NCBI GenBank assembly: GCA_947474005.1
Contig: CANJHI010000004.1
Location: forward strand, 1 to 64,000
From: Alphaproteobacteria bacterium
GTDB lineage: Bacteria; Pseudomonadota; Alphaproteobacteria; Reyranellales; Reyranellaceae
Length of the DNA stretch: 64,000 bases
Direction: 5' to 3'
Part shown: positions 1 through 64,000 of the stretch, piece after piece
How the letters are laid out: each line of letters begins with the position of its first letter
Numbering within the stretch: the stretch's first letter is position 1
Made by a program: the position numbers and the translations under genes
Notes under the pieces: model-generated
Told to the model about the DNA's origin: nothing
Database searches by the model: none
The model's input: the letters and a program-made list of their open reading frames with translations, nothing else

Positions 1-359
1 CCGTAGGGCGGACGCGGACCGCGCGGACGGAAGCCAGCGCCATCGCGGCCACCGCCGCCATCGCGACCACCGCCGCCACCAAATCCACCGCCGCCGCCGC
101 CACCACCGGGCTGGCGCTCGACGGCTTCACGGACCGCGATCGAGCGGCCATCGAGCAGTGCGCCGTTCATGGCCTGCATGGCCGCGGAACCCTGATCGTC
201 GGTTTCCATTTCGAGGAACGCGAAGCCACGGCTACGGCCGGTCTCGCGATCCGCGATCACTTTCGATGAGCTGACGGTCCCGAATTGGGAGAACGCTTCG
301 CCCAGACGCTCGGACGTGACCGAGTAGGGCAGATTGCCCACAAATAATTTGCGACTCAT
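1..359 (-). CDS. RNA-binding protein, single RRM with Gly-rich tail (3' end cut by window)
   Basis: About 119 residues are visible. One RNA recognition motif occupies roughly residues 4-80, with RNP2 (LFVGNL, residues 5-10) and RNP1 (RGFAFLEM, residues 44-51) both intact. A glycine-rich, Arg/Asp-containing tail then runs off the window edge. This layout is typical of small bacterial and cyanobacterial Rbp-type RRM proteins, which bind single-stranded RNA and are often cold- or stress-related. The start is the ATG whose complement is at 357-359; no strong Shine-Dalgarno is visible. The RNA target cannot be inferred. The gene is divergent from the next gene across about 300 bases. Confidence 0.9.
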   Translation of the reverse strand, partial: MSRKLFVGNLPYSVTSERLGEAFSQFGTVSSSKVIADRETGRSRGFAFLEMETDDQGSAAMQAMNGALLDGRSIAVREAVERQPGGGGGGGGFGGGGGRDGGGGRDGAGFRPRGPRPPY

Positions 360-660
360 TCAAAGCTCTGTGCTGGAGGAAGGATCGAGCGGAGTCCGGC
401 GCCCGCTTGCTGGACCATTGTGTCCAAGCGTTTCGTTGATCGTTGACGGGTGACCAAGAATCTCACGGGAAGACGTTGCCGGTATCGCGCTCCGCGACTT
501 TGCCGAGACTCGTGATGATGCTCGCCGGCCAGTGTCGCAATGCCGCACTTATGCGCTGATTCACCGTCTGAGTCCACCGCTTGCGGCCGAGGTGACGGCG
601 GTGAGGGTTGAGATCGCATCGAGCAGGCCACACAATCGCCGCGGAAATTGGAGGAACGTC
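360..660. other. intergenic region between divergent genes
   Basis: This 301-base gap lies between the start of the RRM gene (minus strand) and the NIPSNAP gene (plus strand). It should hold both promoters. I see a short inverted repeat (GGAC/GTCC around 413-426) and a ribosome binding site GGAGG just before 661. I see no convincing sigma-70 hexamer pair, RNA gene or conserved ORF. The longer open frames here lack a start context and look like GC-rich shadows. Confidence 0.5.
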
Positions 661-975
661 ATGATTGTCGACCATCGTACCTACGAATTGCAGCCGGGCA
701 GACTGCGCGAATTCCTTGCGCTCTACGAAAAGGAAGGTCTGCCGGCGCAGATGAAGCATCTCGGCAATCTTGTCGGATATTTCACCACCGAGGTCGGCAA
801 TGTGAACGAGATCGTGCACATCTGGGGTTACGAAGATCTGGCCGATCGCACCAAGCGCCGCGCCGCCATGGCAGCGGACCCTGCATGGCAAGCCTATTTG
901 CAGAAGAGCCGAGAATTCATGAAGCACATGAATAACAAGATATTGGTGCCAACCAGCTTCTCACCCACGAAGTAA
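661..975 (+). CDS. NIPSNAP family protein
   Basis: A 104-residue protein. It begins MIVDHRTYEL and contains the GRLREFL...YEKEGLP...HLGNLVGYF pattern and the aromatic EIVHIWGYEDLADR strand typical of NIPSNAP ferredoxin-like alpha/beta-barrel (dimeric) domains. The biochemical role of bacterial NIPSNAP proteins is unsettled; they often sit beside catabolic enzymes. The frame is open upstream, but the ATG at 661 has a clear GGAGG about 5 bases before it, so I prefer it. It lies 10 bases before the ThDP enzyme gene and is probably co-transcribed with it and the following binding-protein gene. Confidence 0.85.
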   Translation: MIVDHRTYELQPGRLREFLALYEKEGLPAQMKHLGNLVGYFTTEVGNVNEIVHIWGYEDLADRTKRRAAMAADPAWQAYLQKSREFMKHMNNKILVPTSFSPTK

Positions 976-985
976 GGGAAAAATC

Positions 986-2674
986 ATGGCGACCGCCCAT
1001 CCGCGCCGCAGCGGCGCGCAGGTTCTGATCGACCAACTGCGTATTCACGGAACCGAAACGATCTTCGGCGTCCCCGGCGAGAGCTATCTGGCCGCACTCG
1101 ATGCGCTCTACGCCCAGCGCAACTCGATCCGCTACGTGATCTGCCGCCAGGAAGGCGGCGCATCCTACATGGCCGAGGCCTACGGCAAGCTGACCGGCAA
1201 GCCGGGCATCTGTTTCGTGACCCGCGGCCCCGGCGCCACAAATGCTGCGGTCGGAATGCATACAGGCTTCCAGGATTCGACGCCCATGATCCTGCTGGTT
1301 GGCCAAGTGGCGCGCGAGACCACCGACCGAGAGGCCTTCCAGGAGATCGACTACCGCCGCATGTACGGCCAGATGGCCAAGTGGGTGACCCAGATCGAGG
1401 ACGCCCGCCGCATCCCCGAACTCATGAGCCAGGCTTTTCACACCGCGCTCAACGGCCGGCCCGGTCCGGTCGTGGTGGTCCTGCCGGAGGATATGCTGAC
1501 CGACGAAGTCGAGGTGGCGGACGCCGGTCCCTACCGGATCGCGCGCGGTGCGCCCTCGGCGGCCGACATGGCGACGCTGCGGGAGCTTCTCGCGGCATCG
1601 AAGCAGCCGCTTCTCATCCTGGGCGGCGGCGGCTGGAGCGCAGAGGCTTGCGCCGACATGAAGGCGTTCGCCGAGGCCAACCATCTGCCGGTCACCACGG
1701 CCTTCCGCAACCAGGACCTGATCGACAACCGACACGCCAACTTCGTGGGCGACCTCGGCCTCGGCGTGAATCCGCCGCTCGGCAAGCGCATCAAGGAAAG
1801 CGACCTCATCATCGCTGTCGGCCCGCGGCTCGGCGAGGCGACGACCGGCGGCTACACGATGTTCGATCTGCCGGTGCCGGCACAGAAGATGGTGCATGTC
1901 CACGCCAGCGCCGAGGAACTCGGCCGCGTCTACCAGGCGACGCTGCCGATCAACAGCGGCATGGCCCAGTTCGCGACGTCGGCCAAGGCGATGAAGCCCG
2001 TCGATGCCTCGGCGTGGAAGGACAAGGTCGCGGTGGCGCGCGCTGACTATCTGAAGAACATCGAACCTGTACCGCAGCCGGGCTCGGCGGATCTCTCCGC
2101 CATCGTCGGCTGGCTGAACACGCGCCTGCCCGACGACGTGATCGTCACCAACGGTGCCGGCAACTATGCCGGCTTCGTCCATCGCTTCTTCCAGTACCGC
2201 GGCTTCCGCACCCAGCTCGCGCCGACCAACGGTTCGATGGGCTACGGTGTGCCGTCGGCGGTGGCGGCCAAGATCGCGATGCCCGGCCGCATGGTCGTGT
2301 CATTCTCGGGTGATGGCTGCTTCCTGATGAACGGCCAGGAGTTCTCGACGGCCGTGCAGCACGGCGCCAACATCGTGTTCATCGTCGTCGACAACGGCAT
2401 GTACGGCACCATCCGCATGCACCAGGAGCGCGACTATCCGACCCGCGTTCACGGCACGGAGCTCAAGAATCCCGACTTCGCCGCCTATGCCCGCGCCTTC
2501 GGCGGCCACGGCGAGACGGTCGAGAAGACCGCAGACTTCGCCGCGGCGTTCGAACGCTGCGTCGCCATCGGCAAGCCGTCGATCATCCATATCAAGACCG
2601 ACGCCGAGGCGATCACCTCGCGCATTACCCTCACCAAGCTGCGCGAGCAGTCGTTGGCCAAGCAGAAGCACTGA
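986..2674 (+). CDS. thiamine diphosphate-dependent enzyme, acetolactate synthase-like
   Basis: 562 residues, the usual length for the acetohydroxyacid synthase/benzoylformate decarboxylase superfamily. The N-terminal Pyr domain carries VPGES and the cofactor-activating Glu at about residue 56 (RQEGGASYMAEAYGK). A central transhydrogenase-like domain follows. The C-terminal PP domain has the GDG motif near residue 442 followed by DNGMYGT, the Mg-ThDP binding site. No regulatory small subunit (ilvN) lies nearby and the gene is followed by a Bug-type periplasmic protein, so a catabolic carboligase or decarboxylase is more likely than branched-chain amino acid synthesis. The substrate is unknown. 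Confidence 0.88.
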   Translation: MATAHPRRSGAQVLIDQLRIHGTETIFGVPGESYLAALDALYAQRNSIRYVICRQEGGASYMAEAYGKLTGKPGICFVTRGPGATNAAVGMHTGFQDSTPMILLVGQVARETTDREAFQEIDYRRMYGQMAKWVTQIEDARRIPELMSQAFHTALNGRPGPVVVVLPEDMLTDEVEVADAGPYRIARGAPSAADMATLRELLAASKQPLLILGGGGWSAEACADMKAFAEANHLPVTTAFRNQDLIDNRHANFVGDLGLGVNPPLGKRIKESDLIIAVGPRLGEATTGGYTMFDLPVPAQKMVHVHASAEELGRVYQATLPINSGMAQFATSAKAMKPVDASAWKDKVAVARADYLKNIEPVPQPGSADLSAIVGWLNTRLPDDVIVTNGAGNYAGFVHRFFQYRGFRTQLAPTNGSMGYGVPSAVAAKIAMPGRMVVSFSGDGCFLMNGQEFSTAVQHGANIVFIVVDNGMYGTIRMHQERDYPTRVHGTELKNPDFAAYARAFGGHGETVEKTADFAAAFERCVAIGKPSIIHIKTDAEAITSRITLTKLREQSLAKQKH

Positions 2675-2681
2675 GGACAGA

Positions 2682-3650
2682 ATGAACATCACAAGGCGCG
2701 CCGCCTTCGCGGCGCCATTGATCGCACTTGCCACCGGCGCACGTGCGCAAGCCGAGTGGCCGAAGGCGCAGCCGATCAAGGTCCTCATCCCGTTCGCGCC
2801 CGGCGGCGTGCCGGATATCATTTCCCGCATTGTCACGCCCAGGATGTCGGAGGCGCTCGGCCAGGCCTTCGTCGTCGACAACAAGCCCGGTGCTGGCGGC
2901 GGGCTGGCGGGACAGCTCCTCGCCCAGGCGGCACCCGATGGCTACACGCTGCTGATGGGCACGGTGTCGACCATGTCGATCGTGCCCGCGGTCAATCCGT
3001 CGCTGAAGTACGACCCGACCAGCTTCGCCGCCATCGGCCTCGCCGCCATCGTGCCGATGGTGGCGCTGGTCCGCGCCGAATCGCCGGCGAAGGATATCCA
3101 GGGGCTGATCGCCCTGATCAAGAGCAGCCCGAAGTTCGACTACGGATCCTCGGGCAACGGCTCGATCCTTCATCTCACGGCCGAGCTCTTCAAGCTCAGG
3201 ACCGGCGTGAAGATGCAGCACATCCCCTATCGCGGATCGGCGCCGGCGTTGCAGGCGCTGCTGGCCGGCGAAGTCGACGTCGTGTTCGATGCGCTGCCGC
3301 CGGCCATCGGGCAGATCAAGGCGGGCAAGTTGCGGGCGCTCGGTCTGGCGATGGCCAAGCGCTCGCCGGTCCTTCCCGAACTGCCGACCATCGGCGAGCA
3401 AGGTGTCGCCGGCGTCGAGGCCTATACCTGGGCCGGGCTCTACGCGCCGGCCGGTACATCGGCCGCCACCGTCAATCGTCTCAATGCCGAACTGTTGAAG
3501 TCGCTCAAAGATCCCGAGAATGCGCGCAAGATCACGGAGCTCGGATACGAGCTGGCACCCTCGACCCCCGCCGAGCTGGCGGCCCACACCGTCGCAGAAC
3601 TGAAGAAGTGGACCGAGGTTGCCCGGGCGGCCGACGTGAAGCCCGATTGA
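2682..3650 (+). CDS. Bug/TctC-family tripartite tricarboxylate transporter substrate-binding protein
   Basis: 322 residues. An N-terminal export signal with RR (MNITRRAAFAAPLIALATGARA) is probably cleaved after ARA at about residue 23. The mature part shows the Bug family hallmarks IPFAPGGVPD, VVDNKPGAGG, a DGYTLLMG strand, and HIPYRGSAPALQALLAGEVD. These periplasmic proteins capture carboxylates or related small solutes. No TctA/TctB membrane genes are next to it, which is common for orphan Bug proteins. The start at 2682 follows the ThDP gene by 7 bases, so the two are probably one operon, and the ligand may be a substrate of that enzyme. Confidence 0.9.
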   Translation: MNITRRAAFAAPLIALATGARAQAEWPKAQPIKVLIPFAPGGVPDIISRIVTPRMSEALGQAFVVDNKPGAGGGLAGQLLAQAAPDGYTLLMGTVSTMSIVPAVNPSLKYDPTSFAAIGLAAIVPMVALVRAESPAKDIQGLIALIKSSPKFDYGSSGNGSILHLTAELFKLRTGVKMQHIPYRGSAPALQALLAGEVDVVFDALPPAIGQIKAGKLRALGLAMAKRSPVLPELPTIGEQGVAGVEAYTWAGLYAPAGTSAATVNRLNAELLKSLKDPENARKITELGYELAPSTPAELAAHTVAELKKWTEVARAADVKPD

Positions 3651-3702
3651 ACGGGCTCACTTGAATCGACTTGCAGAGGCGGGCCGCCGCCGCTATAGAG
3701 CG

Positions 3703-3762
3703 GTCCGTGGAGATTTGAGCCGACCGGCTTGCGACCACGTTAAACATCGCTAAAAGGTCGGA
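3703..3762 (+). promoter_or_regulatory. SAM-II (SAM-alpha) riboswitch aptamer upstream of metZ
   Basis: The sequence fits the alphaproteobacterial SAM-II pseudoknot. P1 pairs CGTGG (3706-3710) with CCACG (3735-3739). The loop holds GATTTGAGCCGACCGGCTTGC. The tail holds TTAAACATCGCTAAAAGG. Loop CCGACC (3720-3725) pairs with tail GGTCGG (3756-3761) as P2. This class senses S-adenosylmethionine and represses methionine genes. It lies about 90 bases before metZ, a classic target, and is followed by a terminator hairpin. Confidence 0.9.
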
Positions 3763-3771
3763 GGTGCTCGC

Positions 3772-3805
3772 AAAAGCCCCCGTCCTTCCAGGTCGGGGGC
3801 TTTTT
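3772..3805 (+). terminator. intrinsic terminator after the SAM-II aptamer (expression platform)
   Basis: AAAAGCCCCC (3772-3781) pairs with GGGGGCTTTT (3795-3804), with an extra G-C pair (3782/3794) and the loop between. The T run is at 3801-3805. It lies between the aptamer and the metZ start, so it would terminate inside the leader. The 3' arm region begins GGTCGG (3791-3796), the same hexamer that forms P2 of the aptamer, which offers a possible antiterminator pairing. Confidence 0.85.
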
Positions 3806-3854
3806 CGTTGCGCGCTTATCCTCGAGGGGAAGGCGCGGGCGCGAGGAGAGTGAG

Positions 3855-5066
3855 ATGGACGGATCGATCCCGAAGAAGAAGACGCAGGCCGACACCGCGA
3901 ACTGGCGGCCGCAGACGCGGGCCGTGCGCGCCGGCCAGTTGCGCAGCAACTTCGACGAAACCTCTGAAGCGCTGTTCCTGACATCGGGATATGCCTATGC
4001 GAGCGCCGAGGAGGCCGAGGCCACCTTCAAGGGCGAGAGCAACCACTATCAGTATTCGCGCTTCGGCAATCCCACCGTCACCATGTTCGAGAACCGGCTG
4101 GCGGCGCTCGAAGGCGCCGAGGCCTGTCGTGCGACCTCGACCGGCATGTCGGCAGTGTTCTTCTCCCTGCTGGCCCTGCTCAAGTCGGGCGACCGCATCG
4201 TCGCGGCCCGCCAGCTCTTCGGCTCCTGTCATTATATCGTGGCCGACCTCCTGCCGAAGTACGGCATCCAGAGCGAGCTGGTCGACGGCGGCGATCTTTT
4301 GGCCTGGGAGAAGGCGCTGTCGAAGCCGACCCAGGCCGTGCTGTTCGAATCGCCGTCCAACCCGATGCTCGATATCGTCGATATCCGCGCAGTGTGCGAC
4401 ATGGCCCACAAGGCCGGCGCCAAGGTTGTGCTCGATAACGCCTTTGCCACGCCGATGCTGCAGCGGCCGCTCGAGTGGGGCGCCGACATCGTGGTCCACT
4501 CCGCCACCAAGTACATCGACGGCCAGGGCCGCACCTTGGGCGGCGCGGTGCTGGGCTCCAAGGAGTTCATCCTGGAAAAGCTGCAGCCGATCATCCGCAA
4601 CACCGGCCCGTCGCTCAGCCCGTTCAACGCCTGGGTGCTGGTGAAGGGCCTGGAGACACTGGGCCTCCGGGTCGATCGCCATTGCGCCAACGCAGCCCGC
4701 GTGGCCGATGCGCTGTCGGGCCATCCCGCCATCTCGCGGGTGCTCTATCCAGGACGCAGCGATCATCCGCAGCACAAGCTCGCCATGAAGCAGATGTCGG
4801 GGGCGGGCGGCGTCGTCACCTTCGATCTCAAGGCCGGCAAGTGGGCGGCGTTCGAGACGCTGAACCGCCTGCAGCTGGTCGATATCTCGAACAACCTGGG
4901 CGATGCCAAGAGCCTGGTCACCCATCCGGCGACCACGACGCACATGCGCATCGGCGCCGAGGAGCGCGCCAGGCTCGGCATCAATGACGGCACCGTCCGC
5001 ATCTCGGTCGGCCTCGAAGATGCCGAGGACATCATCGCCGATCTGGTGCAGGCGCTCGGCGGCTGA
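3855..5066 (+). CDS. metZ: O-succinylhomoserine sulfhydrylase
   Basis: 403 residues of the Cys/Met-metabolism PLP-dependent family (fold type I). It converts O-succinylhomoserine and sulfide to homocysteine in direct-sulfhydrylation methionine synthesis. Visible marks are YSRFGNPTV near the N-terminus, the TSTGMSAV phosphate-binding segment, and the PLP lysine at about residue 219 in HSATKYIDGQGR. The GQGR after the lysine is typical of MetZ rather than MetB or MetC. The start ATG follows AGGAGAG by 6 bases. A SAM-II riboswitch with a terminator precedes it, so high SAM should switch it off. tenA begins 9 bases after its stop. Confidence 0.93.
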   Translation: MDGSIPKKKTQADTANWRPQTRAVRAGQLRSNFDETSEALFLTSGYAYASAEEAEATFKGESNHYQYSRFGNPTVTMFENRLAALEGAEACRATSTGMSAVFFSLLALLKSGDRIVAARQLFGSCHYIVADLLPKYGIQSELVDGGDLLAWEKALSKPTQAVLFESPSNPMLDIVDIRAVCDMAHKAGAKVVLDNAFATPMLQRPLEWGADIVVHSATKYIDGQGRTLGGAVLGSKEFILEKLQPIIRNTGPSLSPFNAWVLVKGLETLGLRVDRHCANAARVADALSGHPAISRVLYPGRSDHPQHKLAMKQMSGAGGVVTFDLKAGKWAAFETLNRLQLVDISNNLGDAKSLVTHPATTTHMRIGAEERARLGINDGTVRISVGLEDAEDIIADLVQALGG

Positions 5067-5074
5067 AGCTGGTC

Positions 5075-5686
5075 GTGTCCCTGGCCGCCGCACTCTGGGC
5101 CGCCAATCGAGAAGGAGCCGAGCGCATCCTGGCGAACGGTTTCGTGCGCGGGCTGGGCGACGGGTCGCTGCCCGTCGAGTCCTTCAAGTCATACGTGGGG
5201 CAGGACGCCTACTTCCTCGATGCCTTTGCGCGCGCCTATGCCTTCTGCCTTGCTCACACCACGTCGCGCGAGGACCTGCGGGACTTCGCCGAATTGATCG
5301 CGGGCGTGCTCGAAGAACTCAAGCTGCATAAGGGCTATGCCGAACGCTGGCAGGTCCCTCTGGCGGCGGTGACGCCGATGGCGGCGACCCAGGCCTATGT
5401 CGATTTCCTTCTCGATACCGCGCGCCGTGGCGATCTCGGCGAGACGATCGCCGCCATGACGCCGTGCATGCGGCTCTACGCTTTCCTCGGCCGCTCGCTG
5501 TCGGCGGGCCAAGTGGCGCCGAGCTATGCCGATTGGGTCACGACCTACGCCGATCCCGGCTTCGAGGCGCTGGCGGTGCGGCTCGAAGCGCTGCTGGACA
5601 AGCATGCGACGGATACTGCCGCGGTGCGCGCCAACTACACCCGCGCCATGGACCTCGAATACGGTTTCTTCGACGCCAATCTCTAA
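5075..5686 (+). CDS. tenA: TenA/THI-4 family protein (aminopyrimidine aminohydrolase / thiaminase II-like)
   Basis: 203 residues, all-helical TenA fold. The family salvages the pyrimidine of damaged thiamin by hydrolysing aminopyrimidines. The nucleophile Cys is in MTPCMRLYAFLG at about residue 131, matching the family LPC-xx-Y context. Conserved FKSYVGQDAYFLDAF is near residue 40. The GTG start at 5075 lies 9 bases after metZ, so it is probably in the same riboswitch-controlled transcript. Pairing with metZ may mean a role in a sulfur- or thiamin-linked response, but that is inference. Its stop overlaps the end of the convergent MarR gene by 4 bases. Confidence 0.85.
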   Translation: MSLAAALWAANREGAERILANGFVRGLGDGSLPVESFKSYVGQDAYFLDAFARAYAFCLAHTTSREDLRDFAELIAGVLEELKLHKGYAERWQVPLAAVTPMAATQAYVDFLLDTARRGDLGETIAAMTPCMRLYAFLGRSLSAGQVAPSYADWVTTYADPGFEALAVRLEALLDKHATDTAAVRANYTRAMDLEYGFFDANL

Positions 5687-6129
5687 AGCGCGGTGAGCTT
5701 TTCCATCGAGCGGTCGAGGGCGCCGTGCAGGTCGGCGGTGAGCTTGGCGCCCATCGCCGCGCGCACTTCCTGTTCGGCGGCGGCCCACAGCGGCAGGGCA
5801 CGCTTGAACAGCGCCCGGCCGGCCAGTGTGGCGACCAGCTCGTGCCGGCGCTTGTCGCCCGCTTCGGCGCGCTCGATCACGCCGTTGGCGAGCAGGGGGC
5901 GCAGGTTGCGCGTCAGCGTGGTGCGGTCGGTTGCCAGCAGTTCGGAGAGCCGACCGATGGTGATCGGCCCGCGCGCTGCGACAAACCCCAGCAGGGAGAA
6001 TTGCGAGATCTTGAGGCCGGTCGGCGCCATGTGCCGGCTATAAATCTGGGTCACGCGCCGGGCCGCGCCACGCACGCGAAAGCACGTGCACTCGGCGGGC
6101 GACAGGCGGATCGGGGCGGGGGCGGACAT
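5683..6129 (-). CDS. MarR-family transcriptional regulator
   Basis: 148 residues. A winged helix-turn-helix is visible: LKISQFSLLGFVA, then the recognition helix GRLSELLATDRTTLTRNLRPL and the wing AEAGDKRRHELVA. A CxCF segment (CTCFRVRGAARR) lies in the N-terminal helix, a pattern seen in a MarR subgroup and possibly redox-active. The longer frame extends upstream to 6336, but the ATG at 6129 gives normal family length and leaves room for the operator and promoter. It is divergent from a thioesterase gene 80 bases away, and a palindrome lies between them, so autoregulation and control of the thioesterase are likely. Confidence 0.88.
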   Translation of the reverse strand: MSAPAPIRLSPAECTCFRVRGAARRVTQIYSRHMAPTGLKISQFSLLGFVAARGPITIGRLSELLATDRTTLTRNLRPLLANGVIERAEAGDKRRHELVATLAGRALFKRALPLWAAAEQEVRAAMGAKLTADLHGALDRSMEKLTAL

Positions 6130-6171
6130 GGCCGTAACACTAGCTTCATCGCTTGCCCGGGCAAAGCGCCA

Positions 6172-6187
6172 ATGTGTATATGCACAT
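6172..6187. promoter_or_regulatory. candidate MarR operator in a divergent promoter
   Basis: ATGTGTATATGCACAT is a 16-base near-perfect palindrome (one central mismatch pair), the style of MarR sites. It lies between the marR-like gene and the thioesterase gene. A possible -35 TTGCCC (6153-6158) and -10 TATATG (6177-6182), 18 bases apart, put the site over the -10 of the thioesterase promoter. A second palindrome, TTGCCCGGGCAA, is at 6153-6164. Confidence 0.6.
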
Positions 6188-6208
6188 AAATTCTTCGAGG
6201 AGATGACG

Positions 6209-6682
6209 ATGGCTGCAGATGCCGGATTTGGCGTGGTGCCCCTGGAACAGGCCCGCACCATGGATGGGTTGACCTTGTTCAAGGGTCTGCTGGAGGGGCG
6301 TTTCCCGGCGCCGCCGATCTCGCGGATGCTCGGCATGACGCTGGCCGAGATTGAATTCGGCCGCGTCGTGTTCGCCTACACGCCGGTGTTCGATCACTAC
6401 AATCCGCTGGGCAGCGTGCATGGTGGCATCGCCGCCACCCTGCTCGATTCGGTGATGGGCTGCTGCATCCACACCACGCTCAAGGCCGGCATCGGCTACA
6501 CGACGGTCGAGATCAAGGTGAACTACGTGCGCGCCATGACCGACAAGACCGGCCCGGTCCGCGCCGAGGGCAAGGTGATCAATGTCGGCTCGCGCATCGG
6601 CACTTCAGAGGGCCGGCTGGTCGACGCCTCGGGCAGGCTGCTGGCGCACGGCACCACCACCTGCCTGATCTTTCCGATATAG
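6209..6682 (+). CDS. PaaI-family hotdog thioesterase
   Basis: 157 residues, single hotdog domain. The catalytic turn is HYNPLGSVHGGIAATLLDSVMG, with the HGG-x-AA-x-LD signature of PaaI/YbgC-like acyl-CoA thioesterases. The second half carries TTVEIKVNYVRAM and EGKVINVGSRIGTSEG. It hydrolyses some acyl- or aryl-CoA; the substrate is not readable. ATG at 6209 has AGGAG about 7 bases upstream; ATG at 6203 is in frame but too close to that site. It is divergent from the MarR gene and probably its target. Confidence 0.87.
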   Translation: MAADAGFGVVPLEQARTMDGLTLFKGLLEGRFPAPPISRMLGMTLAEIEFGRVVFAYTPVFDHYNPLGSVHGGIAATLLDSVMGCCIHTTLKAGIGYTTVEIKVNYVRAMTDKTGPVRAEGKVINVGSRIGTSEGRLVDASGRLLAHGTTTCLIFPI

Positions 6683-6695
6683 CCTAAACTGGGCC

Positions 6696-7604
6696 ATGCC
6701 CCAGGCGGCCGCCGAACAGAGACTGCTGAAACTCTCCATCGCCGTGACGATCGGAGTGGCGTCGTTCGGCGTCGTGTTCGGCCTGCTGTCGGGGTCGATG
6801 TCGATCGTGTTCGACGGCGTGTTCGCCGCCATCGATGCGGCGATGTCGGGACTGGCGCTGTTCGTGTCGCGGCTGGTCAGCCGCGTCGCCGACGACCGTC
6901 GGTTCCAGTTCGGCTACTGGCATATCGAGCCCATGGTGCTGGCCTTCAACGGCGGCACGCTGATGCTGCTCTGCTTCTATGCCTTCCTGAACGCGGTCGA
7001 CAGTTTCCTGGGCGGCGGCCGCCAGCTCGACTTCGATTGGGCCATCGCCTACGCGATCGTTGTCTGCATCGTCTGCTTCGGCATGTACTTCTACGAGCGC
7101 CACCTCAACCGGCACATCGACTCCGACTTCGTGCGGCTCGACACCCAGAGCTGGCTGATGTCGGCCGCCATCACCTCGGCGCTGCTGGTGGCCTTCACGG
7201 TCGCCTGGCTGCTCCAGGGCACGCCTTATCAGCACCTCACGCCCTATGCCGATCCCGTCGTGCTGGCAGTTCTGACGCTGGTCCTGGTGTTCGTGCCGAT
7301 CCGCACCGTGCGCAAGGCCTTGACCGAAATCCTGCTGATCACGCCGCCGGAGCTGGACCAGCATGTACGCCGCGTGATGGACGAGATCGTCGCCCGCCGC
7401 GGCTTCAAGCACTACACCAGCTACGTCGCCAAGGTGGGGCGGGCGCAGTTCATCGAGATCCACATCGTGGTCCCCCCGTACTCGCCGCTCAGCAGCATTG
7501 CCATGGCCGACGCCATCCGGCGCGAGATCGCGACGGCGATCGGCGGCGAAGGCCCGCACAGATGGCTCACCATCGACTTCACCGCCGATCCGCGCTGGCT
7601 GTAG
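6696..7604 (+). CDS. cation diffusion facilitator family transporter
   Basis: 302 residues. About five to six hydrophobic segments come first (from residue 12), then a cytosolic alpha/beta domain (about residues 210-302). Metal-site-like acidic residues appear in TM2 (FDGVFAAIDAAM) and at the TM5 entry (DTQSWLMSAAITSAL). The RFQFGYWHIEPM loop after TM2 is a CDF signature. These are divalent metal/proton antiporters exporting Zn, Fe, Co or Mn; specificity cannot be told. It starts 13 bases after the thioesterase gene. Confidence 0.88.
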   Translation: MPQAAAEQRLLKLSIAVTIGVASFGVVFGLLSGSMSIVFDGVFAAIDAAMSGLALFVSRLVSRVADDRRFQFGYWHIEPMVLAFNGGTLMLLCFYAFLNAVDSFLGGGRQLDFDWAIAYAIVVCIVCFGMYFYERHLNRHIDSDFVRLDTQSWLMSAAITSALLVAFTVAWLLQGTPYQHLTPYADPVVLAVLTLVLVFVPIRTVRKALTEILLITPPELDQHVRRVMDEIVARRGFKHYTSYVAKVGRAQFIEIHIVVPPYSPLSSIAMADAIRREIATAIGGEGPHRWLTIDFTADPRWL

Positions 7605-7665
7605 GGGTATTTGACCTTTCCCCCGGAACGTCCCATGTCAGAAATCGAAGGGGTTCCGCCGACCG

Positions 7666-8058
7666 ATGTACACAGCCACAACCCGTGCCATCCGCGTGAC
7701 CGTCACGCCGCAATATCTGCCTGACCAGTCCGATCCGGCCAAGTCGCAGTATGTCTGGGCCTACCAGGTCCGGATTGAGAACAAGGGCACCGACACGGTG
7801 CAGCTGCGCAGCCGCCACTGGAAGATCACCGACGGACTTGGCAGATTCCAGGAAGTGAAGGGCCCCGGCGTGGTCGGCAAGACGCCGATGCTGCGTCCGG
7901 GCGATGTGTTCGAGTACAATTCCGGCACGCCGCTTTCCACGCCATCCGGCATCATGGCCGGCACGTATCAGATGGTGAGCGAGCAGGGAGAAAAGTTCGA
8001 CATCGAGATTCCGACCTTCTCGCTCGATATGCCGACCGAGAAGCGTCACCTCAATTGA
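7666..8058 (+). CDS. apaG: ApaG domain protein
   Basis: 130 residues, the usual ApaG length. The beta-sandwich signature is visible: [52 protein letters not shown], and FSLDMP at the end. ApaG is linked to Co/Mg resistance and binds nucleotides or pyrophosphate in some structures; its exact job is unclear. Here it follows a CDF metal transporter by 61 bases and precedes folE, so the metal link is contextual. Start ATG 7666. Confidence 0.93.
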
Positions 8059-8101
8059 AGTGGTGCCAAACGAGCCGAGCCGGGGACCAGGAGGAGCGAC
8101 G

Positions 8102-8728
8102 ATGAACAGGATTCTGAAGAAGAGCGACATGGTCTCGCTCGCCACCGGGCTCGCCCGGCCGTCGCGCGAAGAGGCAGAGGCCGCCGTCCGCACGCTGATC
8201 CGCTGGTCCGGCGACGACCCCGACCGCGAGGGGCTGGCCGGCACGCCCGACCGCGTCGTGCGCTCCTACGAGGAATTCTTCGCCGGCTACGACCAGGATC
8301 CGCGCGACATGCTGCAGCGGACCTTCGAGGAGGTCGAGGGCTACGACGAGGTCGTGGTGCTGCGCGACATCCGGCTCGAGTCGCACTGCGAACATCACAT
8401 GGTGCCGATCATCGGCAAGGTCCACGTCGGCTACCTGCCCGACAAGCGCGTCGTGGGCATCAGCAAGCTCGCCCGCGTGGTCGATGCCTTCGCTCATCGC
8501 CTGCAGATCCAGGAGAAGCTGACGGCGCAGATCGCCAACACGCTGCAGGAGGTCCTGCAACCGCGCGGCGTGGCCGTCGTCGTCGAGGCGGCGCACCAGT
8601 GCATGACCACCCGCGGCGTGCACAAGTCCGACGTCACCATGGTGACCAGCCGCATGCTGGGCGCCTTCCGCGACAACGGCGAGACACGCCGCGAATTCCT
8701 GACCATGATCGGTCGTACGTCAGTCTGA
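8102..8728 (+). CDS. folE: GTP cyclohydrolase I
   Basis: 208 residues. It converts GTP to 7,8-dihydroneopterin triphosphate, the first step of tetrahydrofolate synthesis. Visible signatures are [20 protein letters not shown], with the Cys and His zinc ligands, then [25 protein letters not shown], and [17 protein letters not shown] with the second zinc Cys. The frame is open to 8060, but the ATG at 8102 has AGGAGG about 8 bases upstream and gives the usual length. It is 16 bases before argE. Confidence 0.96.
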
Positions 8729-8744
8729 GTTTGAAAAGGGCATC

Positions 8745-9914
8745 ATGGCCGGAGAGATCGTTGATTCAGTCGAAATGCTGCGCAAGCTCGTGGCGTTCGA
8801 CACCACCTCGCGTAATTCCAACCTGGCGCTGATCGACTACGTCCAGGGATACCTCAAGGGACACGGCATCGCCTCGACGCTGGTGCCCAATGAGGACGGC
8901 ACCAAGGCCAACATGTTCGCGACCGTCGGTCCCAACGTGAAGGACGGCGTCGTGCTCTCGGGCCACACCGATGTGGTGCCGGTCGACGGCCAGCCGTGGG
9001 TCACCGACCCGTGGACGCTGACGCTCAAGGACGGCAAGTACTACGGCCGCGGCACCTGCGACATGAAGGCGTTCTACGCCATCGCACTCGCCATGCTGCC
9101 CGAATTCAAGAAGGCCAAGCTGAAGCGCCCGATCCACTTTGCGCTCTCCTACGACGAGGAGATCGGCTGTTTCGGCGCCCATTCGCTGGCCGCCGCGATG
9201 GCCACCGAAGTGCCGCGCCCGCGCGCCATCATCATCGGCGAACCGACGATGATGACGGTGGTCCATGCCCACAAGGGCAGCCAGTCCTACGTCACCAAAT
9301 TCACCGGCTTCGAGGCCCATTCCTCGATGACCCATCTCGGCGTCAGCGCTATCCATTTCGCCGGCGAGTTCGTCCACTACCTCAACCAGGTCCAGGAGGA
9401 ACTCGAGGCGGCAGCGCCGAAGAACAGCGAGTTCATGCCGGCGGCGGCGACCTTCAATGTCGGCACCATCATCGGCGGCACGGCGGGCAACATCCTGGCG
9501 CGCGAGTGCGAGGTGCTGTGGGGCTATCGCGAGCTGCCGACGCGGCCGATCGAGGAACTGGGCGAGCGCGCCAAGAAGTGGCTCGCCGAAGAGCTGCTGC
9601 CCAAGATGAAGGCCAAGCATCCAGCCGCCGCCATCGCCACCGAGCTCCGCGCCTCGACGCCCGCCTTCTCACCCGAGGGCAATGATGAGGCCAAGACCCT
9701 GGCCGGAAGCTGGTCGGGCTCTAACACGGTCGGCAGCGTGGTCTATGCGACGGAAGCTGGCATCTTCCGCAAGACGATGGGCGTGCCGACGGTGTTGTGC
9801 GGCCCCGGCGACATCGCCCAGGCCCACCAGCCCAACGAATTCCTGCTCGCGTCGCAGATCGAAGCCTGCGAGGGCTTCATGAAGCGCATGGTGGAGTGGT
9901 GCTGCCGGGACTGA
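8745..9914 (+). CDS. argE: acetylornithine deacetylase
   Basis: 389 residues, M20 dinuclear zinc peptidase family. It removes acetate from N-acetylornithine in arginine synthesis. Metal site motifs are visible: SGHTDVVPVDGQPW (His and Asp), GRGTCDMKAFYA (bridging Asp), SYDEEIGCFGAHSL (catalytic Glu-Glu), GEPT, and a C-terminal GDIAQAHQPNE with the last His. The dimerisation insert includes KGSQSYVTKFTGFEAHSS. argF and argD lie 6-8 kb downstream on the other strand. A broader acyl-amino-acid deacylase role cannot be excluded. Confidence 0.9.
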   Translation: MAGEIVDSVEMLRKLVAFDTTSRNSNLALIDYVQGYLKGHGIASTLVPNEDGTKANMFATVGPNVKDGVVLSGHTDVVPVDGQPWVTDPWTLTLKDGKYYGRGTCDMKAFYAIALAMLPEFKKAKLKRPIHFALSYDEEIGCFGAHSLAAAMATEVPRPRAIIIGEPTMMTVVHAHKGSQSYVTKFTGFEAHSSMTHLGVSAIHFAGEFVHYLNQVQEELEAAAPKNSEFMPAAATFNVGTIIGGTAGNILARECEVLWGYRELPTRPIEELGERAKKWLAEELLPKMKAKHPAAAIATELRASTPAFSPEGNDEAKTLAGSWSGSNTVGSVVYATEAGIFRKTMGVPTVLCGPGDIAQAHQPNEFLLASQIEACEGFMKRMVEWCCRD

Positions 9915-9958
9915 TTTTCGTCCTTCTCTAGGCGCAGGACGACGGAGATGAACAGAAC

Positions 9959-10831
9959 GTGCCGCACCTGATCGCCGTCGACTGGGGAACGAGTTCCCTG
10001 CGCGGCGCCCGCCTCGACGAGACAGGTCGCGTGCTGGAGGAGAAGAGCGCGCCGCTCGGTATCCTCAACGTGGCGAACGGCGACTTCGCGGGTGTCTTTG
10101 CCGCGCAGTTCTCGGACTGGATGAAGCCGGCCGGCAGTGTCTGCCTGATTTCCGGCATGGCCGGCAGCCGGCAGGGCTGGGTCGAGGCGCCTTATGTCGC
10201 CTGTCCCGCCGGGCCCGACGAGCTCAGCCGACACCTGCAATGGATCGAGCCGGGGCGAATCGCCCTCGTGCCGGGCCTCAGCGACGAGCAGGGAGACGTG
10301 CCCGACGTGATGCGCGGCGAGGAGGTGCAGATCTTCGGCGCGATGCGGCTCGCGGGGCTCGGCGACGGGCTATTCGTTCTGCCCGGCACGCACAGCAAAT
10401 GGGCCACGGTGCAGGGCGGCCGGATCACCGGCTTTCGCACCTTCATGACCGGCGAGTTCTATGGATTGCTCAGCCAGCATTCCATCCTGGCGCGCACGCT
10501 CGAAGCCGACGCGGCCCTCGACGAGGCGGTCTTCCTGCGCGGCGTGACGCGTGCCGGCAACGGCCAGGGCCTGCTGCACAACGCCTTCGGCGTGCGCGCG
10601 CTCGGCCTGTTTGGCCGATTGTCGCCGGCTGAATCGGCAAGCTATCTCTCCGGCCTGCTGATTGGCGAGGAGCTGCACCTACAAGAGCTGACGTCGGGTC
10701 GCGAGGTCATCGCGATCGGGGCGGCGGCGCTGACGGCGCGCTATGCTCTCGCCCTCGAACGGAGGGGCGCTCGTGTGCGCACCTTCGGTGCCGAGGCGAC
10801 ATGGGCTGGGTTGAGAGCTTTGCAGGCATGA
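9959..10831 (+). CDS. dgoK: 2-dehydro-3-deoxygalactonokinase
   Basis: 290 residues, DgoK sugar-acid kinase of the ASKHA fold. It phosphorylates 2-keto-3-deoxygalactonate. The phosphate-1 loop is DWGTSSLRGARLD at the N-terminus; SGMAGSRQGW, the catalytic stretch LPGTHSKWATVQ, and FRTFMTGEFYGLLS follow, all typical of DgoK. The start is a GTG at 9959; a nearby ATG at 9948 is out of frame. Its stop overlaps the dgoA start as ATGA, so the two are translationally coupled and act in sequence. Confidence 0.92.
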   Translation: MPHLIAVDWGTSSLRGARLDETGRVLEEKSAPLGILNVANGDFAGVFAAQFSDWMKPAGSVCLISGMAGSRQGWVEAPYVACPAGPDELSRHLQWIEPGRIALVPGLSDEQGDVPDVMRGEEVQIFGAMRLAGLGDGLFVLPGTHSKWATVQGGRITGFRTFMTGEFYGLLSQHSILARTLEADAALDEAVFLRGVTRAGNGQGLLHNAFGVRALGLFGRLSPAESASYLSGLLIGEELHLQELTSGREVIAIGAAALTARYALALERRGARVRTFGAEATWAGLRALQA

Positions 10832-11460
10832 CGACCGTCGACAAGTTCCGGGCCGCGATGCGCGAGCTGCCGCTCATCGCCATCCTGCGCGGGCTGAAAC
10901 CCGCCGAAGCGCCGGCGATCGGTGAGGTGCTGGTGGAGGCGGGCTTTAGCCTGATCGAGGTGCCGCTGAACTCGCCGCAGCCGCTCGACAGCATCGCGGC
11001 TCTGCGCCAGCGCTTTCCGCAAGCGATGATCGGCGCCGGCACGGTCCTGACGGCGGCCGAGGCGCGCGACGTGGCGTCGGCCGGCGGCGAACTCGTTGTG
11101 GCGCCGAACTTCGATCGCGACGTCGTGGCCGAGACGCTGCGGCTCGGCATGACGAGCCTGCCCGGCATCATGACTTCCACCGAGGCGTTCGCCGCCTTGG
11201 GCGCGGGCGCGCATGGGCTAAAACTGTTTCCGGCCGAGCTTGCCTCGCCCGCCGTCGTCAAGGCGCTGCTGGCCGTGCTGCCGAAGGGCACACCGCTGAT
11301 CCCGGTCGGTGGCATCGGCGCGGACAATCTTGCCGCCTGGCGCATCGCCGGCGCCGCGGGCTTTGGCCTCGGCTCCTCGCTCTACAAGCCGGGCGACGAT
11401 GCGTCGACAGTACGCGCCAAGGCGGCGGTCATCGTGTCAGCGTTCCGACGATCGGCGTGA
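10828..11460 (+). CDS. dgoA: 2-dehydro-3-deoxy-6-phosphogalactonate aldolase
   Basis: 210 residues from the ATG at 10828, chosen because it forms an ATGA overlap with dgoK; an in-frame ATG at 10801 would add nine residues inside dgoK. It is a class I KDPG/KDPGal aldolase TIM barrel with PLIAILRG, IEVPLNSP, IGAGTVLT, VVAPNFD, PGIMTSTEAFAALGAGAHGLKLFPAE (the Schiff-base Lys is in GLKLFP) and PVGGIG. It cleaves 2-keto-3-deoxy-6-phosphogalactonate to pyruvate and glyceraldehyde 3-phosphate in the De Ley-Doudoroff galactonate route. The dehydratase-like gene at 13020 may supply the preceding step. Confidence 0.92.
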   Translation: MTTVDKFRAAMRELPLIAILRGLKPAEAPAIGEVLVEAGFSLIEVPLNSPQPLDSIAALRQRFPQAMIGAGTVLTAAEARDVASAGGELVVAPNFDRDVVAETLRLGMTSLPGIMTSTEAFAALGAGAHGLKLFPAELASPAVVKALLAVLPKGTPLIPVGGIGADNLAAWRIAGAAGFGLGSSLYKPGDDASTVRAKAAVIVSAFRRSA

Positions 11461-11470
11461 GCATCAATCC

Positions 11471-11613
11471 GTCGTCCCGACCGGAGCCGAGCGAAGCGAG
11501 GCGTAGTGGAGGGACCTTCTTTCTTTCAACGATAAGCGGCATGTCGCGGAGAGAAGGTCCCTCCGCTCCGCTTCGCTTCAGCGCGGAGACTACTCCGCGC
11601 GAGTCGGGACGAC
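11471..11613. repeat. palindromic intergenic repeat element
   Basis: A 143-base element bounded by the inverted ends GTCGTCCCGAC (11471-11481) and GTCGGGACGAC (11603-11613). Inside are second arms (GGAGGGACCTTCT near 11508 and AGAAGGTCCCTCC near 11551) and small CG-rich hairpins. It sits between convergent genes. A 16-base part (ACTCCGCGCGAGTCGG, 11592-11607) recurs inverted at 39559-39574. It resembles REP/BIME-type elements and may also end transcription of both flanking genes. Confidence 0.8.
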
Positions 11614-11622
11614 GGGGCTCAC

Positions 11623-12909
11623 TCACCCCGCCGCCGCCAGCGCCTGGGTGAGATCGGCGATCAGGTCGTCGGGATGTTCGATGCCGACCGAGAGGCGGAT
11701 CGTCGTATCGAGCACGCCGATACGGTCGCGGACCTCGACCGGCACACCGGAGTGCGTCATGGCGGCGGGATGGCTCGCCAGCGACTCGGTGCCGCCGAGG
11801 CTGACCGCCAGCTTGAAGATCTGTAGCGCGTTCAGGAAGGCGAACGCCTCCTTCTCGCCGCCCTTGATGTCGAACGAGAAAGTCGAACCCGCGCCCGTGC
11901 ATTGCCGGGCAAAGACCTTCTGCGCCTGAGAACCGTCCTCCAGGAACTTGAGGTAGTGGACCTTGCCGACCCGGGGATGGTCGCGCAGATACTCGGCGAC
12001 GAGTCTCGCGTTGGCCTCGGCCCGCTCCATGCGGAGCCCGAGCGTCTCAAGCGAGCGCCCCAGCATCCAGCAGGAATGCGGATCGAGCTGTGTGCCGAGG
12101 CTGCCGCGGAGCGCCTTGATCGGCCCGATGGTCGCCTGGGCGCCGAGCGTGGCGCCGGCGATGAGATCGGAATGGCCGCCGACATACTTGGTGAGCGAGT
12201 AGACCGAGACATCGGCGCCGTGGTCGAGCGGACGCTGGAACACCGGGCCCAGCAGGGTGTTGTCGCAGACCAGGACGGGCCGGAAGCCTTGGGCGGCGCC
12301 GATCTCGTCGGCGATCTGCCGCAACAGTCTGATATCGACCAGCGTGTTGGTCGGGTTGGCCGGCGTTTCGATCATGATGACAGAGAGGCGTCCTTTGCTG
12401 CGTGCCTCGGTCGCGGCCGCACGAACGGCGGCTTCGTCGACGCCGTCGACGAAGCCGACCGAGCCGATGCCGAAGCCCGCCATCGTGCGTGACAGCAGCG
12501 TCTCCGTGCCGCCGTAGAGCGGCTGGGAATGCAGGATGACGTCGCCTGGCCGGGCAAAAGCGAGAATCGTGGTGGCGATCGCCGACATGCCGGACGAGAA
12601 CAGCACGCACGATTCAGCGCCCTCGTAGACCGCGAGGCGATCCTCGACGATCTCGCTGTTGGGGTGGTTGAAGCGCGAATAGACGAGGCCGGCTCCGGTG
12701 CCGGCGGGCGGCTTCCGGCGCCCCGAGGCGTAGTCGAAGAAGTCGCGCCCTTCCTCGGCCGTGGCGAAGACGAAGGTGGAGGTGAGGAAGACAGGCGGCT
12801 TCACCGCGCCCTCCGACAGCTTCGGATCGTAGCCGTAGCTCAGCATCAGCGTCTCGGGTTTGAGCTGATGATTGCCGATATGGGTCTTGGAGGGGCGTGG
12901 CGCGACCAT
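11623..12909 (-). CDS. cystathionine gamma-synthase/lyase family PLP enzyme
   Basis: 428 residues, Cys/Met-metabolism PLP family. The PLP lysine is about residue 241 in [26 protein letters not shown] carries the phosphate-binding segment, YSRFNHPN the substrate region, and [14 protein letters not shown] the PLP Asp. The GGHSD after the lysine fits cystathionine gamma-synthase, cystathionine gamma-lyase or methionine gamma-lyase rather than MetZ. A 12-residue Gly/Pro-rich insert ([11 protein letters not shown]) lies near residue 64 and is characteristic of an alphaproteobacterial subgroup. Substrate choice cannot be read. It is convergent with dgoA across the palindromic repeat. Confidence 0.85.
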
Positions 12910-13019
12910 GGTGTTTCTCCTGTCGGCGGTTCCGGTGGTGCAGGATAGCGTTCGCCTCGACGACCCGCCTCTTCTGCATCATCCTTGAGACACGAGAATG
13001 AAGGACCAAAGGGGGCAAC

Positions 13020-14210
13020 ATGAAGGTCAAGAGCTATGAGATTTTCCGCTGTGACGCCGGCTGGCGCACCTTCTCGTTCCTCAAGCTCGTGACCGACAGT
13101 GGCCCCATCGGCTGGTCGGAATACAACGAGAGCTTCGGCAGCCCCGGCCTGTCGGGCGTGATCGAGAACCTGATGCCGAGCGTCGTCGGCATGAGTCCCA
13201 TGGACATCGAGCTGGTGAATGCGGTCCTCGCCACCAAGTCGACCCAGTCGCGCGGCGGCGTCGTGCGCCAGGCGATCGCCGCCATCGAGAACGCGCTCCT
13301 CGACATCAAGGGCAAGGCGCTGGGCGTGCCGGTCTATCAGCTGTTCGGCGGCAAGCTGCGCGACCGCATCCCGGTCTACTGGTCCCATTGCGGCTCCTAC
13401 CGCATGCGCAATCCCGACATCTGCGGCACGCCGGCGGTCCGTTCCTACGACGACATGGCCCGCACCGGCGAGGAGGTGCGCAAGAAGGGCTTTGGCGCCT
13501 GCAAGACCAACATCGCCATGGAGGTCGACGGTAAGCTGCGCGCCTATCGGCCAGGCTTCGTCGTCGGCAAGGGTTTTCCGGAGCGCAACTGGGACGCCTT
13601 CATTGCCCGCAGTGCGGCCAAGACCGTCGAAGCTTTTAGGGCGGGCTGCGGGCCGGACGTCGGCATCATGCTCGACACCAACTTCCATTTCCGCACCGAA
13701 GGCTTTAAGCGCATCGCCGAGGCTGTGGGGCCGGCCGGGCTCACCTGGCTGGAACTCGACGTGCATGACCCGAAGTCGATCGCGCTGATCCGCCGGGACT
13801 CACCTTGCCCGATTGCCTCGGGCGAGACGCTGCTCGAACGCCGCGACTTTCGGCCTTATTTCGAGAACTACGCCTTCGACACCGCCATCGTCGACGTGAT
13901 CTGGAACGGTTTCAACGAGTCGCTCAAGATCGCGTCCCTGGCCGACGTCTACGAGGTGAACGTGGCGCCGCATAATTTCTACGGCCACCTCGCCAGCGCC
14001 ATCTCGGCGCATTTCTGCGCCGCGGTGCCCAACTTCCGCATCATGGAGATCGACATCGACGGCGTGCCGTGGCGCGACGACATCGTCGACAACCCGCCGG
14101 TCTTCGAGAACGGCGACTACCTCCTGCCCAAGGGCCCGGGCTGGGGCGTCGAGCCGAACGAGGCGGCGATGCGCAAGCACCCGCCCAAGTCATACGTGGT
14201 GGCGCAATAA
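13020..14210 (+). CDS. mandelate racemase/muconate lactonizing enzyme family protein (sugar-acid dehydratase-like)
   Basis: 396 residues, enolase superfamily. The N-terminal capping domain includes SRGGVVRQAIAAIENALLDIKGKALGVPVYQLFGGKLRD. Metal ligands follow the D/E/E pattern: LDTNFHF (about 219), WLELDVHD (about 245) and SGETLL (about 269). The barrel ends with VAPHNFYGHLAS, where the His is the usual acid/base. This pattern fits acid-sugar dehydratases such as galactonate dehydratase. Proximity to dgoK-dgoA suggests the step before them, but the gene is on its own transcript beyond an opposite-strand gene, so that is inference. Confidence 0.85.
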   Translation: MKVKSYEIFRCDAGWRTFSFLKLVTDSGPIGWSEYNESFGSPGLSGVIENLMPSVVGMSPMDIELVNAVLATKSTQSRGGVVRQAIAAIENALLDIKGKALGVPVYQLFGGKLRDRIPVYWSHCGSYRMRNPDICGTPAVRSYDDMARTGEEVRKKGFGACKTNIAMEVDGKLRAYRPGFVVGKGFPERNWDAFIARSAAKTVEAFRAGCGPDVGIMLDTNFHFRTEGFKRIAEAVGPAGLTWLELDVHDPKSIALIRRDSPCPIASGETLLERRDFRPYFENYAFDTAIVDVIWNGFNESLKIASLADVYEVNVAPHNFYGHLASAISAHFCAAVPNFRIMEIDIDGVPWRDDIVDNPPVFENGDYLLPKGPGWGVEPNEAAMRKHPPKSYVVAQ

Positions 14211-14214
14211 AAAC

Positions 14215-14279
14215 TTGCAGGTTCAGCAGGAATATGCTATAAATTTTGATAGGCTGGCGCTTGGACTGCGCCGGCCTTT
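14215..14279 (+). ncRNA. candidate promoter plus very short hairpin transcript (copy 1 of 2)
   Basis: A near-consensus promoter, TTGCAG (14215-14220) with TATAAA (14238-14243) at 17-base spacing, is followed by GGCTGGCGC (14252-14260) pairing with GCGCCGGCC (14268-14276) and a short T run. Predicted start is about 14250. The block from -35 to past -10 (16 identical bases TTGCAGGTTCAGCAGG, then GCTATA and TGAT) recurs at 51258-51292. It may give a tiny RNA, or simply be a terminator after the dehydratase gene with an adjacent promoter. I cannot tell which. Confidence 0.4.
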
Positions 14280-14509
14280 CCACGTCTTTGAAGTCGGGCA
14301 AAACCTTCCGCTCCAGACGCTTTGCGTGGTCCACGCCCGTCCAGCCGCGTGACGACTTCCGGGATTCCCATCCGGCCGCGCAGCGGGCACCGGTGGCACA
14401 GTTCGTCAGGGGGCGATCGGGCAGCCGGATCAAGGGCTTGGCGCCGGGTTTTGGCACAGGCAGCGGGACAGCGCGTGGCACAACGAGGTGTGCCGGGAAA
14501 TGGTGCCCC

Positions 14510-15493
14510 TCAGGGCGCGGGCGGGGCGGCCGTGATGGTCTCGTAGAGGCGGTCGAGGTCGCCGTCGTCGTAGACGTATTCGGTCGAGCAGAACTCGCAC
14601 TTCACGGCGACCAGGCCGCGGCTGTCGCGCAGGTCGGTGAGTTCCTCGCGCTTGATGGACTTCAGCACGCCGTCGATGCGCTCGCGGCTGCAGCGGCAGC
14701 GCGCCGCGAAGGGCCGGCGCTCGAACAGGCGCGCGCCCTCGGCATGGAACAGGCGGAACAGCAGGGTCTGGCCGGGCAGGGCGGGGTCCAGCATCTCCTT
14801 CTCGGTGGCCGAGGCCATCAGGATGACGGCCTTGCGCCAGTCGTCCTCGCGCTGCTCGGGATCGGCGTCGAGGCGGCCGGCGTCGAACTCGGGCATCTGC
14901 TGCACCATCAGGGCCGACGCGCGCCAATGTCCGCCGTCGGTGGTCTCGTCGCGGCAGGCGGTGATCTTTATGCCGGTCGGCAGCTGCTCGGACTGGCGAA
15001 AGTAGATGTGGGCGCAGTCGGCCAGCGTGGCGCCCTCGAGCGGCACGACGCCCTGGTAGCGCTCGCTGTGCTGGCCCTGGTCGACGGTGAAGGCGAGGCG
15101 GCCCTGGCCGAACAGTTTCGGCACGTAGCCGTCGGGCACGTCGTGGTTACCGGCGCCGAGTGCCACCGCGAGTTTCCAGGAATCGAACTGGGCATAGCCG
15201 CGCAGCGCGCCTTCGCTGGTGAGGTCGGCGACGAGCAGGCGGATCGGCCCGTCGCCGCTGATCTGCAGGGTGAAGATGCCGTCGTATTTGAGCGACGTCG
15301 CCAGCGCTGCGCACAGCGTCATCGCCTCGGCGAGCGGCCGCGCCACGGCGAGTGGATAGCCGTGGCGTTCGATGATGGCGTCGAGCGAGGGCCCCAGCCG
15401 CACGAGACGGCCGCGGACACCCAATGCGTCGAGCTGGAAGGGCAGGACGCGGTCCCAGTCGTCGGAAGGAGATCCTTCCGACGGGGCGGTCAC
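14510..15493 (-). CDS. hslO: Hsp33 redox-regulated chaperone
   Basis: 327 residues from the GTG at 15493, which overlaps the argF stop as GTGA; the open frame extends further but only inside argF. Hsp33 is a cytosolic holdase activated by oxidation. The N-terminal domain carries [29 protein letters not shown]. The C-terminal redox switch has CRCSRERI (CxC) and CEFCSTEY (CxxC), the four zinc-binding cysteines. It is the last gene of the argD-argF-hslO unit, an arrangement found in other alphaproteobacteria. Confidence 0.95.
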
Positions 15494-16416
15494 GACAGGC
15501 ACCAGGCCAGGATGCTCTTCTGGGCGTGCAGGCGGTTCTCCGCCTCGTCGAACACCACCGACTGCGGTCCGTCGATCACTTCTGCCGTGACCTCCTCGCC
15601 GCGGTGGGCCGGCAGGCAGTGCATGAAGATGGCGTCCTTCTTGGCCTGCTGCATCAGGTGCTTGTCGACCTGGTAGCCGCGCAGCAGGTTGTGACGTCGC
15701 GTGGCACTCGGGCTCTGCGGATCCTCGTCGCCCATAGACACCCAGGTGTCGGTGACGACGCAGTCGGCGCCGCTCACCAGCTTCGCGGGGTCGTGGCCGA
15801 TCTGGATGCGGCCCTTGGACTTCTCGGCCCACTGCACGACGTCGGCCGGCGGCGTCAGTTCCGGCGGGCAGGCGATGCGCAGCTCGAAGTCGAACTGCAC
15901 GGCGGCATGAATCCACGACGTCGCCATGTTGTTGCCGTCGCCCGACCAGGCGACCGACTTGCCCTTGATGGAGCCGCGATGCTCCTCGTAGGTCATCACG
16001 TCGGCCATGAGCTGGCAGGGATGGGTCTTGTCGGTGAGGCCGTTGATCACCGGCACGGTCGCGTACTTGGCCATCTCGAGGAGTTTCTCCTCGACGGTGG
16101 TGCGCATCATGATGATGTCGACGTAGCGGCTGAGCACGCGCGCGGTGTCGGCGATGGTCTCGCCGCGGCCGAGCTGGGTGTCGGTGCGGCCGAGCATGAT
16201 CGTATCGCCGCCCAGCTCGCGCATGCCGACCTCGAACGACACGCGCGTCCGGGTCGAGGGCTTCTCGAAGATCATCGCCAGCGTCTTGCCGGCGAGTGGC
16301 TTGTCGTGCCCCCCGTTGGAGCGCGACTTTTTCATCGCCTTGCCCTGATCGAGGATCTGGCGAAGCGTCTTAGGGTCGACCTGATCCAGGTCGAGAAAGT
16401 GCTTGGGTGTCGACAT
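15490..16416 (-). CDS. argF: ornithine carbamoyltransferase
   Basis: 308 residues. It condenses carbamoyl phosphate with ornithine to citrulline. The carbamoyl-phosphate site is STRTR at residues 54-58 ([13 protein letters not shown]), followed by [11 protein letters not shown]. The ornithine loop includes [12 protein letters not shown] and the C-terminal [11 protein letters not shown]. It starts 6 bases after argD and shares 4 bases with hslO, so all three are probably co-transcribed from the promoter near 17690. Confidence 0.97.
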
Positions 16417-16422
16417 GAGTCG

Positions 16423-17610
16423 TCACTTGGCCGCGGCTTCGAACGCGACCGCAGCCTGTTCGAGGATGGCCACGCCCTCGTCGAGGATCGCCTTGTCGGC
16501 GACCAGCGCGGGGAAGATTCGAATGACGTTCTCGCCGGCCGGCGGCACCAGCATGCCGAGCGACTGCAGCTTGTTCACCATGTCGCCGGCCGGCACCGCC
16601 GGGACGCATTGCAGGCCCTGGAGGAAGCCCATGCCACGCTGCTCGACGAAGACCTTGGGGTGCTTCTTGCACAGCTTCTCGAGCTCGCCCTTGAGATATT
16701 CGCCGCGCTCGCGCACGCCGTCGATGAAGCCCGGCGCCAGCAGCACGTCGAGCACCGCGTTGGCCACGCCCGTGGCCAGCGGGTTGCCGCCGTAGGTCGA
16801 GCCGTGCGTGCCCGGGACCATGCCGACCGCCGCCTTCTCGGTCGCCATGAAGGCGCCGATCGGGAAGCCGCCGCCCATGCCCTTGGCGATCGCCGCCACG
16901 TCGGGCTTCACGCCCGACCAGTCGTAGCCCCACATCTTGCCGGTCCGGCCGAAACCCGTGTGGATCTCGTCGTAGAACAGCAGCAGGCCGTACTCGTCGC
17001 AGATCGCGCGCAGGTCCTTCAGGAACTGCGTCGTGGTCCCGCGAATGCCGCCCTCGCCCTGGATCGGCTCGACCAGGATGCCGGCGGTCTCGTCGTCGAC
17101 CATGTCGCGCACGACGTTGGTGTTGTTGAGCGGTGCGTGCAGATAGCCCGGCGCCGGCGGGCCGAAGCCTTCGAGGTACTTCTCGTTGCCGGTGGCCGAA
17201 AGTGCGTTCAGCAGGCGGCCGTGGAACGCCGCCTGGAAGCAGATCAGCTTGTACCGCTTGGGCTGGCCGTTCATGAACTGATACTTGCGGATCAGCTTGA
17301 TGCCGCCCTCGATCGCCTCGGCGCCCGAGTTGCAGAAGAACATGGTGTCGGCGAACGAGACTTCGGTCAGCCGCTTGGCCAGCTTCTCGCCGTTGCCGAC
17401 GCGGAACAGGTTCGATGTGTGCCAGAGCTTGGCGCCCTGCTCGGTCAAGGCCTTGACCAGGTAGGGGTGGCAGTGGCCCAGCGCGTTTACGGCGATGCCG
17501 GAGGTAAAGTCGACATAACGTCGGCCGTCCGCCGCGTAGAGATAGGAACCCTCTCCGCGTTCGAACACGACGTCCTTGCGACCGTACGTCGGCATAACAG
17601 CCGTAATCAT
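16423..17610 (-). CDS. argD: acetylornithine aminotransferase
   Basis: 395 residues, class III PLP aminotransferase. It makes N-acetylornithine from N-acetylglutamate semialdehyde and can often serve as succinyldiaminopimelate aminotransferase. Visible marks are VDFTSGIAVNALGHCHP near the start, FCNSGAEAIEGGIKL, FYDEIHTGFGRTG with the PLP Asp, and AIAKGMGGGFPIGA with the PLP Lys. I chose the ATG at 17610 because AGGAGG lies 8 bases before it; a TTG two codons upstream is less likely. A promoter and 5' hairpin precede it. Confidence 0.95.
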   Translation of the reverse strand: MITAVMPTYGRKDVVFERGEGSYLYAADGRRYVDFTSGIAVNALGHCHPYLVKALTEQGAKLWHTSNLFRVGNGEKLAKRLTEVSFADTMFFCNSGAEAIEGGIKLIRKYQFMNGQPKRYKLICFQAAFHGRLLNALSATGNEKYLEGFGPPAPGYLHAPLNNTNVVRDMVDDETAGILVEPIQGEGGIRGTTTQFLKDLRAICDEYGLLLFYDEIHTGFGRTGKMWGYDWSGVKPDVAAIAKGMGGGFPIGAFMATEKAAVGMVPGTHGSTYGGNPLATGVANAVLDVLLAPGFIDGVRERGEYLKGELEKLCKKHPKVFVEQRGMGFLQGLQCVPAVPAGDMVNKLQSLGMLVPPAGENVIRIFPALVADKAILDEGVAILEQAAVAFEAAAK

Positions 17611-17640
17611 CGCCAAACCCTCCTTCAGAAGTAAAATTCC

Positions 17641-17694
17641 CCCGCTTTTGGCGGGGGTCGGGCACTATCTTACCGAGGTCGGGGTGTGTCAACG
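17641..17694 (-). promoter_or_regulatory. promoter of argD-argF-hslO with a hairpin at the transcript start
   Basis: Read on the minus strand, TTGACA (17694-17689) and GATAGT (17671-17666) are 17 bases apart, a strong sigma-70-like promoter. The predicted start near 17659 is the first base of a stem CCCCCGC/GCGGGGG (17659-17641) with a five-base loop. A hairpin at the extreme 5' end is typical of mRNA-stabilising structures. After it come AATTTT and the argD Shine-Dalgarno, so attenuation is possible but less likely. Confidence 0.7.
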
Positions 17695-17763
17695 TCGGCC
17701 ACGGGCGCCGGTGTCAGCGTCTTGAGGGCCTCCGACCCCTCTGCTAGGAGAGCCGCCGTTCCA

Positions 17764-19521
17764 ATGGACCCGCTTCCTTCACGCAACACCCGGCTCGCCC
17801 AGCGCCGCGCCGGTTTCGCCTCGGCGTCCGAGATGCTGGACTATGCGGCCCAGGGCCAGACCGGCATCTCTTTCTACAATGCCAAGGGCGAGCTGCTGAC
17901 GGCGCTCGCCTGGCGCGAAGTCCGGGAACGGGCCCATGTCACTGCCCGCAAGCTGATCGGGGCGGGATTTGCCGTCGGCGAGCGGCTCCTGATCACGGCC
18001 GACACTTGGCCTGGCTTCTTCGATTCATTCTTTGGTGCCCAGTATGCCGGGCTGATCCCCGTCCCGGTGTCGATCCCGGTCGGGATCGGCGGCAAGGACG
18101 CCTACCTCGACCAGCTTCGTCGGCAACTGGCCGCTTCGGGAGCAGTCGCAGCCGTCGGCATCGATGATCTTGCGGGATTCCTGGCCGCTGCCGCCGGGGA
18201 ATACCCGGCGGTTCGCCTGCACGGCGGCAAGGGCATCCTCGATGCGCTGCCCGAGAAGGCGGTCGACCTCCGGCCGCTCGGCCCCGGCGACCTCTGCTAC
18301 ATCCAGTTCTCCTCGGGCAGCACGCGCCACCCGCACGGCGTGCAGATCACCCAGCGCGCCCTGATGGCCAATCTCGCCGGCATGACCGGGCCGGCGGGCC
18401 TCGACGTGATCCCAGGCGATCGCGCCGTGAGCTGGCTGCCGCTCTATCACGACATGGGCCTGATCGGATTCCTGATGGCCCCGCTCAGCTGTCAGCTCTC
18501 GATCGACTACCTGACACCGCGCGACTTCGCGCGCCGGCCGATGCAGTGGCTCAACGTCATCTCGCGCAATCGCGGCACCATCTCCTACAGCCCGAGCTTC
18601 GGCTACGACCTGTCGACGCGGCGCGGCGTCACGCAGGTGCCGGCCGGCCTCGATCTGTCGTGCTGGCGGCGCGCCGGCATCGGCGGCGACATGATTCGTC
18701 CCGAGGTGCTCAATCGCTTCGCCGACGCCTTCGAGCCTTCGGGCTTCGATCGCAAGGCCTTCATTCCGAGCTACGGCATGGCCGAGGTGTGCCTGGCCAT
18801 CACCTTCAGTCCCAAGGGCGTGGGCGTTCGCACCGATGTCGTCGACCGCGTCGCGCTCGGCAAGGATCAGGCGGCCATCCCGGCGGCCAATCCGCAGGAC
18901 GCGCAACGGGCCCGCAGTTTCGTGCTCTGTGGTCGGGTGCTGCCCGGTCATCTTCTCGAGGTGCGCGGCCCCGACGGCAAGCTGCTGGCCGACCGCGGAG
19001 TGGGGCGCATCTTCATCAAGGGCCCGAGCGTGATGCCGGGCTATTTCGGTGAGCCGGAAGCCAGTCGGGAGGTGCTTTCGGACGACGGTTGGCTCGATAC
19101 CGGCGATCTTGGCTATTGGCTGGCGGGCGAGATCGTTGTCACGGGCCGGGCCAAGGATCTGATCATCATCAACGGCCGCAATGTCTGGCCGCAGGACATC
19201 GAGTGGGCGATCGAAGCCCGGGGCGTCGTGAAAAGCGGCGACGCCGCGGCCTTCTCCATCGATACCGGCGCAGGCGAGCGCGTGGTCGTGGCGGTGCTGG
19301 CACGCGTGTCCGGCAAAGAGGAGCGGCTGGCCCTGGCGCGCGACGTCGCAGGCGCGGTGCGCGAGGCGATCGCCGTCGATTGCGACGTCGCCCTGGTGCC
19401 GCCGACGTCGGGTCTGCCGATGACGACTTCAGGCAAGCTCAGCCGGACGCGGACGAAGGCCAACTATCTCGCCGGCCTCTACGCGGCCCCGGCCTCGCCT
19501 CCGAAGCCCGTCGCGGCCTGA
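17764..19521 (+). CDS. aasR: fatty acyl-AMP ligase (ceramide cluster acyl-activating enzyme)
   Basis: 585 residues, adenylate-forming superfamily, FAAL branch. It would activate a fatty acid as acyl-AMP and load it on the neighbouring acyl carrier protein. Key motifs are YIQFSSGSTRHPHGV (P-loop-like A3), SWLPLYHDMGLIGFL (diagnostic of FAALs), a PSYGMAEVCLAIT A5 region, and DTGDLGYWLAGEIVVTGRAKDLIIINGRN (A7/A8). The C-terminal GLPMTTSGKLSRTRTK has the catalytic Lys. I start at ATG 17764; GTG 17686 would overlap the argD promoter. The symbol follows the acyl ligase of the Caulobacter ceramide gene set. It is 10 bases before the reductase gene. Confidence 0.87.
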   Translation: MDPLPSRNTRLAQRRAGFASASEMLDYAAQGQTGISFYNAKGELLTALAWREVRERAHVTARKLIGAGFAVGERLLITADTWPGFFDSFFGAQYAGLIPVPVSIPVGIGGKDAYLDQLRRQLAASGAVAAVGIDDLAGFLAAAAGEYPAVRLHGGKGILDALPEKAVDLRPLGPGDLCYIQFSSGSTRHPHGVQITQRALMANLAGMTGPAGLDVIPGDRAVSWLPLYHDMGLIGFLMAPLSCQLSIDYLTPRDFARRPMQWLNVISRNRGTISYSPSFGYDLSTRRGVTQVPAGLDLSCWRRAGIGGDMIRPEVLNRFADAFEPSGFDRKAFIPSYGMAEVCLAITFSPKGVGVRTDVVDRVALGKDQAAIPAANPQDAQRARSFVLCGRVLPGHLLEVRGPDGKLLADRGVGRIFIKGPSVMPGYFGEPEASREVLSDDGWLDTGDLGYWLAGEIVVTGRAKDLIIINGRNVWPQDIEWAIEARGVVKSGDAAAFSIDTGAGERVVVAVLARVSGKEERLALARDVAGAVREAIAVDCDVALVPPTSGLPMTTSGKLSRTRTKANYLAGLYAAPASPPKPVAA

Positions 19522-19531
19522 GGCGATTCCG

Positions 19532-20458
19532 ATGAGTAGGCTGGTCGCGGTCACCGGCGCCACGGGGTTCGTCGGGCCGCATCTCGTTTCAGCGCTGGCC
19601 CGGCGCGGCTGGAAGCTTCGTCTGCTGGTCCGGCGCTGGTCGCCGCTGCCCTCGCTGCCCGGCGTCGACGCCGAGATCGTGCTGGGCGACCTTGCCGACG
19701 AGGGCGCGCTCCGGCGCCTGGTCGACGGGGCCGACACGGTGATCCACGCCGCCGGCCTCATAAAGGCGCGGGCGCCGGCCGACTTCATGGCGGTCAACGG
19801 CGTGGGGACGGCTCGCCTGTCGGCACTCGCGCCCCAGGCACGCTTCGTTCTGCTGTCGTCGCTCGCGGCGCGTGAACCCCAGCTTTCGGCCTACGCCGAA
19901 AGCAAGCATGAGGCCGAGCGGGTGGTGGCCGGGCGCACGGGTCCCTGGCTCGCGATTCGGGCGCCCGCGATCTATGGCCCGGGCGACCGCGAAACGCTGG
20001 CCTATTTCCGCGCCGCGGCTTGGGGCCTGGCGCCTCGGCCTCGGCTGAATAATGCCCGCCTGGCCCTGATCCACGTCGAGGATCTGGCCGAAGCCCTCGC
20101 CGCGGCCGTCGAGCGTCCGCCGTCCGACTCGGTCTACGAGATCGATGATGGCCGGCAAGGCGGGTACGGCTACGGCGATATGGAGGCGGCGGCTGCCGCT
20201 GCGCTGGAACGGGCTGTGCGGTCGCTACCGATTCCGCGCGGTATCATGAAGGTTGTCGGATGGGCCAATGGCTTGCGACAGACTCTGGGCGGGTCGCCGC
20301 AGATCCTGACGAGTTCCAAGGTGCAGGAGATGTTTCACCCTGACTGGACAGTTCATGACCACCGCCTGGCGGCAACGATCGCTTTCCGGGCCCGTTACGG
20401 CCTCCGAGCCGGATTTCGCGACACTGTATTGTGGTATCGCCGTGAGAACTGGCTCTAG
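19532..20458 (+). CDS. cerR: NAD(P)-dependent epimerase/dehydratase, ceramide reductase-like
   Basis: 308 residues, extended SDR. The Rossmann motif GATGFVG is at residues 9-15. The catalytic YxxxK is Y121-K125 (YAESKHEAE), with VLLSSLA holding the active Ser before it. In Caulobacter the CerR enzyme, an NDP-sugar-epimerase-like SDR encoded beside spt, reduces 3-oxo-ceramide (or 3-ketosphinganine). The position here, between the FAAL and ACP/SPT genes, makes that assignment likely. On sequence family alone it could be another atypical SDR. Confidence 0.82.
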   Translation: MSRLVAVTGATGFVGPHLVSALARRGWKLRLLVRRWSPLPSLPGVDAEIVLGDLADEGALRRLVDGADTVIHAAGLIKARAPADFMAVNGVGTARLSALAPQARFVLLSSLAAREPQLSAYAESKHEAERVVAGRTGPWLAIRAPAIYGPGDRETLAYFRAAAWGLAPRPRLNNARLALIHVEDLAEALAAAVERPPSDSVYEIDDGRQGGYGYGDMEAAAAAALERAVRSLPIPRGIMKVVGWANGLRQTLGGSPQILTSSKVQEMFHPDWTVHDHRLAATIAFRARYGLRAGFRDTVLWYRRENWL

Positions 20459-20463
20459 GACGT

Positions 20464-20495
20464 GTGAAACACTGCGTAACAAATTGTTATTTCAC
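20464..20495 (+). promoter_or_regulatory. AT-rich inverted repeat between cerR and acpR
   Basis: GTGAAA (20464-20469) and TTTCAC (20490-20495) flank a perfect 13-base palindrome TAACAAATTGTTA (20477-20489). It stands out as AT-rich in a GC-rich operon and lies just before the ribosome binding site AAGGA of the ACP gene. It could be an operator, a processing hairpin, or a translation-control stem that separates ACP/SPT expression from the upstream genes. Confidence 0.5.
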
Positions 20496-20504
20496 AAGGA
20501 ATCG

Positions 20505-20870
20505 GTGTTTCTGCCACAAGGTGGCATGCCTGACCCCGGGACCGGAGAGCCGCTCTTGCGCACAGCCCATCAATTGATCGTCGAAAACGACGACATCGCC
20601 AGCACCCTCGAATTGCCCCGCCTCGCGTCGCGCGTCGACGTGATCCGGGAGATTTGCCGTCATCTGGCGCCGTACCAGGCTGGCGAAAGGCCGATTGTTG
20701 GCGCGACCGTCATCGCCAAGGACCTGACCATCGATTCGCTGGCGATCATGGACATGGTCATGGAACTCGAGGACAGCTTCGACGTGTCGATCCCGATGAA
20801 CGTCGTGGCCGAGATCCATACCGTCGACCAGCTCGCCGACACGATCCTGGACCTGCGCTCCAAGCGCTAA
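20505..20870 (+). CDS. acpR: acyl carrier protein of the ceramide cluster
   Basis: About 121 residues from GTG 20505, which has AAGGA 4-5 bases before it; ATG 20526 (114 residues) is the alternative. The carrier domain is at about residues 45-120. The phosphopantetheine Ser is about residue 78 in TIDSLAIMDMVMELEDSFDVSIP. A 40-residue N-terminal extension is longer than in housekeeping AcpP. A dedicated ACP (AcpR) beside spt is part of the known Caulobacter ceramide gene set, delivering acyl groups to SPT. It is 5 bases before spt. Confidence 0.85.
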   Translation: MFLPQGGMPDPGTGEPLLRTAHQLIVENDDIASTLELPRLASRVDVIREICRHLAPYQAGERPIVGATVIAKDLTIDSLAIMDMVMELEDSFDVSIPMNVVAEIHTVDQLADTILDLRSKR

Positions 20871-20875
20871 TCAAA

Positions 20876-22105
20876 ATGGGTTTGTTCGACCGTCACGCGG
20901 GCCTGCTCGAGGCGTACCGCGACGTCCGGACCACCGGGGCCGACCCCTTCCAGATCCGCATGGAGCGGGTGCTGTCGCCGACCGAGGCGATCATCAACGG
21001 CCGCAAGATGCTGCTGGTCGGCACCAACAACTATTTCGGCCTGACGTTCGATCCTTCCTGCATGGAAGCCGCCATTGAGGCGATCCGTGCCGAAGGTACC
21101 GGCACGACCGGCTCGCGCATCGCCAACGGCAGCTACAGCGAGCACATCCTCCTCGAGGAGGAGATCGCTGAATTCTACGGCAAGAAGCACTGCATGGTCT
21201 TCACGACCGGCTACCAGGCCAATCTCGGGGTGATTTCCACCCTGGTCGGCCAGGGCGACCACTTGCTGATCGACGCCGACAGCCACGCCTCGATCTACGA
21301 TGCCTGCAAGATGACCCAGGCCGAGGTCGTGCGCTTCAGGCACAACGATCCGTCGAGCTTGGAGTCCCGGCTCCGGCGCCTGGGCGACAAGCCCGGCAAC
21401 CGGCTGGTGATCCTGGAAGGTATCTATTCGATGCTGGGGGACAGCGCCCCGCTCCGGGAATTCGTCGACGTCTGCAAGAAGTACGGCGCCTATGTGCTGG
21501 TCGACGAGGCCCATTCGCTGGGCGCGCTCGGCGAGACCGGCCGCGGCCTCTGCGAATCGACTGGCGTGCTGGACGACTGCCATTTCATCGTCGGGACCTT
21601 TTCCAAGACCCTGGGCGCCATCGGCGGCTACTGCGTCTCCAACGATCCTGATTTCGACGTCCTGCGCGTCACCGTGCGCTCCTACATGTTCACCGCTTCG
21701 CTGCCGCCGTCGATCGTGGCGTCGGTCCGCCAAGCCCTGCGGGTCGTGAAGGCCCGGCCCGAGCTGCGCAAGCAGCTGTGGGACAATGTCGCCACCCTCT
21801 ATGACGGCCTCGCTGCCCAAGGCTTCAAGCTCGGCCCCGAGCATGGCCCGGTGGTGGGCGTCCATCTGCCCGACCGCATGCTCGCCATCGGCTTCTGGCG
21901 CGCGATGCTCGATGCCGGGATCTACGTGAATGTCGCCGTGCCGCCGGCCACGCCGAATGGCGTCTCGCTCCTGCGCTGCTCGGTTTGCGCCGCCCATACG
22001 CCGGAACAGCTCCAGCACATGATCGAGGTCATGACCGGGATCGGCCGACAGCTCGGGGTCATTTCCGGGCCACCGAAGCTGCGCGTCGTCGCCGGCAACC
22101 GCTAG
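20876..22105 (+). CDS. spt: serine palmitoyltransferase
   Basis: 409 residues, alpha-oxoamine synthase family (PLP fold type I). It condenses serine with an acyl thioester to 3-ketosphinganine, the first step of sphingolipid synthesis. Family marks are GTNNYFGLTFDP, EGTGTTGSRIANGSY, DADSHASIYDAC with the stacking His137, VDEAHS with Asp210/His213, and the PLP Lys244 in GTFSKTLGAIGG. The C-terminal PPATPNG-LLRCS block with Arg367 closely follows Sphingomonas SPT. The second Arg before PPATP (Arg378 in that enzyme) is Val355 here. ATG 20876 gives normal length. The acylated ACP is probably its donor. Confidence 0.93.
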   Translation: MGLFDRHAGLLEAYRDVRTTGADPFQIRMERVLSPTEAIINGRKMLLVGTNNYFGLTFDPSCMEAAIEAIRAEGTGTTGSRIANGSYSEHILLEEEIAEFYGKKHCMVFTTGYQANLGVISTLVGQGDHLLIDADSHASIYDACKMTQAEVVRFRHNDPSSLESRLRRLGDKPGNRLVILEGIYSMLGDSAPLREFVDVCKKYGAYVLVDEAHSLGALGETGRGLCESTGVLDDCHFIVGTFSKTLGAIGGYCVSNDPDFDVLRVTVRSYMFTASLPPSIVASVRQALRVVKARPELRKQLWDNVATLYDGLAAQGFKLGPEHGPVVGVHLPDRMLAIGFWRAMLDAGIYVNVAVPPATPNGVSLLRCSVCAAHTPEQLQHMIEVMTGIGRQLGVISGPPKLRVVAGNR

Positions 22106-22174
22106 GTTCGATACTCGTCCCGCTTGACCGCCATCTCGCTTGACCCCAGGGGCCGGGCGGTGGATCACCCTTTC

Positions 22175-23095
22175 ATGTTCACGCTGGCGCATCTGTCCGA
22201 CCCGCATCTGCCGATGCCCACGGCGCGTGCCCTCGATCTCCTCGGCAAGCGTATGACGGGCTATCTCAACTGGTGGCGGCACCGCGTGCACGTGCATGCG
22301 CCGGAGGCGCTGGCCGGCATCGTGGCCGACATCAAGGCGCAGAAGCCCGATCACATCGCGCTCACCGGGGATCTGGTGAATATCTCGTTGCCGGCGGAGT
22401 TCCGCCGTGCCGCCGAGTGGCTCGCCGCCCTTGGCGGCCCAGACCTGATCACCGTCATTCCCGGCAATCACGATGTCTATGTACCGACGGACTGGCGCGA
22501 GAGCCTGGGTCTATGGGGTGCCTATCTCGCCGGAGACGGCGCGCCGGTCGCCGATGGCTTCGAGGCCTTCCCGACGGTGCGTCGGCGTGGCCCGGTGGCG
22601 CTGGTCGGCCTGTCGACCGGGGTTCCCAAGCCACCCTTGCTGGCGACTGGCACACTGGGCGAGGCGCAGATTGCCCGTGCTGAGCGGCTGCTCGCCGAGA
22701 CAGGGCGCGAGGGCCTGTGCCGCGTCGTGCTGATCCATCATCCACCACTCACCACCGAATCGCGTTTCAAGCGTCTGACCGATGCGGCCGCGTTCCAGGC
22801 GATGATCCGGCGGGTCGGCTGCGAGCTCGTTCTGCACGGGCACAATCACCGCAGCGAGGTGGCGCGCATCGCCGGTCCGCAAGGCGACATCCCCGTCATC
22901 GGCGTCACGTCGGCGTCAGCTGCACCGGGTAGCAAGTACGGGCGTGCCCGGTATCACCTGATCGGCATCGAGCGCGAGGGCGCCGGCTGGCGCATCGCCG
23001 TCGATATCCGCGCACTGAGCGCCGATGGCGAAGGGTGCGAGCCCGATGGGCGCATCGTGTTTCAAAGCGGCGGAACGGTCGCCAAGGCAGCTTGA
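22175..23095 (+). CDS. calcineurin-like metallophosphoesterase in the ceramide cluster
   Basis: 306 residues from ATG 22175, where MFTLAHLSDPHL opens the fold; GTG 22160 and TTG 22124 are in-frame alternatives. All metal and phosphate ligands are present: SDPHL (D9, H11), TGDLVN, IPGNHDVY, LIHHPPL and LHGHNHRSE. No signal peptide or membrane segment is seen, so it is cytosolic, possibly membrane-peripheral like LpxH. It lies between spt and the ceramide synthase-like gene, suggesting a phosphosphingolipid, phosphorylated precursor or headgroup donor as substrate. That is inference; no substrate motif is readable. Confidence 0.85.
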   Translation: MFTLAHLSDPHLPMPTARALDLLGKRMTGYLNWWRHRVHVHAPEALAGIVADIKAQKPDHIALTGDLVNISLPAEFRRAAEWLAALGGPDLITVIPGNHDVYVPTDWRESLGLWGAYLAGDGAPVADGFEAFPTVRRRGPVALVGLSTGVPKPPLLATGTLGEAQIARAERLLAETGREGLCRVVLIHHPPLTTESRFKRLTDAAAFQAMIRRVGCELVLHGHNHRSEVARIAGPQGDIPVIGVTSASAAPGSKYGRARYHLIGIEREGAGWRIAVDIRALSADGEGCEPDGRIVFQSGGTVAKAA

Positions 23096-23102
23096 GGCGG
23101 AA

Positions 23103-24251
23103 ATGGCATCGTCCGACATCGTGGTCACGCCGGTCAGCGGAAAGTCCGACCTCAAGGAATTCATCGGCCTGCCCAAGCGGCTCTACGTTGGCCACAAGGG
23201 CTGGGTGGCGCCGCTCAACGTCGAACGACAAGAGGCCTTCTCGCCCAAGAAGAATCCGCTGTTTGAGCACGCCGAGGTTCAGTTCTTTGTCGCGCGACGG
23301 GCCGGGCGGGTCGTCGGTCGCATCTCTGCCCAGGTCGATCGCGCCCATCTTGAACATTACAACGACAGCACTGGTCAGTTCGGTTGCCTGGTGGCCGAGG
23401 ACGATCCCGCCATTTTCGCCGCGCTGTTTGCCGCCGCCGAGGCCTGGCTGAAGGCCAAGGGCATGGTGCGCGTGACCGGTCCGTTCAGCCTTTCGATCAA
23501 CGAGGAGGTGGGCCTTCTGGTCGACGGCTTCGACAGCCGTCCGGTGCTGATGGTGCCCTACGATCCGCCCTACGCCGGGGCGCGGGTCGAGGCCTGCGGC
23601 TATGTGAAAGCGAAGGACCTCTTTTCCTACGACTACGACGTCCAGAATGCGCCGGAGACGATCGGCCGCAAGCTGCTCGACCGCGCCGGCCTTGCCGGGC
23701 GGGTCAAGGTCCGAACCGCCAACATGAAGACGTTCGACGCCGAGGTCCGCACCCTGGTCGGCATCTTCAACGACGCCTGGAGCGACAACTGGGGCTACGT
23801 GCCCTTCACCCAGGCCGAGATCGACCATGCCTCCAAGGCGTTGCGCCCGGTGATCGTGCCGGAACTCGCCGTGTTCGTGGATGTCGACGACGAGACGGTT
23901 GCCTTCATCCTGGCTCTCACCAACCTCAGCGAGGCGACGGTCGATTTCAACGGCGCGCTCAATCCCTGGAACCTGGCAAAGCTGCTGTTCAGGCTCAAGA
24001 TCACCGACGTCCACAGCACGCGGGTGCCGCTGATGGGCGTGAAGAAGAAGTTCCGCAATCACCCGCTGATGGGCGCCGGGCTTGCCATGATCGCCATCGA
24101 CCACCTGCGTGCCAACGGCAAGCGGCTGGGCAAGACCTCGGCCGAACTCGGCTGGATCCTCGAAGACAACAAGGCGACCAACAACATCATCCGCTCGGTC
24201 GGCGGCGTTCATTACAAGACCCACCGGATCTACGAGAAGGCGCTGGGGTGA
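23103..24251 (+). CDS. bcerS: GNAT-like N-acyltransferase, bacterial ceramide synthase (bCerS)-like
   Basis: 382 residues. The C-terminal part resembles a GNAT acyltransferase: ELAVFVDVDDETVAFILAL strands, LMGVKKKFRN, GLAMIAIDHLRANGKRLG, and WILEDNKATNNIIRSVGG with the typical N-x-x-x-N helix before HYKTHRIYEK. This is the kind of protein identified in Caulobacter as the bacterial ceramide synthase, which N-acylates the sphingoid base. Start ATG 23103 has GAGG just upstream, 8 bases after the phosphoesterase stop. Its stop overlaps the MFS start (GTGA). The family alone gives only N-acyltransferase; the ceramide role rests on cluster context. Confidence 0.8.
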   Translation: MASSDIVVTPVSGKSDLKEFIGLPKRLYVGHKGWVAPLNVERQEAFSPKKNPLFEHAEVQFFVARRAGRVVGRISAQVDRAHLEHYNDSTGQFGCLVAEDDPAIFAALFAAAEAWLKAKGMVRVTGPFSLSINEEVGLLVDGFDSRPVLMVPYDPPYAGARVEACGYVKAKDLFSYDYDVQNAPETIGRKLLDRAGLAGRVKVRTANMKTFDAEVRTLVGIFNDAWSDNWGYVPFTQAEIDHASKALRPVIVPELAVFVDVDDETVAFILALTNLSEATVDFNGALNPWNLAKLLFRLKITDVHSTRVPLMGVKKKFRNHPLMGAGLAMIAIDHLRANGKRLGKTSAELGWILEDNKATNNIIRSVGGVHYKTHRIYEKALG

Positions 24252-25495
24252 GCGCACCGCCGCCCGGCGCCGCCCGCCCGGCGTCGGCCTTCGCACCCTT
24301 CGGCAACCGTGCCTTTCGGCTGCTGTGGACCGCCAACGTGCTGTCCAACACCGGCGGCTGGATGGCAACCACGGGGGCGGCGTGGGAGATGACCAGCCTG
24401 ACGCAGGAGCCGATCTTCGTGGCGCTGCTGTCGGCGGCGGGCACCTTGCCGATGTTCTTGTTCTGCTTCTTTGCCGGTGTCCTGGCCGATCGGTTCGATC
24501 GCCGACGGTACATCATCGTCTGCCAGGTCTGGATGATGGGGGTGGCAGCCGCCTTGGCGGTGCTGGCATTCTTTGGCCAGCTCGATCACTGGAGCCTGCT
24601 CGGTCTAAGCTTCTGCATGGGTCTGGGCAACGCCATGAACGCGCCGGCCTGGCACGCCGTCGTGCCCGAGATCGTCTCCGGGCCGCACCTCCGCCCTGCC
24701 ATCGCGCTCAACAGCGCGGGCTTCAACCTCGCCCGCACGGTGGGTCCGGTGGTCGGCCAGATCCTTCTCAGCCTGGTCGGCGTCTTCATGCTCTTCGCCA
24801 TCAATGCCTGCACCTACATCGGCGTCATCTTCGCCATGCTGCGCTGGCGCAGACCGGCTGAGGCGAAAGCCGCCCAACGCCGCGAGGGCCTGGTCGAGGC
24901 GGCACGGACCGGCATTGCCTTCGTGCGCGGCTCTGGCGAACTCAAGGCGATCTTCGCCCGTGGCCTCTGCTTCTTCGTGCCCGGCATCGCCGTCGGCACT
25001 CTTCTGCCGGTGATCGGCCGTTTCGAACTCGGTCTCGACGAGTTCGCCTTTGGCATCCTCTACGCCGTGTTCGGCGCCGGCGCGGTGGCGGGCGCTGTCG
25101 TCATGCCGACCTTCAACCGCCTGCTCGGGCCCGACCGCGCCAACATCTGGGCGATGGGCATCCATACGGCGGCCACGCTGGTGATCGCCCTGGTCATGAC
25201 GCCTCTCGTGGTCGGCGGCTGCATTGCCCTCTCCGGCGCCTGCTGGATCACGGTGATTGCCAACAACGGCACCTCCGTTCAGGCGATCCTCCCCAATTTC
25301 ATGCGGGCGCGCGGCATGGCGGTACACCAGATGGTGTTTTTCGGCGCCATGGTCGTGGGCTCCCTCCTGTGGGGCAAGATCGCCACCCTGTTCGGTACCC
25401 AGGCGTCGCTCATTGCTTCGGCGATCGCCTTGGTGCCGTTCACGATGCTGGCGGCCTCGATCCGGTTGCCGGGCTCGTCTCTGCCGCGGCCCTGA
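24248..25495 (+). CDS. MFS transporter, EntS/DHA3-like
   Basis: 415 residues from GTG 24248, which overlaps the acyltransferase stop by 4 bases. Ten to twelve membrane segments are visible. The MFS loop 2-3 motif appears as GVLADRFDRRRY near residue 83. FGNRAFRLLWTANVLSNTGGWM at the start and PTFNRLLGPDRAN mid-protein fit the enterobactin-exporter (EntS)-like DHA3 group. Translational coupling to the ceramide synthase-like gene suggests a lipid, lipid-precursor or lysophospholipid transport or flipping role. That is inference; many EntS-like proteins export small molecules. Confidence 0.85.
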   Translation: MSAPPPGAARPASAFAPFGNRAFRLLWTANVLSNTGGWMATTGAAWEMTSLTQEPIFVALLSAAGTLPMFLFCFFAGVLADRFDRRRYIIVCQVWMMGVAAALAVLAFFGQLDHWSLLGLSFCMGLGNAMNAPAWHAVVPEIVSGPHLRPAIALNSAGFNLARTVGPVVGQILLSLVGVFMLFAINACTYIGVIFAMLRWRRPAEAKAAQRREGLVEAARTGIAFVRGSGELKAIFARGLCFFVPGIAVGTLLPVIGRFELGLDEFAFGILYAVFGAGAVAGAVVMPTFNRLLGPDRANIWAMGIHTAATLVIALVMTPLVVGGCIALSGACWITVIANNGTSVQAILPNFMRARGMAVHQMVFFGAMVVGSLLWGKIATLFGTQASLIASAIALVPFTMLAASIRLPGSSLPRP

Positions 25496-25912
25496 CACGC
25501 TTGTGTGCTCTTTCGAACACAAGACCCCCAATTATTTTGCTGAGAAGGAAGAATCCTCTTGTAACGGCGTCAATTAGTTGTAGATACGAAATATCCAAGA
25601 CGCCCACGCACGTGCCGCTGGCCCTTAGTGGTTACGCAACGACGGAAAGTGTTCTTTTTGGCAGTGCCGGTTTTAGAGCCGGGTCCGGGAAGGAGCTTCT
25701 GAAATGGTTGCTTACCGCGCGGGGCGCGTTCCTCGCTATTATGTCATTTGCCCGGTAACACTCCGGGCCACCCCCCTCGACCTTCCGCTTCTACGGAACC
25801 TGTCTCCGTCGAGTATGGGCTGACGCACGCCGCCCTTTTGGGCGCCGTACGTCGCGTTCGACCTCTCTTGCCGAACCTGCCTGACTATTTTTTGACGGGG
25901 AACCCCCCAGCG
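25496..25912 (+). promoter_or_regulatory. long regulatory leader of ornithine decarboxylase (speF-leader type)
   Basis: This 417-base gap is AT-richer at its 5' part. It holds a possible promoter TTGTAA (25559-25564) with TAGATA 16 bases on, a hairpin CCGGTTTTAGAGCCGG near 25667-25682, a 39-codon upstream ORF (25704-25823), and a hairpin CGCCCTTTTGGGCG near 25831-25844. Alphaproteobacterial ornithine decarboxylase genes are known to carry a conserved leader RNA (speF element) of about this size. Position and layout match; I cannot align it to the family model here. Confidence 0.65.
25704..25823 (+). CDS. upstream ORF / leader peptide of ornithine decarboxylase
   Basis: A 39-codon ORF with a strong ribosome binding site (GGAAGGAG, 8-9 bases before ATG 25704). 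It begins MVAYRAGRVPRYYVICPV. It holds five Arg, three within the first 11 codons, and a YY-VICP stretch. Enterobacterial speF is controlled by an Arg-containing leader peptide that stalls in response to ornithine, so an analogous role is plausible here. It ends 89 bases before the decarboxylase start. No homology search was possible. Confidence 0.55.
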   Translation: MVAYRAGRVPRYYVICPVTLRATPLDLPLLRNLSPSSMG

Positions 25913-27043
25913 ATGACCGAGCGTATTTTTCGTTATCTCCGTGAGCAGCAGCCCGAGACGCCTTGCCTGGTTGTCGACCTCGACGTGGTCGAAAACAACT
26001 TCCGGCGCATGCGCGAACTGCTGCCGACGGCCCACATCTTCTACGCCGTGAAGGCGAACCCAGCTGCACAGGTGTTGGCTCGTCTAGCCACGGCGGGGTC
26101 CAAGTTCGATACGGCGAGCCGTGGCGAGATCGAGCTGGTGCAGGCCACCGGCATCTCGATGGACCGCATCTCCTTCGGCAACACCATCAAGAAGGAAAAG
26201 GACATCGCCTGGGCCTACCAGCAGGGCGTGCGTCTATTCGCCTTCGACAGCGAAGCGGAGCTGCAGAAGCTCGCCCGCGTGGCGCCGGGCGCGCGCGTGT
26301 TCTGCCGCGTGCTGGTCGATTGCGACGGCGCCGAATGGCCGCTCAGCAAGAAGTTCGGCTGCGCGCCGGAGATGGCCAAGGATCTCCTGCGCAAGGCCAA
26401 GACCTGGGGCCTCGATGCCTACGGCATCTCGTTCCACGTCGGCAGCCAGCAGACCGACCTCGAGCAATGGGACAAGGCGCTGGCCCAGGTCTCGCAGATG
26501 TTCTTCGCGCTGGCCGAAGAGGGTGTGGACCTGCGCATGGTCAACCTGGGCGGCGGCTTCCCGGCCCGGTACCGTGCCGAGGTCAGCAGCATCGAAGCCT
26601 ACTGCGAGGCGGTCGGCCGCGCGCTGGTGCGTCATTTCGGCAACCGCATGCCGGAGGTCATCATCGAGCCCGGCCGTTCCATGGTGGGCGACGCCGGCGT
26701 CATCCAGAGCGAGGTCGTGCTGGTCTCGCGTAAGGCGGCCAACGACCGCAAGCGCTGGGTCTACCTCGACATCGGCAAGTTCAGCGGTCTCGCCGAGACC
26801 ATGGACGAGAGCATCAAGTACCGGCTGCGCACCAGCCGCGACGGCACGCGCGTCGGTCCGGTGGTGCTGGCCGGCCCGACCTGCGACAGCGCCGACATTC
26901 TCTATGAGAAGACGGAGTACAAGCTGCCGGTCTCGCTCAAGCCCGGCGACAAGGTCGAGATTCTCTCAACCGGTGCCTATACGACGACCTACTCGTCGGT
27001 GGCTTTCAACGGCTTCGCGCCCTTGAAGGCGATCTGCATCTAG
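25913..27043 (+). CDS. odc: ornithine decarboxylase, alanine-racemase fold (type III PLP)
   Basis: 376 residues, eukaryotic-type ornithine/diaminopimelate decarboxylase fold. It makes putrescine from ornithine. The PLP Lys is K47 in YAVKANP. HVGSQQTD, NLGGGFPARY and EPGRSMVGDAG line the phosphate site. GPTCDSADILYE holds the catalytic Cys contributed across the dimer. The frame is open upstream to 25748, but ATG 25913 gives MTERIF and the usual length. The pairing with homospermidine synthase 93 bases downstream supports ornithine over lysine or meso-DAP, though dual ornithine/lysine activity occurs in this family. Confidence 0.9.
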   Translation: MTERIFRYLREQQPETPCLVVDLDVVENNFRRMRELLPTAHIFYAVKANPAAQVLARLATAGSKFDTASRGEIELVQATGISMDRISFGNTIKKEKDIAWAYQQGVRLFAFDSEAELQKLARVAPGARVFCRVLVDCDGAEWPLSKKFGCAPEMAKDLLRKAKTWGLDAYGISFHVGSQQTDLEQWDKALAQVSQMFFALAEEGVDLRMVNLGGGFPARYRAEVSSIEAYCEAVGRALVRHFGNRMPEVIIEPGRSMVGDAGVIQSEVVLVSRKAANDRKRWVYLDIGKFSGLAETMDESIKYRLRTSRDGTRVGPVVLAGPTCDSADILYEKTEYKLPVSLKPGDKVEILSTGAYTTTYSSVAFNGFAPLKAICI

Positions 27044-27069
27044 ATCCAAAGTTTCTCAAAAGCATCACC

Positions 27070-27095
27070 GACGGGGCCTTGAGAAAGGCCCCGTC
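27070..27095 (+). terminator. hairpin between odc and hss
   Basis: GACGGGGCC (27070-27078) pairs perfectly with GGCCCCGTC (27087-27095) over an 8-base loop. There is no long T run (GCCGTTTAA follows), so it may be a weak or attenuating terminator or an mRNA-stabilising stem between the two polyamine genes. Confidence 0.65.
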
Positions 27096-27136
27096 GCCGT
27101 TTAACGACCGGAATCCTGTCGATCGGAGTCGCAATC

Positions 27137-28582
27137 ATGGCGAAGAAGACCGCGCGCAAGGCGCGCCCCAGCAAGAAATACGTTTCGTTCAAGGGTCGCA
27201 TGGTCATGATCGGCTTCGGGTCGATCGGGCAGGGCGTGCTTCCGCTAATCCTGCGCCACATCGGCATCAAGCCTTCCCAGATCACCATCATCGCCGACGA
27301 GATGCGCGGCGGCGAGGCCGAGGCCAAGGGCTATGGCGTCACCTTCGTCGAGAAGCGGCTGACCAAATCCAACTACCGCCAGATGCTGGCGGGTCGGTTG
27401 GCCAAGGGCGACTTCCTGGTCAACCTCTCGGTCGAGGTCGCCTCGACGGCGCTGGTCGAGCTCTGCCAGGAACTGGGCGCGCTCTACATCGACACCTGCA
27501 TCGAGCCGTGGCCGGGCGGCTATTCCGATCCCTCGCTCTCGGTGTCGCGGCGCTCGAACTACGCGCTGCGCGACACCATGCTGAAGCTAAAACCGAAATA
27601 TCGCGGTGGCCCGACGGCGGTGATCGCTCACGGCGCCAACCCTGGCCTGGTCTCGCACCTTGCCAAGCAGGCGCTGGTGAACCTGGCACGCGATGCCGGC
27701 CTCAAGGCGGCAGTGCCCTCGACCCGCGAAGGCTGGGGCAAGCTCGCGCGGCGGCTCGGCGTCAAGGTCATCCACATCGCCGAGCGCGACACCCAGGTCT
27801 CGCCCAAGCCGAAGGAAGTGGGCGAGTTCGTCAACACCTGGTCGATCGACGGCTTCGTCTCGGAAGGCGGCCAGCCGGCCGAGATGGGCTGGGGCACGCA
27901 CGAAAAGGCGCTGCCGGCCGACGGCCGGCGCCATGCCTTCGGCTGCGACGCCGCGATCTACCTCAATCGCCCCGGCCTGCTCACGCGCGTGCGCACCTGG
28001 ACGCCGCTCGAGGGGCCGTTCCACGGCTTCATCATCACGCACAACGAGTCGATCTCGATGGCCGACTACTTCACGCTGCGCGACGGCAAGAAGGTCGTGT
28101 ACCGGCCGACGGTGCACTACGCCTATCACCCGTGCGATGCCGCGATCATGTCGATGCACGAGATCTCTGGAAAGAATCTCGAGCAGCAGAAGCGCCAGCG
28201 GCTGATCGTGGACGAGATCACCTCGGGCCGCGACGAGCTCGGCGTGCTGCTGATGGGCCACAAGAAGGGTGCCTACTGGTATGGCTCGCAGCTCGACATC
28301 CACGAGGCCCGCAAGCTCACGCCCTACAACAACGCGACCTCCATCCAGGTCTGCGCGCCTGTCCTGTCGGGCATCGTCTGGGCGCTCGAGAATCCGGATC
28401 GTGGCGTCGTCGAGGCCGACGAGATGGACTTCGCCCGCAATCTCGAGATCTGCATGCCCTACCTCGGCCCCGTCGTCGGCAAGTACAGCGACTGGACGCC
28501 GCTCAAGGGCCGCGGCTTGCTGTTCCCCGAGGAGCTCGACAAGGCCGATCCCTGGCAGTTCAAGAACTTCCGCGTATTGTGA
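27137..28582 (+). CDS. hss: homospermidine synthase
   Basis: 481 residues. It makes sym-homospermidine from putrescine (plus putrescine or spermidine) with NAD. The Rossmann glycine motif is MIGFGSIGQGVLPL at residues 24-37. Characteristic segments are IDTCIEPWPGGY, AHGANPGLVSHLAKQAL, AEMGWGTHEK and TRVRTWTPLEGPFHGFIITHNE. The N-terminus is Lys/Arg-rich (MAKKTARKARPSKK). It follows ornithine decarboxylase, giving a two-gene putrescine-to-homospermidine module typical of alphaproteobacteria. Confidence 0.95.
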   Translation: MAKKTARKARPSKKYVSFKGRMVMIGFGSIGQGVLPLILRHIGIKPSQITIIADEMRGGEAEAKGYGVTFVEKRLTKSNYRQMLAGRLAKGDFLVNLSVEVASTALVELCQELGALYIDTCIEPWPGGYSDPSLSVSRRSNYALRDTMLKLKPKYRGGPTAVIAHGANPGLVSHLAKQALVNLARDAGLKAAVPSTREGWGKLARRLGVKVIHIAERDTQVSPKPKEVGEFVNTWSIDGFVSEGGQPAEMGWGTHEKALPADGRRHAFGCDAAIYLNRPGLLTRVRTWTPLEGPFHGFIITHNESISMADYFTLRDGKKVVYRPTVHYAYHPCDAAIMSMHEISGKNLEQQKRQRLIVDEITSGRDELGVLLMGHKKGAYWYGSQLDIHEARKLTPYNNATSIQVCAPVLSGIVWALENPDRGVVEADEMDFARNLEICMPYLGPVVGKYSDWTPLKGRGLLFPEELDKADPWQFKNFRVL

Positions 28583-28668
28583 TCGTTCTCTCACGCGTGC
28601 GTGACGGGGTTTGACCGAACCTGGCCCGCATATCTGCCTATACCTGCAGGAATGCGGGAGAGAAGCGA

Positions 28669-29151
28669 ATGACGGCATTGCTCGACACGTGGCGCGCCAG
28701 GCTCGACGCCTTCCCGCAATCGGTGCTGCAGCTCCTGATGCGCTTCAGCATCTTCTGGGTGTTCTGGCGCTCAGGCACGCTCAAGGCCGACAATATCGAA
28801 CAGGCGATCGGGCTGTTCCGCGAGGAATACAAGCTGCCGATCCTGCCGCCGGAGATCGCAGCCTATCTCGGGACCGCCGTGGAGCTCGCCGCTCCCTGCC
28901 TGATCCTGCTCGGTCTGTTCACGCGGCTGGCTGCCGTGTTGCTGATCGTGCTCACCCTCACCATCCAGTTCCTGGTCTACTGGAACGACTATCCCTCGCA
29001 CCTGCTGTGGCTGGCGATCCTGGTCTTCATCCTGACGCGTGGCCCCGGGTCTTACTCCCTCGACGCGCTGCTCTTCAGGAAGCGCGGGGCGGTGAACAGC
29101 AACAGCAGCACGAACGCTCCCGCGATATTGACGAGAGTCGAGCCGACATAG
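28669..29151 (+). CDS. DoxX family membrane protein
   Basis: 160 residues with four predicted membrane segments (about residues 22-40, 65-85, 88-106 and 112-128) and the DoxX pattern LLMRFSIFWVFWRSGTLK near the start, YLGTAVELAAPCLILLGLFTRLAA in the middle, and GPGSYSLDALL at the end. DoxX proteins are small inner-membrane proteins of uncertain redox-related function. Its last 100 bases overlap the 3' end of the opposite-strand transporter gene, an unusually long convergent overlap. Confidence 0.85.
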   Translation: MTALLDTWRARLDAFPQSVLQLLMRFSIFWVFWRSGTLKADNIEQAIGLFREEYKLPILPPEIAAYLGTAVELAAPCLILLGLFTRLAAVLLIVLTLTIQFLVYWNDYPSHLLWLAILVFILTRGPGSYSLDALLFRKRGAVNSNSSTNAPAILTRVEPT

Positions 29152-30551
29152 AGCCAGAGGGCGAGATAGACCGACGACATCACCAGCGTGATGCCCGCGA
29201 CCCGCGAACCGAAAGCGGTGAATTCGTTGAACGAGATGCGCTTGCCGTCCTTTTCGGCCAGTCCCGTCACCGTGACGTTGGCCGAGGCGCCGATCAGCGT
29301 GCCGTTGCCGCCGAGGCAGGCGCCGAGCGATAGCGCCCACCACAATACCTGTCCGTCGGGCCCGGCGTTGAGCTGACCGATCAGGCTCGCCACCAGCGGG
29401 ATGGTGACGGCGGTGTAGGGAATGTTGTCGATGATCGCCGAGAGAAAGCCCGAGACCCAGAGGATGATCAGCGCCGCCACCAGCAGCGTCGCGGTGGGCG
29501 ACAGGCCGAAGCCGCCGGAAATCTGCTGGATGACCCAGGCGAGTCCGTCGGCGAGGCTCGCGATCAGGCCGGTGGCGACCGCCGCGCCGACCAGGATGAA
29601 CAGGAACAGGAAGAACGCGAGCGTCGGCCACTCGATGTCCTTTTCGAGGATGGTGAGGACGCCGTGCTGGCGCTCCTCGTGCGTCGGCTTGTGCGTTTTG
29701 AGGTAATAGTAATCCTGGGCGAACAGGATCGCGGCGACCCCGATCACCGCCGGCACAGCCACCGGCATGTGAGTGAAGGTGTGCGTCATGAAGCCGACGA
29801 AGATCAGCACCGTGATCCAGCAGGTAGCCCGCAGCAGCGGGACGTTCTCGAGCCTGGCGCCGCTCGGCGTGGCGGCACCTTCATGGTCGGCGTCGGCCGC
29901 CGCGCCGATATCCTTTGGATAGTAGTGCCGGCTGTACCAGACCAGCACGATCATCATGAAGGTGCAGGGCACCGTCAGATTGTAGATGAAGTCCATGAAG
30001 CTGAGGCCGGTCTGCGGATCGGCGCCGATCAGCACGTTGGGCGGATCGCCGATCAGCGTCGCCGTGCCGCCGATGTTGGCCGCCATCACCATCGGCAGGA
30101 AGAAGGCGGAGCCGTTGATTTTCAGCCGCCGCGCCATCTCCGAGGCCATCGGATAGGCGAAGATGACGGTGGTGACGTTGTCGAGGATGGCCGAAAGCAC
30201 GCCGGTGAACCACAGGATCAGCCGTGCCGCCCGACTGGGGTTGCCGCGCGAGCGCTCGAGCAGGCGATCGACGGCCCAGGGGAAGACGTTGGTGGTCTTC
30301 AGCACGCCCACCAACGCCATCATGGCGAAGAGCAGCAGGATGACGTTGAGGTCGACGGCGTTCTTGGCCGTCTCGAACGAGATCAGTTTGAAAGGGGAGA
30401 GGTAGGAGATCAGCCAGACCACCGCGACCGCACCGATCGGGATCAGCACGCGGTGCACGCGATCGAGCGCCAGCAAGGCGAACATCGCGATCAGGACGAA
30501 CGCGACGATGCCTTGCGAGACCATGTCTGTTGTCGAGTCGAAGCCGTGCAT
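29052..30551 (-). CDS. ArsB/NhaD/SLC13-type ion transporter
   Basis: 499 residues and about 11-12 membrane segments. Two inverted-repeat signature loops are visible: GGTATLIGDPPNVLIGA (about residue 160) and GGNGTLIGASANVTVTG (about residue 424), typical of the ion transporter superfamily (NhaD Na/H antiporters, ArsB and citrate-Mg permeases). The NVTTVIFAYP and DNIPYTAVTIPL re-entrant-loop segments are duplicated in the same way. The ion cannot be assigned; no ars genes are near. It is followed by nothing on its strand and overlaps doxX tail to tail. Confidence 0.87.
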   Translation of the reverse strand: MHGFDSTTDMVSQGIVAFVLIAMFALLALDRVHRVLIPIGAVAVVWLISYLSPFKLISFETAKNAVDLNVILLLFAMMALVGVLKTTNVFPWAVDRLLERSRGNPSRAARLILWFTGVLSAILDNVTTVIFAYPMASEMARRLKINGSAFFLPMVMAANIGGTATLIGDPPNVLIGADPQTGLSFMDFIYNLTVPCTFMMIVLVWYSRHYYPKDIGAAADADHEGAATPSGARLENVPLLRATCWITVLIFVGFMTHTFTHMPVAVPAVIGVAAILFAQDYYYLKTHKPTHEERQHGVLTILEKDIEWPTLAFFLFLFILVGAAVATGLIASLADGLAWVIQQISGGFGLSPTATLLVAALIILWVSGFLSAIIDNIPYTAVTIPLVASLIGQLNAGPDGQVLWWALSLGACLGGNGTLIGASANVTVTGLAEKDGKRISFNEFTAFGSRVAGITLVMSSVYLALWLYVGSTLVNIAGAFVLLLLFTAPRFLKSSASRE

Positions 30552-30563
30552 CGCAGCCCTCGA

Positions 30564-31328
30564 TCAAGCGAGGTAGGTGGCCGACACGCCGCCATCGACG
30601 ACCAGCGCATGGCCGTTGACGTAGGAGGCCGCGGGGGAGGCCAGGAACAGGGCGGCGCCCGCGATCTCCGACGGATCGGCCCAGCGCTTGGCCGGGCAAC
30701 GCTCGCGCTGGCGTTCGCCGGCCGGCGAGGCGAGCAGTTGGGCGTTGGTCTCGGTGGCAAAGAAGCCGGGCGACAGCGAATTCGACGTGATGCCCGTGGA
30801 CCCAAGTTCGGCGGCCAGTGCACGCGTAAGCGCCGCCAGCCCACCCTTGGCCGCGACATAGGAGGCGGCCCCCGGCACGGCGAGGTCGGCCACGATCGAG
30901 GTGACCAGGATCAGGCGGCCCCACTGTCGCTCGATCATCCCCGGCACCACCAGCTTGACCAGGGCGTGGGCGGCGTTGAGGTCGACGTCGATCAGGCGCG
31001 CGAAGTCCTCCGGCGCGATCTCGGCGAAGGGCCGGCGGTCGCGTTCGCCGACATTGTGGATCAGGATGTCGATCGGCCCGCCGCAGGCGACCTCCGCCGC
31101 CATCGCTGCCCGGTCGCCCATCTCGAAGGCCAGCGCATCGGCGGCAAAGCCGGCCCGGCGCATTTCCTCGAGCCGGGGCTCGATCCGGTCCCGGGTACGG
31201 CCATGCAGCAGCACCCGCGCCCCGGCCTCGCCCAGGGCCCTGGCCATCTCCCAGCCCAGGCCGCGCGCCGAGCCTGTCACCAGGGCAGTGCGGCCATCGA
31301 GACGGAATTGATCGGGAAAGGTCGACAT
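30564..31328 (-). CDS. short-chain dehydrogenase/reductase, gluconate 5-dehydrogenase-like
   Basis: 254 residues, classical SDR. The cofactor motif TGSARGLG is at residues 18-25, followed by NVGE (NAG-type) and the catalytic Ser in LVTSIVAD and YVAAKGG (YxxxK). The C-terminal SPGFFATETN segment and GRTALVTGSARGLGWEMARAL start resemble gluconate 5-dehydrogenase and 3-oxoacyl reductase groups. I start at ATG 31328 (MSTFPDQFRLDG); the longer frame would overlap the divergent gene's promoter. It is 12 bases before the transporter gene on the same strand. Confidence 0.87.
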   Translation of the reverse strand: MSTFPDQFRLDGRTALVTGSARGLGWEMARALGEAGARVLLHGRTRDRIEPRLEEMRRAGFAADALAFEMGDRAAMAAEVACGGPIDILIHNVGERDRRPFAEIAPEDFARLIDVDLNAAHALVKLVVPGMIERQWGRLILVTSIVADLAVPGAASYVAAKGGLAALTRALAAELGSTGITSNSLSPGFFATETNAQLLASPAGERQRERCPAKRWADPSEIAGAALFLASPAASYVNGHALVVDGGVSATYLA

Positions 31329-31380
31329 GGGCGGGGACATTCGTCTATCTGCAACACCCGAGTTAGCGACGTATTGGTCA

Positions 31381-32079
31381 ATGCTGCAACTGCCTAAAGT
31401 CATCGGTCACCGCGGGGCGGCGGCCTATGCCCCGGAAAATACGCTGGCGTCCTTCCGGGAAGCCTGGCGCCGCGGCGCCACGTGGGTCGAGATCGACGTC
31501 AAGCTGACGGCCGATGGCGTGCCCATCGTCATGCATGACGAGTCGCTCAAACGGACCATGGGCGTCGACCGGCTGGTGGCCGAGACGCCGCGCGCCGATC
31601 TGCCGGCCGAAGTGCCGACATTCGAGCAGGCGATCGTCTGCTTTGCCGAGCTGGGGCTGGGCTGCAATGTCGAGATCAAGCCCTGCCAGGGCCGCGAGCA
31701 GGAGACCGCGCGCGTGACCGTCGGGACCCTGCGACGTTCCTGGCCGGGCCAATTGCCGCCGCCGCTGCTGTCGAGCTTTAAGGATGCCTCGCTGGCGGCC
31801 GCCCGTGAGGCTGCGCCCGAATTCGTTCGCGCCATCCTGCTCGATGAGATCAAGGACGACTGGCGGCAGCGAGCTGAGGCGGTTGGCGCCGCGGGCGTCA
31901 ACACCAACGGCAAACGGCTCACGGCCGTTCAGGCCGTCGCGATCCGCAAGGCGGGCTATGCGCTCAGCGTCTACACCATCAACGACGGCGATGTCGCGCG
32001 GGCGTTGGTCGGCATGGGCGTGGACTGCGTCATCACCGATGCGCCCGATGTCATTTTGCAGGCGCTCTCGTCCCGCTAG
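31381..32079 (+). CDS. ugpQ: glycerophosphodiester phosphodiesterase
   Basis: 232 residues, GDPD TIM barrel of bacterial UgpQ size. Catalytic and metal residues are present: GHRGAAAYAPENT (H10, R11, E19), EIDVKLTADGVPIVMHDESL (Glu/Asp pair and general-base His), and NVEIKP. No signal peptide, so it is cytosolic. It splits glycerophosphodiesters into glycerol 3-phosphate and an alcohol. The ugpBAEC transporter lies 0.9 kb downstream, separated only by one opposite-strand gene, so both likely serve glycerophosphodiester use. Start ATG 31381 is favoured over an in-frame upstream start at 31327. Confidence 0.92.
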   Translation: MLQLPKVIGHRGAAAYAPENTLASFREAWRRGATWVEIDVKLTADGVPIVMHDESLKRTMGVDRLVAETPRADLPAEVPTFEQAIVCFAELGLGCNVEIKPCQGREQETARVTVGTLRRSWPGQLPPPLLSSFKDASLAAAREAAPEFVRAILLDEIKDDWRQRAEAVGAAGVNTNGKRLTAVQAVAIRKAGYALSVYTINDGDVARALVGMGVDCVITDAPDVILQALSSR

Positions 32080-32780
32080 CTCGGGGGGCCTTTGCGATCG
32101 CGGCACACGGCATCGATGTCGGACGGCGAAGAGCCCATTCTCTCACCAAGAATACGGCACGCCAGTTGCGACGCCGGCGCGGGCTTGAGGCCCGGCGTCA
32201 GGCGGGCGTCGTAGAGCGTGTGGATCAGGTTTACATCGAGCGGGCTCAGCGTGCGCCGCCCGTGATAGGTATAGCTGAGGACGCTGTCGGCCGCGTGCGG
32301 ATGAGAGTTGAAGCCGAACGCATGCAGGGACTCGTGTGTCGCGCAACGGTCGATGTCCCGGATCCGGGTCGGATTCACCCTGAGTTCGCCATGGCTCAGG
32401 GCCCAGCTTTTCCACCAGCTTTGTGCGAAGCAGTAACCGCTCTTGCCGTTGGTGCCATTCTCGTCGAAATAGACGATGAAGTTGGCCGTCGTGTCCCGTG
32501 TCTCCAGATCGACGACGACCACGCCGGCCTCGGCCGCGATTGCCTTGACGGAACGGCGCGTCAGTTCGACCAGATTGGGGGCGGCGCCGGGATTGTCGAA
32601 ACTCAGCCTGATCGGCGCCATCCATTTGTGCACCGACGTCGGCTTGGCATTGTCGTCGCTCAAGCGCAGCGCCGCCTCATCGAAGGCGCGCGCGGCCCCG
32701 GCGAGATCGTCGCGGGCGTCGGCCAGCGCCGCCGTCGGCAGGAGCGCCAGGATGCAGACGATGGCTCGCGCTGAACGCAT
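32076..32780 (-). CDS. secreted DUF2927 family protein with HExxH
   Basis: 234 residues with a Sec signal (MRSARAIVCILALLPTAALA, about 20 residues). The DUF2927 domain shows SFDNPG, FIVYFDENG, CFAQSWW, and ATHESLHAFGFNSH with an HExxH zincin motif at about residue 148. It ends with SYTYHGRRTLSPLDVNLIHTLYD. The motif suggests a periplasmic metalloprotease, but activity of DUF2927 is unproven. It is convergent with ugpQ (4-base overlap) and separates ugpQ from ugpB. Confidence 0.83.
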   Translation of the reverse strand: MRSARAIVCILALLPTAALADARDDLAGAARAFDEAALRLSDDNAKPTSVHKWMAPIRLSFDNPGAAPNLVELTRRSVKAIAAEAGVVVVDLETRDTTANFIVYFDENGTNGKSGYCFAQSWWKSWALSHGELRVNPTRIRDIDRCATHESLHAFGFNSHPHAADSVLSYTYHGRRTLSPLDVNLIHTLYDARLTPGLKPAPASQLACRILGERMGSSPSDIDAVCRDRKGPPS

Positions 32781-32988
32781 GAAGGGCGATTTTATCCGGT
32801 TTTTCGCACTTGGGCCACCGCAGGAGGTGCCGGGAAGCAGGAGGGCGGGTTCGTCCTGGCAATATTAAGGGGTTGCCTTTGGTGCACAGTCTTGGTCGAC
32901 TGTCATCAGATCGAAACAAAACAGACGCATTGCAGTCTTTGGACCCGTCGATACAACGACGGGACATTTACAGGGAGGAATTTGGACC

Positions 32989-34305
32989 ATGACACGTATT
33001 CTGCTGTCGTCCGTTGCCGCGGCCGCCGTTCTGGTGAGCGCGCAAGGCGCTGTCGCCCAGACCGAGATTCAGTGGTGGCACGCCATGGGCGGCAACCTCG
33101 GCGAGGTCGTCAACGATCTCGCCGCCGGCTTCAACAAGTCGCAAAGCGAATACAAAGTCAATCCGGTCTACAAGGGCTCGTACACCGAGACCCTGACGGC
33201 CGCGATCGCCGCCTTCCGCGCCAAGCAAGCGCCGCACATCGTGCAGGTCTTCGAGGTCGGCACCGCCAACATGATGGCGGCCAAGGGCGCGGTCTATCCG
33301 GTCTATCAGCTCATGGCCGACGCCAAGGAGCCGTTCGATCCCAAGTCCTATATCGGCCCGGTCTACGGCTACTATTCGACGACCGACGGCAAGCTGCTCT
33401 CGATGCCGTTCAACTCCTCGACGCCGGTGCTCTACTGGAACAAGGAGCTTCTCTCCAAGGCTGGCCTCGATCCCAACAAGCCGCCCAAGACCTGGCCGGA
33501 ATTGGGCGAGATGGCCAAGAAGGCCGTCGCCGCCGGTGCCAAGTGCGGGTTCACGCCGCAATGGCAGACCTGGACGATGATCGAGAACTACGGCGCCTGG
33601 CATAATCTGCCCTACGCCACCAAGCAGAACGGCTTCGGCGGCACCGACATCGAGCTCAAGTTCAATGACGCGCCCCGCGTCAAGTTCATCCAGATGCTGG
33701 CTGACTGGAGCAAGGACAAGACGTTCGTCTATGGCGGCCGCGAGGGCAAATCGACGGCGCTGTTCACCGCCGGCGAGTGCGCCTTCCACATCGCCTCGTC
33801 GGCCACCGCCTCGGCGATCGACAAGGCGCTGGGTTCAGACAAGTTCGGCATGGCCATGATGCCTTATTCGCCCGACGTGGCGCCCAAGCCGCAGAACTCG
33901 ATCATCGGCGGTGCCACGCTGTGGGTACTGCAGGGCCGGCCAGCCGCCGAATACAAGGGCGTTGCCAAGTTCCTGAACTACCTCGCCAGCACGCCGGTGC
34001 AGGCCAAGTGGCACCAGGAGACGGGCTACGTGCCGGTCACCCTGGCCGCGGCCGAAGTCACCGCCAAGGACGGCTTCTACAAGAAATTCCCCGGCCGCGA
34101 GATCGCCGTCGAGGAGCTCACGCTCAACCCGCCGACCGACAACTCCAAGGGCTTGCGCATCGGCAACTTCGTGCAGATCCGCGACATCGTCGATAGCGAA
34201 CTCGAGAACGTTTGGTCGGGCAAGAAGGACGCCAAGACGGCGCTCGACGATGCCGTGAAGGCGGGCAACGAGCAGCTCAAGCGCTTCGAAGCCGCCAACA
34301 AGTAG
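32989..34305 (+). CDS. ugpB: sn-glycerol-3-phosphate ABC transporter, substrate-binding protein
   Basis: 438 residues. Signal peptide of about 23 residues ending AQGAVAQ, then TEIQWWHAMGGNLGEVVNDLAAGFNKSQSEYKV, the UgpB opening. PVLYWNKELLSKAGLD, TWTMIENYGAWHN and GGATLWVL are typical for the family. It captures glycerol 3-phosphate or glycerophosphocholine in the periplasm. AGGGAGGA precedes ATG 32989. About 200 bases upstream hold the promoter; CTGTCAT at 32899-32905 looks like half a Pho box but its partner is poor. A strong hairpin follows before ugpA. Confidence 0.93.
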   Translation: MTRILLSSVAAAAVLVSAQGAVAQTEIQWWHAMGGNLGEVVNDLAAGFNKSQSEYKVNPVYKGSYTETLTAAIAAFRAKQAPHIVQVFEVGTANMMAAKGAVYPVYQLMADAKEPFDPKSYIGPVYGYYSTTDGKLLSMPFNSSTPVLYWNKELLSKAGLDPNKPPKTWPELGEMAKKAVAAGAKCGFTPQWQTWTMIENYGAWHNLPYATKQNGFGGTDIELKFNDAPRVKFIQMLADWSKDKTFVYGGREGKSTALFTAGECAFHIASSATASAIDKALGSDKFGMAMMPYSPDVAPKPQNSIIGGATLWVLQGRPAAEYKGVAKFLNYLASTPVQAKWHQETGYVPVTLAAAEVTAKDGFYKKFPGREIAVEELTLNPPTDNSKGLRIGNFVQIRDIVDSELENVWSGKKDAKTALDDAVKAGNEQLKRFEAANK

Positions 34306-34311
34306 GCTGAC

Positions 34312-34345
34312 GAAGGAGCCCCTGCCCGCGAGGGCGGGGGCCTTC
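34312..34345 (+). terminator. intercistronic stem-loop between ugpB and ugpA
   Basis: GAAGG-A-GCCCC-T-GCCC pairs with GGGC-G-GGGGC-CTTC around a GCGA loop (34312-34345). Only a short pyrimidine tract follows. Such hairpins after binding-protein genes usually protect the upstream message or partly terminate it, giving more UgpB than UgpA/E/C. Confidence 0.75.
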
Positions 34346-34356
34346 TTCCAAGCAAC

Positions 34357-35238
34357 ATGGAAAAGCGCGTCACCTTCCACGAACGTTGGCTGCCCTACCT
34401 TCTGGTAGCGCCGCAGATGATCATCACGCTGGTCTTTTTCTTCTGGCCATCCGGCCAGGCGATCTACCAGTCGGTGCTGATCGAGGATGCCTTCGGCGGC
34501 AATTCCAAGTTCGTCTTCCTCGACAATTTCATCCACCTGTTCAACGACGACAGCTACTTCGCCTCGGTGCGGCTGACCGTGGTGTTCAGCTTCCTCGTCG
34601 CCACCATCGGGCTCGCCGTCTCGCTGCTGCTGGCGGTGATGGCCGACCGCGTCATCCGCGGGGCCACCGCCTACAAGGCATTCCTCGTGTGGCCCTATGC
34701 CGTGGCGCCGGCCGTCGCCGGCGTTCTGTGGGGCTTCCTGTTCAATCCGTCGGTCGGCATCGTCGCCTGGATGCTCCAGGGCATCGGCATCGAATTCAAC
34801 TACGTGACCAACGGCAACCAGGCGCTGACTTTGGTGATCATTGCCGCGGTGTGGAACCAGATCAGCTACAACTTCCTGTTCTTCCTGGCCGGCCTGCAAT
34901 CGATCCCGAAATCGCTGATCGAGGCGGCGGCGATCGACGGCGCGGGCCCGGGCCGCCGCTTCTGGGACATCATCTTCCCGCTGCTTTCGCCCACCGGCTT
35001 CTTCCTGCTGGTGATCAACATCATCTACTCCTTCTTCGGCACCTTCGGCGTGGTCGATGCTCTGACCAAGGGCGGGCCAGGCCAGGCCACCAACATCCTG
35101 GTGTACAAGGTCTACAACGACGGCTTCCGCGGCCAGGACCTCGGCGGTTCCTCGGCCCAGTCGGTGATCCTGATGATCGTGGTCATCGCGCTCACCTTCG
35201 TGCAGTTCCGCTTCATCGAACGCCGGGTGCACTACTGA
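34357..35238 (+). CDS. ugpA: sn-glycerol-3-phosphate ABC transporter permease
   Basis: 293 residues, six membrane segments, MalF/UgpA type. The EAA loop that docks on the ATPase reads [24 protein letters not shown] at about residue 189. [25 protein letters not shown] at the N-terminus and [17 protein letters not shown] near the end are UgpA-like. The stop overlaps the ugpE start (TGATG). It pairs with UgpE in the inner membrane. Confidence 0.94.
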
Positions 35239-36086
35239 TGGTCGAGAACCGGCCCTTCCTTACGGTGCTGAGCCACCTCGTCGTCCTGCTCGGCGTGGCC
35301 ATCATCGCCTTCCCGGTGTGGATGACGTTCGTCGCCTCCACGCACAGCCAGCAGACCATGCTGCAGTCGCCGATCCCGCTGCTGCCCGGCCCCTACCTGT
35401 TCGAGAATTACAAGCAGGTGCTGACCGAGGGTTATGGCCGTGTCGGCAGCACGGCGGTCACGATGACGCTCACCAACAGCCTGATCATGGCGCTGGGCGT
35501 GGCGCTGGGAAAAATCGCCATCTCGATCATCTCGGCCTTCGCCATCGTCTACTTCCGCTTCCCGGGCCGCATGTACATCTTCTGGGCGATCTTCGTCACC
35601 CTGATGCTGCCGGTCGAGGTCCGCATCGTGCCGACCTACGGCGTGGTCGCCAATCTCGGCATGCTCGACAGCTACGGTGGCCTGATCATCCCGCTGATCG
35701 CCTCGGCGACGGCGACCTTCCTGTTCCGACAGTTTTTCCTCAGTGTCCCCGACGAGCTCACCGAGGCCGCCCGCGTCGACGGTGCCTCGCCGATGCGCTT
35801 CTTCTGGGACATCCTGCTACCGATGAGCCGGACCTCGATCGCGGCGATGTTCGTGATCCAGTTCATCTACGGCTGGAACCAGTATCTGTGGCCGCTGCTC
35901 ATCACCACCAAGGAAAGCTATTACACCGTGGTCATGACCGTCTCGCGCCAGGCCAACGTGGTCGATTCGGTGCCGGCCTGGAATCTGCTGATGGCAATGG
36001 CGATGCTTGCCATGCTGCCGCCGGTGCTGGTCGTGGTCTTCATGCAGCGCCAGTTCGTGCGCGGCCTCGTTGAGACTGAAAAGTAG
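35238..36086 (+). CDS. ugpE: sn-glycerol-3-phosphate ABC transporter permease
   Basis: 282 residues, six membrane segments, MalG/UgpE type. The EAA loop is EAARVDGASPMRFFWDILLPMSR at about residue 175. MLPVEVRIVPTYGVVANLGMLDSYGGLIIPL and YGWNQYLWPLLIT are family signatures. The ATG at 35238 overlaps the ugpA stop, so translation is coupled; the long upstream extension of this frame is out-of-frame ugpA sequence. ugpC follows after 20 bases. Confidence 0.94.
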   Translation: MVENRPFLTVLSHLVVLLGVAIIAFPVWMTFVASTHSQQTMLQSPIPLLPGPYLFENYKQVLTEGYGRVGSTAVTMTLTNSLIMALGVALGKIAISIISAFAIVYFRFPGRMYIFWAIFVTLMLPVEVRIVPTYGVVANLGMLDSYGGLIIPLIASATATFLFRQFFLSVPDELTEAARVDGASPMRFFWDILLPMSRTSIAAMFVIQFIYGWNQYLWPLLITTKESYYTVVMTVSRQANVVDSVPAWNLLMAMAMLAMLPPVLVVVFMQRQFVRGLVETEK

Positions 36087-36106
36087 TAGGATTGGGGAAG
36101 TAGGCC

Positions 36107-37195
36107 ATGGCGCAAGTCCACCTGCGCGGCGTCAAGAAGAGCTATGACAAGCTCGAGGTCATCCACGGCGTCGACATCGACATCGCCGATGGCGAGTTCA
36201 TCGTCATCGTCGGGCCCTCGGGCTGCGGCAAGTCCACCCTGCTGCGCATGGTGGCGGGGCTGGAGCGGATCACCGGCGGTGAGGTGGCGATCGGCGATCG
36301 CGTGGTCAACGAGCTCGAGCCCAAGGACCGCGACATCGCCATGGTGTTCCAGAACTATGCGCTCTATCCGCATTTCAGCGTCTACGAGAACATGGCCTAT
36401 GGCCTGAAGATCCGCGGCATGTCGAAGGCCGATATCGACCGGCGCGTGCAGAAGGCGGCCAAGATCCTCGAGCTCGGCAGTTTCCTGCAGCGCCGGCCGC
36501 GCCAGCTCTCGGGCGGCCAGCGCCAGCGCGTTGCCATGGGCCGCGCCATCGTGCGCGAGCCCGCGGTGTTCCTGTTCGACGAGCCGCTTTCCAACCTCGA
36601 TGCCAAGCTGCGTGTGCAGATGCGGCTCGAGATCAAGCGCCTGCAGCGCGAACTCGCCGTCACCTCGATCTACGTCACCCACGACCAGGTCGAGGCGATG
36701 ACGCTGGCCGACCGGCTGATCGTCATGAACGCCGGCGTCGCCGACCAGATCGGCACGCCGATGGATGTCTACGACCGGCCGGCCTCGGTGTTCGTCGCGG
36801 GCTTCATCGGCTCGCCGTCGATGAATTTCCTCGCCGCCAAGGTGTCGGCCGGCGGCAAGGCAGTCGAAATCGCGGGCCTCGGCATCTCCGGCGTGGCGCT
36901 GCCGCTGGCGCGTCCGACCTCGGCGCCGGGCGGGGCGGCGGTGGCGCTCGGCATCCGGCCCGAGCACCTGCTTCCAACACCCGACGGCCCGCTGGAATTC
37001 ACCATCGAGCTGGCCGAGCCGCTGGGCGCCGACACGCTGCTGCACGGTCATTTCGGCGACGCGCGCGAGCTGGTGACGGTGCGCCAGGGCGGCCATGTGC
37101 TGGCCAAGCCCGGCGACAAGCGGCGCTTCGCCGCCGATCCCGGCAACCTCCATCTGTTCGATTCCCAGACCGGCAAGCGCATCGCCGACGCGTGA
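36107..37195 (+). CDS. ugpC: sn-glycerol-3-phosphate ABC transporter ATP-binding protein
   Basis: 362 residues. Walker [10 protein letters not shown] at residues 36-44, Q-loop [11 protein letters not shown], signature [15 protein letters not shown], Walker [16 protein letters not shown], and switch His in [12 protein letters not shown]-terminal TOBE/regulatory domain (about residues 240-362) with IRPEHL marks the MalK/UgpC group. It energises UgpA/UgpE. It is the last gene of the ugpBAEC operon. Confidence 0.95.
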
Positions 37196-37271
37196 GGCTC
37201 AGCGTCGTTGTGAGGTGAGCGCGCGGTCGAGGTGGGGGCCATACCCAGCGAGGGACGGTTTGGTCAATTCG

Positions 37272-38384
37272 ATGGTCTCTCGGCTCCTGCGGAGGACGCC
37301 CCCTTGGCTCAGGCAAGGCGCGCGTGCCCTGAAAGCGTATGGCCGATATTGCGGGCTGCGCCTGGCGAGCGTGATCCTGCGGCCGTTCCTCGGTGAGAGA
37401 GCGCCGCTCGTCGGCTATGAGGTCGATATCGCCGCCTACACCAGGCGGACGGGCGCGGCCTATATCCAAAGCTCTTCTGCCGGCCTCGGCGTCGCGGTCC
37501 TGCCGCGGGCGCGGGTCCTGTTCGACTACGGCGTCGTCGTGACGCCCCAACACACCCTTCTTGCGGACGTCTCGCCCCAGCTCGGCATGCCGCCCCACGC
37601 CCATGATGCACTTGCGGCGTGGCGGCTGCCGCCGATGACCCGCTTCCAGGGCCGCCTGGCCGTCCTGACGACAACGGCGCACCAGCGTTATTACCACTGG
37701 ATGTTCGACATCCTGCCGCGCCTCGGCCTGCTGCGGGAGACCGGCCTCGGCGTCGACGCCTATCTGATCAACACGGAGATCGGTTATCAGCGCCAATCCG
37801 TCGAGCACCTGTCGATGACGCCGGTCATTTCGCCGTCGATGCTGACCCACATCGAGGCCGATGAACTGATCGTGCCGACCTTCCCGGGCGCCAGCGGCTA
37901 CCCGACCTTGCGCACCTACGATTTCCTGCGAAAGAGTTTCCTGCCGTCGCCGCTGCCCGTGCTGCCGCGGCGCCGGCTCTATGTGACGCGGCGGGACGCC
38001 CTCACGCGTCGCGTTGTGAATGAAGACGACGTCGTCGCTGCATTGTCCCCGCTCGGGTTCGAGACGGTGGAACTCGAGGGCATGGCCGTGGTGGAACAGG
38101 CGCTGCTCTTCGCATCGGCCGAGTTGGTTGTTGGATCGCACGGCGCAGGGTTCAGCAATCTGGTGTTCAGCCCCACCGGAAGCGGCGTCCTCGAGTTCGA
38201 GGTCAAGGAGGACTTCAGCCCCTCCTACGAAATACTCGCCAACCATCGCGGCCTCCGCTATCGCCGCCTCAAATGCCGGTCGGTCGTGCCCGGGACCAAC
38301 GATCTCAGGGTCGAGGTGGCCGATATGATGGCGGCCATACGGTCCCTTCTGGCGCAGCAGGTCGGGCCCGGCCCCACCTGTTAG
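37272..38384 (+). CDS. glycosyltransferase family 61-like (DUF563) protein
   Basis: 370 residues from ATG 37272 (MVSRLLRR); a TTG at 37260 has better Shine-Dalgarno spacing (GAGGG) and could be the true start. The C-terminal half carries the GT61/DUF563 pattern: RYYHWMFDILPRLGLL, RRRLYVTRRDALTRRVVNEDDVVAAL, VEQALLFASAELVVGSHGAGFSNLVFSPTGSGVLEF. Members transfer sugars (for example xylose) and in bacteria are often tied to surface polysaccharides. No signal peptide; the basic N-terminus may bind membranes. It is 76 bases after ugpC but not obviously part of that operon. Confidence 0.82.
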   Translation: MVSRLLRRTPPWLRQGARALKAYGRYCGLRLASVILRPFLGERAPLVGYEVDIAAYTRRTGAAYIQSSSAGLGVAVLPRARVLFDYGVVVTPQHTLLADVSPQLGMPPHAHDALAAWRLPPMTRFQGRLAVLTTTAHQRYYHWMFDILPRLGLLRETGLGVDAYLINTEIGYQRQSVEHLSMTPVISPSMLTHIEADELIVPTFPGASGYPTLRTYDFLRKSFLPSPLPVLPRRRLYVTRRDALTRRVVNEDDVVAALSPLGFETVELEGMAVVEQALLFASAELVVGSHGAGFSNLVFSPTGSGVLEFEVKEDFSPSYEILANHRGLRYRRLKCRSVVPGTNDLRVEVADMMAAIRSLLAQQVGPGPTC

Positions 38385-38466
38385 CAGCCGGCCTGCAAGG
38401 GGCGAGCGCCACAAACGACGTGCCGGCCTTGCCTTTGCGGCGATGCCTGCGTCAGACTGACGGCAG

Positions 38467-38952
38467 ATGGCCGCCCAAAAGCTCAACCTCCTGCATATTC
38501 TGCTCTTCTTGAGCGCCGCAGCCTGTTTTTACTTTGTCCTGTGGGAAAATCGGCAGCGGACGATCGCCTTCAGGAAGCACTTCCGGTCCTCCTGGTTCGC
38601 AATTGTGGCCGTGCTCCTGCTGGTTTTTTTTCGCATCGGGATGAAACAACCCGTCTGGCCGGTCGGGAGCGCTCTGGCGGTTGGCCTGGTCATCGGCGGA
38701 GCCTACGGCTCCAGCCTGAAGCTGAGGGTCGATCGATCCTGGTCGATTCCGCGGCCTCCCGGCGGTCGCTACGCGGCCTGGCTTGCAGGGCTGCTGCTGG
38801 TGGCCGTCGCCGTCGAAATCGCCGGCGCGGTGATCGGGCCGGAGGCGAGGATGTGGCGCTTCTATACGACCCTGGTTGGCCTGGGATGTGCGGGTGCGCT
38901 GGTCGGACGCTCAGTTGCCATAGCGGTGCGCGTCTGGCGCCTGATCGGATAG
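38467..38952 (+). CDS. hypothetical membrane protein
   Basis: 161 residues with four likely membrane segments (about residues 8-26, 43-58, 67-81 and 103-125) and a short hydrophobic tail. The N-terminal pair is joined by a basic loop (ENRQRTIAFRKHFR). I do not recognise the family. Upstream lies the glycosyltransferase gene (82-base gap); downstream is a non-coding stretch. Base composition looks like the neighbours. The start ATG 38467 has no strong ribosome binding site. Confidence 0.6.
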   Translation: MAAQKLNLLHILLFLSAAACFYFVLWENRQRTIAFRKHFRSSWFAIVAVLLLVFFRIGMKQPVWPVGSALAVGLVIGGAYGSSLKLRVDRSWSIPRPPGGRYAAWLAGLLLVAVAVEIAGAVIGPEARMWRFYTTLVGLGCAGALVGRSVAIAVRVWRLIG

Positions 38953-39241
38953 CCGCCTCCGCCGGGCATTCTCCCTTCGCCTTCAGCTCCCTGTCGATCG
39001 GTCGCCCTTCGTTTGTGGCGCTCGACTCGCCCACGTTTGCCCGGCATCTTCCGGGCAATTGCCCGCAGAGGCAATTGGGGAGGCTCGCGCGGCGACGATG
39101 GTCGATGGCGAGTCTAGCGTGGGCCCGGCTGCTCCTCGGGAGTGGCCGGGCTTCCATCGGTTTTGTCGGTTGGACGGGCGATTGTCTTGGTGCGCGTTTG
39201 GCGTAAATCGTCCTTCACCTCTTCAAGGTTGACTGGCCATC
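38953..39241. other. intergenic region with nested inverted repeats
   Basis: 289 bases with no supported gene. Two overlapping hairpins are visible: TTGCCCGG (39037-39044) with CCGGGCAA (39051-39058), and CAATTGCC (39056-39063) with GGCAATTG (39070-39077). They share bases, so only one can form at a time; GGGCAATTGCCC (39053-39064) is itself a palindrome. This may be an REP-like fragment or the terminator of the upstream gene. Confidence 0.5.
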
Positions 39242-39538
39242 ATGGTCCGTCTCGCTCGCGTCCTCGCAGTTGTCCTGCTGCTGACCGCGATGGTCGGCGC
39301 GACAGTCGTTTGGATCGGCATTCCCTATCTGGAGCGTCGGTGGGCCTTCTTTCCGGAGCTGTCTGCTTCCGCGGACCGCTGGCAAATGCCGGCCGATGCG
39401 ATGGAGGTCGCGTTTCCGACCTCGGATGGCGTCCGTCTCTCCGGTTGGTTCTTTGACAGCAAGGCGCCGCGCAACGGGATCACCGTGCTTCTGCTGCTCC
39501 TTCGGAGTCACCGATTTGCCGGGACTAAAGCGGGATGA
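39242..39538 (+). pseudogene. truncated alpha/beta hydrolase (N-terminal fragment)
   Basis: 98 codons. The start resembles membrane-anchored alpha/beta hydrolases of the Bem46/lysophospholipase type: a signal anchor (about residues 5-28), then FFPE, W-MPADAMEVAFPTSDGVRLSGWFFDSKAPRNGITVLLL. The expected next element, HGN or HGG of the oxyanion loop, is missing. The frame instead runs into LLRSHRFAGTKAG and stops. A palindromic repeat fragment (39550-39574) begins right after. No Ser/Asp/His triad follows. It looks like a gene cut by a deletion or repeat-associated event and is probably inactive. Confidence 0.65.
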
Positions 39539-39549
39539 CTTGAGATCTG

Positions 39550-39574
39550 GTCGTCGTTCCGACTCGCGCGGAGT
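39550..39574. repeat. fragment of the palindromic repeat seen at 11471-11613
   Basis: GTCGT followed by CCGACTCGCGCGGAGT (39559-39574) matches, in inverted orientation, 11592-11613. Only one arm is present here, and it directly follows the broken hydrolase fragment. Confidence 0.7.
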
Positions 39575-39739
39575 GAGCGCAGGAAGTTCATTCATTCATG
39601 GGGGCGTGCCACTCCAGTGGCGCGCTCCCCCGATCGACGCTCCCCGCCAAGTCGCTCTCGTATCATCACGCTCTAATACGGATGCGCGGCGGCCATTCCT
39701 TGTGGAATATGCAATGAAAGCAGTCATTAAGGACCGTTC

Positions 39740-40591
39740 ATGCTGTTCAGTACCTACAACATCCACTACGGCGTCGGCGCCGACGGCAAATACGACGTGG
39801 CGCGCATCGCCGACGCGGTGGCCGAGGCCGACATCGTCTGCCTGCAGGAGGTCGTCCGCGGTTGGCCGCAGAACTTCTATGCCGACCAGACGGCCGAGAT
39901 TGCTGCGCGGCTGAACCGCTATTTCCGTTTCCACGGCCCGATGGAGGCCGATGCCAGCACGGTCGATGCCGACGGCCTGATCACCAATCGCCGCCGCAGC
40001 TTCGGCAACGCCATCGTCTCGCGCTGGCCCATCCTGTGGTCGCGCGGCGTGATGCTGCCCAAGGTACGGCTGGCGAACACCTTCGACCTGCAGCGCGGCT
40101 ACATCGAGGCGGTGGTGGCGGCACCCTCGGGGCCGCTGCGCGTCTATTGCACCCATCTCAGCCACGTCGGTGCGCAGCAGCGCCTGCCGCAGGTGGCGGC
40201 GCTGATGGACGCGGTCAAACGCGCGCCCGTGACCGGCGGCACATGGGACGCGGCCGGGGGAGAGACCTTCATGTTCCAGGAGCCGGCGCCCGCGGTGCCG
40301 GCGTCGGCGATCGTGGCCGGCGACTTCAATTTCACGCCGGCGCATCTGGAATATCCGCTGGTCTGCGGCATGCCCGGTCCCCGTGGCCGGCTGGCGACGG
40401 CGGAACACCTGTCGGATGCCTGGACCGCCGCCGGCAACAGCGAGGAGGGGGTCGACAGCTTTCCGCGCGAGGGCCGCATCGATCATGTCTTCGTGACGCA
40501 CGATCTCGCGCCCCGGGTGAAGGCGGCGCGAATCGGCCACGGCATCGATGCGTCCGATCACTGGCCGGTGTTCGTCGAGTTCGATCTCTAG
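39740..40591 (+). CDS. endonuclease/exonuclease/phosphatase family protein
   Basis: 283 residues, EEP (DNase I-like) fold without a signal peptide. Motifs in order: STYNIHYG (Asn), CLQEVVRG (metal Glu), VYCTHLSHVG (His), AGDFNFTPAH (Asp/Asn), RIDHVFVTHD, and SDHWPVFVEF (C-terminal Asp-His). All catalytic positions are present. Substrates in this superfamily range from DNA to phospholipids and inositol phosphates, so the substrate is open. AAGGAC lies 6 bases before ATG 39740. It stands alone between a repeat and a binding-protein gene. Confidence 0.87.
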   Translation: MLFSTYNIHYGVGADGKYDVARIADAVAEADIVCLQEVVRGWPQNFYADQTAEIAARLNRYFRFHGPMEADASTVDADGLITNRRRSFGNAIVSRWPILWSRGVMLPKVRLANTFDLQRGYIEAVVAAPSGPLRVYCTHLSHVGAQQRLPQVAALMDAVKRAPVTGGTWDAAGGETFMFQEPAPAVPASAIVAGDFNFTPAHLEYPLVCGMPGPRGRLATAEHLSDAWTAAGNSEEGVDSFPREGRIDHVFVTHDLAPRVKAARIGHGIDASDHWPVFVEFDL

Positions 40592-40785
40592 AACGCGGCG
40601 ATCGGAATCAGGGCGACCGCTTTGGCGATGATCCCCGCCGGAAAGCAGATCATGGCGCGGGCCGTCTTTTTGCAGTCCTCTCCCGTCCTGCCGTGAGTTC
40701 CGCGGGTGTCCCTTGCCATCGGTTCCGGCGGCGCGGATGATCGACCATCCACGCATCCAAACGACGTGGCACGGGGAGAGTGAGC

Positions 40786-41805
40786 ATGCGCAGTACAATT
40801 TGTGCGGGTGTCATCGTGCTTCTCACTGCGGTCGTGGGCTTTCCGGCAGCGGCCGGGACGATCCTGGATGCCGTGAAGGCGCGCGGCCAGTTGATCTGCG
40901 GCGTGCCCGGCCCGACGGTCGGCTTCGCCAGCGAGGTCAACGGCAAGTATGCCGGCCTGGATGTCGATGTCTGCCGGGCCGCCGCGGTCGCGCTCCTGGG
41001 CGACGCCGCCAAGGTCAAGTTCGTGCCGCTCCCGGCCGACAAGCGTTTTCCCGCACTCAAGGCCGGCGAGGTCGATCTGCTGGTCTCGAACTCGACCCTT
41101 ACCCTCACGCGCGCCGCTGAAGCGGGCTTCGAGTTCCTCGCCGTCTATTTCTATGACGGCCAGGGCATGTTGGTGCCGCGCAAGTCCAACAAGCGCACCG
41201 CTGAGGACCTGAATGGCGCATCGGTCTGTGTTGCCGGCGGCACCACAAGCGAACGAAATCTCGCCAATTACTTTCGGGTGAACAAGCTCACCTACAAGCC
41301 GGTCGTGTTGCAGAAGGTCGAGGATGTCCGCGCCACCTTCTTTGCCGGCAAATGCGATGCCTACACGGCTGACGCTGCCCTGCTCTATGCCGCGCGGACG
41401 GCCTACGCACCGAACCCGGTGGACTACATGGTCCAGCCGAAACTGATCTCGAAGGAACCGCTGGTGCAGATCGTGCGCGAGGGCGATGCCGCCTTTGCCC
41501 GCATCGTCCGCTGGTCCTTCTTGGCCATGGTCGAGGCGGAGGAGAAGCGCGTCAGCTCGAAGAACGTCGACGCCATGCTGAAGAGTGAGGACGAGAACAT
41601 CAAGCGCCTGCTCGGCGTGACACCGGGCCTTGGCAAGGCGCTCGGCGTCGACGACAAGTGGGTCTACAACATCGTGAAGCAGGTCGGTAACTATGGCGAG
41701 GTCTTCGATCGCAACCTGGGCGCCGCATCGGACTTAAAAGTGTCGCGCGGCCTGAATGCTCTGTGGACCGACGGCGGCATGCAGTATGCGCCGCCCTTCC
41801 AGTGA
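40786..41805 (+). CDS. amino-acid ABC transporter substrate-binding protein (AapJ-like)
   Basis: 339 residues. Signal peptide of about 23 residues (ICAGVIVLLTAVVGFPAAA). It continues with GTILDAVKARGQLICGVPGPTVGFA, YAGLDVDVCRAAAVALLGDAAKVKFVPL, VDLLVSNSTLTLTRAAE and CVAGGTTSERNLANYF, matching the general L-amino-acid binding proteins AapJ/BztA. The permease and ATPase partners are not adjacent, so it is an orphan here. ATG 40786 is 7 bases after GGGGAG; a GTG two codons upstream sits too close to it. The remnant of a DUF1254 gene follows at once. Confidence 0.88.
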   Translation: MRSTICAGVIVLLTAVVGFPAAAGTILDAVKARGQLICGVPGPTVGFASEVNGKYAGLDVDVCRAAAVALLGDAAKVKFVPLPADKRFPALKAGEVDLLVSNSTLTLTRAAEAGFEFLAVYFYDGQGMLVPRKSNKRTAEDLNGASVCVAGGTTSERNLANYFRVNKLTYKPVVLQKVEDVRATFFAGKCDAYTADAALLYAARTAYAPNPVDYMVQPKLISKEPLVQIVREGDAAFARIVRWSFLAMVEAEEKRVSSKNVDAMLKSEDENIKRLLGVTPGLGKALGVDDKWVYNIVKQVGNYGEVFDRNLGAASDLKVSRGLNALWTDGGMQYAPPFQ

Positions 41806-41809
41806 GTGG

Positions 41810-42073
41810 AGCTCGCCTATAATTGGCTGGCGCGCGAACGCTACGTGATCGACGCGCCGATGCTGCCCGACCTCAAGCGCGACCCCGATGGTGGGCTCGC
41901 GCCACATATCCAGAGCGAATCGCCCGCTAGGGACAATAAGTAAGCTGGCTGCCGGTTGCCAAGAAACCTTTCAGGCTGGCCATGCGTTACGATCTGCCGA
42001 GGCGCGAGCTGCCGGACGGCACTTGTGGGTGGACGGCAATTGGATGTCGCCGACCGTCCAGAAGGTCGACTGA
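41810..42073 (+). pseudogene. decayed C-terminal fragment of a DUF1254/DUF1214 family gene
   Basis: Translating from 41810 gives RYVIDAPMLPDLKRDPDGGLAPHIQSESP, which aligns with RYLVNSPLLPQLKTGPDGGLTLYVQKDSP of the intact gene just downstream. Frameshifts near 41940 and 42023 are needed to continue through SWLPVAKKPFRLAMRYDLP-RRELPDGT and WVDGNWMSPTVQKVD to the TGA at 42071-42073. The N-terminal three quarters are absent. It is the relic of a tandem paralogue, whose tail is a different subtype from the intact copy. Confidence 0.75.
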
Positions 42074-42089
42074 TAAAAGTGAGGACACC

Positions 42090-43511
42090 ATGTTGCGAGC
42101 GGTGATGCTGGCCGTACTGGCAACGATCCTGTCGGCCGGCATGCGCCTGCCGGCGGAGGCGCAGATCGTGGGTGTTCCCATGGAAGAGGCGCGCGCGATC
42201 GCCAAGCGAGCCTACCTCTACGGCTTCCCGATGGTCGAGGCCTACAAGACGCTCTACGCCCAGGCCGTCGAGCAGGGCGGGCCAAACTACAAGGCGCCGT
42301 TCAACACCATCGGCAGCAGCGCCCAGGTCTTCACGCCCAAGGACTCGGTGATCGTCACGCCGAATTCCGACACGCCCTATTCGATGATGTGGATGGACCT
42401 GCGCGGCGAGCCACTGGTGCTGACGCTTCCCGACGTCGATCCCAAGCGCTTCTTCCACGTCCAGCTGATCGATCTCTACACCCAGAATTTCGCCTACTTC
42501 GGCAAGCGCGCGACCGGCAGCAAGGGCGGCAACTTCCTGGTCGCCGGGCCCAACTGGAAGGGCGACACACCTCCCGGAATCGAGAAGGTGGCGCGGAGTG
42601 AGACCGAGATCGCCTATGCGCTCTACCGTACCCAGCTCTTCGGTCCGGCCGACATCGACAACGTCCGCAAGATCCAGGCGCAGTACAAGGTGCAGCCGCT
42701 CAGTGCCTTCCTTCGCCAGGTGCCGCCTCCGGCGGCGCCTGCGATCGATTGGCCGAAGCCCGAGCCGCGCAACATGACGATGGCGATGACGACGACCCCG
42801 GAGCTCTTCAGCTACCTCAATTTCCTGCTGACCTATTGCCCGACCGAGCCCAGCGAGAAGGACCTGATGCGCGACTTCGCCAAGATCGGCATCGGTCCCG
42901 GCAAGCTGTTCAACGTGAAGACGCTGGCGCCCGACATGCTGAAGGTGCTGCAGGACGGCATCGACGACGGGGTGAAGGAATTCGAATTCTTCAAGCGCAC
43001 TGAACTCGACACCCGCAAGGTGGGGACGCCGGCGCTGTTCGGCACGCGCGAGCACCTCAAGAACAACTATCTCTATCGCTATGCCGCGGCCAGGCTCGGC
43101 ATCTTCGGCAACTCGGCCGAGGAGGCGATCTATCACGGCTATTTCCTCGATGGCTCCGGCGCGCCGCTCGATGCCGCGACAAAGCGCTACGCGGTCACTT
43201 TCGCCAAGGGCGCGTTGCCGCCGGCCAACGCCTTCTGGTCGGTCACGATGTACGACGGCAAGACTCAGCTGCTGGTCGACAATCCCTTGAACCGCTACCT
43301 GGTCAATTCACCGCTGCTGCCGCAGCTCAAGACCGGGCCCGACGGCGGCCTCACGCTCTACGTCCAGAAGGACTCGCCCGGCAAGGACAAGGAAGCCAAC
43401 TGGCTGCCGGCGCCGGCCGGTCCGTTCTATCTCATCCTCAGGCTGTACGAGCCGAGGGCAGATGCGCTCGACGGCACATGGCAGGTGCCGCCGTTGAGGG
43501 TGGTGGAGTAG
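42090..43511 (+). CDS. secreted DUF1254 domain-containing protein
   Basis: 473 residues with a signal peptide (about 24 residues, MLRAVMLAVLATILSAGMRLPAEA). The N-terminal DUF1254 half has AKRAYLYGFPMVEAYKTLYAQAV, VTPNSDTPYSMMWMDLRGEPLVLTLPD and FFHVQLIDLYTQNFAYFGKRATG. The C-terminal DUF1214 half has FAKGALPPANAFWSVTMYDGKTQLLVDNPLNRY and GPDGGLTLYVQKDSP. Family function is unknown; it is a widespread exported protein. GAGGA precedes ATG 42090. It lies directly after the remnant of a paralogue, so the pair arose by duplication. Confidence 0.87.
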   Translation: MLRAVMLAVLATILSAGMRLPAEAQIVGVPMEEARAIAKRAYLYGFPMVEAYKTLYAQAVEQGGPNYKAPFNTIGSSAQVFTPKDSVIVTPNSDTPYSMMWMDLRGEPLVLTLPDVDPKRFFHVQLIDLYTQNFAYFGKRATGSKGGNFLVAGPNWKGDTPPGIEKVARSETEIAYALYRTQLFGPADIDNVRKIQAQYKVQPLSAFLRQVPPPAAPAIDWPKPEPRNMTMAMTTTPELFSYLNFLLTYCPTEPSEKDLMRDFAKIGIGPGKLFNVKTLAPDMLKVLQDGIDDGVKEFEFFKRTELDTRKVGTPALFGTREHLKNNYLYRYAAARLGIFGNSAEEAIYHGYFLDGSGAPLDAATKRYAVTFAKGALPPANAFWSVTMYDGKTQLLVDNPLNRYLVNSPLLPQLKTGPDGGLTLYVQKDSPGKDKEANWLPAPAGPFYLILRLYEPRADALDGTWQVPPLRVVE

Positions 43512-43558
43512 CTCTAAGCGCTTGCGAGCGAGCGTTGTCCTCCCGAGCGCGGCATACG

Positions 43559-43587
43559 TGTCATCCCTCGCTACGCTTGGGGTGACA
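43559..43587. repeat. REP-like small palindrome
   Basis: TGTCATCCC (43559-43567) is inverted as GGGGTGACA (43579-43587) around TCGCTACGCTT. Such short palindromes with a CGCTACGCTT core are common intergenic repeats in alphaproteobacteria. It supplies the last codons and stop (CHPKRSEG) of the small ORF on the minus strand. Confidence 0.6.
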
Positions 43588-43869
43588 ATGAAGGTCGGAG
43601 ACTGAGAAGTGTCTGGCCTCATTGTCGTCGGCATATAAGTGTCCTTTGGCGATCCCCGGCGACAAAGGCAGGGCCGATCGGTCCCTACCTTGGCCCAGGG
43701 CGGGCGGATTACCGACAGTCGGCTGATCGTCGGAAATGACCTGGGGCTCATCTTCGAAAACTTCCTGCGTCCGTGGCGCGCGACTCCGGTAGGGCGCAAG
43801 CAACGCGCTTCTCGAAGGAAGACGGCTGACCGGAACCTCGCTGGTGGGAATCGGCTGTCTGCGGCTCAT
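43561..43869 (-). CDS. hypothetical protein coupled to the DUF6496-like gene
   Basis: 102 residues beginning MSRRQPIPTSEVPVSRLPSR. An ideal AGGAGG lies 5 bases before the ATG, and this ATG overlaps the stop of the upstream small ORF (ATGA), which argues for translation. The C-terminus (LHCHPKRSEG) is encoded by the REP-like palindrome, so the original end may have been replaced. No domain is recognised; the middle is acidic and Pro-rich, likely disordered. An opposite-strand open frame covers the same bases but has poorer start context. Confidence 0.45.
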   Translation of the reverse strand: MSRRQPIPTSEVPVSRLPSRSALLAPYRSRAPRTQEVFEDEPQVISDDQPTVGNPPALGQGRDRSALPLSPGIAKGHLYADDNEARHFSVSDLHCHPKRSEG

Positions 43870-44012
43870 ATCGACCTCCTGCTGGCTTTTTTTGGGTTCA
43901 GCACTTGCTTGCCCTTCGCCCGCGCCTCCGAAAGGCCGATCGCAATGGCCTGCTTGCGTTTGTGCAACGCTCTCGCCACGTCCTTGCTGGCGCTCTCCGA
44001 ATATTTGGCCAT
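43866..44012 (-). CDS. small basic protein, DUF6496-like
   Basis: 48 residues. It starts MAKYSESASKDVARALHKRK and continues AIAIGLSEARAKGKQVLNPKKAS. This closely follows the short Lys/Arg-rich proteins with the pattern K-QAIAIGLSEAR-KG (DUF6496), found in many alphaproteobacteria; function unknown, possibly nucleic-acid binding. The stop overlaps the next ORF start. Confidence 0.75.
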   Translation of the reverse strand: MAKYSESASKDVARALHKRKQAIAIGLSEARAKGKQVLNPKKASRRSI

Positions 44013-44197
44013 GGCTCTGCTCCGCGGATACAAAGCCGATAACGCAGATCATGCGCGGAGGATGCCGTGGATTCGCAACGAGGCCGCTGAATTCGCGTTG
44101 CCGATGACCGAGGTCAGCGGAGGGCCGCCATGAAGGTGAATCGGGCCGGGCCCTTATCGACCTTGATGCTTCGACATGGGAACGCTCGGCAGCACGA

Positions 44198-44428
44198 TCA
44201 ACGCGCCGGCGGCGCCGAAGGAGGGGGCGATGTCGGCTGCCCCGTTTGCCCGGCGGCGCGGCTTTCCTCCGTCGTGCCCTTCAGCGGGGCATCCTCGTCG
44301 AACAGGATGCGTTCGGCCGCACCGTCGAGATCCTCGTACTGGCCACTGCGCAGCGACCACATGAAGGCGGCAAGGCCTGCGACGCCGAGCGCCAGCGCCA
44401 CCGGGATCAGGTAGTAGAAATCCGTCAT
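44198..44428 (-). CDS. ccoS: cbb3-type oxidase assembly protein CcoS
   Basis: 76 residues. One membrane segment (about residues 5-24), then the CcoS signature FMWSLRSGQYEDLDGAAERILFDED. The tail after residue 55 is Pro/Ser/Ala-rich and longer than usual. CcoS is needed for cofactor insertion (heme b and CuB) into the cbb3 oxidase. Its start overlaps the ccoI stop as ATGA. It is the last gene of the cco cluster. Confidence 0.93.
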   Translation of the reverse strand: MTDFYYLIPVALALGVAGLAAFMWSLRSGQYEDLDGAAERILFDEDAPLKGTTEESRAAGQTGQPTSPPPSAPPAR

Positions 44429-46650
44429 CGCCCGGCCTCCAAAGCCGGCGTCTGCGGCGCTTCGGGCAGCGTGCCGATGTTGCCGCGGTTCGGGCGTTTG
44501 CCCAGGCGCAGGGCGTTGGCGATCACCAGGATCGACGATGCCGACATGGCGATGGCGGCAATGAGCGGCGTCACATAGCCGAGGACGGCAACCGGAACGG
44601 CGAGGGCATTGTAGGCGACGGCGAGAGCGAAGTTCTGCCGGATCAGTGTGCCCGCTCCGCCGGCGGTCCAGATCGCTTCGGGGATCGCCGTGAGATCATC
44701 GTGCAGGAAGACGATATCGGCGGCGTTACGCCCGACGTCGGCAGCCGAGGCCGTCGCCATGGAGACATGCGCCGCGGCCAGCGCGGGCGCGTCGTTGAGG
44801 CCGTCGCCTACCATCAGAACTTTGGCGCCGCCGGCGGTGAGTGCTGCGATATGCGCGACCTTCTCTGCCGGCGACACCGCCGCGCGCCACGGCAGGTTCA
44901 GTGACGCGGCCACGCGCTGGACGGCTTCCTGGTGATCGCCTGACAGGATCTCGACGGACAGGCCTTTCGCCACCAGTGCGGCAACCGCTTCGCGCGCACC
45001 GGGCCTGAGTTCGTCGCGGAGGCGGAAGCTGCAGAGAAGCCGTCCGTTGGCGGAGAGCGCCACGCCGGGGCCTGTATCGCCGGTGCGGGTCCAATCCGGT
45101 CGGCCGAGGCGGTAGACCACGTCGCCCATCCGGCCTTCGAGGCCCGCACCGGCCTGCTCAACCAAGTCGGTCAGTACGACGGTACGCGCCTCGCGGGCCC
45201 TTCCTTCGGCGGCAATGGCCTGCGCATAGGGGTGGTTTGAGTGTGCCGCCATGGCCGCGGCAATGCCCAGTAGATCCGGATCGATCACACCGCGATCCGC
45301 GAGGTCGGGCACGCCCTTGGTGAGTGTGCCGGTCTTGTCGAACACGACATGGTCCGCCTCGGCGAGGCGCTCCAGCGCGCCGCTGCCCTTGATCATGATG
45401 CCGCGCTCGAACAGCCGCCGTGCCGCCATGACCTGGACCATGGGCACGGCGAGGCCGAGCGCGCAGGGGCAGGTGATGATCAGGACGGCAATGGCAATGG
45501 TCACCGCGCGATGCAAGTCGTCGGTCGCCACCATCCAGCCGATGAAGGTCGCGAGTGCGGTGACGTGGATCACGGGCGCATAGAGGCGCGCGGCCCGATC
45601 GGCCAGGCGCCGGTAACCCGCGCGGCCTGTTTCGGCCGCTTCCATCATACGCGTCATCTCGGCCAGGAAAGAGTCGCGGGCCACCGCCGTCGCCTCGATC
45701 GTGAGCGGGCCCGTCACGTTGAGCGTGCCGGCCTGGAGCAGCGTGCCGGGTGCCACCGGCCGTGGCAGGCTTTCGCCCGATATCAGCGAGACGTCGAGGT
45801 CCGACCGCCCCTCGACGATCCGGGCATCGACCGGGACACGGTCGCCCGCCGCCAGCAGGAGGGTCATGCCCGGCCGGATTGCGTCGACGGCCAGATAGTG
45901 CCGTGCGCCATCGGGTTCGACCACCCAGGCGCCGCGCGCCGCCAGCGAGGCCAATCCCTTGACCGCCGTGCGCGCCCGCTCGCGCATGACATGATCGAGC
46001 GTGCGGCCGATCAGCAGGAAGAACAGCAGCGAGATCGCGGCGTCGAAATAAGCATGCGGTCCGTGATGGACGGTCTCGTAGAGGCTCATGCCGAAGGCCA
46101 GAAGCACGCCGATCGAGATCGGCACGTCCATGTTGGTCCTGCCGCGGCGGACCGCCTGCCAGGCTGAGCGAAAGAAGACGCGGCCGCAGTAGGCGAGGCT
46201 CGGCAGCGCGATCGCCGCCGACAGCCAGTGGAAGATATCGCGCGTCTCGGCGTCGGCGCCCGACCAGACGCCGACCGACAGCATCATGATGTTGCCCGCC
46301 GCGAAACCCGCAACGGCAAGGGCGCGCACCAGCTCGCCCATCGCGGGGTCTTTCTCCTCCGCGCCAGTGGCGTGCAGGTGAGCCTCGAAACCGGCCTCGT
46401 TCAATGTTTCGACGAGCGGCGGCGCCTCGCCGCGCCACGCGACGGAGACCCGCCGGGTCGAAAGATTGACGCGCGCCCGTTCGACGCCGGGGAGGATGCC
46501 GAGGACGCGCTCGATGCGCGCAACGCAGGCGCCGCAGTGGATCGAGGGGACGCTGAGCTCGTTCTGCCGCAGGCCGCCGTCGACGAGACGGCTTGCCAGC
46601 AGCAACTCCTCTCCGAGGTTGGCCCTAGGGCCGGATGGCGCGCCAGGCAT
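44425..46650 (-). CDS. ccoI: copper-translocating P-type ATPase CcoI (FixI)
   Basis: 741 residues from ATG 46650; ATG 46662 is a close alternative, and both overlap the end of the DUF2189 gene. An N-terminal heavy-metal domain has SIHCGACVARIERVL. Eight membrane helices include the CPC motif in ITCPCALGLAVPM. The phosphorylation site is VFDKTGTLTKG, and the hinge is MVGDGLNDAPALAAAHVSMA. It is a slow Cu(I) exporter that supplies copper for cbb3 assembly. The metal-binding domain follows a 40-residue leader of low similarity. Confidence 0.94.
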   Translation of the reverse strand: MPGAPSGPRANLGEELLLASRLVDGGLRQNELSVPSIHCGACVARIERVLGILPGVERARVNLSTRRVSVAWRGEAPPLVETLNEAGFEAHLHATGAEEKDPAMGELVRALAVAGFAAGNIMMLSVGVWSGADAETRDIFHWLSAAIALPSLAYCGRVFFRSAWQAVRRGRTNMDVPISIGVLLAFGMSLYETVHHGPHAYFDAAISLLFFLLIGRTLDHVMRERARTAVKGLASLAARGAWVVEPDGARHYLAVDAIRPGMTLLLAAGDRVPVDARIVEGRSDLDVSLISGESLPRPVAPGTLLQAGTLNVTGPLTIEATAVARDSFLAEMTRMMEAAETGRAGYRRLADRAARLYAPVIHVTALATFIGWMVATDDLHRAVTIAIAVLIITCPCALGLAVPMVQVMAARRLFERGIMIKGSGALERLAEADHVVFDKTGTLTKGVPDLADRGVIDPDLLGIAAAMAAHSNHPYAQAIAAEGRAREARTVVLTDLVEQAGAGLEGRMGDVVYRLGRPDWTRTGDTGPGVALSANGRLLCSFRLRDELRPGAREAVAALVAKGLSVEILSGDHQEAVQRVAASLNLPWRAAVSPAEKVAHIAALTAGGAKVLMVGDGLNDAPALAAAHVSMATASAADVGRNAADIVFLHDDLTAIPEAIWTAGGAGTLIRQNFALAVAYNALAVPVAVLGYVTPLIAAIAMSASSILVIANALRLGKRPNRGNIGTLPEAPQTPALEAGR

Positions 46651-47413
46651 GCCAGGTTCCATGTCCCAGCAGGGGAAACACGACGATGAGGCCCAGAAGA
46701 CCGGTCGCGAGGCTGAGCACGAACAGCGCGAGCACGATCGCACCCCAGGCCAGCATGACCGGCAGGTTGTTCCAGACCAGCCGCATGCTGGTGCCCATGG
46801 CGGTCAGCGCGTCGACCCGTTCCTCCAGCATCATCGGCACCGAGAAGGCGCTGATGGCGAAGGAGAAGGCGGCGAACAGCGCGCCGACCAGGGTGCCGAC
46901 CACCAGCAGCGCCCAGCCGGTCGGCGTGGTGAACAGCATCGGCGTGATATGGGACAGGCCCGGAAACGGCAGCAGGCCGAAGAATAGCGCGTAGATGATG
47001 ACGGCGGCGCGCATCCACAGCAGCATCAGCCCGCAAAGAAGGGCTCCGGTGAACAGGAGCTGGCCGCCCGCCGCTGGCCGCACGAACACCATCGAGGCGA
47101 AATTGACCGGCGTGCCGGCGGTGAGCGCGCGGCTCTTCTCGTAAAGACCGATCGCCAGCAGCGGCCCGACGACCATGAAGCCCGCAAAGGCCGGGAAGAG
47201 GATGTAGTCCCAGCCGAAGGCCACGAGGCCGAAAACGATCGCGGCGGAAACGATGAAGACACCGAGACCGTAGAGAAGGCTGGGTGCCGGCTGTGCCACG
47301 AGATCGCGCCAGCCCGCCGCCAGCCACTGGCCGGCGACCGAGGGCGCGTAATGACGGTCGAGGACTCTGTCGGGCCGGATGGGCGGCATGACCGCGGGGA
47401 TCGTATGTCTCAT
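46625..47413 (-). CDS. DUF2189 integral membrane protein in the cco cluster
   Basis: 262 residues with about six membrane segments. DUF2189 marks are visible: WLAAGWRDLVAQPAPSLLYGLGVFIVSA, GFMVVGPLLAIGLYEKSRALTAG, and GTWHAWRAIRP at the end. Start ATG 47413 overlaps the stop of the 73-residue ORF by 4 bases. DUF2189 proteins are often encoded near cytochrome oxidase genes in alphaproteobacteria; function unknown. Here it occupies the place where ccoG and ccoH are normally found. Confidence 0.85.
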   Translation of the reverse strand: MRHTIPAVMPPIRPDRVLDRHYAPSVAGQWLAAGWRDLVAQPAPSLLYGLGVFIVSAAIVFGLVAFGWDYILFPAFAGFMVVGPLLAIGLYEKSRALTAGTPVNFASMVFVRPAAGGQLLFTGALLCGLMLLWMRAAVIIYALFFGLLPFPGLSHITPMLFTTPTGWALLVVGTLVGALFAAFSFAISAFSVPMMLEERVDALTAMGTSMRLVWNNLPVMLAWGAIVLALFVLSLATGLLGLIVVFPLLGHGTWHAWRAIRP

Positions 47414-47631
47414 CGTCTGGCTCCCGAGCAGGACGACTTCGCCGCGCTGAAGGTGCCGCCGCGCGATGATTCTCCCGGCTTCACGTGATCGACGCAATCG
47501 GGCTGCGAGGTGATCGCGACATAGAGGAGATGGGCGTTGGCGCCGGCCAGCAGCACAAGGCAGGCCGCGACGACCGTAACAACGGTCCACTTGCCGCTGG
47601 GCTGTCTGCTGCAGGAAGGGGCGGCGATCAT
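47410..47631 (-). CDS. small single-span membrane protein of the cco cluster
   Basis: 73 residues. One membrane helix (about residues 14-33, TVVTVVAACLVLLAGANAHLL), followed by YVAITSQPDCVDHVKPG and a C-terminal SAAKSSC. Two cysteines lie on the predicted periplasmic side, which might bind metal or form a disulfide. It overlaps ccoP by 4 bases at its start and the DUF2189 gene by 4 at its end, so it is translated with them. It is much shorter than FixH/CcoH (about 150-170 residues) and I do not call it that. Confidence 0.7.
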   Translation of the reverse strand: MIAAPSCSRQPSGKWTVVTVVAACLVLLAGANAHLLYVAITSQPDCVDHVKPGESSRGGTFSAAKSSCSGARR

Positions 47632-48509
47632 GGCCGCTTCTTCCCGAGGTCGACGAGATAGAGCGCCAGGATCTTGCGATCGACCGGCGAGAGCCTGCCT
47701 TCCCAGCCCGGCATTTGTCCTTTCAGGCCGCCCCATACATCGGTGTAGAGCGCCCACTCGTCGCGGCCATGCATGTAATAGTGGTTGATGAGATTGGGCG
47801 CGCCGACCTCGGGATTGCCCTTCGCTTCGGGCCCATGGCAGGCGGCGCAGTTCGCGGCGAAGACGGCCTTGCCCTTTTCGATGGTCGCAGCCGGAATCGC
47901 CGTGGCCGCCTTACTGTCCATGAGGCTCCGCACGTAGGCCACGACGTTCTCGATCTCGTCGCGCTTCAGGATGCCGTCGCGCCCGAAGGCAGGCATCTGG
48001 GAAATCCTGCTGTCGGGATGCGTCGAATTGATCCCGACGCGAATGGTCTGCTCGATCGCCTCGGGCGAACCGCCGAACAGCCACGACGAGGTGGTGAGGT
48101 TGGGGAAACCCTTGCCTCCCTTGGCGCCGCCGCCGTGGCAGACCGAGCAATTGTCGCCGAACAGCGTGCGCCCGGTTTCGCGCACGGCCTTCATCAGGGC
48201 AGGATCTGCCTCGATCTGGGCGAAGCTGCGGCCGGCGATCTGGTCGGTCCAGGCCGATCTCGCGACGGCTGCCTGTTTTACCGAGGCGGTGACCGCGGCT
48301 CGGTCGTCGGCCCCCAACAGGCCCTTCGTGAAGCTCGACCCGGTCGGGAAGGCCGGCATCAGCAGCCAGTAGACGACGGCGAAGATGAAGGTGACGATCA
48401 GGACGTAGTAGACCAGCCGCGGCACCGGCGTGTTCAGCTCCTTGATGCCGTTCCATTCATGGCCGGTCATCAGGTAGCCGGTCTTCGGATCGCGCTCCTC
48501 TACGGACAT
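47628..48509 (-). CDS. ccoP: cbb3-type cytochrome c oxidase subunit III (diheme)
   Basis: 293 residues. An N-terminal membrane helix (about residues 32-52, VYYVLIVTFIFAVVYWLL) anchors two cytochrome c domains with heme motifs CSVCH (about residue 128) and CAACH (about residue 219). The axial Met ligands are in ISQMPAFG and GQMPGW. It carries electrons from cytochrome c to CcoO/CcoN. It begins inside the last codons of ccoQ (10-base overlap). Confidence 0.95.
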   Translation of the reverse strand: MSVEERDPKTGYLMTGHEWNGIKELNTPVPRLVYYVLIVTFIFAVVYWLLMPAFPTGSSFTKGLLGADDRAAVTASVKQAAVARSAWTDQIAGRSFAQIEADPALMKAVRETGRTLFGDNCSVCHGGGAKGGKGFPNLTTSSWLFGGSPEAIEQTIRVGINSTHPDSRISQMPAFGRDGILKRDEIENVVAYVRSLMDSKAATAIPAATIEKGKAVFAANCAACHGPEAKGNPEVGAPNLINHYYMHGRDEWALYTDVWGGLKGQMPGWEGRLSPVDRKILALYLVDLGKKRP

Positions 48510-48670
48510 GGCCTGTCATCCCCTTCCAGGATCGACGCGGCGGCGCGATCGAACTCGCGGCGATTGGGCGGCCAGTAGACGTAGAGCAACACGATCGTCG
48601 ACATCGCGATGAAGTAGAACAGGCCGAACGTCTTGGCGAACCAGACAAGTTCTTCGTAGGTGACGGTCAT
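48500..48670 (-). CDS. ccoQ: cbb3-type oxidase subunit CcoQ
   Basis: 56 residues: MTVTYEELVWFAKTFGLFYF, one membrane helix (about residues 13-32), then YVYWPPNRREFDRAAASILE, the standard CcoQ/FixQ pattern of helix followed by a W-PxN-xxFD motif. It stabilises the complex. Its ATG overlaps the ccoO stop by 4 bases. Confidence 0.92.
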   Translation of the reverse strand: MTVTYEELVWFAKTFGLFYFIAMSTIVLLYVYWPPNRREFDRAAASILEGDDRPCP

Positions 48671-49434
48671 GGCGATTTGGCCTCCGACTGGGCCTTCACC
48701 GCCGGCGCCGCTTCCGACGCCACGATCTTGTAGGGCGCGTCGGTGAGGCGACCGAGGATCTGGAGATAGGCCACGAGCGCATCCATCTCCGTGAGCCGCG
48801 TCGGCACGCCGTCGAAGGCCCGCACGTTGGTCGCCTCGCCGTAACGCTTGGTCACGCCCGCGGCGAGCGGGTCGTCGGGGTTCGCCTGGCCTAGCGCATC
48901 ATTGGCCGCGTTGGCGATCATCTCGTCGGTGTAGGGCACGCCGACGGCGCGCATCGCCTTGAGATTGCCGGCAAGATCGTTGGTCCTGAGGTCGTTGCGC
49001 AGCAGCCAGGCGTAATTCGGCATGACCGATGGCGGCACGACGCTGCGCGGGCTCACGAGATGGGCGACCTGCCATTCGTCGGAATACTTGCCGCCGACCC
49101 GCGCGAGGTCGGGGCCGGTGCGCTTGGAGCCCCAGAGCATCGGATGGTCGTACTTCGATTCGACAGCCAGCGAGTAGGGCCCGTAGCGCTCGACCTCGTC
49201 GCGCAGGGTGCGGATCATCTGCGAGTGGCAGGCGTAGCAGCCTTCGCGGACGTAGATGTTGCGGCCGGCCAGTTCGAGCGGAGTGTAGACCCGCATGTCT
49301 GGCGCTTCCTCGACGGTCTGGTGGATGGTGAAGAGCGGCGCGATCTCGACCAGGCCGCCGATGCTGGCGACGCCGATGATGGCGAGCGTGAAACCGATCG
49401 CCTTGCGCTCGAGCTTGTAATGGAAACCGAACAT
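48667..49434 (-). CDS. ccoO: cbb3-type cytochrome c oxidase subunit II (monoheme)
   Basis: 255 residues. One N-terminal membrane helix (about residues 14-35), then the heme motif CYACH at about residue 67 (GRNIYVREGCYACHSQMIRTLRDEVERYG). WGSKRTGPDLARVGGKYSDEWQ and VVPPSVMPNYAWL with the axial Met are typical of CcoO. It starts 3 bases after ccoN. Confidence 0.96.
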   Translation of the reverse strand: MFGFHYKLERKAIGFTLAIIGVASIGGLVEIAPLFTIHQTVEEAPDMRVYTPLELAGRNIYVREGCYACHSQMIRTLRDEVERYGPYSLAVESKYDHPMLWGSKRTGPDLARVGGKYSDEWQVAHLVSPRSVVPPSVMPNYAWLLRNDLRTNDLAGNLKAMRAVGVPYTDEMIANAANDALGQANPDDPLAAGVTKRYGEATNVRAFDGVPTRLTEMDALVAYLQILGRLTDAPYKIVASEAAPAVKAQSEAKSP

Positions 49435-49437
49435 GAT

Positions 49438-51105
49438 TCACTCCGCCGCCTGGCGCGCGGCCGCCGGTTCGGGGAAGTCACCCACCGGCTCGAGCACCGC
49501 TCCGGGCGTCGGCTCGGCAGCCAGCGGCGCGGTGCGAATGGTCATCCAGATATTGTAGCAACCCACCAGCGCACCGATCAGGAACAGGAGGCCGCCGATC
49601 GCGCGCGCGACGTAGTAGGGATGCATCTCGACCAGGGAATCGATGAACGAATAGGCCAGAGTCCCGTTGGCGTTGTAGGTGCGCCACATCAGCCCCTGGA
49701 TGATGCCGGAGTTCCACATCGCCAGCACGTAGACGACGGTGCCCGAGATCGCGAGCCAGAAATGGACCTCGACCAGCCGCGCCGAGTACATGGCGGGCCG
49801 CTTCCACAGCCACGGCACCGAGGCATAGATCGAGCCGAAGGTGATCAGCGCCACCCATCCCAGCGCGCCGGCGTGGACGTGACCGACCGTCCAGTCGGTG
49901 TAGTGCGACAGCGCGTTGACGGAACGGATGGCGAGGAAGGACCCCTCGAAGGTGGTGAGGCCGTAGAAGACGGCAGCCATCATCATGAAGCGCAGCACCG
50001 CATCGTCGCGCACCTTGTGCCAGGCGCCGTTCAGGGTCAGCAGCGCATTGGCAGCGGCAGCCCAGGACGGAACGATCAGCATCACCGAGAAGGTCATGCC
50101 GAGCGTCTGCACCCATTGCGGCAGGGCCGTGTAGTGCAGGTGGTGCGAGCCCGCCCACATGTAAAGGAAGGTGATGCCCCAGAAGCTGATGATCGACAGC
50201 CGGTAGGAGTAGAGCGGCCGGCCGGCGCGCTTGGGCAGGTAGTAGTACATCATGCCGAGGAAGCCCGCGGTCAGGAAGAAGGCGACGGCGTTGTGGCCGT
50301 ACCACCATTGCGTCATCGCATCCTGGACACCCGAGAAGAGCGAGTAGCTCTTGGCGCTGCCGAAGCTCACCGGCACTGCCAGGTTGTTGATGATGTGGAG
50401 CATGGCGACCACGACGACGAAGGCGAGGTAATACCAGTTCGCCACGTAGATGTGCGGTTCCTTGCGGCGCGCCAGGGTGCGCAGGTAGACGATCAGGTAG
50501 GTCACCCAGACGATGGTGAGCCACAGGTCGGCGTACCATTCGGGTTCGGCGTATTCCTTCGACTGGGTAACGCCCATCAGGTAGCCGGTGGCGGCCAGCA
50601 CGCAGAACAGGTTGTAGCCGTACAGCACGAACATGGGGCTGAGCTGATCGGGCAGCCGCGCGCGCGACGTGCGCTGCATCACGTAGAAGGAGGTCGCGAT
50701 CAGCGCGTTGCCGCCGAAGCCGAAGATGACGCCGCTGGTGTGCACGGGGCGCAGCCGGCCGAAGCTTGCCCAGGCCGCGTCGAAGGTGAAGTCCGGATAG
50801 GCCAGCAACAACGCGATCCAGACGCCCACGAACATGCCGGCGACGGCCCAGGCCATGGCGAACAGGATGCCGGCGCGGCTCGGATCGTCGTAATAGCTGT
50901 CGGAGCGGTCGGCCGGCGGTTCGGGCGAGAAGTAGCCCGAGATCACCCAGAAGATTCCGGCGATGCCGGCCGCCATGATCAGGAAGCCGTGCGCGCCCAG
51001 CGGATCTCCCTGGCCGGCGCCGGCGAAGGCCATGCCCCAGATCGTGATGGCGAGCAGGATGACGATGGCAAGCTGACGCTCATTTTTTGTGAGCTGTTCG
51101 ATCAT
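49438..51105 (-). CDS. ccoN: cbb3-type cytochrome c oxidase subunit I
   Basis: 555 residues, about 14 membrane helices. It is the catalytic heme-copper subunit with low- and high-spin heme b and CuB. The first low-spin heme ligand is in GRLRPVHTSGVIFGFGGNALIATSFYVMQRTSRA. CuB ligands lie in WWYGHNAVAFFLTAGFLGMMYYYLPK and WAGSHHLHYTALPQW. GHVHAGALGWV provides the late His pair. It allows respiration at very low oxygen. It is the first gene of the cluster, and an FNR/FixK box lies 76 bases upstream. Confidence 0.96.
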   Translation of the reverse strand: MIEQLTKNERQLAIVILLAITIWGMAFAGAGQGDPLGAHGFLIMAAGIAGIFWVISGYFSPEPPADRSDSYYDDPSRAGILFAMAWAVAGMFVGVWIALLLAYPDFTFDAAWASFGRLRPVHTSGVIFGFGGNALIATSFYVMQRTSRARLPDQLSPMFVLYGYNLFCVLAATGYLMGVTQSKEYAEPEWYADLWLTIVWVTYLIVYLRTLARRKEPHIYVANWYYLAFVVVVAMLHIINNLAVPVSFGSAKSYSLFSGVQDAMTQWWYGHNAVAFFLTAGFLGMMYYYLPKRAGRPLYSYRLSIISFWGITFLYMWAGSHHLHYTALPQWVQTLGMTFSVMLIVPSWAAAANALLTLNGAWHKVRDDAVLRFMMMAAVFYGLTTFEGSFLAIRSVNALSHYTDWTVGHVHAGALGWVALITFGSIYASVPWLWKRPAMYSARLVEVHFWLAISGTVVYVLAMWNSGIIQGLMWRTYNANGTLAYSFIDSLVEMHPYYVARAIGGLLFLIGALVGCYNIWMTIRTAPLAAEPTPGAVLEPVGDFPEPAAARQAAE

Positions 51106-51180
51106 CGCGGGCCCCGCTCCATGGCGACACGCTGAGGATACTCCTTATCCGAGCTTCTGCGCTATGCTTCTTGGCCTGGT

Positions 51181-51194
51181 TTGATCTGGATCAA
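51181..51194. promoter_or_regulatory. FNR/FixK-type anaerobox upstream of ccoN
   Basis: TTGATCTGGATCAA is a perfect TTGAT-N4-ATCAA site for FNR/FixK-family regulators. It lies 76 bases before the ccoN start, the normal position for activation of the cbb3 operon at low oxygen. It is also about 64 bases upstream of the -35 of the candidate RNA on the other strand. Confidence 0.9.
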
Positions 51195-51257
51195 GTCTGA
51201 GTGCAAGCACTGCCAGCAGCCCGATGGAAAGCGCAAGGCAGATTTGCAAAGTCAGAT

Positions 51258-51355
51258 TTGCAGGTTCAGCAGGCTTTAGGCTATATTTCTGATATGTTGC
51301 CACGACGTGTGTAATGCGTGGGCCGCCCGGTTCACTTGTCCGGAGCGGCCTTTTT
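51258..51355 (+). ncRNA. candidate small RNA with its own promoter and terminator (copy 2 of 2)
   Basis: Promoter TTGCAG (51258-51263) and TATATT (51282-51287), 18-base spacing; predicted start near 51294. An intrinsic terminator GGCCGC-CCGG / CCGG-A-GCGGCC (51321-51350) with TTTTT ends it, so the RNA would be about 60 bases. The promoter block shares 16 identical bases plus GCTATA and TGAT with 14215-14249. A direct repeat CAGATTTGCA (51239-51248 and 51253-51262) lies at and before the -35. No ORF is seen inside. Confidence 0.5.
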
Positions 51356-51729
51356 CGCGTCCGGTGGCAGCCCGCCTCCACGCGGGTGACGCAAGGGGCC
51401 GCAAGGCTTCAACTGCTACCGGGGCAGCGACGCGCGAGCCCTGTCAGATCAAGAACCTGGCTGATGCTTCCCCTGATGGCCGTCCCGGGAGGGCCGCTCC
51501 GCTCCGGATCGACGCAAGAGCGGGAGAAACCCCACCAAGCCCGATCCTTCGTCCCGGTCCATTGGACGATGCCACCGGACGGTACCGCGCGACCACCGGC
51601 CTCTTCGACCGCCGCTGCCGGCCGCGCGGTGGGTCGATAGCAACCGGGCATGAATGGAACGGTAACCCTGACTAGAAATATATACAAACGATGCTACTGT
51701 CGAATGTAGGCTAATTCAACGAGGAGAAG
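51356..51729. other. intergenic region between candidate RNA and lipoprotein gene
   Basis: 374 bases. Short open frames on both strands have no ribosome binding site or recognisable product. The last 90 bases become AT-rich (GACTAGAAATATATACAAACG near 51668-51689) and should hold the promoter of the following lipoprotein gene, with a possible -10 TATACA near 51680. I see no conserved RNA. Confidence 0.4.
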
Positions 51730-52626
51730 ATGATGAAGTTCAATTCGACCGCGCCGCGTTTCGTGTCGTGGCTTGCCGCCGCCTTCCTCGCCGCGGGGTG
51801 TGCTTCGCCGGGCTCCGTCGCGCTGCGCGATGGCACGCTGGTCGACAATCCGCCGAGTACGGACTTCAATACCTCCGCGAACTGGTCGCCTGTCGGCGTG
51901 CCGACAGGTACGGCGACGATGCCCCGGAATGACGTCTTTCCGCCGTCCGACATCATCGAGATCCTGCGCCCGACGACATTGGCGGCCATCAGGCAGATGG
52001 ATGGCAGATTCGTCCTGTTGATGGAGCCTGGTGGCGACACGATGCTGACCGGCGAAGGGCTCATCGTCTGCTGCAAGGCTGGTTTCGCTATCGTCTCTTC
52101 CTATCTGACCGGCAACGTCACGATCGGGTCGGGAGCCGGATTGGGCTATGGGGTCAGCGGCGGTGGAACGATCAAGGGTACCGTTACGGTTTCCGGTGGC
52201 GCATTCGGCGCCGGCGGGCGGGAGTTGATTCCGAGCCTGGGCACGCTGACCGTCGATGGATCGTTGACCGCCGAAAAGGAGGGCACCGTGTACACGACCG
52301 TTACGCCTAGCATGACGACCCAATTCAGGGTGCTCGGCGCGATCAAGGCGCTGGGCGGCAGCACGCAATTGCTTGTCGACGTCCAGGACATGGACCAGTC
52401 GGGTCCAGCCCGAATGACGGTTGTGGCAGCGACCGCGACGGCGGGCATCACGGGCAAGTTTGCCTCGGTCAAGACGACGTCGCGCTGGTACAAGGCCGAG
52501 GCGACCTACACGCCGAACAGCATCGTCGTGACGCTGACGCGTCAGACGGCGCCGCGTCAAATGAGTCCGATGGAATTGCGCCAGAACGAGGAGCTTCGTT
52601 CTTTCGCTCGCGTCGGCAAGCGGTGA
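51730..52626 (+). CDS. putative lipoprotein with autotransporter passenger-like beta repeats
   Basis: 298 residues. A lipoprotein signal ends in LAAGCAS (Cys about 24). The mature part looks beta-rich with repeated G/T/S/V segments: STDFNTSANWSPVGVPTGTATM, GAGLGYGVSGGGTIKGTVTVSGGAFGAGG, LGTLTVDGSLT. This resembles the start and stem of autotransporter-associated beta-strand repeat proteins. No C-terminal beta-barrel is present; the end is charged (MELRQNEELRSFARVGKR). It may be a surface or periplasmic beta-helix protein. GAGGAG precedes the ATG; an adjacent ATG at 51733 is equally possible. Function unknown. Confidence 0.7.
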   Translation: MMKFNSTAPRFVSWLAAAFLAAGCASPGSVALRDGTLVDNPPSTDFNTSANWSPVGVPTGTATMPRNDVFPPSDIIEILRPTTLAAIRQMDGRFVLLMEPGGDTMLTGEGLIVCCKAGFAIVSSYLTGNVTIGSGAGLGYGVSGGGTIKGTVTVSGGAFGAGGRELIPSLGTLTVDGSLTAEKEGTVYTTVTPSMTTQFRVLGAIKALGGSTQLLVDVQDMDQSGPARMTVVAATATAGITGKFASVKTTSRWYKAEATYTPNSIVVTLTRQTAPRQMSPMELRQNEELRSFARVGKR

Positions 52627-52678
52627 GCGGCGGCTGACGCCAGCGCGAGGACCGGGGGCGAGGACCGGGGGGGCGAGG

Positions 52679-52832
52679 GGCACAGCGCCGCGATTCGGGG
52701 CTGTGCCCGAATCGCCTCGGCGCTGTGCCGCGGGATTCAGCCAAGCCCTTGAAACGACCGGCGAGTTCCGGGCCCGCGGCACACGCTCCGGCACAGCTGG
52801 CGCCGTGTTGCGGCACAGATCGTGTGCCGGAG
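52679..52832. repeat. cluster of long inverted repeats with GGCACA words
   Basis: A long hairpin pairs GGCACAGCGCCG (52679-52690) with CGGCGCTGTGCC (52718-52729), and inside it CGATTCGGG (52691-52699) with CCCGAATCG (52706-52714). A second inverted pair is CTCCGGCACA (52786-52795) with TGTGCCGGAG (52823-52832). CGGCACA words recur between. It lies between convergent genes, so bidirectional termination is likely, but it is larger and more structured than a normal terminator. Confidence 0.75.
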
Positions 52833-52833
52833 A

Positions 52834-53913
52834 TCAGCGGTGCGGCTGGCGGCGGTAGTGGTCGGCCAGCGCGTCGTTGCCGAAGTCGGCCGTGAGGTCG
52901 CGCCACACCGAATGAACGTGGTTGGCGCCGTTCTGGGTGTTGTCGTACTCGATCACGGTCGCCGGTCCATGGACGCGGAAATAATGCGCCTCGCCGGGCG
53001 TCAGCGAGCCCGCCCAGGCGAAGCGGAAGGCCGCCATACCCTGTTCCATGACGCGGCGTTTCTGGGCCGCCACGAGGTCGGGCGCCAGCGTGCCTAGGAA
53101 GCGGTCCATCAGCGCCTCTACGAGCGCCCTCGACGCGCTGTTCATGACGCCGAGGTCGAGGCCACGCGGCTGGCCGAGGTCACGCTCGCGCTGCGGGCTC
53201 GCCACGATCTCGCCGAACGAGCGGTCCGAGATGATGGCGCTCTGCCGCTGGGCGTCGCTGAGGCCGGCCATGATCTGGCGCGCCAGATCCTCCGACGCGC
53301 CGAGCAACCTGAAGCCGCGGTTGGGACCGTCGCGCACGGTGGCCGGGTGGGCGCCGGCGAAGAACGGCGTCACCGCCACATGGCCGGCCGCGGGCAGGGT
53401 GACGTTCAGCGACAGGTGATGGCCTTCCAAGCGCCAGCCCCAGGGGAAGCGGCCGGGCGTGCCGAACACCGTGACGTAGTAGCGGCCGGGATCGCGGAAG
53501 CTGCCCTGTTGCTCGCGCAACACGCCTTCGAGCAGGCGCACACCGTCGAGCAGTTTCAGACCCTCGTCGTTCAGGACCGATGCGAAGAGGGCGCGGGCGG
53601 CGGTGGCCTGCGCCGGCTGCATCTCGCCCAGCGTGAGACCGGCGCGGCTGCGCGGGATGTAGTGCCAGTCGACGCGGTTGTCGGCCTCGACCGCCAGCAG
53701 CACCCGCTTGCGCTGGGCATCGTCGAGAAGAGCCAGGAAGCGGTTGGCGGCGTCGGCGATACGCTGTGCGGCATCGACGGTCTGGGCGCTGGCGGCCCCG
53801 AATGGCAACAGGGTCGCCGCAGCAAGAACGGCCCGCCGGGTGGGCGGGCCGTGATGGTGGTGGTGGTCGTCGTCCTGCTGATGGTCGTGCGGATGCCAGC
53901 CGTCGTGCGGCAT
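52834..53913 (-). CDS. DUF3500 domain protein with His-rich N-terminus and Tat-like signal
   Basis: 359 residues. The first 22 residues are His/Asp-rich (HPHDHQQDDDHHHHHG), followed by a TRRAVLAAATLLPFGAASA twin-arginine-like signal. The DUF3500 domain follows with LLDDAQRKRVLLAVEADNRVDWHYIPR, GYYVTVFG-like RYYVTVFGTPG, WGWRLEGHHLSLN, and the C-terminal YFRVHGPATVIEYDNTQNGANHVHSVWRDLTADFG. Family function is unknown. The His cluster sits before the signal, which is odd; no later start codon precedes the signal. It lies downstream of the redoxin and DsbD genes on the same strand, and may share their transcript. Confidence 0.85.
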   Translation of the reverse strand: MPHDGWHPHDHQQDDDHHHHHGPPTRRAVLAAATLLPFGAASAQTVDAAQRIADAANRFLALLDDAQRKRVLLAVEADNRVDWHYIPRSRAGLTLGEMQPAQATAARALFASVLNDEGLKLLDGVRLLEGVLREQQGSFRDPGRYYVTVFGTPGRFPWGWRLEGHHLSLNVTLPAAGHVAVTPFFAGAHPATVRDGPNRGFRLLGASEDLARQIMAGLSDAQRQSAIISDRSFGEIVASPQRERDLGQPRGLDLGVMNSASRALVEALMDRFLGTLAPDLVAAQKRRVMEQGMAAFRFAWAGSLTPGEAHYFRVHGPATVIEYDNTQNGANHVHSVWRDLTADFGNDALADHYRRQPHR

Positions 53914-53923
53914 GGCTTCGCCC

Positions 53924-54565
53924 TCAGGTCGAGGTGCGCGGATACTTCATCGTGCAGCCGTAGGCCTGCGTAGAAGCTTCGGCGACCTGCTTGCCGGCCA
54001 GCACTTCGTCGAGTGCCACGCGGACGTACTGCTTGGCCTTGGGAATGTCGGCGACATTCGACGATGGGATCGAGTCGATGCCGCCCTTGTAGACCAGCGT
54101 GCCCTTGGCATCGATGATGTACATGTGCGGCGTCACCGTGGCGCCATAGGCGCGCGCGATCTTGCTCTGCGGGTCGATCAGCACGGCGGCGGGCGCGGCA
54201 TCACGGTTCTTGGTGAGCTCGTTGGCCTGCGCCGGCGTCACGGCGCCTTGCTCGCCCGCGGCATTCGACGCCGTGGTCAGCCAGACCACGCCCTTGGCCG
54301 CGGCCTCGCGCTGCTGGTCCTGCATGTTGGTGGCGTTGTAGTGCTTGCGCACGTAGGGGCAGTCGTGATTCGTCGTCTCGATCACCACGACCTTGCCCTT
54401 GAGGTCGGCCAGCGACCAGCTCTTGCCGTTGCTGTCGACGGCAGTGAACAGCGGTGCCGGCTTGCCGACGTCGGGGCTGCTGGTGGCGAAAGCGGCGGCG
54501 GGGGCCAAGGCGAGGGCGGCACCGCCCAACATCAGGGAACGACGGGGAACGCTGAACTTCGACAT
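53924..54565 (-). CDS. exported redoxin (AhpC/TSA, thioredoxin-fold) protein
   Basis: 213 residues. Tat/Sec-type signal (VPRRSLMLGGAALALAPAAAFA), then a peroxiredoxin-like domain: GKPAPLFTAVDSNGKSWSLADLKGKVVVIETTNHDCPYVRKHY with Cys at about residue 69, and later VTPHMYIIDAKGTLVYKG. The typical GKVVV-E-x-N-H-D-CP-YV-KHY pattern marks a periplasmic redoxin group with a single N-terminal Cys rather than CxxC. A second Cys is near the end (YGCTMKY). It follows the DsbD gene by 9 bases and is probably reduced by it. Confidence 0.88.
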   Translation of the reverse strand: MSKFSVPRRSLMLGGAALALAPAAAFATSSPDVGKPAPLFTAVDSNGKSWSLADLKGKVVVIETTNHDCPYVRKHYNATNMQDQQREAAAKGVVWLTTASNAAGEQGAVTPAQANELTKNRDAAPAAVLIDPQSKIARAYGATVTPHMYIIDAKGTLVYKGGIDSIPSSNVADIPKAKQYVRVALDEVLAGKQVAEASTQAYGCTMKYPRTST

Positions 54566-54574
54566 GTTCGCCTC

Positions 54575-56719
54575 CTAGCGCTTGGCTGGCTGAATGGAAG
54601 ACAACTCCGAGAGAATCGTGGCTTCGGTGAGAACCTGGGGCAGTATTTTAGGCTGATTGGCCTCAGGCGCCCAGAAGAGATAGAGCGGCACGCCGGCCCG
54701 GCCGAGTTCCTTCAGGACCGCCGTGATCTCGGCATCTCGGTTAGTCCAGTCGCCCTTCAGTTTTACGACGCCGGCCTGTTCAAATGCCTTCTTCGTGGCC
54801 GCAGTCTCGAGAGCGACCCGCTCGTTCACCAAGCAAGTAATGCACCAGGCGGCGGTGAAATCGACGAACACCGGTTTGCCGGCGGCGTGCGCCTCGGTCA
54901 TCCGCGCGCGGGAGAAACGCTCCCATCCATCGAAATTGACACCCGAGACGGGTGTACCCGATGCCGAGGCAGCGGTGGCCGGGCTGTCGTCGATTTTCAG
55001 CGCCGCGGCAAAGGCCAGCAGGACGGCCGCCGCTGCAACGCCGCGGCGCAGCCATATGGCGGGTGACGAGCCTGATCCGATCCGCAGCAGCCAGATGGCG
55101 AAGGCGATCAGGATCATGCCCCCCAGCGCATAGAGCACGCCGTCCGAGCCGGTCTGCTGGGTCAGCACCCAGATCATCCAGACGGCGGAGGCATACATCG
55201 GGAAGGCGAGGAACTGGCGCAGCCGGTCCATCCACGGGCCGGGCCGCGGCATCAGCCGCTGCAGCGCCGGTGTCATGGAAAGCGCCAGATAGGGGAGTGC
55301 GAGGCCAAGGCCCATCGCCAGCAGCACGGCCACGGTCGCAGGCGCGGGCTGGCTGAGGGCAAAACCGAGGGCCGCCGCCATGAACGGCGCGGTGCAGGGC
55401 GTGGCCACGATGACGGCCAGCACGCCGGTGAAGAACGACCCGGTCGTGCCACCCCGTGCCGCGAGTCCCTGGCCGACGCCCGCCAGCCGATTGCCGAATT
55501 CGAAGACGCCGGAGAGGTTCAAGCCGACGACGAAGAACAGATAGGCGATCAGCAGCGAGAAGACCGGCGACTGGAACTGGAAACCCCAGGTCACGTCGCC
55601 GACACTGGCGCGGATCGCCACGACGACCGCGGCCATCGCGCCGAACGAGACCAGCACGCCCGCGGTATAGGCGAGCCCGTCGCGCCGCATCTCGCGGCGT
55701 TCATGGCCGGCCAGCCGCGCGAACGCCGCGGCTTTCATGGCCAGCACCGGAAACACGCAGGGCATCAGGTTCAGGATCAGCCCGCCCAGCAGCGCGAACA
55801 GCAGTGCCTGCACGAGCGTGAGTTGCTCACTGCCGACCGCCGCGAGCGTCATCGCCTGCAGCACAAAAGTGGGATCGAGCTTGGCCGCAACGTCGAAGGC
55901 CTGCTTCACGGTGCCGTCGGCCGTCTTCTCGGTGAGCACCAGCGTACCCGCGAGTGCCGCCGGCATCGGGGTCTTGGCGTCGCCCTTGCGGAGCGGGATG
56001 CGGATGCCCTCGGCCGTGATGCTGGCCGTCTGCTTGGCCATCGCGGCAACGTGGCCCCACTCGGCGGGGAAAAAATAGGCATTGCCGATCGTGTCGGGCT
56101 TCAGCCCTTTGGCCTCGACGATCAGGGTCGGATCGCCGGATTGGGAAACGCCGTAGCGCGCCGGCCACGGGCTCTCCATCGGCACGTTGCGGCGTGCCGC
56201 CTCGAACAGCGCGCGCGTCTTGGGATCGCTCGGTGTCGCGGCGGCGGCGAGCGGCAGGACGAGCTCGAGCTTGGCCTCCTCGGGGATGCAGACATCCTCG
56301 CAGACCAGCCAGTTGGCGTCGGCCGTGAGCTTCAGCGTATCGCCGGCAAGGTTGGCGGGCGGCGTGATCCTGACCAGCAGAAGAATGTCGTCCTTGAAAC
56401 CGTAGTTGATGACGCCGCCGATATCGAAGACGTGCGGCACCGGCCAGACGATGGGGCCGGCCGTGACGCCCTCCGGCAAGGCCCAGGCAATCTCGGTTGG
56501 CAGCCCTGACTCGCCCGGGTTCTTCCAGTAGGTGTGCCACTTCGGCCGCATGGTCTGGCGCAGGCCGACCCAGAACGGCTCGCCGGGCTTGGCCGCCGCG
56601 ATATCGGACAACAGCTCGGCGCGCACATTGTCGGTCTGCACGACGGATTGTGCGGATGACTGTGCGAAAGCGGGGCCCGCGACGAGCAACGCCAGCAGAA
56701 GGGCAAGGAAACGCGGCAT
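54575..56719 (-). CDS. dsbD: DsbD/ScsB-type protein-disulfide reductase
   Basis: 714 residues from ATG 56719 (MPRFLALLLALLVAGPAFAQ signal); a TTG three codons upstream is less likely. The periplasmic N-terminal domain (about 25-280) contains CEDVCIPEEA, a Cys pair typical of ScsB/DsbD-alpha. Eight membrane helices (about 305-560) carry LMPCVFPVL and VATPCTAPFM, the transmembrane Cys pair. The C-terminal thioredoxin domain has FTAAWCITCLVNE. It passes electrons from cytosolic thioredoxin to periplasmic partners, here likely the redoxin downstream. Confidence 0.92.
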   Translation of the reverse strand: MPRFLALLLALLVAGPAFAQSSAQSVVQTDNVRAELLSDIAAAKPGEPFWVGLRQTMRPKWHTYWKNPGESGLPTEIAWALPEGVTAGPIVWPVPHVFDIGGVINYGFKDDILLLVRITPPANLAGDTLKLTADANWLVCEDVCIPEEAKLELVLPLAAAATPSDPKTRALFEAARRNVPMESPWPARYGVSQSGDPTLIVEAKGLKPDTIGNAYFFPAEWGHVAAMAKQTASITAEGIRIPLRKGDAKTPMPAALAGTLVLTEKTADGTVKQAFDVAAKLDPTFVLQAMTLAAVGSEQLTLVQALLFALLGGLILNLMPCVFPVLAMKAAAFARLAGHERREMRRDGLAYTAGVLVSFGAMAAVVVAIRASVGDVTWGFQFQSPVFSLLIAYLFFVVGLNLSGVFEFGNRLAGVGQGLAARGGTTGSFFTGVLAVIVATPCTAPFMAAALGFALSQPAPATVAVLLAMGLGLALPYLALSMTPALQRLMPRPGPWMDRLRQFLAFPMYASAVWMIWVLTQQTGSDGVLYALGGMILIAFAIWLLRIGSGSSPAIWLRRGVAAAAVLLAFAAALKIDDSPATAASASGTPVSGVNFDGWERFSRARMTEAHAAGKPVFVDFTAAWCITCLVNERVALETAATKKAFEQAGVVKLKGDWTNRDAEITAVLKELGRAGVPLYLFWAPEANQPKILPQVLTEATILSELSSIQPAKR

Positions 56720-56837
56720 CAGAGCCAATTAAGTGACCCCAGCGTGAGGCGCTTGCAAGGCAATCTGGATCAAGGCGGCGTGATATTTTGCCCGATTTCC
56801 CGTGACCGTCTAAGGTCTTGGTTCCACTGGAGAATTC

Positions 56838-58061
56838 ATGCTGCTTTTGGATGACCGGCGCTTGCTCGGCGCCCTGGACGAACTGGCTGCCATCGGCGCC
56901 ATCGAAGGTGGTGGCTGCGCGCGCCTGGCGCTCACCGACGAGGACAAAGTCGGCCGCGACCTGGTCGTGGGCTGGATGAAGGCGCTGGGCCTGGACGTGC
57001 GGATCGACGCCATCGGCAATGTGATCGGGCTGCGCGCCGGCCGCGAGGACCTGGCCCCCGTGATGACCGGCAGCCACATCGATACCGTGCGCACTGGCGG
57101 GCGCTACGACGGCAACTATGGCGTCCTGGCCGGCCTCGAAGTCGTCCGCGCTCTCAATGAAGCGAAGATCACGACGCGCCGGCCGATCGCCGTCGCTTTC
57201 TTCACCAACGAGGAAGGCGCGCGCTTCCAGCCCGACATGATGGGCAGTCTGGTTTATGCCGGCGGCATCGGTCTCAACGAGGCCTATGCCGCCGTCGACA
57301 AGGAGGGCGCCTCGGTTGGCGACGAGCTGCGCCGCATCGGCTATCTCGGACCGGTGACGCCCGGTGTGCTGAAGCCGCATGCCTTCGTCGAGCTGCACAT
57401 CGAGCAGGGCCCGATCCTTGACGAAGAGAAAGTGCAGATCGGCGTCGTCGAGAGCGTCCAGGGCATCTCTTGGATCGAATACACGGTGACGGGTGTTTCC
57501 AACCATGCCGGCACGACACCGATGCGGCTGCGCCGTGACGCGGGCTACCTCGCGGCCTCGGTCAACCTCTTCGCGCGCAAACTCGCCTGGGAGATGGGCG
57601 GCAACCAGGTGGCGACTGTGGGTGCGCTGGCGCTGCGGCCCAACCTGATCAACGTGGTGCCCAACCGCGCAGTGTTCACGGTCGACCTGCGCAATACCGA
57701 TGAGGCGAAGCTCAAGGAAGCCGAGGCCCGCGTCGCTGCGTATATCGCTGAAGTGATGAAGGCCGAGCGGGTCGAGGTCGAGGCCAATGTGCTGGCGCGC
57801 TTCGAGCCGGTAATCTTCGACGGAGGTCTCGTCGACCGGGTCGAACATCACGCCAAGGCATTGTCCCTCAGCACACGCCGCATGCCCTCGGGCGCGGGCC
57901 ACGATGCCCAGATGATGCAACGGCTCTGCCCGACGGCGATGATCTTCGTGCCGTCGGTCGAGGGCCTCAGCCATAATGTGAAGGAACACACCGAGCCGGC
58001 CGACCTTGCGGCCGGCGCCCAGGTGCTGGCGAACCTGATGCTAGAACTTGCCGAGGAATAG
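56838..58061 (+). CDS. Zn-dependent amidase/carbamoylase of the M20 family (hydantoinase/carbamoylase type)
   Basis: 407 residues. Metal ligands are in GSHIDTVRTGGRYDGNYGVLAGLEV (His, Asp), FTNEEGARF (Glu-Glu), ELHIEQGPILDEE (His) and GLSHNVKEHTEP (His). SGAGHDAQMM binds the substrate backbone. NHAGTTPMRLRRDAG lies in the dimer lid. This is the N-carbamoyl-L-amino acid hydrolase, allantoate or ureidoglycolate amidohydrolase group. A D-carbamoylase-like gene begins at 63417, which hints at N-carbamoyl or ureido compound use. Its last 21 bases overlap the convergent dctM gene. Confidence 0.88.
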   Translation: MLLLDDRRLLGALDELAAIGAIEGGGCARLALTDEDKVGRDLVVGWMKALGLDVRIDAIGNVIGLRAGREDLAPVMTGSHIDTVRTGGRYDGNYGVLAGLEVVRALNEAKITTRRPIAVAFFTNEEGARFQPDMMGSLVYAGGIGLNEAYAAVDKEGASVGDELRRIGYLGPVTPGVLKPHAFVELHIEQGPILDEEKVQIGVVESVQGISWIEYTVTGVSNHAGTTPMRLRRDAGYLAASVNLFARKLAWEMGGNQVATVGALALRPNLINVVPNRAVFTVDLRNTDEAKLKEAEARVAAYIAEVMKAERVEVEANVLARFEPVIFDGGLVDRVEHHAKALSLSTRRMPSGAGHDAQMMQRLCPTAMIFVPSVEGLSHNVKEHTEPADLAAGAQVLANLMLELAEE

Positions 58062-59330
58062 GCGCGGCAGGCCCAGCGAAAAGACCGGCACGTAAGTCAC
58101 CAGGAAGAGGGCGGCGATCAGGGCGCCGTAGAAGGGCAGGATGGTCCGCATCACCTGTCCCACCGAGATGCCGCCGATGGCGCAGCCGACGAACTGCGTC
58201 GTGCCGACCGGCGGCGTGTTCAGCCCCAGTGCGCAGTTGATCAGCATCAGCATGCCGAACTGCACCGGGCCCATGCCGTAATGCATGCAGATCGGCAGGA
58301 AGATCGGCGTGCAGATCAGGATGGTGGCAGCCATGTCGAGGAAGGTGCCGAGGATGAACAGGATCAGGTTCACCAGGAAAAAGATCACCCACGGATCGGT
58401 CGAGAGGGCCGCCAGAGACTTGCCGGTGAGGTCAGCCACTTCGTAGAGCGTGATCAGGTAGCCGAAGGTATTGGACACGCCGATCAGCAGCAGCACGACG
58501 CCGGTGGTTTTCACCGCCTTGGCGGCAGCTTTCAGGAAATTCTCCCACGACAGGCTGCGGTAGACGAAGATGGTGAGCGCCAGCGCATAGATCACCGCGA
58601 CCGCGGCCGACTCGGTGGCCGTGAACACGCCGCTCAGGATGCCGACCAGGATGATGGCGATGATCAGCAGGCCCGGGATCGCCGCCACCATCGACCACAG
58701 CACCGCGTTCCAGCCCGGAAAAGTGCCGGCCGGATAGCCGCGCCGGATCGCCACCAGATAGGCCGCGACCAGCATGCAGATCATCAGGAGCGCTGCCGGC
58801 ACCATGCCGGCCAGGATGAGCGCTGCGATCGAGACTTTGCCGCCGGCCGCTAGCGCATAGATGATCATGTTGTGGCTGGTCGGCATCAGCGCGCCCACCA
58901 GGGAGGCATGGGTCGTCACGTTGACGGCGTAGTCGGCGTGATAGCCCTCCTTCTTCATCATCGGGATCATGACGGCGCCCATCGCCGAGACGTCGGCTAC
59001 CGGCGAGCCCGAGACACCGCCGAACAAGGTGCAGGCCACGACATTGGCCATGCCGAGGCCGCCGCGGACATGGCCGACCAGGCTCTTGGCGAAGGCCACG
59101 ATGCGTTCGGCGACACCGCCATAGAGCATCAGCTCGCCCGAGAAGATGAAGAATGGGATGGCCAGGAACGAGAAGATGTTCATGCCCGAGGTCATGCGCT
59201 GGAACACGACCGCGAGCGGCAGGCCCTCGTAGAGGATGGTGGCGACGGCGGAGAGGCCGATCGAGAAGGCGACGGGTACGCCCAGCGCGAGGCAGAGTGC
59301 GAAGACCACGCACAGGATTGTCAGTGCCAT
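58041..59330 (-). CDS. dctM: TRAP transporter large permease
   Basis: 429 residues and about 12 membrane segments, DctM type. Signature stretches include FFIFSGELMLYGGVAERIVAFAKSLVGHVRGGLGMANVVACTLFGGVSGSPVADVSAMG and NLILFILGTFLDMAATILICTPIFLPI. It couples sodium or proton flow to solute entry with DctQ. It starts 4 bases after the dctQ stop. In the same operon are dctQ and dctP. Confidence 0.94.
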   Translation of the reverse strand: MALTILCVVFALCLALGVPVAFSIGLSAVATILYEGLPLAVVFQRMTSGMNIFSFLAIPFFIFSGELMLYGGVAERIVAFAKSLVGHVRGGLGMANVVACTLFGGVSGSPVADVSAMGAVMIPMMKKEGYHADYAVNVTTHASLVGALMPTSHNMIIYALAAGGKVSIAALILAGMVPAALLMICMLVAAYLVAIRRGYPAGTFPGWNAVLWSMVAAIPGLLIIAIILVGILSGVFTATESAAVAVIYALALTIFVYRSLSWENFLKAAAKAVKTTGVVLLLIGVSNTFGYLITLYEVADLTGKSLAALSTDPWVIFFLVNLILFILGTFLDMAATILICTPIFLPICMHYGMGPVQFGMLMLINCALGLNTPPVGTTQFVGCAIGGISVGQVMRTILPFYGALIAALFLVTYVPVFSLGLPRLFLGKF

Positions 59331-59334
59331 GTGT

Positions 59335-59832
59335 TCAATGCCATGACGGCACTACTTCCTCGCCGCGCAGCAGCGCCACGATGTGTTCAAGGGAGAAGAG
59401 GGCGATCAGTATCCCCGCGATCACCAAGGGGATGTGGTTGAAACCCTCGGACAGACCCAGAGTCGGGATCTTGTAGGACATCACCGACTCGGCCAGCACT
59501 CCGCCGTTCCACGCCATGATCAGGCCGAATGTGCCGACCAGGAAATGGATCACGATCTCGAGCTTCAGGCGCAGTGCCTCGGGCGCCAGGATCAGCAGCG
59601 ATTCGAGTCCGATGTGGCCGGCGTCGCGCACGCCCACCGCGGCACCCAGCATGGTGACGTATAGGATCAGCACCAGCGCCGTGCTTTCGGCCCAGATCGG
59701 CGTGTCGTTCAGCACGTAGCGGCCGAACACTTGCAGGGCGACCACGGTGACGATGCCCATCAGTCCCGTCACCGCGGCATACATGCACCAACGCGACACC
59801 GTCGCGTTGAACGCCGTGAACGCATTGAACAT
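59335..59832 (-). CDS. dctQ: TRAP transporter small permease
   Basis: 165 residues with four membrane helices. DctQ marks are FGRYVLNDTPIWAESTALVLILYVTMLGAAVGVRDAGHIGLESL and a C-terminal SEGFNHIPLVIAGILIALFSLEHI. It joins DctM in the membrane. It lies 16 bases after dctP. Confidence 0.93.
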   Translation of the reverse strand: MFNAFTAFNATVSRWCMYAAVTGLMGIVTVVALQVFGRYVLNDTPIWAESTALVLILYVTMLGAAVGVRDAGHIGLESLLILAPEALRLKLEIVIHFLVGTFGLIMAWNGGVLAESVMSYKIPTLGLSEGFNHIPLVIAGILIALFSLEHIVALLRGEEVVPSWH

Positions 59833-59848
59833 GACCGGTCGTCGGTCC

Positions 59849-60817
59849 TTATGGGGTGGCCTGGATACGCTTCACGAGATCCTGCAGCTTCGGGTCGGCC
59901 GCGAACTTGGCGTAGACCGGCGCCATGGCGTCGGAGAACGACTTCTTGTCGACGTCGGAGATGACCTGCGAGCCCGCGGCTTCCACCGTCTTGCGCGCCG
60001 AGGCCTCGCGCTCGTCCCACAGCTTGCGCATGTAGGGCACCGATTCCTTGGCGGCGCTGCGAATGATCGCCTGGTCCTCCTTCGAGAGCCCGTCCCAGAT
60101 CTTCTTGGAGAAGACGAGGACCTCGGGCGCCATCGAATGCTCGGTAAGGCTATAAATCTTTGCGGCCTCGTAATGGCGCGAGGATTCGTAGGACGGCCAG
60201 TTATTCTCGGCCGCGTCGACCACACCGGTCTTGAGCGCGGTATAGACCTCGGCATAGGGCAACGGCGTCGCGTTGGCACCGATCGCTTGCATCATTGCCA
60301 CCCACATGTCGGACTGCTGCACGCGGATCTTCATGCCCTTGGTGTCGGCCACGTTCCTGATCGCCTTCTTGCCGGAATAGAAGGATCGTGAGCCCGAATC
60401 GTAGAAGCAGAGGCCGATGAAGCCCTGGGCCTCCATGGCGGCCAGGATCTCGTCGCCGATCGGCCCGTCGAGCACGCGGCGCATGTGTTCCGTCGACTTG
60501 AAGAGGAACGGCAGCGAAGGGACGATGGTGGCCGGCACGATGTTGTTGAGCGGCGCCACGTTGACCCGGACCATGTCGAGCGCGCCGATCTTGGTCTGCT
60601 CGATCGTGTCCTTTTCCGAGCCCAGCGTGCTCTGGCCGAACACCTTGATGCTGTTCTTGCCGCCGGTGCGCTCGCTGATCAGCTTGCCCATGTAGGCCAC
60701 AGCCTGCACGGTCGGATAGTCGAGGGGATGGACGTCGGAGGAGCGGAACTCCTTGGCCCCGGCCGTGCCGGACGCGAGCGCGACGGCGAGCGCGACGAGA
60801 ATTTTTGGAGTACGCAT
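59849..60817 (-). CDS. dctP: TRAP transporter solute-binding protein, DctP family
   Basis: 322 residues. A 21-residue signal ends SGTAGA. The mature protein has [39 protein letters not shown], then [46 protein letters not shown], with the conserved Arg (KIRVQ) that binds the solute carboxylate. A uronate dehydrogenase-like gene is divergent from it, so uronates or related sugar acids are candidate ligands. The shared regulatory region carries a FadR-type operator. Confidence 0.93.
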
Positions 60818-60865
60818 CGATCTTCCTTCCCGGTACGTTGTCCTGATCCGCTTCGGGACCTAATA

Positions 60866-60882
60866 AAGTTGTCTGACAACTT
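60866..60882. promoter_or_regulatory. FadR/GntR-type operator between dctPQM and the regulator gene
   Basis: AAGTTGTCTGACAACTT is a perfect 17-base palindrome whose core TTGTCTGACAA fits the TNGTNNNACNA sites of FadR-subfamily GntR regulators. It lies 49 bases upstream of the dctP start on one side and 24 bases upstream of the gntR-like gene on the other, placed to control both. Confidence 0.8.
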
Positions 60883-60905
60883 CTTCGACGCTACCATCGA
60901 GTTTC

Positions 60906-61625
60906 ATGACCGGCAAGCCGCGGACCAATAATCTCGTCGAACGTGTGGTGACGCGCCTGGGTGCCGACATCCGGGGCGGTCGCCTCGGCCCCGGCGCGCG
61001 CCTGCCGACGGAGCAGGATTTGACGGCCAGCATGCGCGTGAGCCGCACCGTCGTGCGCGAGGCGGTGGCGGCGTTGCGCGCCGACGGTCTAATCGTGACG
61101 CGCCGAGGTTCGGGGGCCTATGTCGCCGACCCCGCGGCCAGTCCGTTCCGCATCGCCGCCCCGCGCGCGGCTGCTCTCGGTGAAATTCTCGACGTGATGG
61201 AGCTGCGCCTGGCGGTCGAGGTCGAGGCCGCCGCGCTGGCCGCCGAGCGGGCGACCCGCAAGCAGATCGCCGCCATTCGGACGGCGCTGCGTGGCATCGA
61301 TCGAGCGCTGCGTGGCGGTGACGGTGCGGTCGCGGAAGACTTTGCCTTCCATTGCGCCATCGCCGAGGCAACGGGCAATCGTCAGTTCCCGCGTTTTCTT
61401 GCCTTTCTCGGCAACCACGTCATCCCGCGCCAAAGCGTGCGGCTTTCGGTGGACACGCCGGCCGAACGGCGCACCTATCTCGAACGCATCCAGCACGAAC
61501 ACGGTCGCATCGTCGCCGGTATCTCCGCCGAGGATCCGGCCGAGGCGCGCCGGGCGATGCATGAACACCTGACGCGTTCGCTCGAACGCTACAGAAGCCT
61601 GGCAAGGAGAAGCGTTGATGACTGA
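60906..61625 (+). CDS. FadR-family (GntR/FCD) transcriptional regulator
   Basis: 239 residues. The winged helix (about 10-75) shows GRLGPGARLPTEQDLTASMRVSRTVVREAVAALRADGLIVTRRGSGAYV. The FCD effector domain follows, with LRLAVEVEAAALAAERA and the metal-binding pattern FHCAIAEATGN and EHGRIVAGISAEDPAEARRAMHEHL supplying the Asp/His ligands. Such regulators usually sense a sugar acid or carboxylate. It is divergent from dctPQM and overlaps the following dehydrogenase gene by 8 bases, suggesting it controls both. Confidence 0.9.
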   Translation: MTGKPRTNNLVERVVTRLGADIRGGRLGPGARLPTEQDLTASMRVSRTVVREAVAALRADGLIVTRRGSGAYVADPAASPFRIAAPRAAALGEILDVMELRLAVEVEAAALAAERATRKQIAAIRTALRGIDRALRGGDGAVAEDFAFHCAIAEATGNRQFPRFLAFLGNHVIPRQSVRLSVDTPAERRTYLERIQHEHGRIVAGISAEDPAEARRAMHEHLTRSLERYRSLARRSVDD

Positions 61626-62451
61626 CGGCGAGGACAAGAACCGCAAGATCGTGTTCACCGGCGCGTCCGGCGGCATCGGCACTATGACGCGGCCGCTGCT
61701 GGCCAAGCTCTATCCCGGCCTGGTGCTGAGCGATCGGGTGAAGCCCAGGGACCTGCAGCCTGGCGAGACTTTCGTCGCTGCCGATTTGACCAAGCCCGAG
61801 GAAGTGGCGGCCGCCGTGCACGGCGCCCACAGCGTCATTCATCTCGGCGGCCATTCGGTCGAAGGCACATGGGACCAGATTCTGCAGGCCAACATCATCG
61901 GCTGCTACAACCTGTTCGAGGCAGCCCGCCAGGCCGGGGTGAAGCGGGTGATCTTCGCCTCGTCCAACCATGCGATCGGCTTCTATCCGCGCAAGCGGCG
62001 TATCGGCACCAATCTCACGGTGCGCCCCGACAGCCGATACGGTGTCAGCAAGGTGTTTGGCGAGGGGCTGGGTTCACTCTATTCCGACAAGCACGGCATG
62101 GCCGTGACCTGCCTGCGCATCGGCAATGTCGGCCCGACGCCGCTCGACGTCCGGCGCCTCTCGATCTGGATCTCCCCCCGGGACCTCGTGCAGCTCTTCC
62201 GCATCGGTCTCGAGCACCCCGATATCCGCTACGAGATCTTCTACGGCGCGTCGGACAATGCTGCGGGCTGGTGGGACAATTCACGGGCGCAGCAGCTCGG
62301 CTACCGCCCGGCCGACAAGTCCGAAGATCACCGCGCCCACGCCGAGGCGGAGCAGGCAAAGATCGGACCGGATCCGGTCGGCGATCTCTTCCAGGGCGGG
62401 TCCTTCTGCTCGGCGGAGTTCACCAACGATGTGAAGCGGGCGGAACCCTAA
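61618..62451 (+). CDS. NAD-dependent epimerase/dehydratase, uronate dehydrogenase-like
   Basis: 277 residues, extended SDR. The Rossmann motif is FTGASGGIG (about residues 13-21). VIHLGGHSVEGTWDQILQANIIGCYNLFEAARQAGVKRVIFASSNHAIGFYPR and YGVSKVFGE (YxxxK) match uronate dehydrogenase, which oxidises galacturonate or glucuronate to aldarolactones. The late segment RRLSIWISPRDLVQLFRIGLEHPDIRYEIFYG is also typical. ATG 61618 is used; a TTG one codon earlier exists. The adjacent TRAP transporter and FCD regulator fit a uronate-use module, but substrate proof is lacking. Confidence 0.85.
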   Translation: MTDGEDKNRKIVFTGASGGIGTMTRPLLAKLYPGLVLSDRVKPRDLQPGETFVAADLTKPEEVAAAVHGAHSVIHLGGHSVEGTWDQILQANIIGCYNLFEAARQAGVKRVIFASSNHAIGFYPRKRRIGTNLTVRPDSRYGVSKVFGEGLGSLYSDKHGMAVTCLRIGNVGPTPLDVRRLSIWISPRDLVQLFRIGLEHPDIRYEIFYGASDNAAGWWDNSRAQQLGYRPADKSEDHRAHAEAEQAKIGPDPVGDLFQGGSFCSAEFTNDVKRAEP

Positions 62452-62468
62452 AAGATCTCATCCCAGAT

Positions 62469-62510
62469 GATTGACGTGGAAACTATATTCAGGTAGTTTC
62501 CGCGTCAATC
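62469..62510. promoter_or_regulatory. large inverted repeat / candidate MarR autoregulatory operator
   Basis: Two 17-base arms, GATTGACGTGGAAACTA (62469-62485) and TAGTTTCCGCGTCAATC (62494-62510), are inverted with one mismatch around an 8-base spacer, ending 2 bases before the MarR start. TTGACG (62471-62476) and TAGTTT (62494-62499) at 17-base spacing form a possible promoter inside it, so binding would block transcription. Confidence 0.7.
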
Positions 62511-62512
62511 AA

Positions 62513-62968
62513 ATGACGGACAGAATTTCCAATCTCGACGCCCATCTTGGCTATTGGCTGAGATTCGTCTCCAATCACGTCTCGCAGGCCTTTGCCCGCA
62601 AGCTGCAGGATAAGAGCGTGACGGTTGCCGAATGGGTGGTCATGCGCCGTCTGTTCGGCACGCGCGGCGTGGCACCCAGCCTGCTCGCCGACCATATCGG
62701 CATGACGCGCGGCGCGATCACCAAGCTCGTCGACCGGCTGATCGACAGAGAATTGGTCACGCGGCGGGCCGATCCGCAGGATGGCCGCGGCCAGACTCTG
62801 GCGCTGACCGCGCGCGGTCGCGCGTTGGTCCCGCAACTTGCGGCCTTGGCCGACGACAACGACGCGGAATTCTTCCGGCCCCTCACGGTGCAAGAGCGAC
62901 GCGTGTTGAGGCACCTGCTCGGACGGCTGGTCGAGCAGAACGAACTCAAGATTGTTCCAGTCGATTGA
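62513..62968 (+). CDS. MarR-family transcriptional regulator
   Basis: 151 residues from ATG 62513. The winged helix-turn-helix reads VAEWVVMRRLFGTRGVAPSLLADHIGMTRGAITKLVDRLIDRELVTRRADPQDGRGQTLALTARG, the full MarR pattern with the DxRxxx-L wing (DPQDGRGQ). A perfect-looking inverted repeat overlaps its promoter, so it is probably autorepressed. It lies 16 bases before a DUF1398 gene, which may be its target; the ligand is unknown. Confidence 0.9.
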   Translation: MTDRISNLDAHLGYWLRFVSNHVSQAFARKLQDKSVTVAEWVVMRRLFGTRGVAPSLLADHIGMTRGAITKLVDRLIDRELVTRRADPQDGRGQTLALTARGRALVPQLAALADDNDAEFFRPLTVQERRVLRHLLGRLVEQNELKIVPVD

Positions 62969-62984
62969 ATTCACGGAGTGAACG

Positions 62985-63383
62985 GTGAATGAGAACGTAA
63001 AGGCCATCGTCGAGGCGTGCAGCCGAGGCTCGGAAGAGGGCAGTCTGAATTTCGGGCAAGTACTCGGGAAACTCGAAGGCGCAGGCGTCGAGGGCTACTA
63101 CGCGGACTTTCGGCGCTCGACCAAGACCTACTATCTGCCGGATGGCATGGGCATCGATGTGCAGGCGGACGATCCCGACGTCATGATCGCTTCCACCTTC
63201 GATGCGGGACGCGTCGAAGCAGCGGTCCGGCAATCCCAGGTCGGCACCCACAGCTACCGAGCATTCTGCGAGAAGGTCATGGCGGCGGGCTGTTCAGGCT
63301 ATCTCGTCTCACTTCTCGGGCGTCGTGTCGTGTATTTTGGTCGCACGGCGGAGACGCACGTCGAACACTTCCCCTATAAATAG
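62985..63383 (+). CDS. DUF1398 family protein
   Basis: 132 residues from a GTG start with GGAG about 6 bases before it. The DUF1398 pattern is visible: SLNFGQVLGKLEGAGVEGYYADFRRSTKTYYLPDG in the N-terminal half and HSYRAFCEKVMAAGCSGYLVSLLGRRVVYFGRTAETHVEHFP at the end. Function unknown; a phage-envelope-protein-like name is sometimes attached without evidence. It is probably co-transcribed with the MarR gene. Confidence 0.85.
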   Translation: MNENVKAIVEACSRGSEEGSLNFGQVLGKLEGAGVEGYYADFRRSTKTYYLPDGMGIDVQADDPDVMIASTFDAGRVEAAVRQSQVGTHSYRAFCEKVMAAGCSGYLVSLLGRRVVYFGRTAETHVEHFPYK

Positions 63384-63399
63384 CGGTCTGTGCATAATA

Positions 63400-63415
63400 G
63401 TCACCGGAAGGTGAC
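63400..63415 (+). promoter_or_regulatory. hairpin covering the ribosome binding site of the last gene
   Basis: GTCACC (63400-63405) pairs perfectly with GGTGAC (63410-63415) around a GGAA loop, one base before the ATG at 63417. The Shine-Dalgarno GGAAGG (63406-63411) is in the loop and stem, so the stem could limit translation. A possible -10 (TATAAA, 63375-63380) lies just upstream. Confidence 0.6.
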
Positions 63416-63416
63416 A

Positions 63417-64000
63417 ATGAGCCGATTTCTGACCGTCGGGGCCGCCCAGATGGGCCCCATCCAGCGCAGCCACACGCGGCGCGATATCGTGGAGCGCATG
63501 ATTGCGCATCTGCGTGAGGCCAAGCGCATGGGCTGCGAGCTGATCGTATTCCCCGAGCTTACGCTCACCACGTTCTTTCCGCGCTGGTGGATGCCGGACC
63601 AGGCGGAAATCGACTCCTTCTTCGAGACGGAAATGCCGTCGAACGAGACGGCGCCGCTGTTCAATGAAGCCAAGACGCTCGGTCTGGGTTTCTCGTTCGG
63701 CTATGCCGAACTCGCCAACGAAGGTGGCCCAGGGGGTGACAAGCTGCGCCGCTTCAACACCTCGATCATCGTCGAGCGCGACGGCCGCATCGTGTCCAAG
63801 TACCGCAAGATCCATCTGCCGGGCCATGTCGAGCACGAGCCCGAGCGTCCGTTTCAGCATCTCGAGAAGCGCTACTTCGAGGTCGGCAATCTCGGCTTCC
63901 CGGTGGTCAAGGCGTTCGGCGCCAACATGGGCATGTGCATCTGCAACGACCGCCGCTGGCCTGAGACCTATCGCGTCATGGGGTTGCAGAACGTCGAGAT
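63417..64000 (+). CDS. N-carbamoyl-D-amino acid hydrolase-like carbon-nitrogen hydrolase (3' end cut by window)
   Basis: About 194 residues visible. The nitrilase-superfamily triad is present: Glu in LIVFPELTLTTFFPRWW, Lys in VSKYRKIHLPGH, and Cys in MCICNDRRWPETYR. The FFPRWW and NDRRWPE contexts are typical of D-carbamoylase, which hydrolyses N-carbamoyl-D-amino acids to the free D-amino acid. It opens MSRFLTVGAAQMGPI. The M20-type carbamoylase-like gene at 56838 could act on related L-compounds. A hairpin covers its ribosome binding site. The C-terminal third lies outside the window. Confidence 0.9.
   Translation, partial: MSRFLTVGAAQMGPIQRSHTRRDIVERMIAHLREAKRMGCELIVFPELTLTTFFPRWWMPDQAEIDSFFETEMPSNETAPLFNEAKTLGLGFSFGYAELANEGGPGGDKLRRFNTSIIVERDGRIVSKYRKIHLPGHVEHEPERPFQHLEKRYFEVGNLGFPVVKAFGANMGMCICNDRRWPETYRVMGLQNVE

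Follow-up and report, generated by a model that had tools for sequence, protein, structure and literature searches.

The window (the whole stretch of 64,000 nucleotides analysed here, from a draft Reyranellaceae genome of 316 contigs) carries a seven-gene operon that we read, with a confidence of about 0.8, as a ceramide operon trimmed by deletion, in which a phosphoesterase most likely acts on an intermediate not made by the CpgABCD route and an MFS protein most likely moves ceramide or its product. Two points are new: a trimmed operon from which the phosphoesterase has not been lost, and an MFS partner found across the order. The five-gene ceramide pathway and the phosphoesterase belong to kinds already known. 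Because the phosphoesterase is kept without headgroup genes and the MFS gene is conserved beside the ceramide genes, this one small Reyranella operon bears on both the ceramide flippase and the function of Caulobacter CC_1158, and both questions can be tested in it.

All seven reading frames are open on the + strand, span 17764-25495 (Table 1) and are separated, in gene order, by gaps of 10, 67, 5, 69 and 7 bases, with the acyltransferase and MFS genes sharing a 4-base overlap (GTGA). An earlier note, made from the letters of the DNA, had described seven compact same-strand genes in this order, and the open frames, the gaps of no more than 69 bases and the overlap confirmed that description.

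Table 1. Genes of the operon, with positions in the window and the basis of each assignment
Gene product	Position	Strand	Basis
FAAL, AasR-type fatty acyl-AMP ligase	17764..19521	+	NF006624 745 bits (cut-off 600); PF00501
SDR/epimerase-type oxidoreductase, CerR position	19532..20458	+	PF01370 (Epimerase-type)
Dedicated ACP, AcpR position	20526..20870	+	PF00550 (PP-binding) above cut-off; DSL motif
Spt, serine palmitoyltransferase	20876..22105	+	NF047599 656 bits (cut-off 500); PDB SPT 2x8u E 3e-134
Metallophosphoesterase, positional counterpart of Caulobacter CC_1158	22175..23095	+	Metallophos PF00149
bCerS-type N-acyltransferase	23103..24251	+	Tandem GNAT fold (model); co-occurrence with SPT
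MFS_3 transporter, candidate sphingolipid flippase/exporter	24248..25495	+	PF05977 369 bits

The SPT scored above its curated family cut-off (NF047599), and a CerR-type SDR, a dedicated ACP and an acyl-AMP ligase all lie within the SPT locus, as in the Caulobacter-type ceramide gene set. FAAL is the first gene of SPT loci across Alphaproteobacteria, and the operon SDR is 46% identical to the SDR adjoining SPT in Phenylobacterium sp. J426, a Caulobacter relative that stood in for Caulobacter crescentus in our sequence comparisons. The acyltransferase found no family match in Pfam or NCBIfam scans and no match as a sequence query against PDB. Its predicted model (pLDDT 92) shows a tandem GNAT fold with matches to GNAT structures at Z up to 24.6, and the gene holds the cerS position of Caulobacter-type loci, with 47% identity to the J426 protein at that position. 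Among 387 evenly drawn Alphaproteobacteria of at least 90% completeness, 56 of them with SPT, the family was present in 58 genomes, including all 56 with SPT; only two bCerS genomes had no SPT call, and in one of them (G354) the locus contains a divergent SPT. The acyltransferase belongs to the bCerS family, and the complete five-gene ceramide pathway put forward in the earlier note is supported by the family matches together with the co-occurrence, GNAT fold and cerS position of this protein.

In Caulobacter, SPT forms 3-ketosphinganine from acyl-ACP or acyl-CoA and serine (PMC11087976, PMC11324152), while bCerS N-acylates and CerR reduces, the order of these two steps being debated (PMC11087976, PMC11324152). 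From family membership and the published Caulobacter genetics it follows that, in Reyranella, the acyl-AMP ligase would activate a fatty acid and load the dedicated ACP, SPT would join the acyl group and L-serine into 3-ketosphinganine, an acyl chain would be attached in amide linkage by the tandem-GNAT bCerS, and the SDR (CerR) would reduce the ketone to yield (dihydro)ceramide. That the five genes stand together, which had also been pointed out, is true here but not new, as contiguous ceramide/CPG2 loci have been published for Azotobacter vinelandii and Pseudomonas luteola (PMC11324152). Like these species, Reyranella has its ceramide genes all in one region; unlike Reyranella, they possess headgroup and Lpt-like genes and are reported to be missing a CC_1158 orthologue (PMC11324152), so that the two arrangements are the reverse of each other. 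A bCerS-type protein of Roseomonas marmotae (L211 20614-21765) carries the annotation dATP pyrophosphohydrolase, which seems to be an error. On an E. coli plasmid record (L212 7576-8718, 9122-15355), acyl-AMP ligase, SDR, ACP, SPT and LptF/LptG-like genes adjoin YghO, which is 45% identical to a bCerS-type acyltransferase of the window-operon family.

SPT was found in 75 of the 76 genomes of the order. All seven genes were collinear in 25 of 40 fetched SPT loci of the order and the arrangement is therefore not due to chance; contig ends, insertions, a second SPT copy or membership in genera with a longer locus account for the other 15. The collinear loci usually have argF/argD upstream and ornithine decarboxylase/homospermidine synthase downstream, and an almost identical locus is present in Reyranella soli, R. 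aquatilis, Enhydrobacter aerosaccus and many Reyranella MAGs, matches from which the window genome is taken to belong to Reyranella. Conservation of the phosphoesterase and MFS genes beside spt in relatives, a point that the earlier note had left for examination, was thus borne out by these 25 loci. We found no paper with a title or abstract on Reyranella sphingolipids.

Relatives hold the same genes in the same order within a larger phosphosphingolipid locus, indicating that the window operon is a trimmed known system. Extra genes lie between those of the operon in sister genera g3 and g5, and to some extent in outgroup family g6. The whole series in a sister-genus genome (G072, L042 and L169) reads FAAL, SDR, ACP, SPT, a nucleotidyltransferase-like gene (NTase), a CDP-alcohol transferase (CDPAT_a), the phosphoesterase, LptF2, LptG2, a second CDP-alcohol transferase (CDPAT_b), a fatty acid hydroxylase-like gene (FAH), CERS, a CofC-like gene, CpgD and MFS, with NTase and CDPAT_a on the opposite strand. 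Removing from this series the genes that lie in between gives exactly the window operon, its order unchanged. The larger layout minus the MFS gene also occurs across Alphaproteobacteria and in Phenylobacterium sp. J426, whose locus matches the published description of CC_1165 to CC_1152 gene by gene.

In Caulobacter crescentus, CC_1168-CC_1152 forms a locus for ceramide and ceramide-diphosphoglycerate (CPG2) (PMC11324152, PMC10331486, PMC12275187). By contrast, a joined protein query (E 1e-12) detected NTase, CDPAT_a and CofC in 0 of 65 genomes of Reyranella, while queries with the same proteins do match sister-genus genomes (G072, G005 and G001). The proteins that mark the CPG/CPG2 pathway (CC_1161 nucleotidyltransferase, CC_1159 CDP-alcohol transferase and CC_1153 CofC-like protein) are thus without counterparts in Reyranella. 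In the Reyranella genomes checked, LptF2 gave no match either, so that the LptF2/LptG2 pair dedicated to the larger locus was not found, and clear orthologues were found neither for the CpgB-like ceramide kinase (CC_1160; weak or partial matches at most) nor for CpgD (CC_1152; merely weak partial matches). The window genome has two DAGK_cat genes, one matching CpgB at 37% over 109 residues only and the other not at all; in a complete genome (G053), DAGK_cat kinases are absent and there are just two CDP-alcohol transferases, which would be the housekeeping PgsA and PssA. The Reyranella operon further differs from the Caulobacter locus in its added MFS_3 gene and in an acyltransferase directly 3' of the phosphoesterase. 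In a tree of 103 phosphoesterases (quick method), the Reyranella proteins and those of the headgroup-bearing sister genera fell in one clade (SH-aLRT 99). Gene order and this tree suggest that the Reyranella operon most likely arose by deletion rather than by separate assembly.

The phosphoesterase was retained in 62 of the 65 genomes of the genus, and in 44 of 44 good-quality ones. In sister genera and in J426 it is flanked by the CC_1159-type gene on one side and the lptF2 operon on the other and, compared through J426, appears to correspond to CC_1158 by both gene order and domain. The suggestion that it is a new member of the pathway fails on this correspondence, and the idea of a wholly new member was rejected on its apparent CC_1158 position: CC_1158 has a phosphoesterase domain and a published mutant phenotype of an intermediate kind, its deletion slightly lowering CPG2 and raising CPG (PMC11324152). 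CC_1157, called probably unrelated in the literature, was rejected as the counterpart, the J426 gene after the phosphoesterase encoding a HIT-family protein that is a better fit to CC_1157. In many phosphosphingolipid loci, the phosphoesterase is separated from LptF2 by a HIT-family gene whose position fits CC_1157 (L150 10178-10624, L211 17800-18243, L283 10975-11346). The dinuclear-metal motif residues of the phosphoesterase are conserved (alignments A1, A3 and A5), and no signal peptide is apparent because the protein begins directly at its first strand. It is most likely a cytoplasmic dinuclear-metal phosphohydrolase that corresponds to CC_1158 and stems from the larger locus.

Each of the six genera tested in the order has an MFS orthologue close to ceramide genes, and the further neighbours differ. 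The proposal that the MFS protein belongs to the pathway is credible in a narrower form, as a lineage-specific member, because of this conservation beside ceramide genes across the whole order; the gene is, however, not part of Caulobacter-type loci. Among four other genomes tested with such loci, only Roseomonas mucosa gave a match (40%), and it is unlinked, the flanks being free of ceramide genes for about 7 kb in one direction and 11 kb in the other. A simple replacement of LptF2/LptG2 by the MFS protein is not supported, since sister genera g3 and g5 carry the MFS gene as well as LptF2/LptG2, and as a PDB sequence query the protein had no match. Its MFS_3 family and gene order make it a candidate sphingolipid flippase or exporter that would most likely carry ceramide, or a product made from it, to the other side of the inner membrane.

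Three other accounts of these two proteins were weighed. The earlier note had the phosphoesterase dephosphorylate a ceramide intermediate or headgroup and the MFS protein export the finished phosphosphingolipid. The neighbourhood in sister genera and Caulobacteraceae, where genes for a CDP-alcohol transferase, a nucleotidyltransferase and often also a ceramide kinase adjoin the phosphoesterase, speaks for such a role, as does the shift from CPG2 to CPG upon CC_1158 deletion. The product of a CDP-alcohol transferase of the phosphatidylinositol-phosphate synthase type carries a terminal phosphate that a phosphatase has to remove, as is established for PIP and PGP synthesis, and weak matches to this family were seen. 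However, the transferase, nucleotidyltransferase and CofC genes are gone from every one of the 65 Reyranella genomes, and complete genome G053 offers no DAGK_cat kinase and no transferase beyond its two. A role on phosphorylated ceramide or its headgroup is weakened by these absences, as well as by the want of clear ceramide-kinase, CpgD and LptF2 orthologues in the Reyranella genomes checked, and we regard this account as doubtful. Because the headgroup genes are gone from 65/65 genomes and the phosphoesterase is kept in 62/65, the phosphoesterase probably has a use independent of the known headgroup pathway. A phosphorylated or nucleotide-linked lipid intermediate from outside the CpgABCD route would then be its most likely substrate, since the enzyme is kept where the known headgroup genes are gone.

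Alternatively, both genes could be passengers kept by linkage, with general roles outside sphingolipids (a nucleotide or phospholipid phosphodiesterase and a drug exporter). The phosphoesterase need not be a sphingolipid enzyme, because it occurs alone in many Hyphomicrobiales such as Roseibium, Stappia and Afipia, with no ceramide genes nearby and often beside NUDIX and other unrelated genes, and because 23 of the 56 SPT genomes lack it. General phosphodiesterases share its fold, the MFS_3 family is broad, and 34 of 152 gathered phosphoesterase loci, many from named Hyphomicrobiales, have no ceramide genes nearby. The genome-wide co-occurrence with spt, which had been named as a check, holds in 33 of the 56 SPT genomes but not in the rest. 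Viewed from the other side, 33 of the 39 phosphoesterase genomes among the 387 carry SPT and 6 lack an SPT call, against 56 of 387 overall (hypergeometric 1e-26, ignoring relatedness). The passenger account also has to accommodate a phosphoesterase whose place in line between SPT and the acyltransferase has outlasted large deletions, an MFS gene that stays beside ceramide genes whatever its other neighbours, and the phenotype of the CC_1158 mutant, and it appears unlikely. A third possibility is that the phosphoesterase works in catabolism or recycling, as a phosphodiesterase of the GpdQ or acid-sphingomyelinase fold group, releasing ceramide or clearing nucleotide-linked lipids. The predicted phosphoesterase model (pLDDT 94) has GpdQ (Z 25.7, rmsd 2.6, 240 aligned), Rv0805 (Z 24.6, rmsd 2.9, 239 aligned) and Lmo2642 (Z 26.8, rmsd 3.1, 270 aligned) as its nearest folds, and matches SMPDL3A (Z 22.4, rmsd 3.5, 272 aligned) and acid sphingomyelinase (Z about 20). 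Fold likeness gives no substrate, however, and purple acid phosphatases reach scores similar to that of SMPDL3A. The enzyme resembles GpdQ and Rv0805 in fold and metal-binding motifs but differs from them in its lipid-synthesis genomic context and at about 20% identity. With no apparent signal peptide, a catabolic role seems the least probable of the three. The solitary Hyphomicrobiales phosphoesterases form nearly one group in the tree. Several of them (L238, L248, L262, L259 and similar) adjoin a divergent NUDIX gene, the fetched flanks being without ceramide genes.

Returning to the trimmed operon with its presumed phosphoesterase substrate and MFS partner, we propose only tentatively, and with the odds against both parts holding together, that Reyranellales have a dedicated MFS ceramide flippase and that the CC_1158-type phosphoesterase serves a headgroup-independent step in ceramide synthesis or turnover. 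If true, the Reyranellales MFS protein would supply the inner-membrane transport step (flippase) for ceramide that has been reported as unidentified in Caulobacter (PMC11087976), and the role of CC_1158-type phosphoesterases would not be bound to the phosphoglycerate headgroup pathway assigned to them.

Variants of the locus were also seen within Reyranella. In some genomes (L068 2819-7905, L074 and L064), several kb of transporter-like genes are inserted between SPT and the phosphoesterase, which is found further on. One complete genome (G050, L047 7984-9457) carries a further SPT copy (81% identity) that has an ACP of its own and an adjoining MATE-like transporter gene, and this second copy stands apart from the other ceramide genes.
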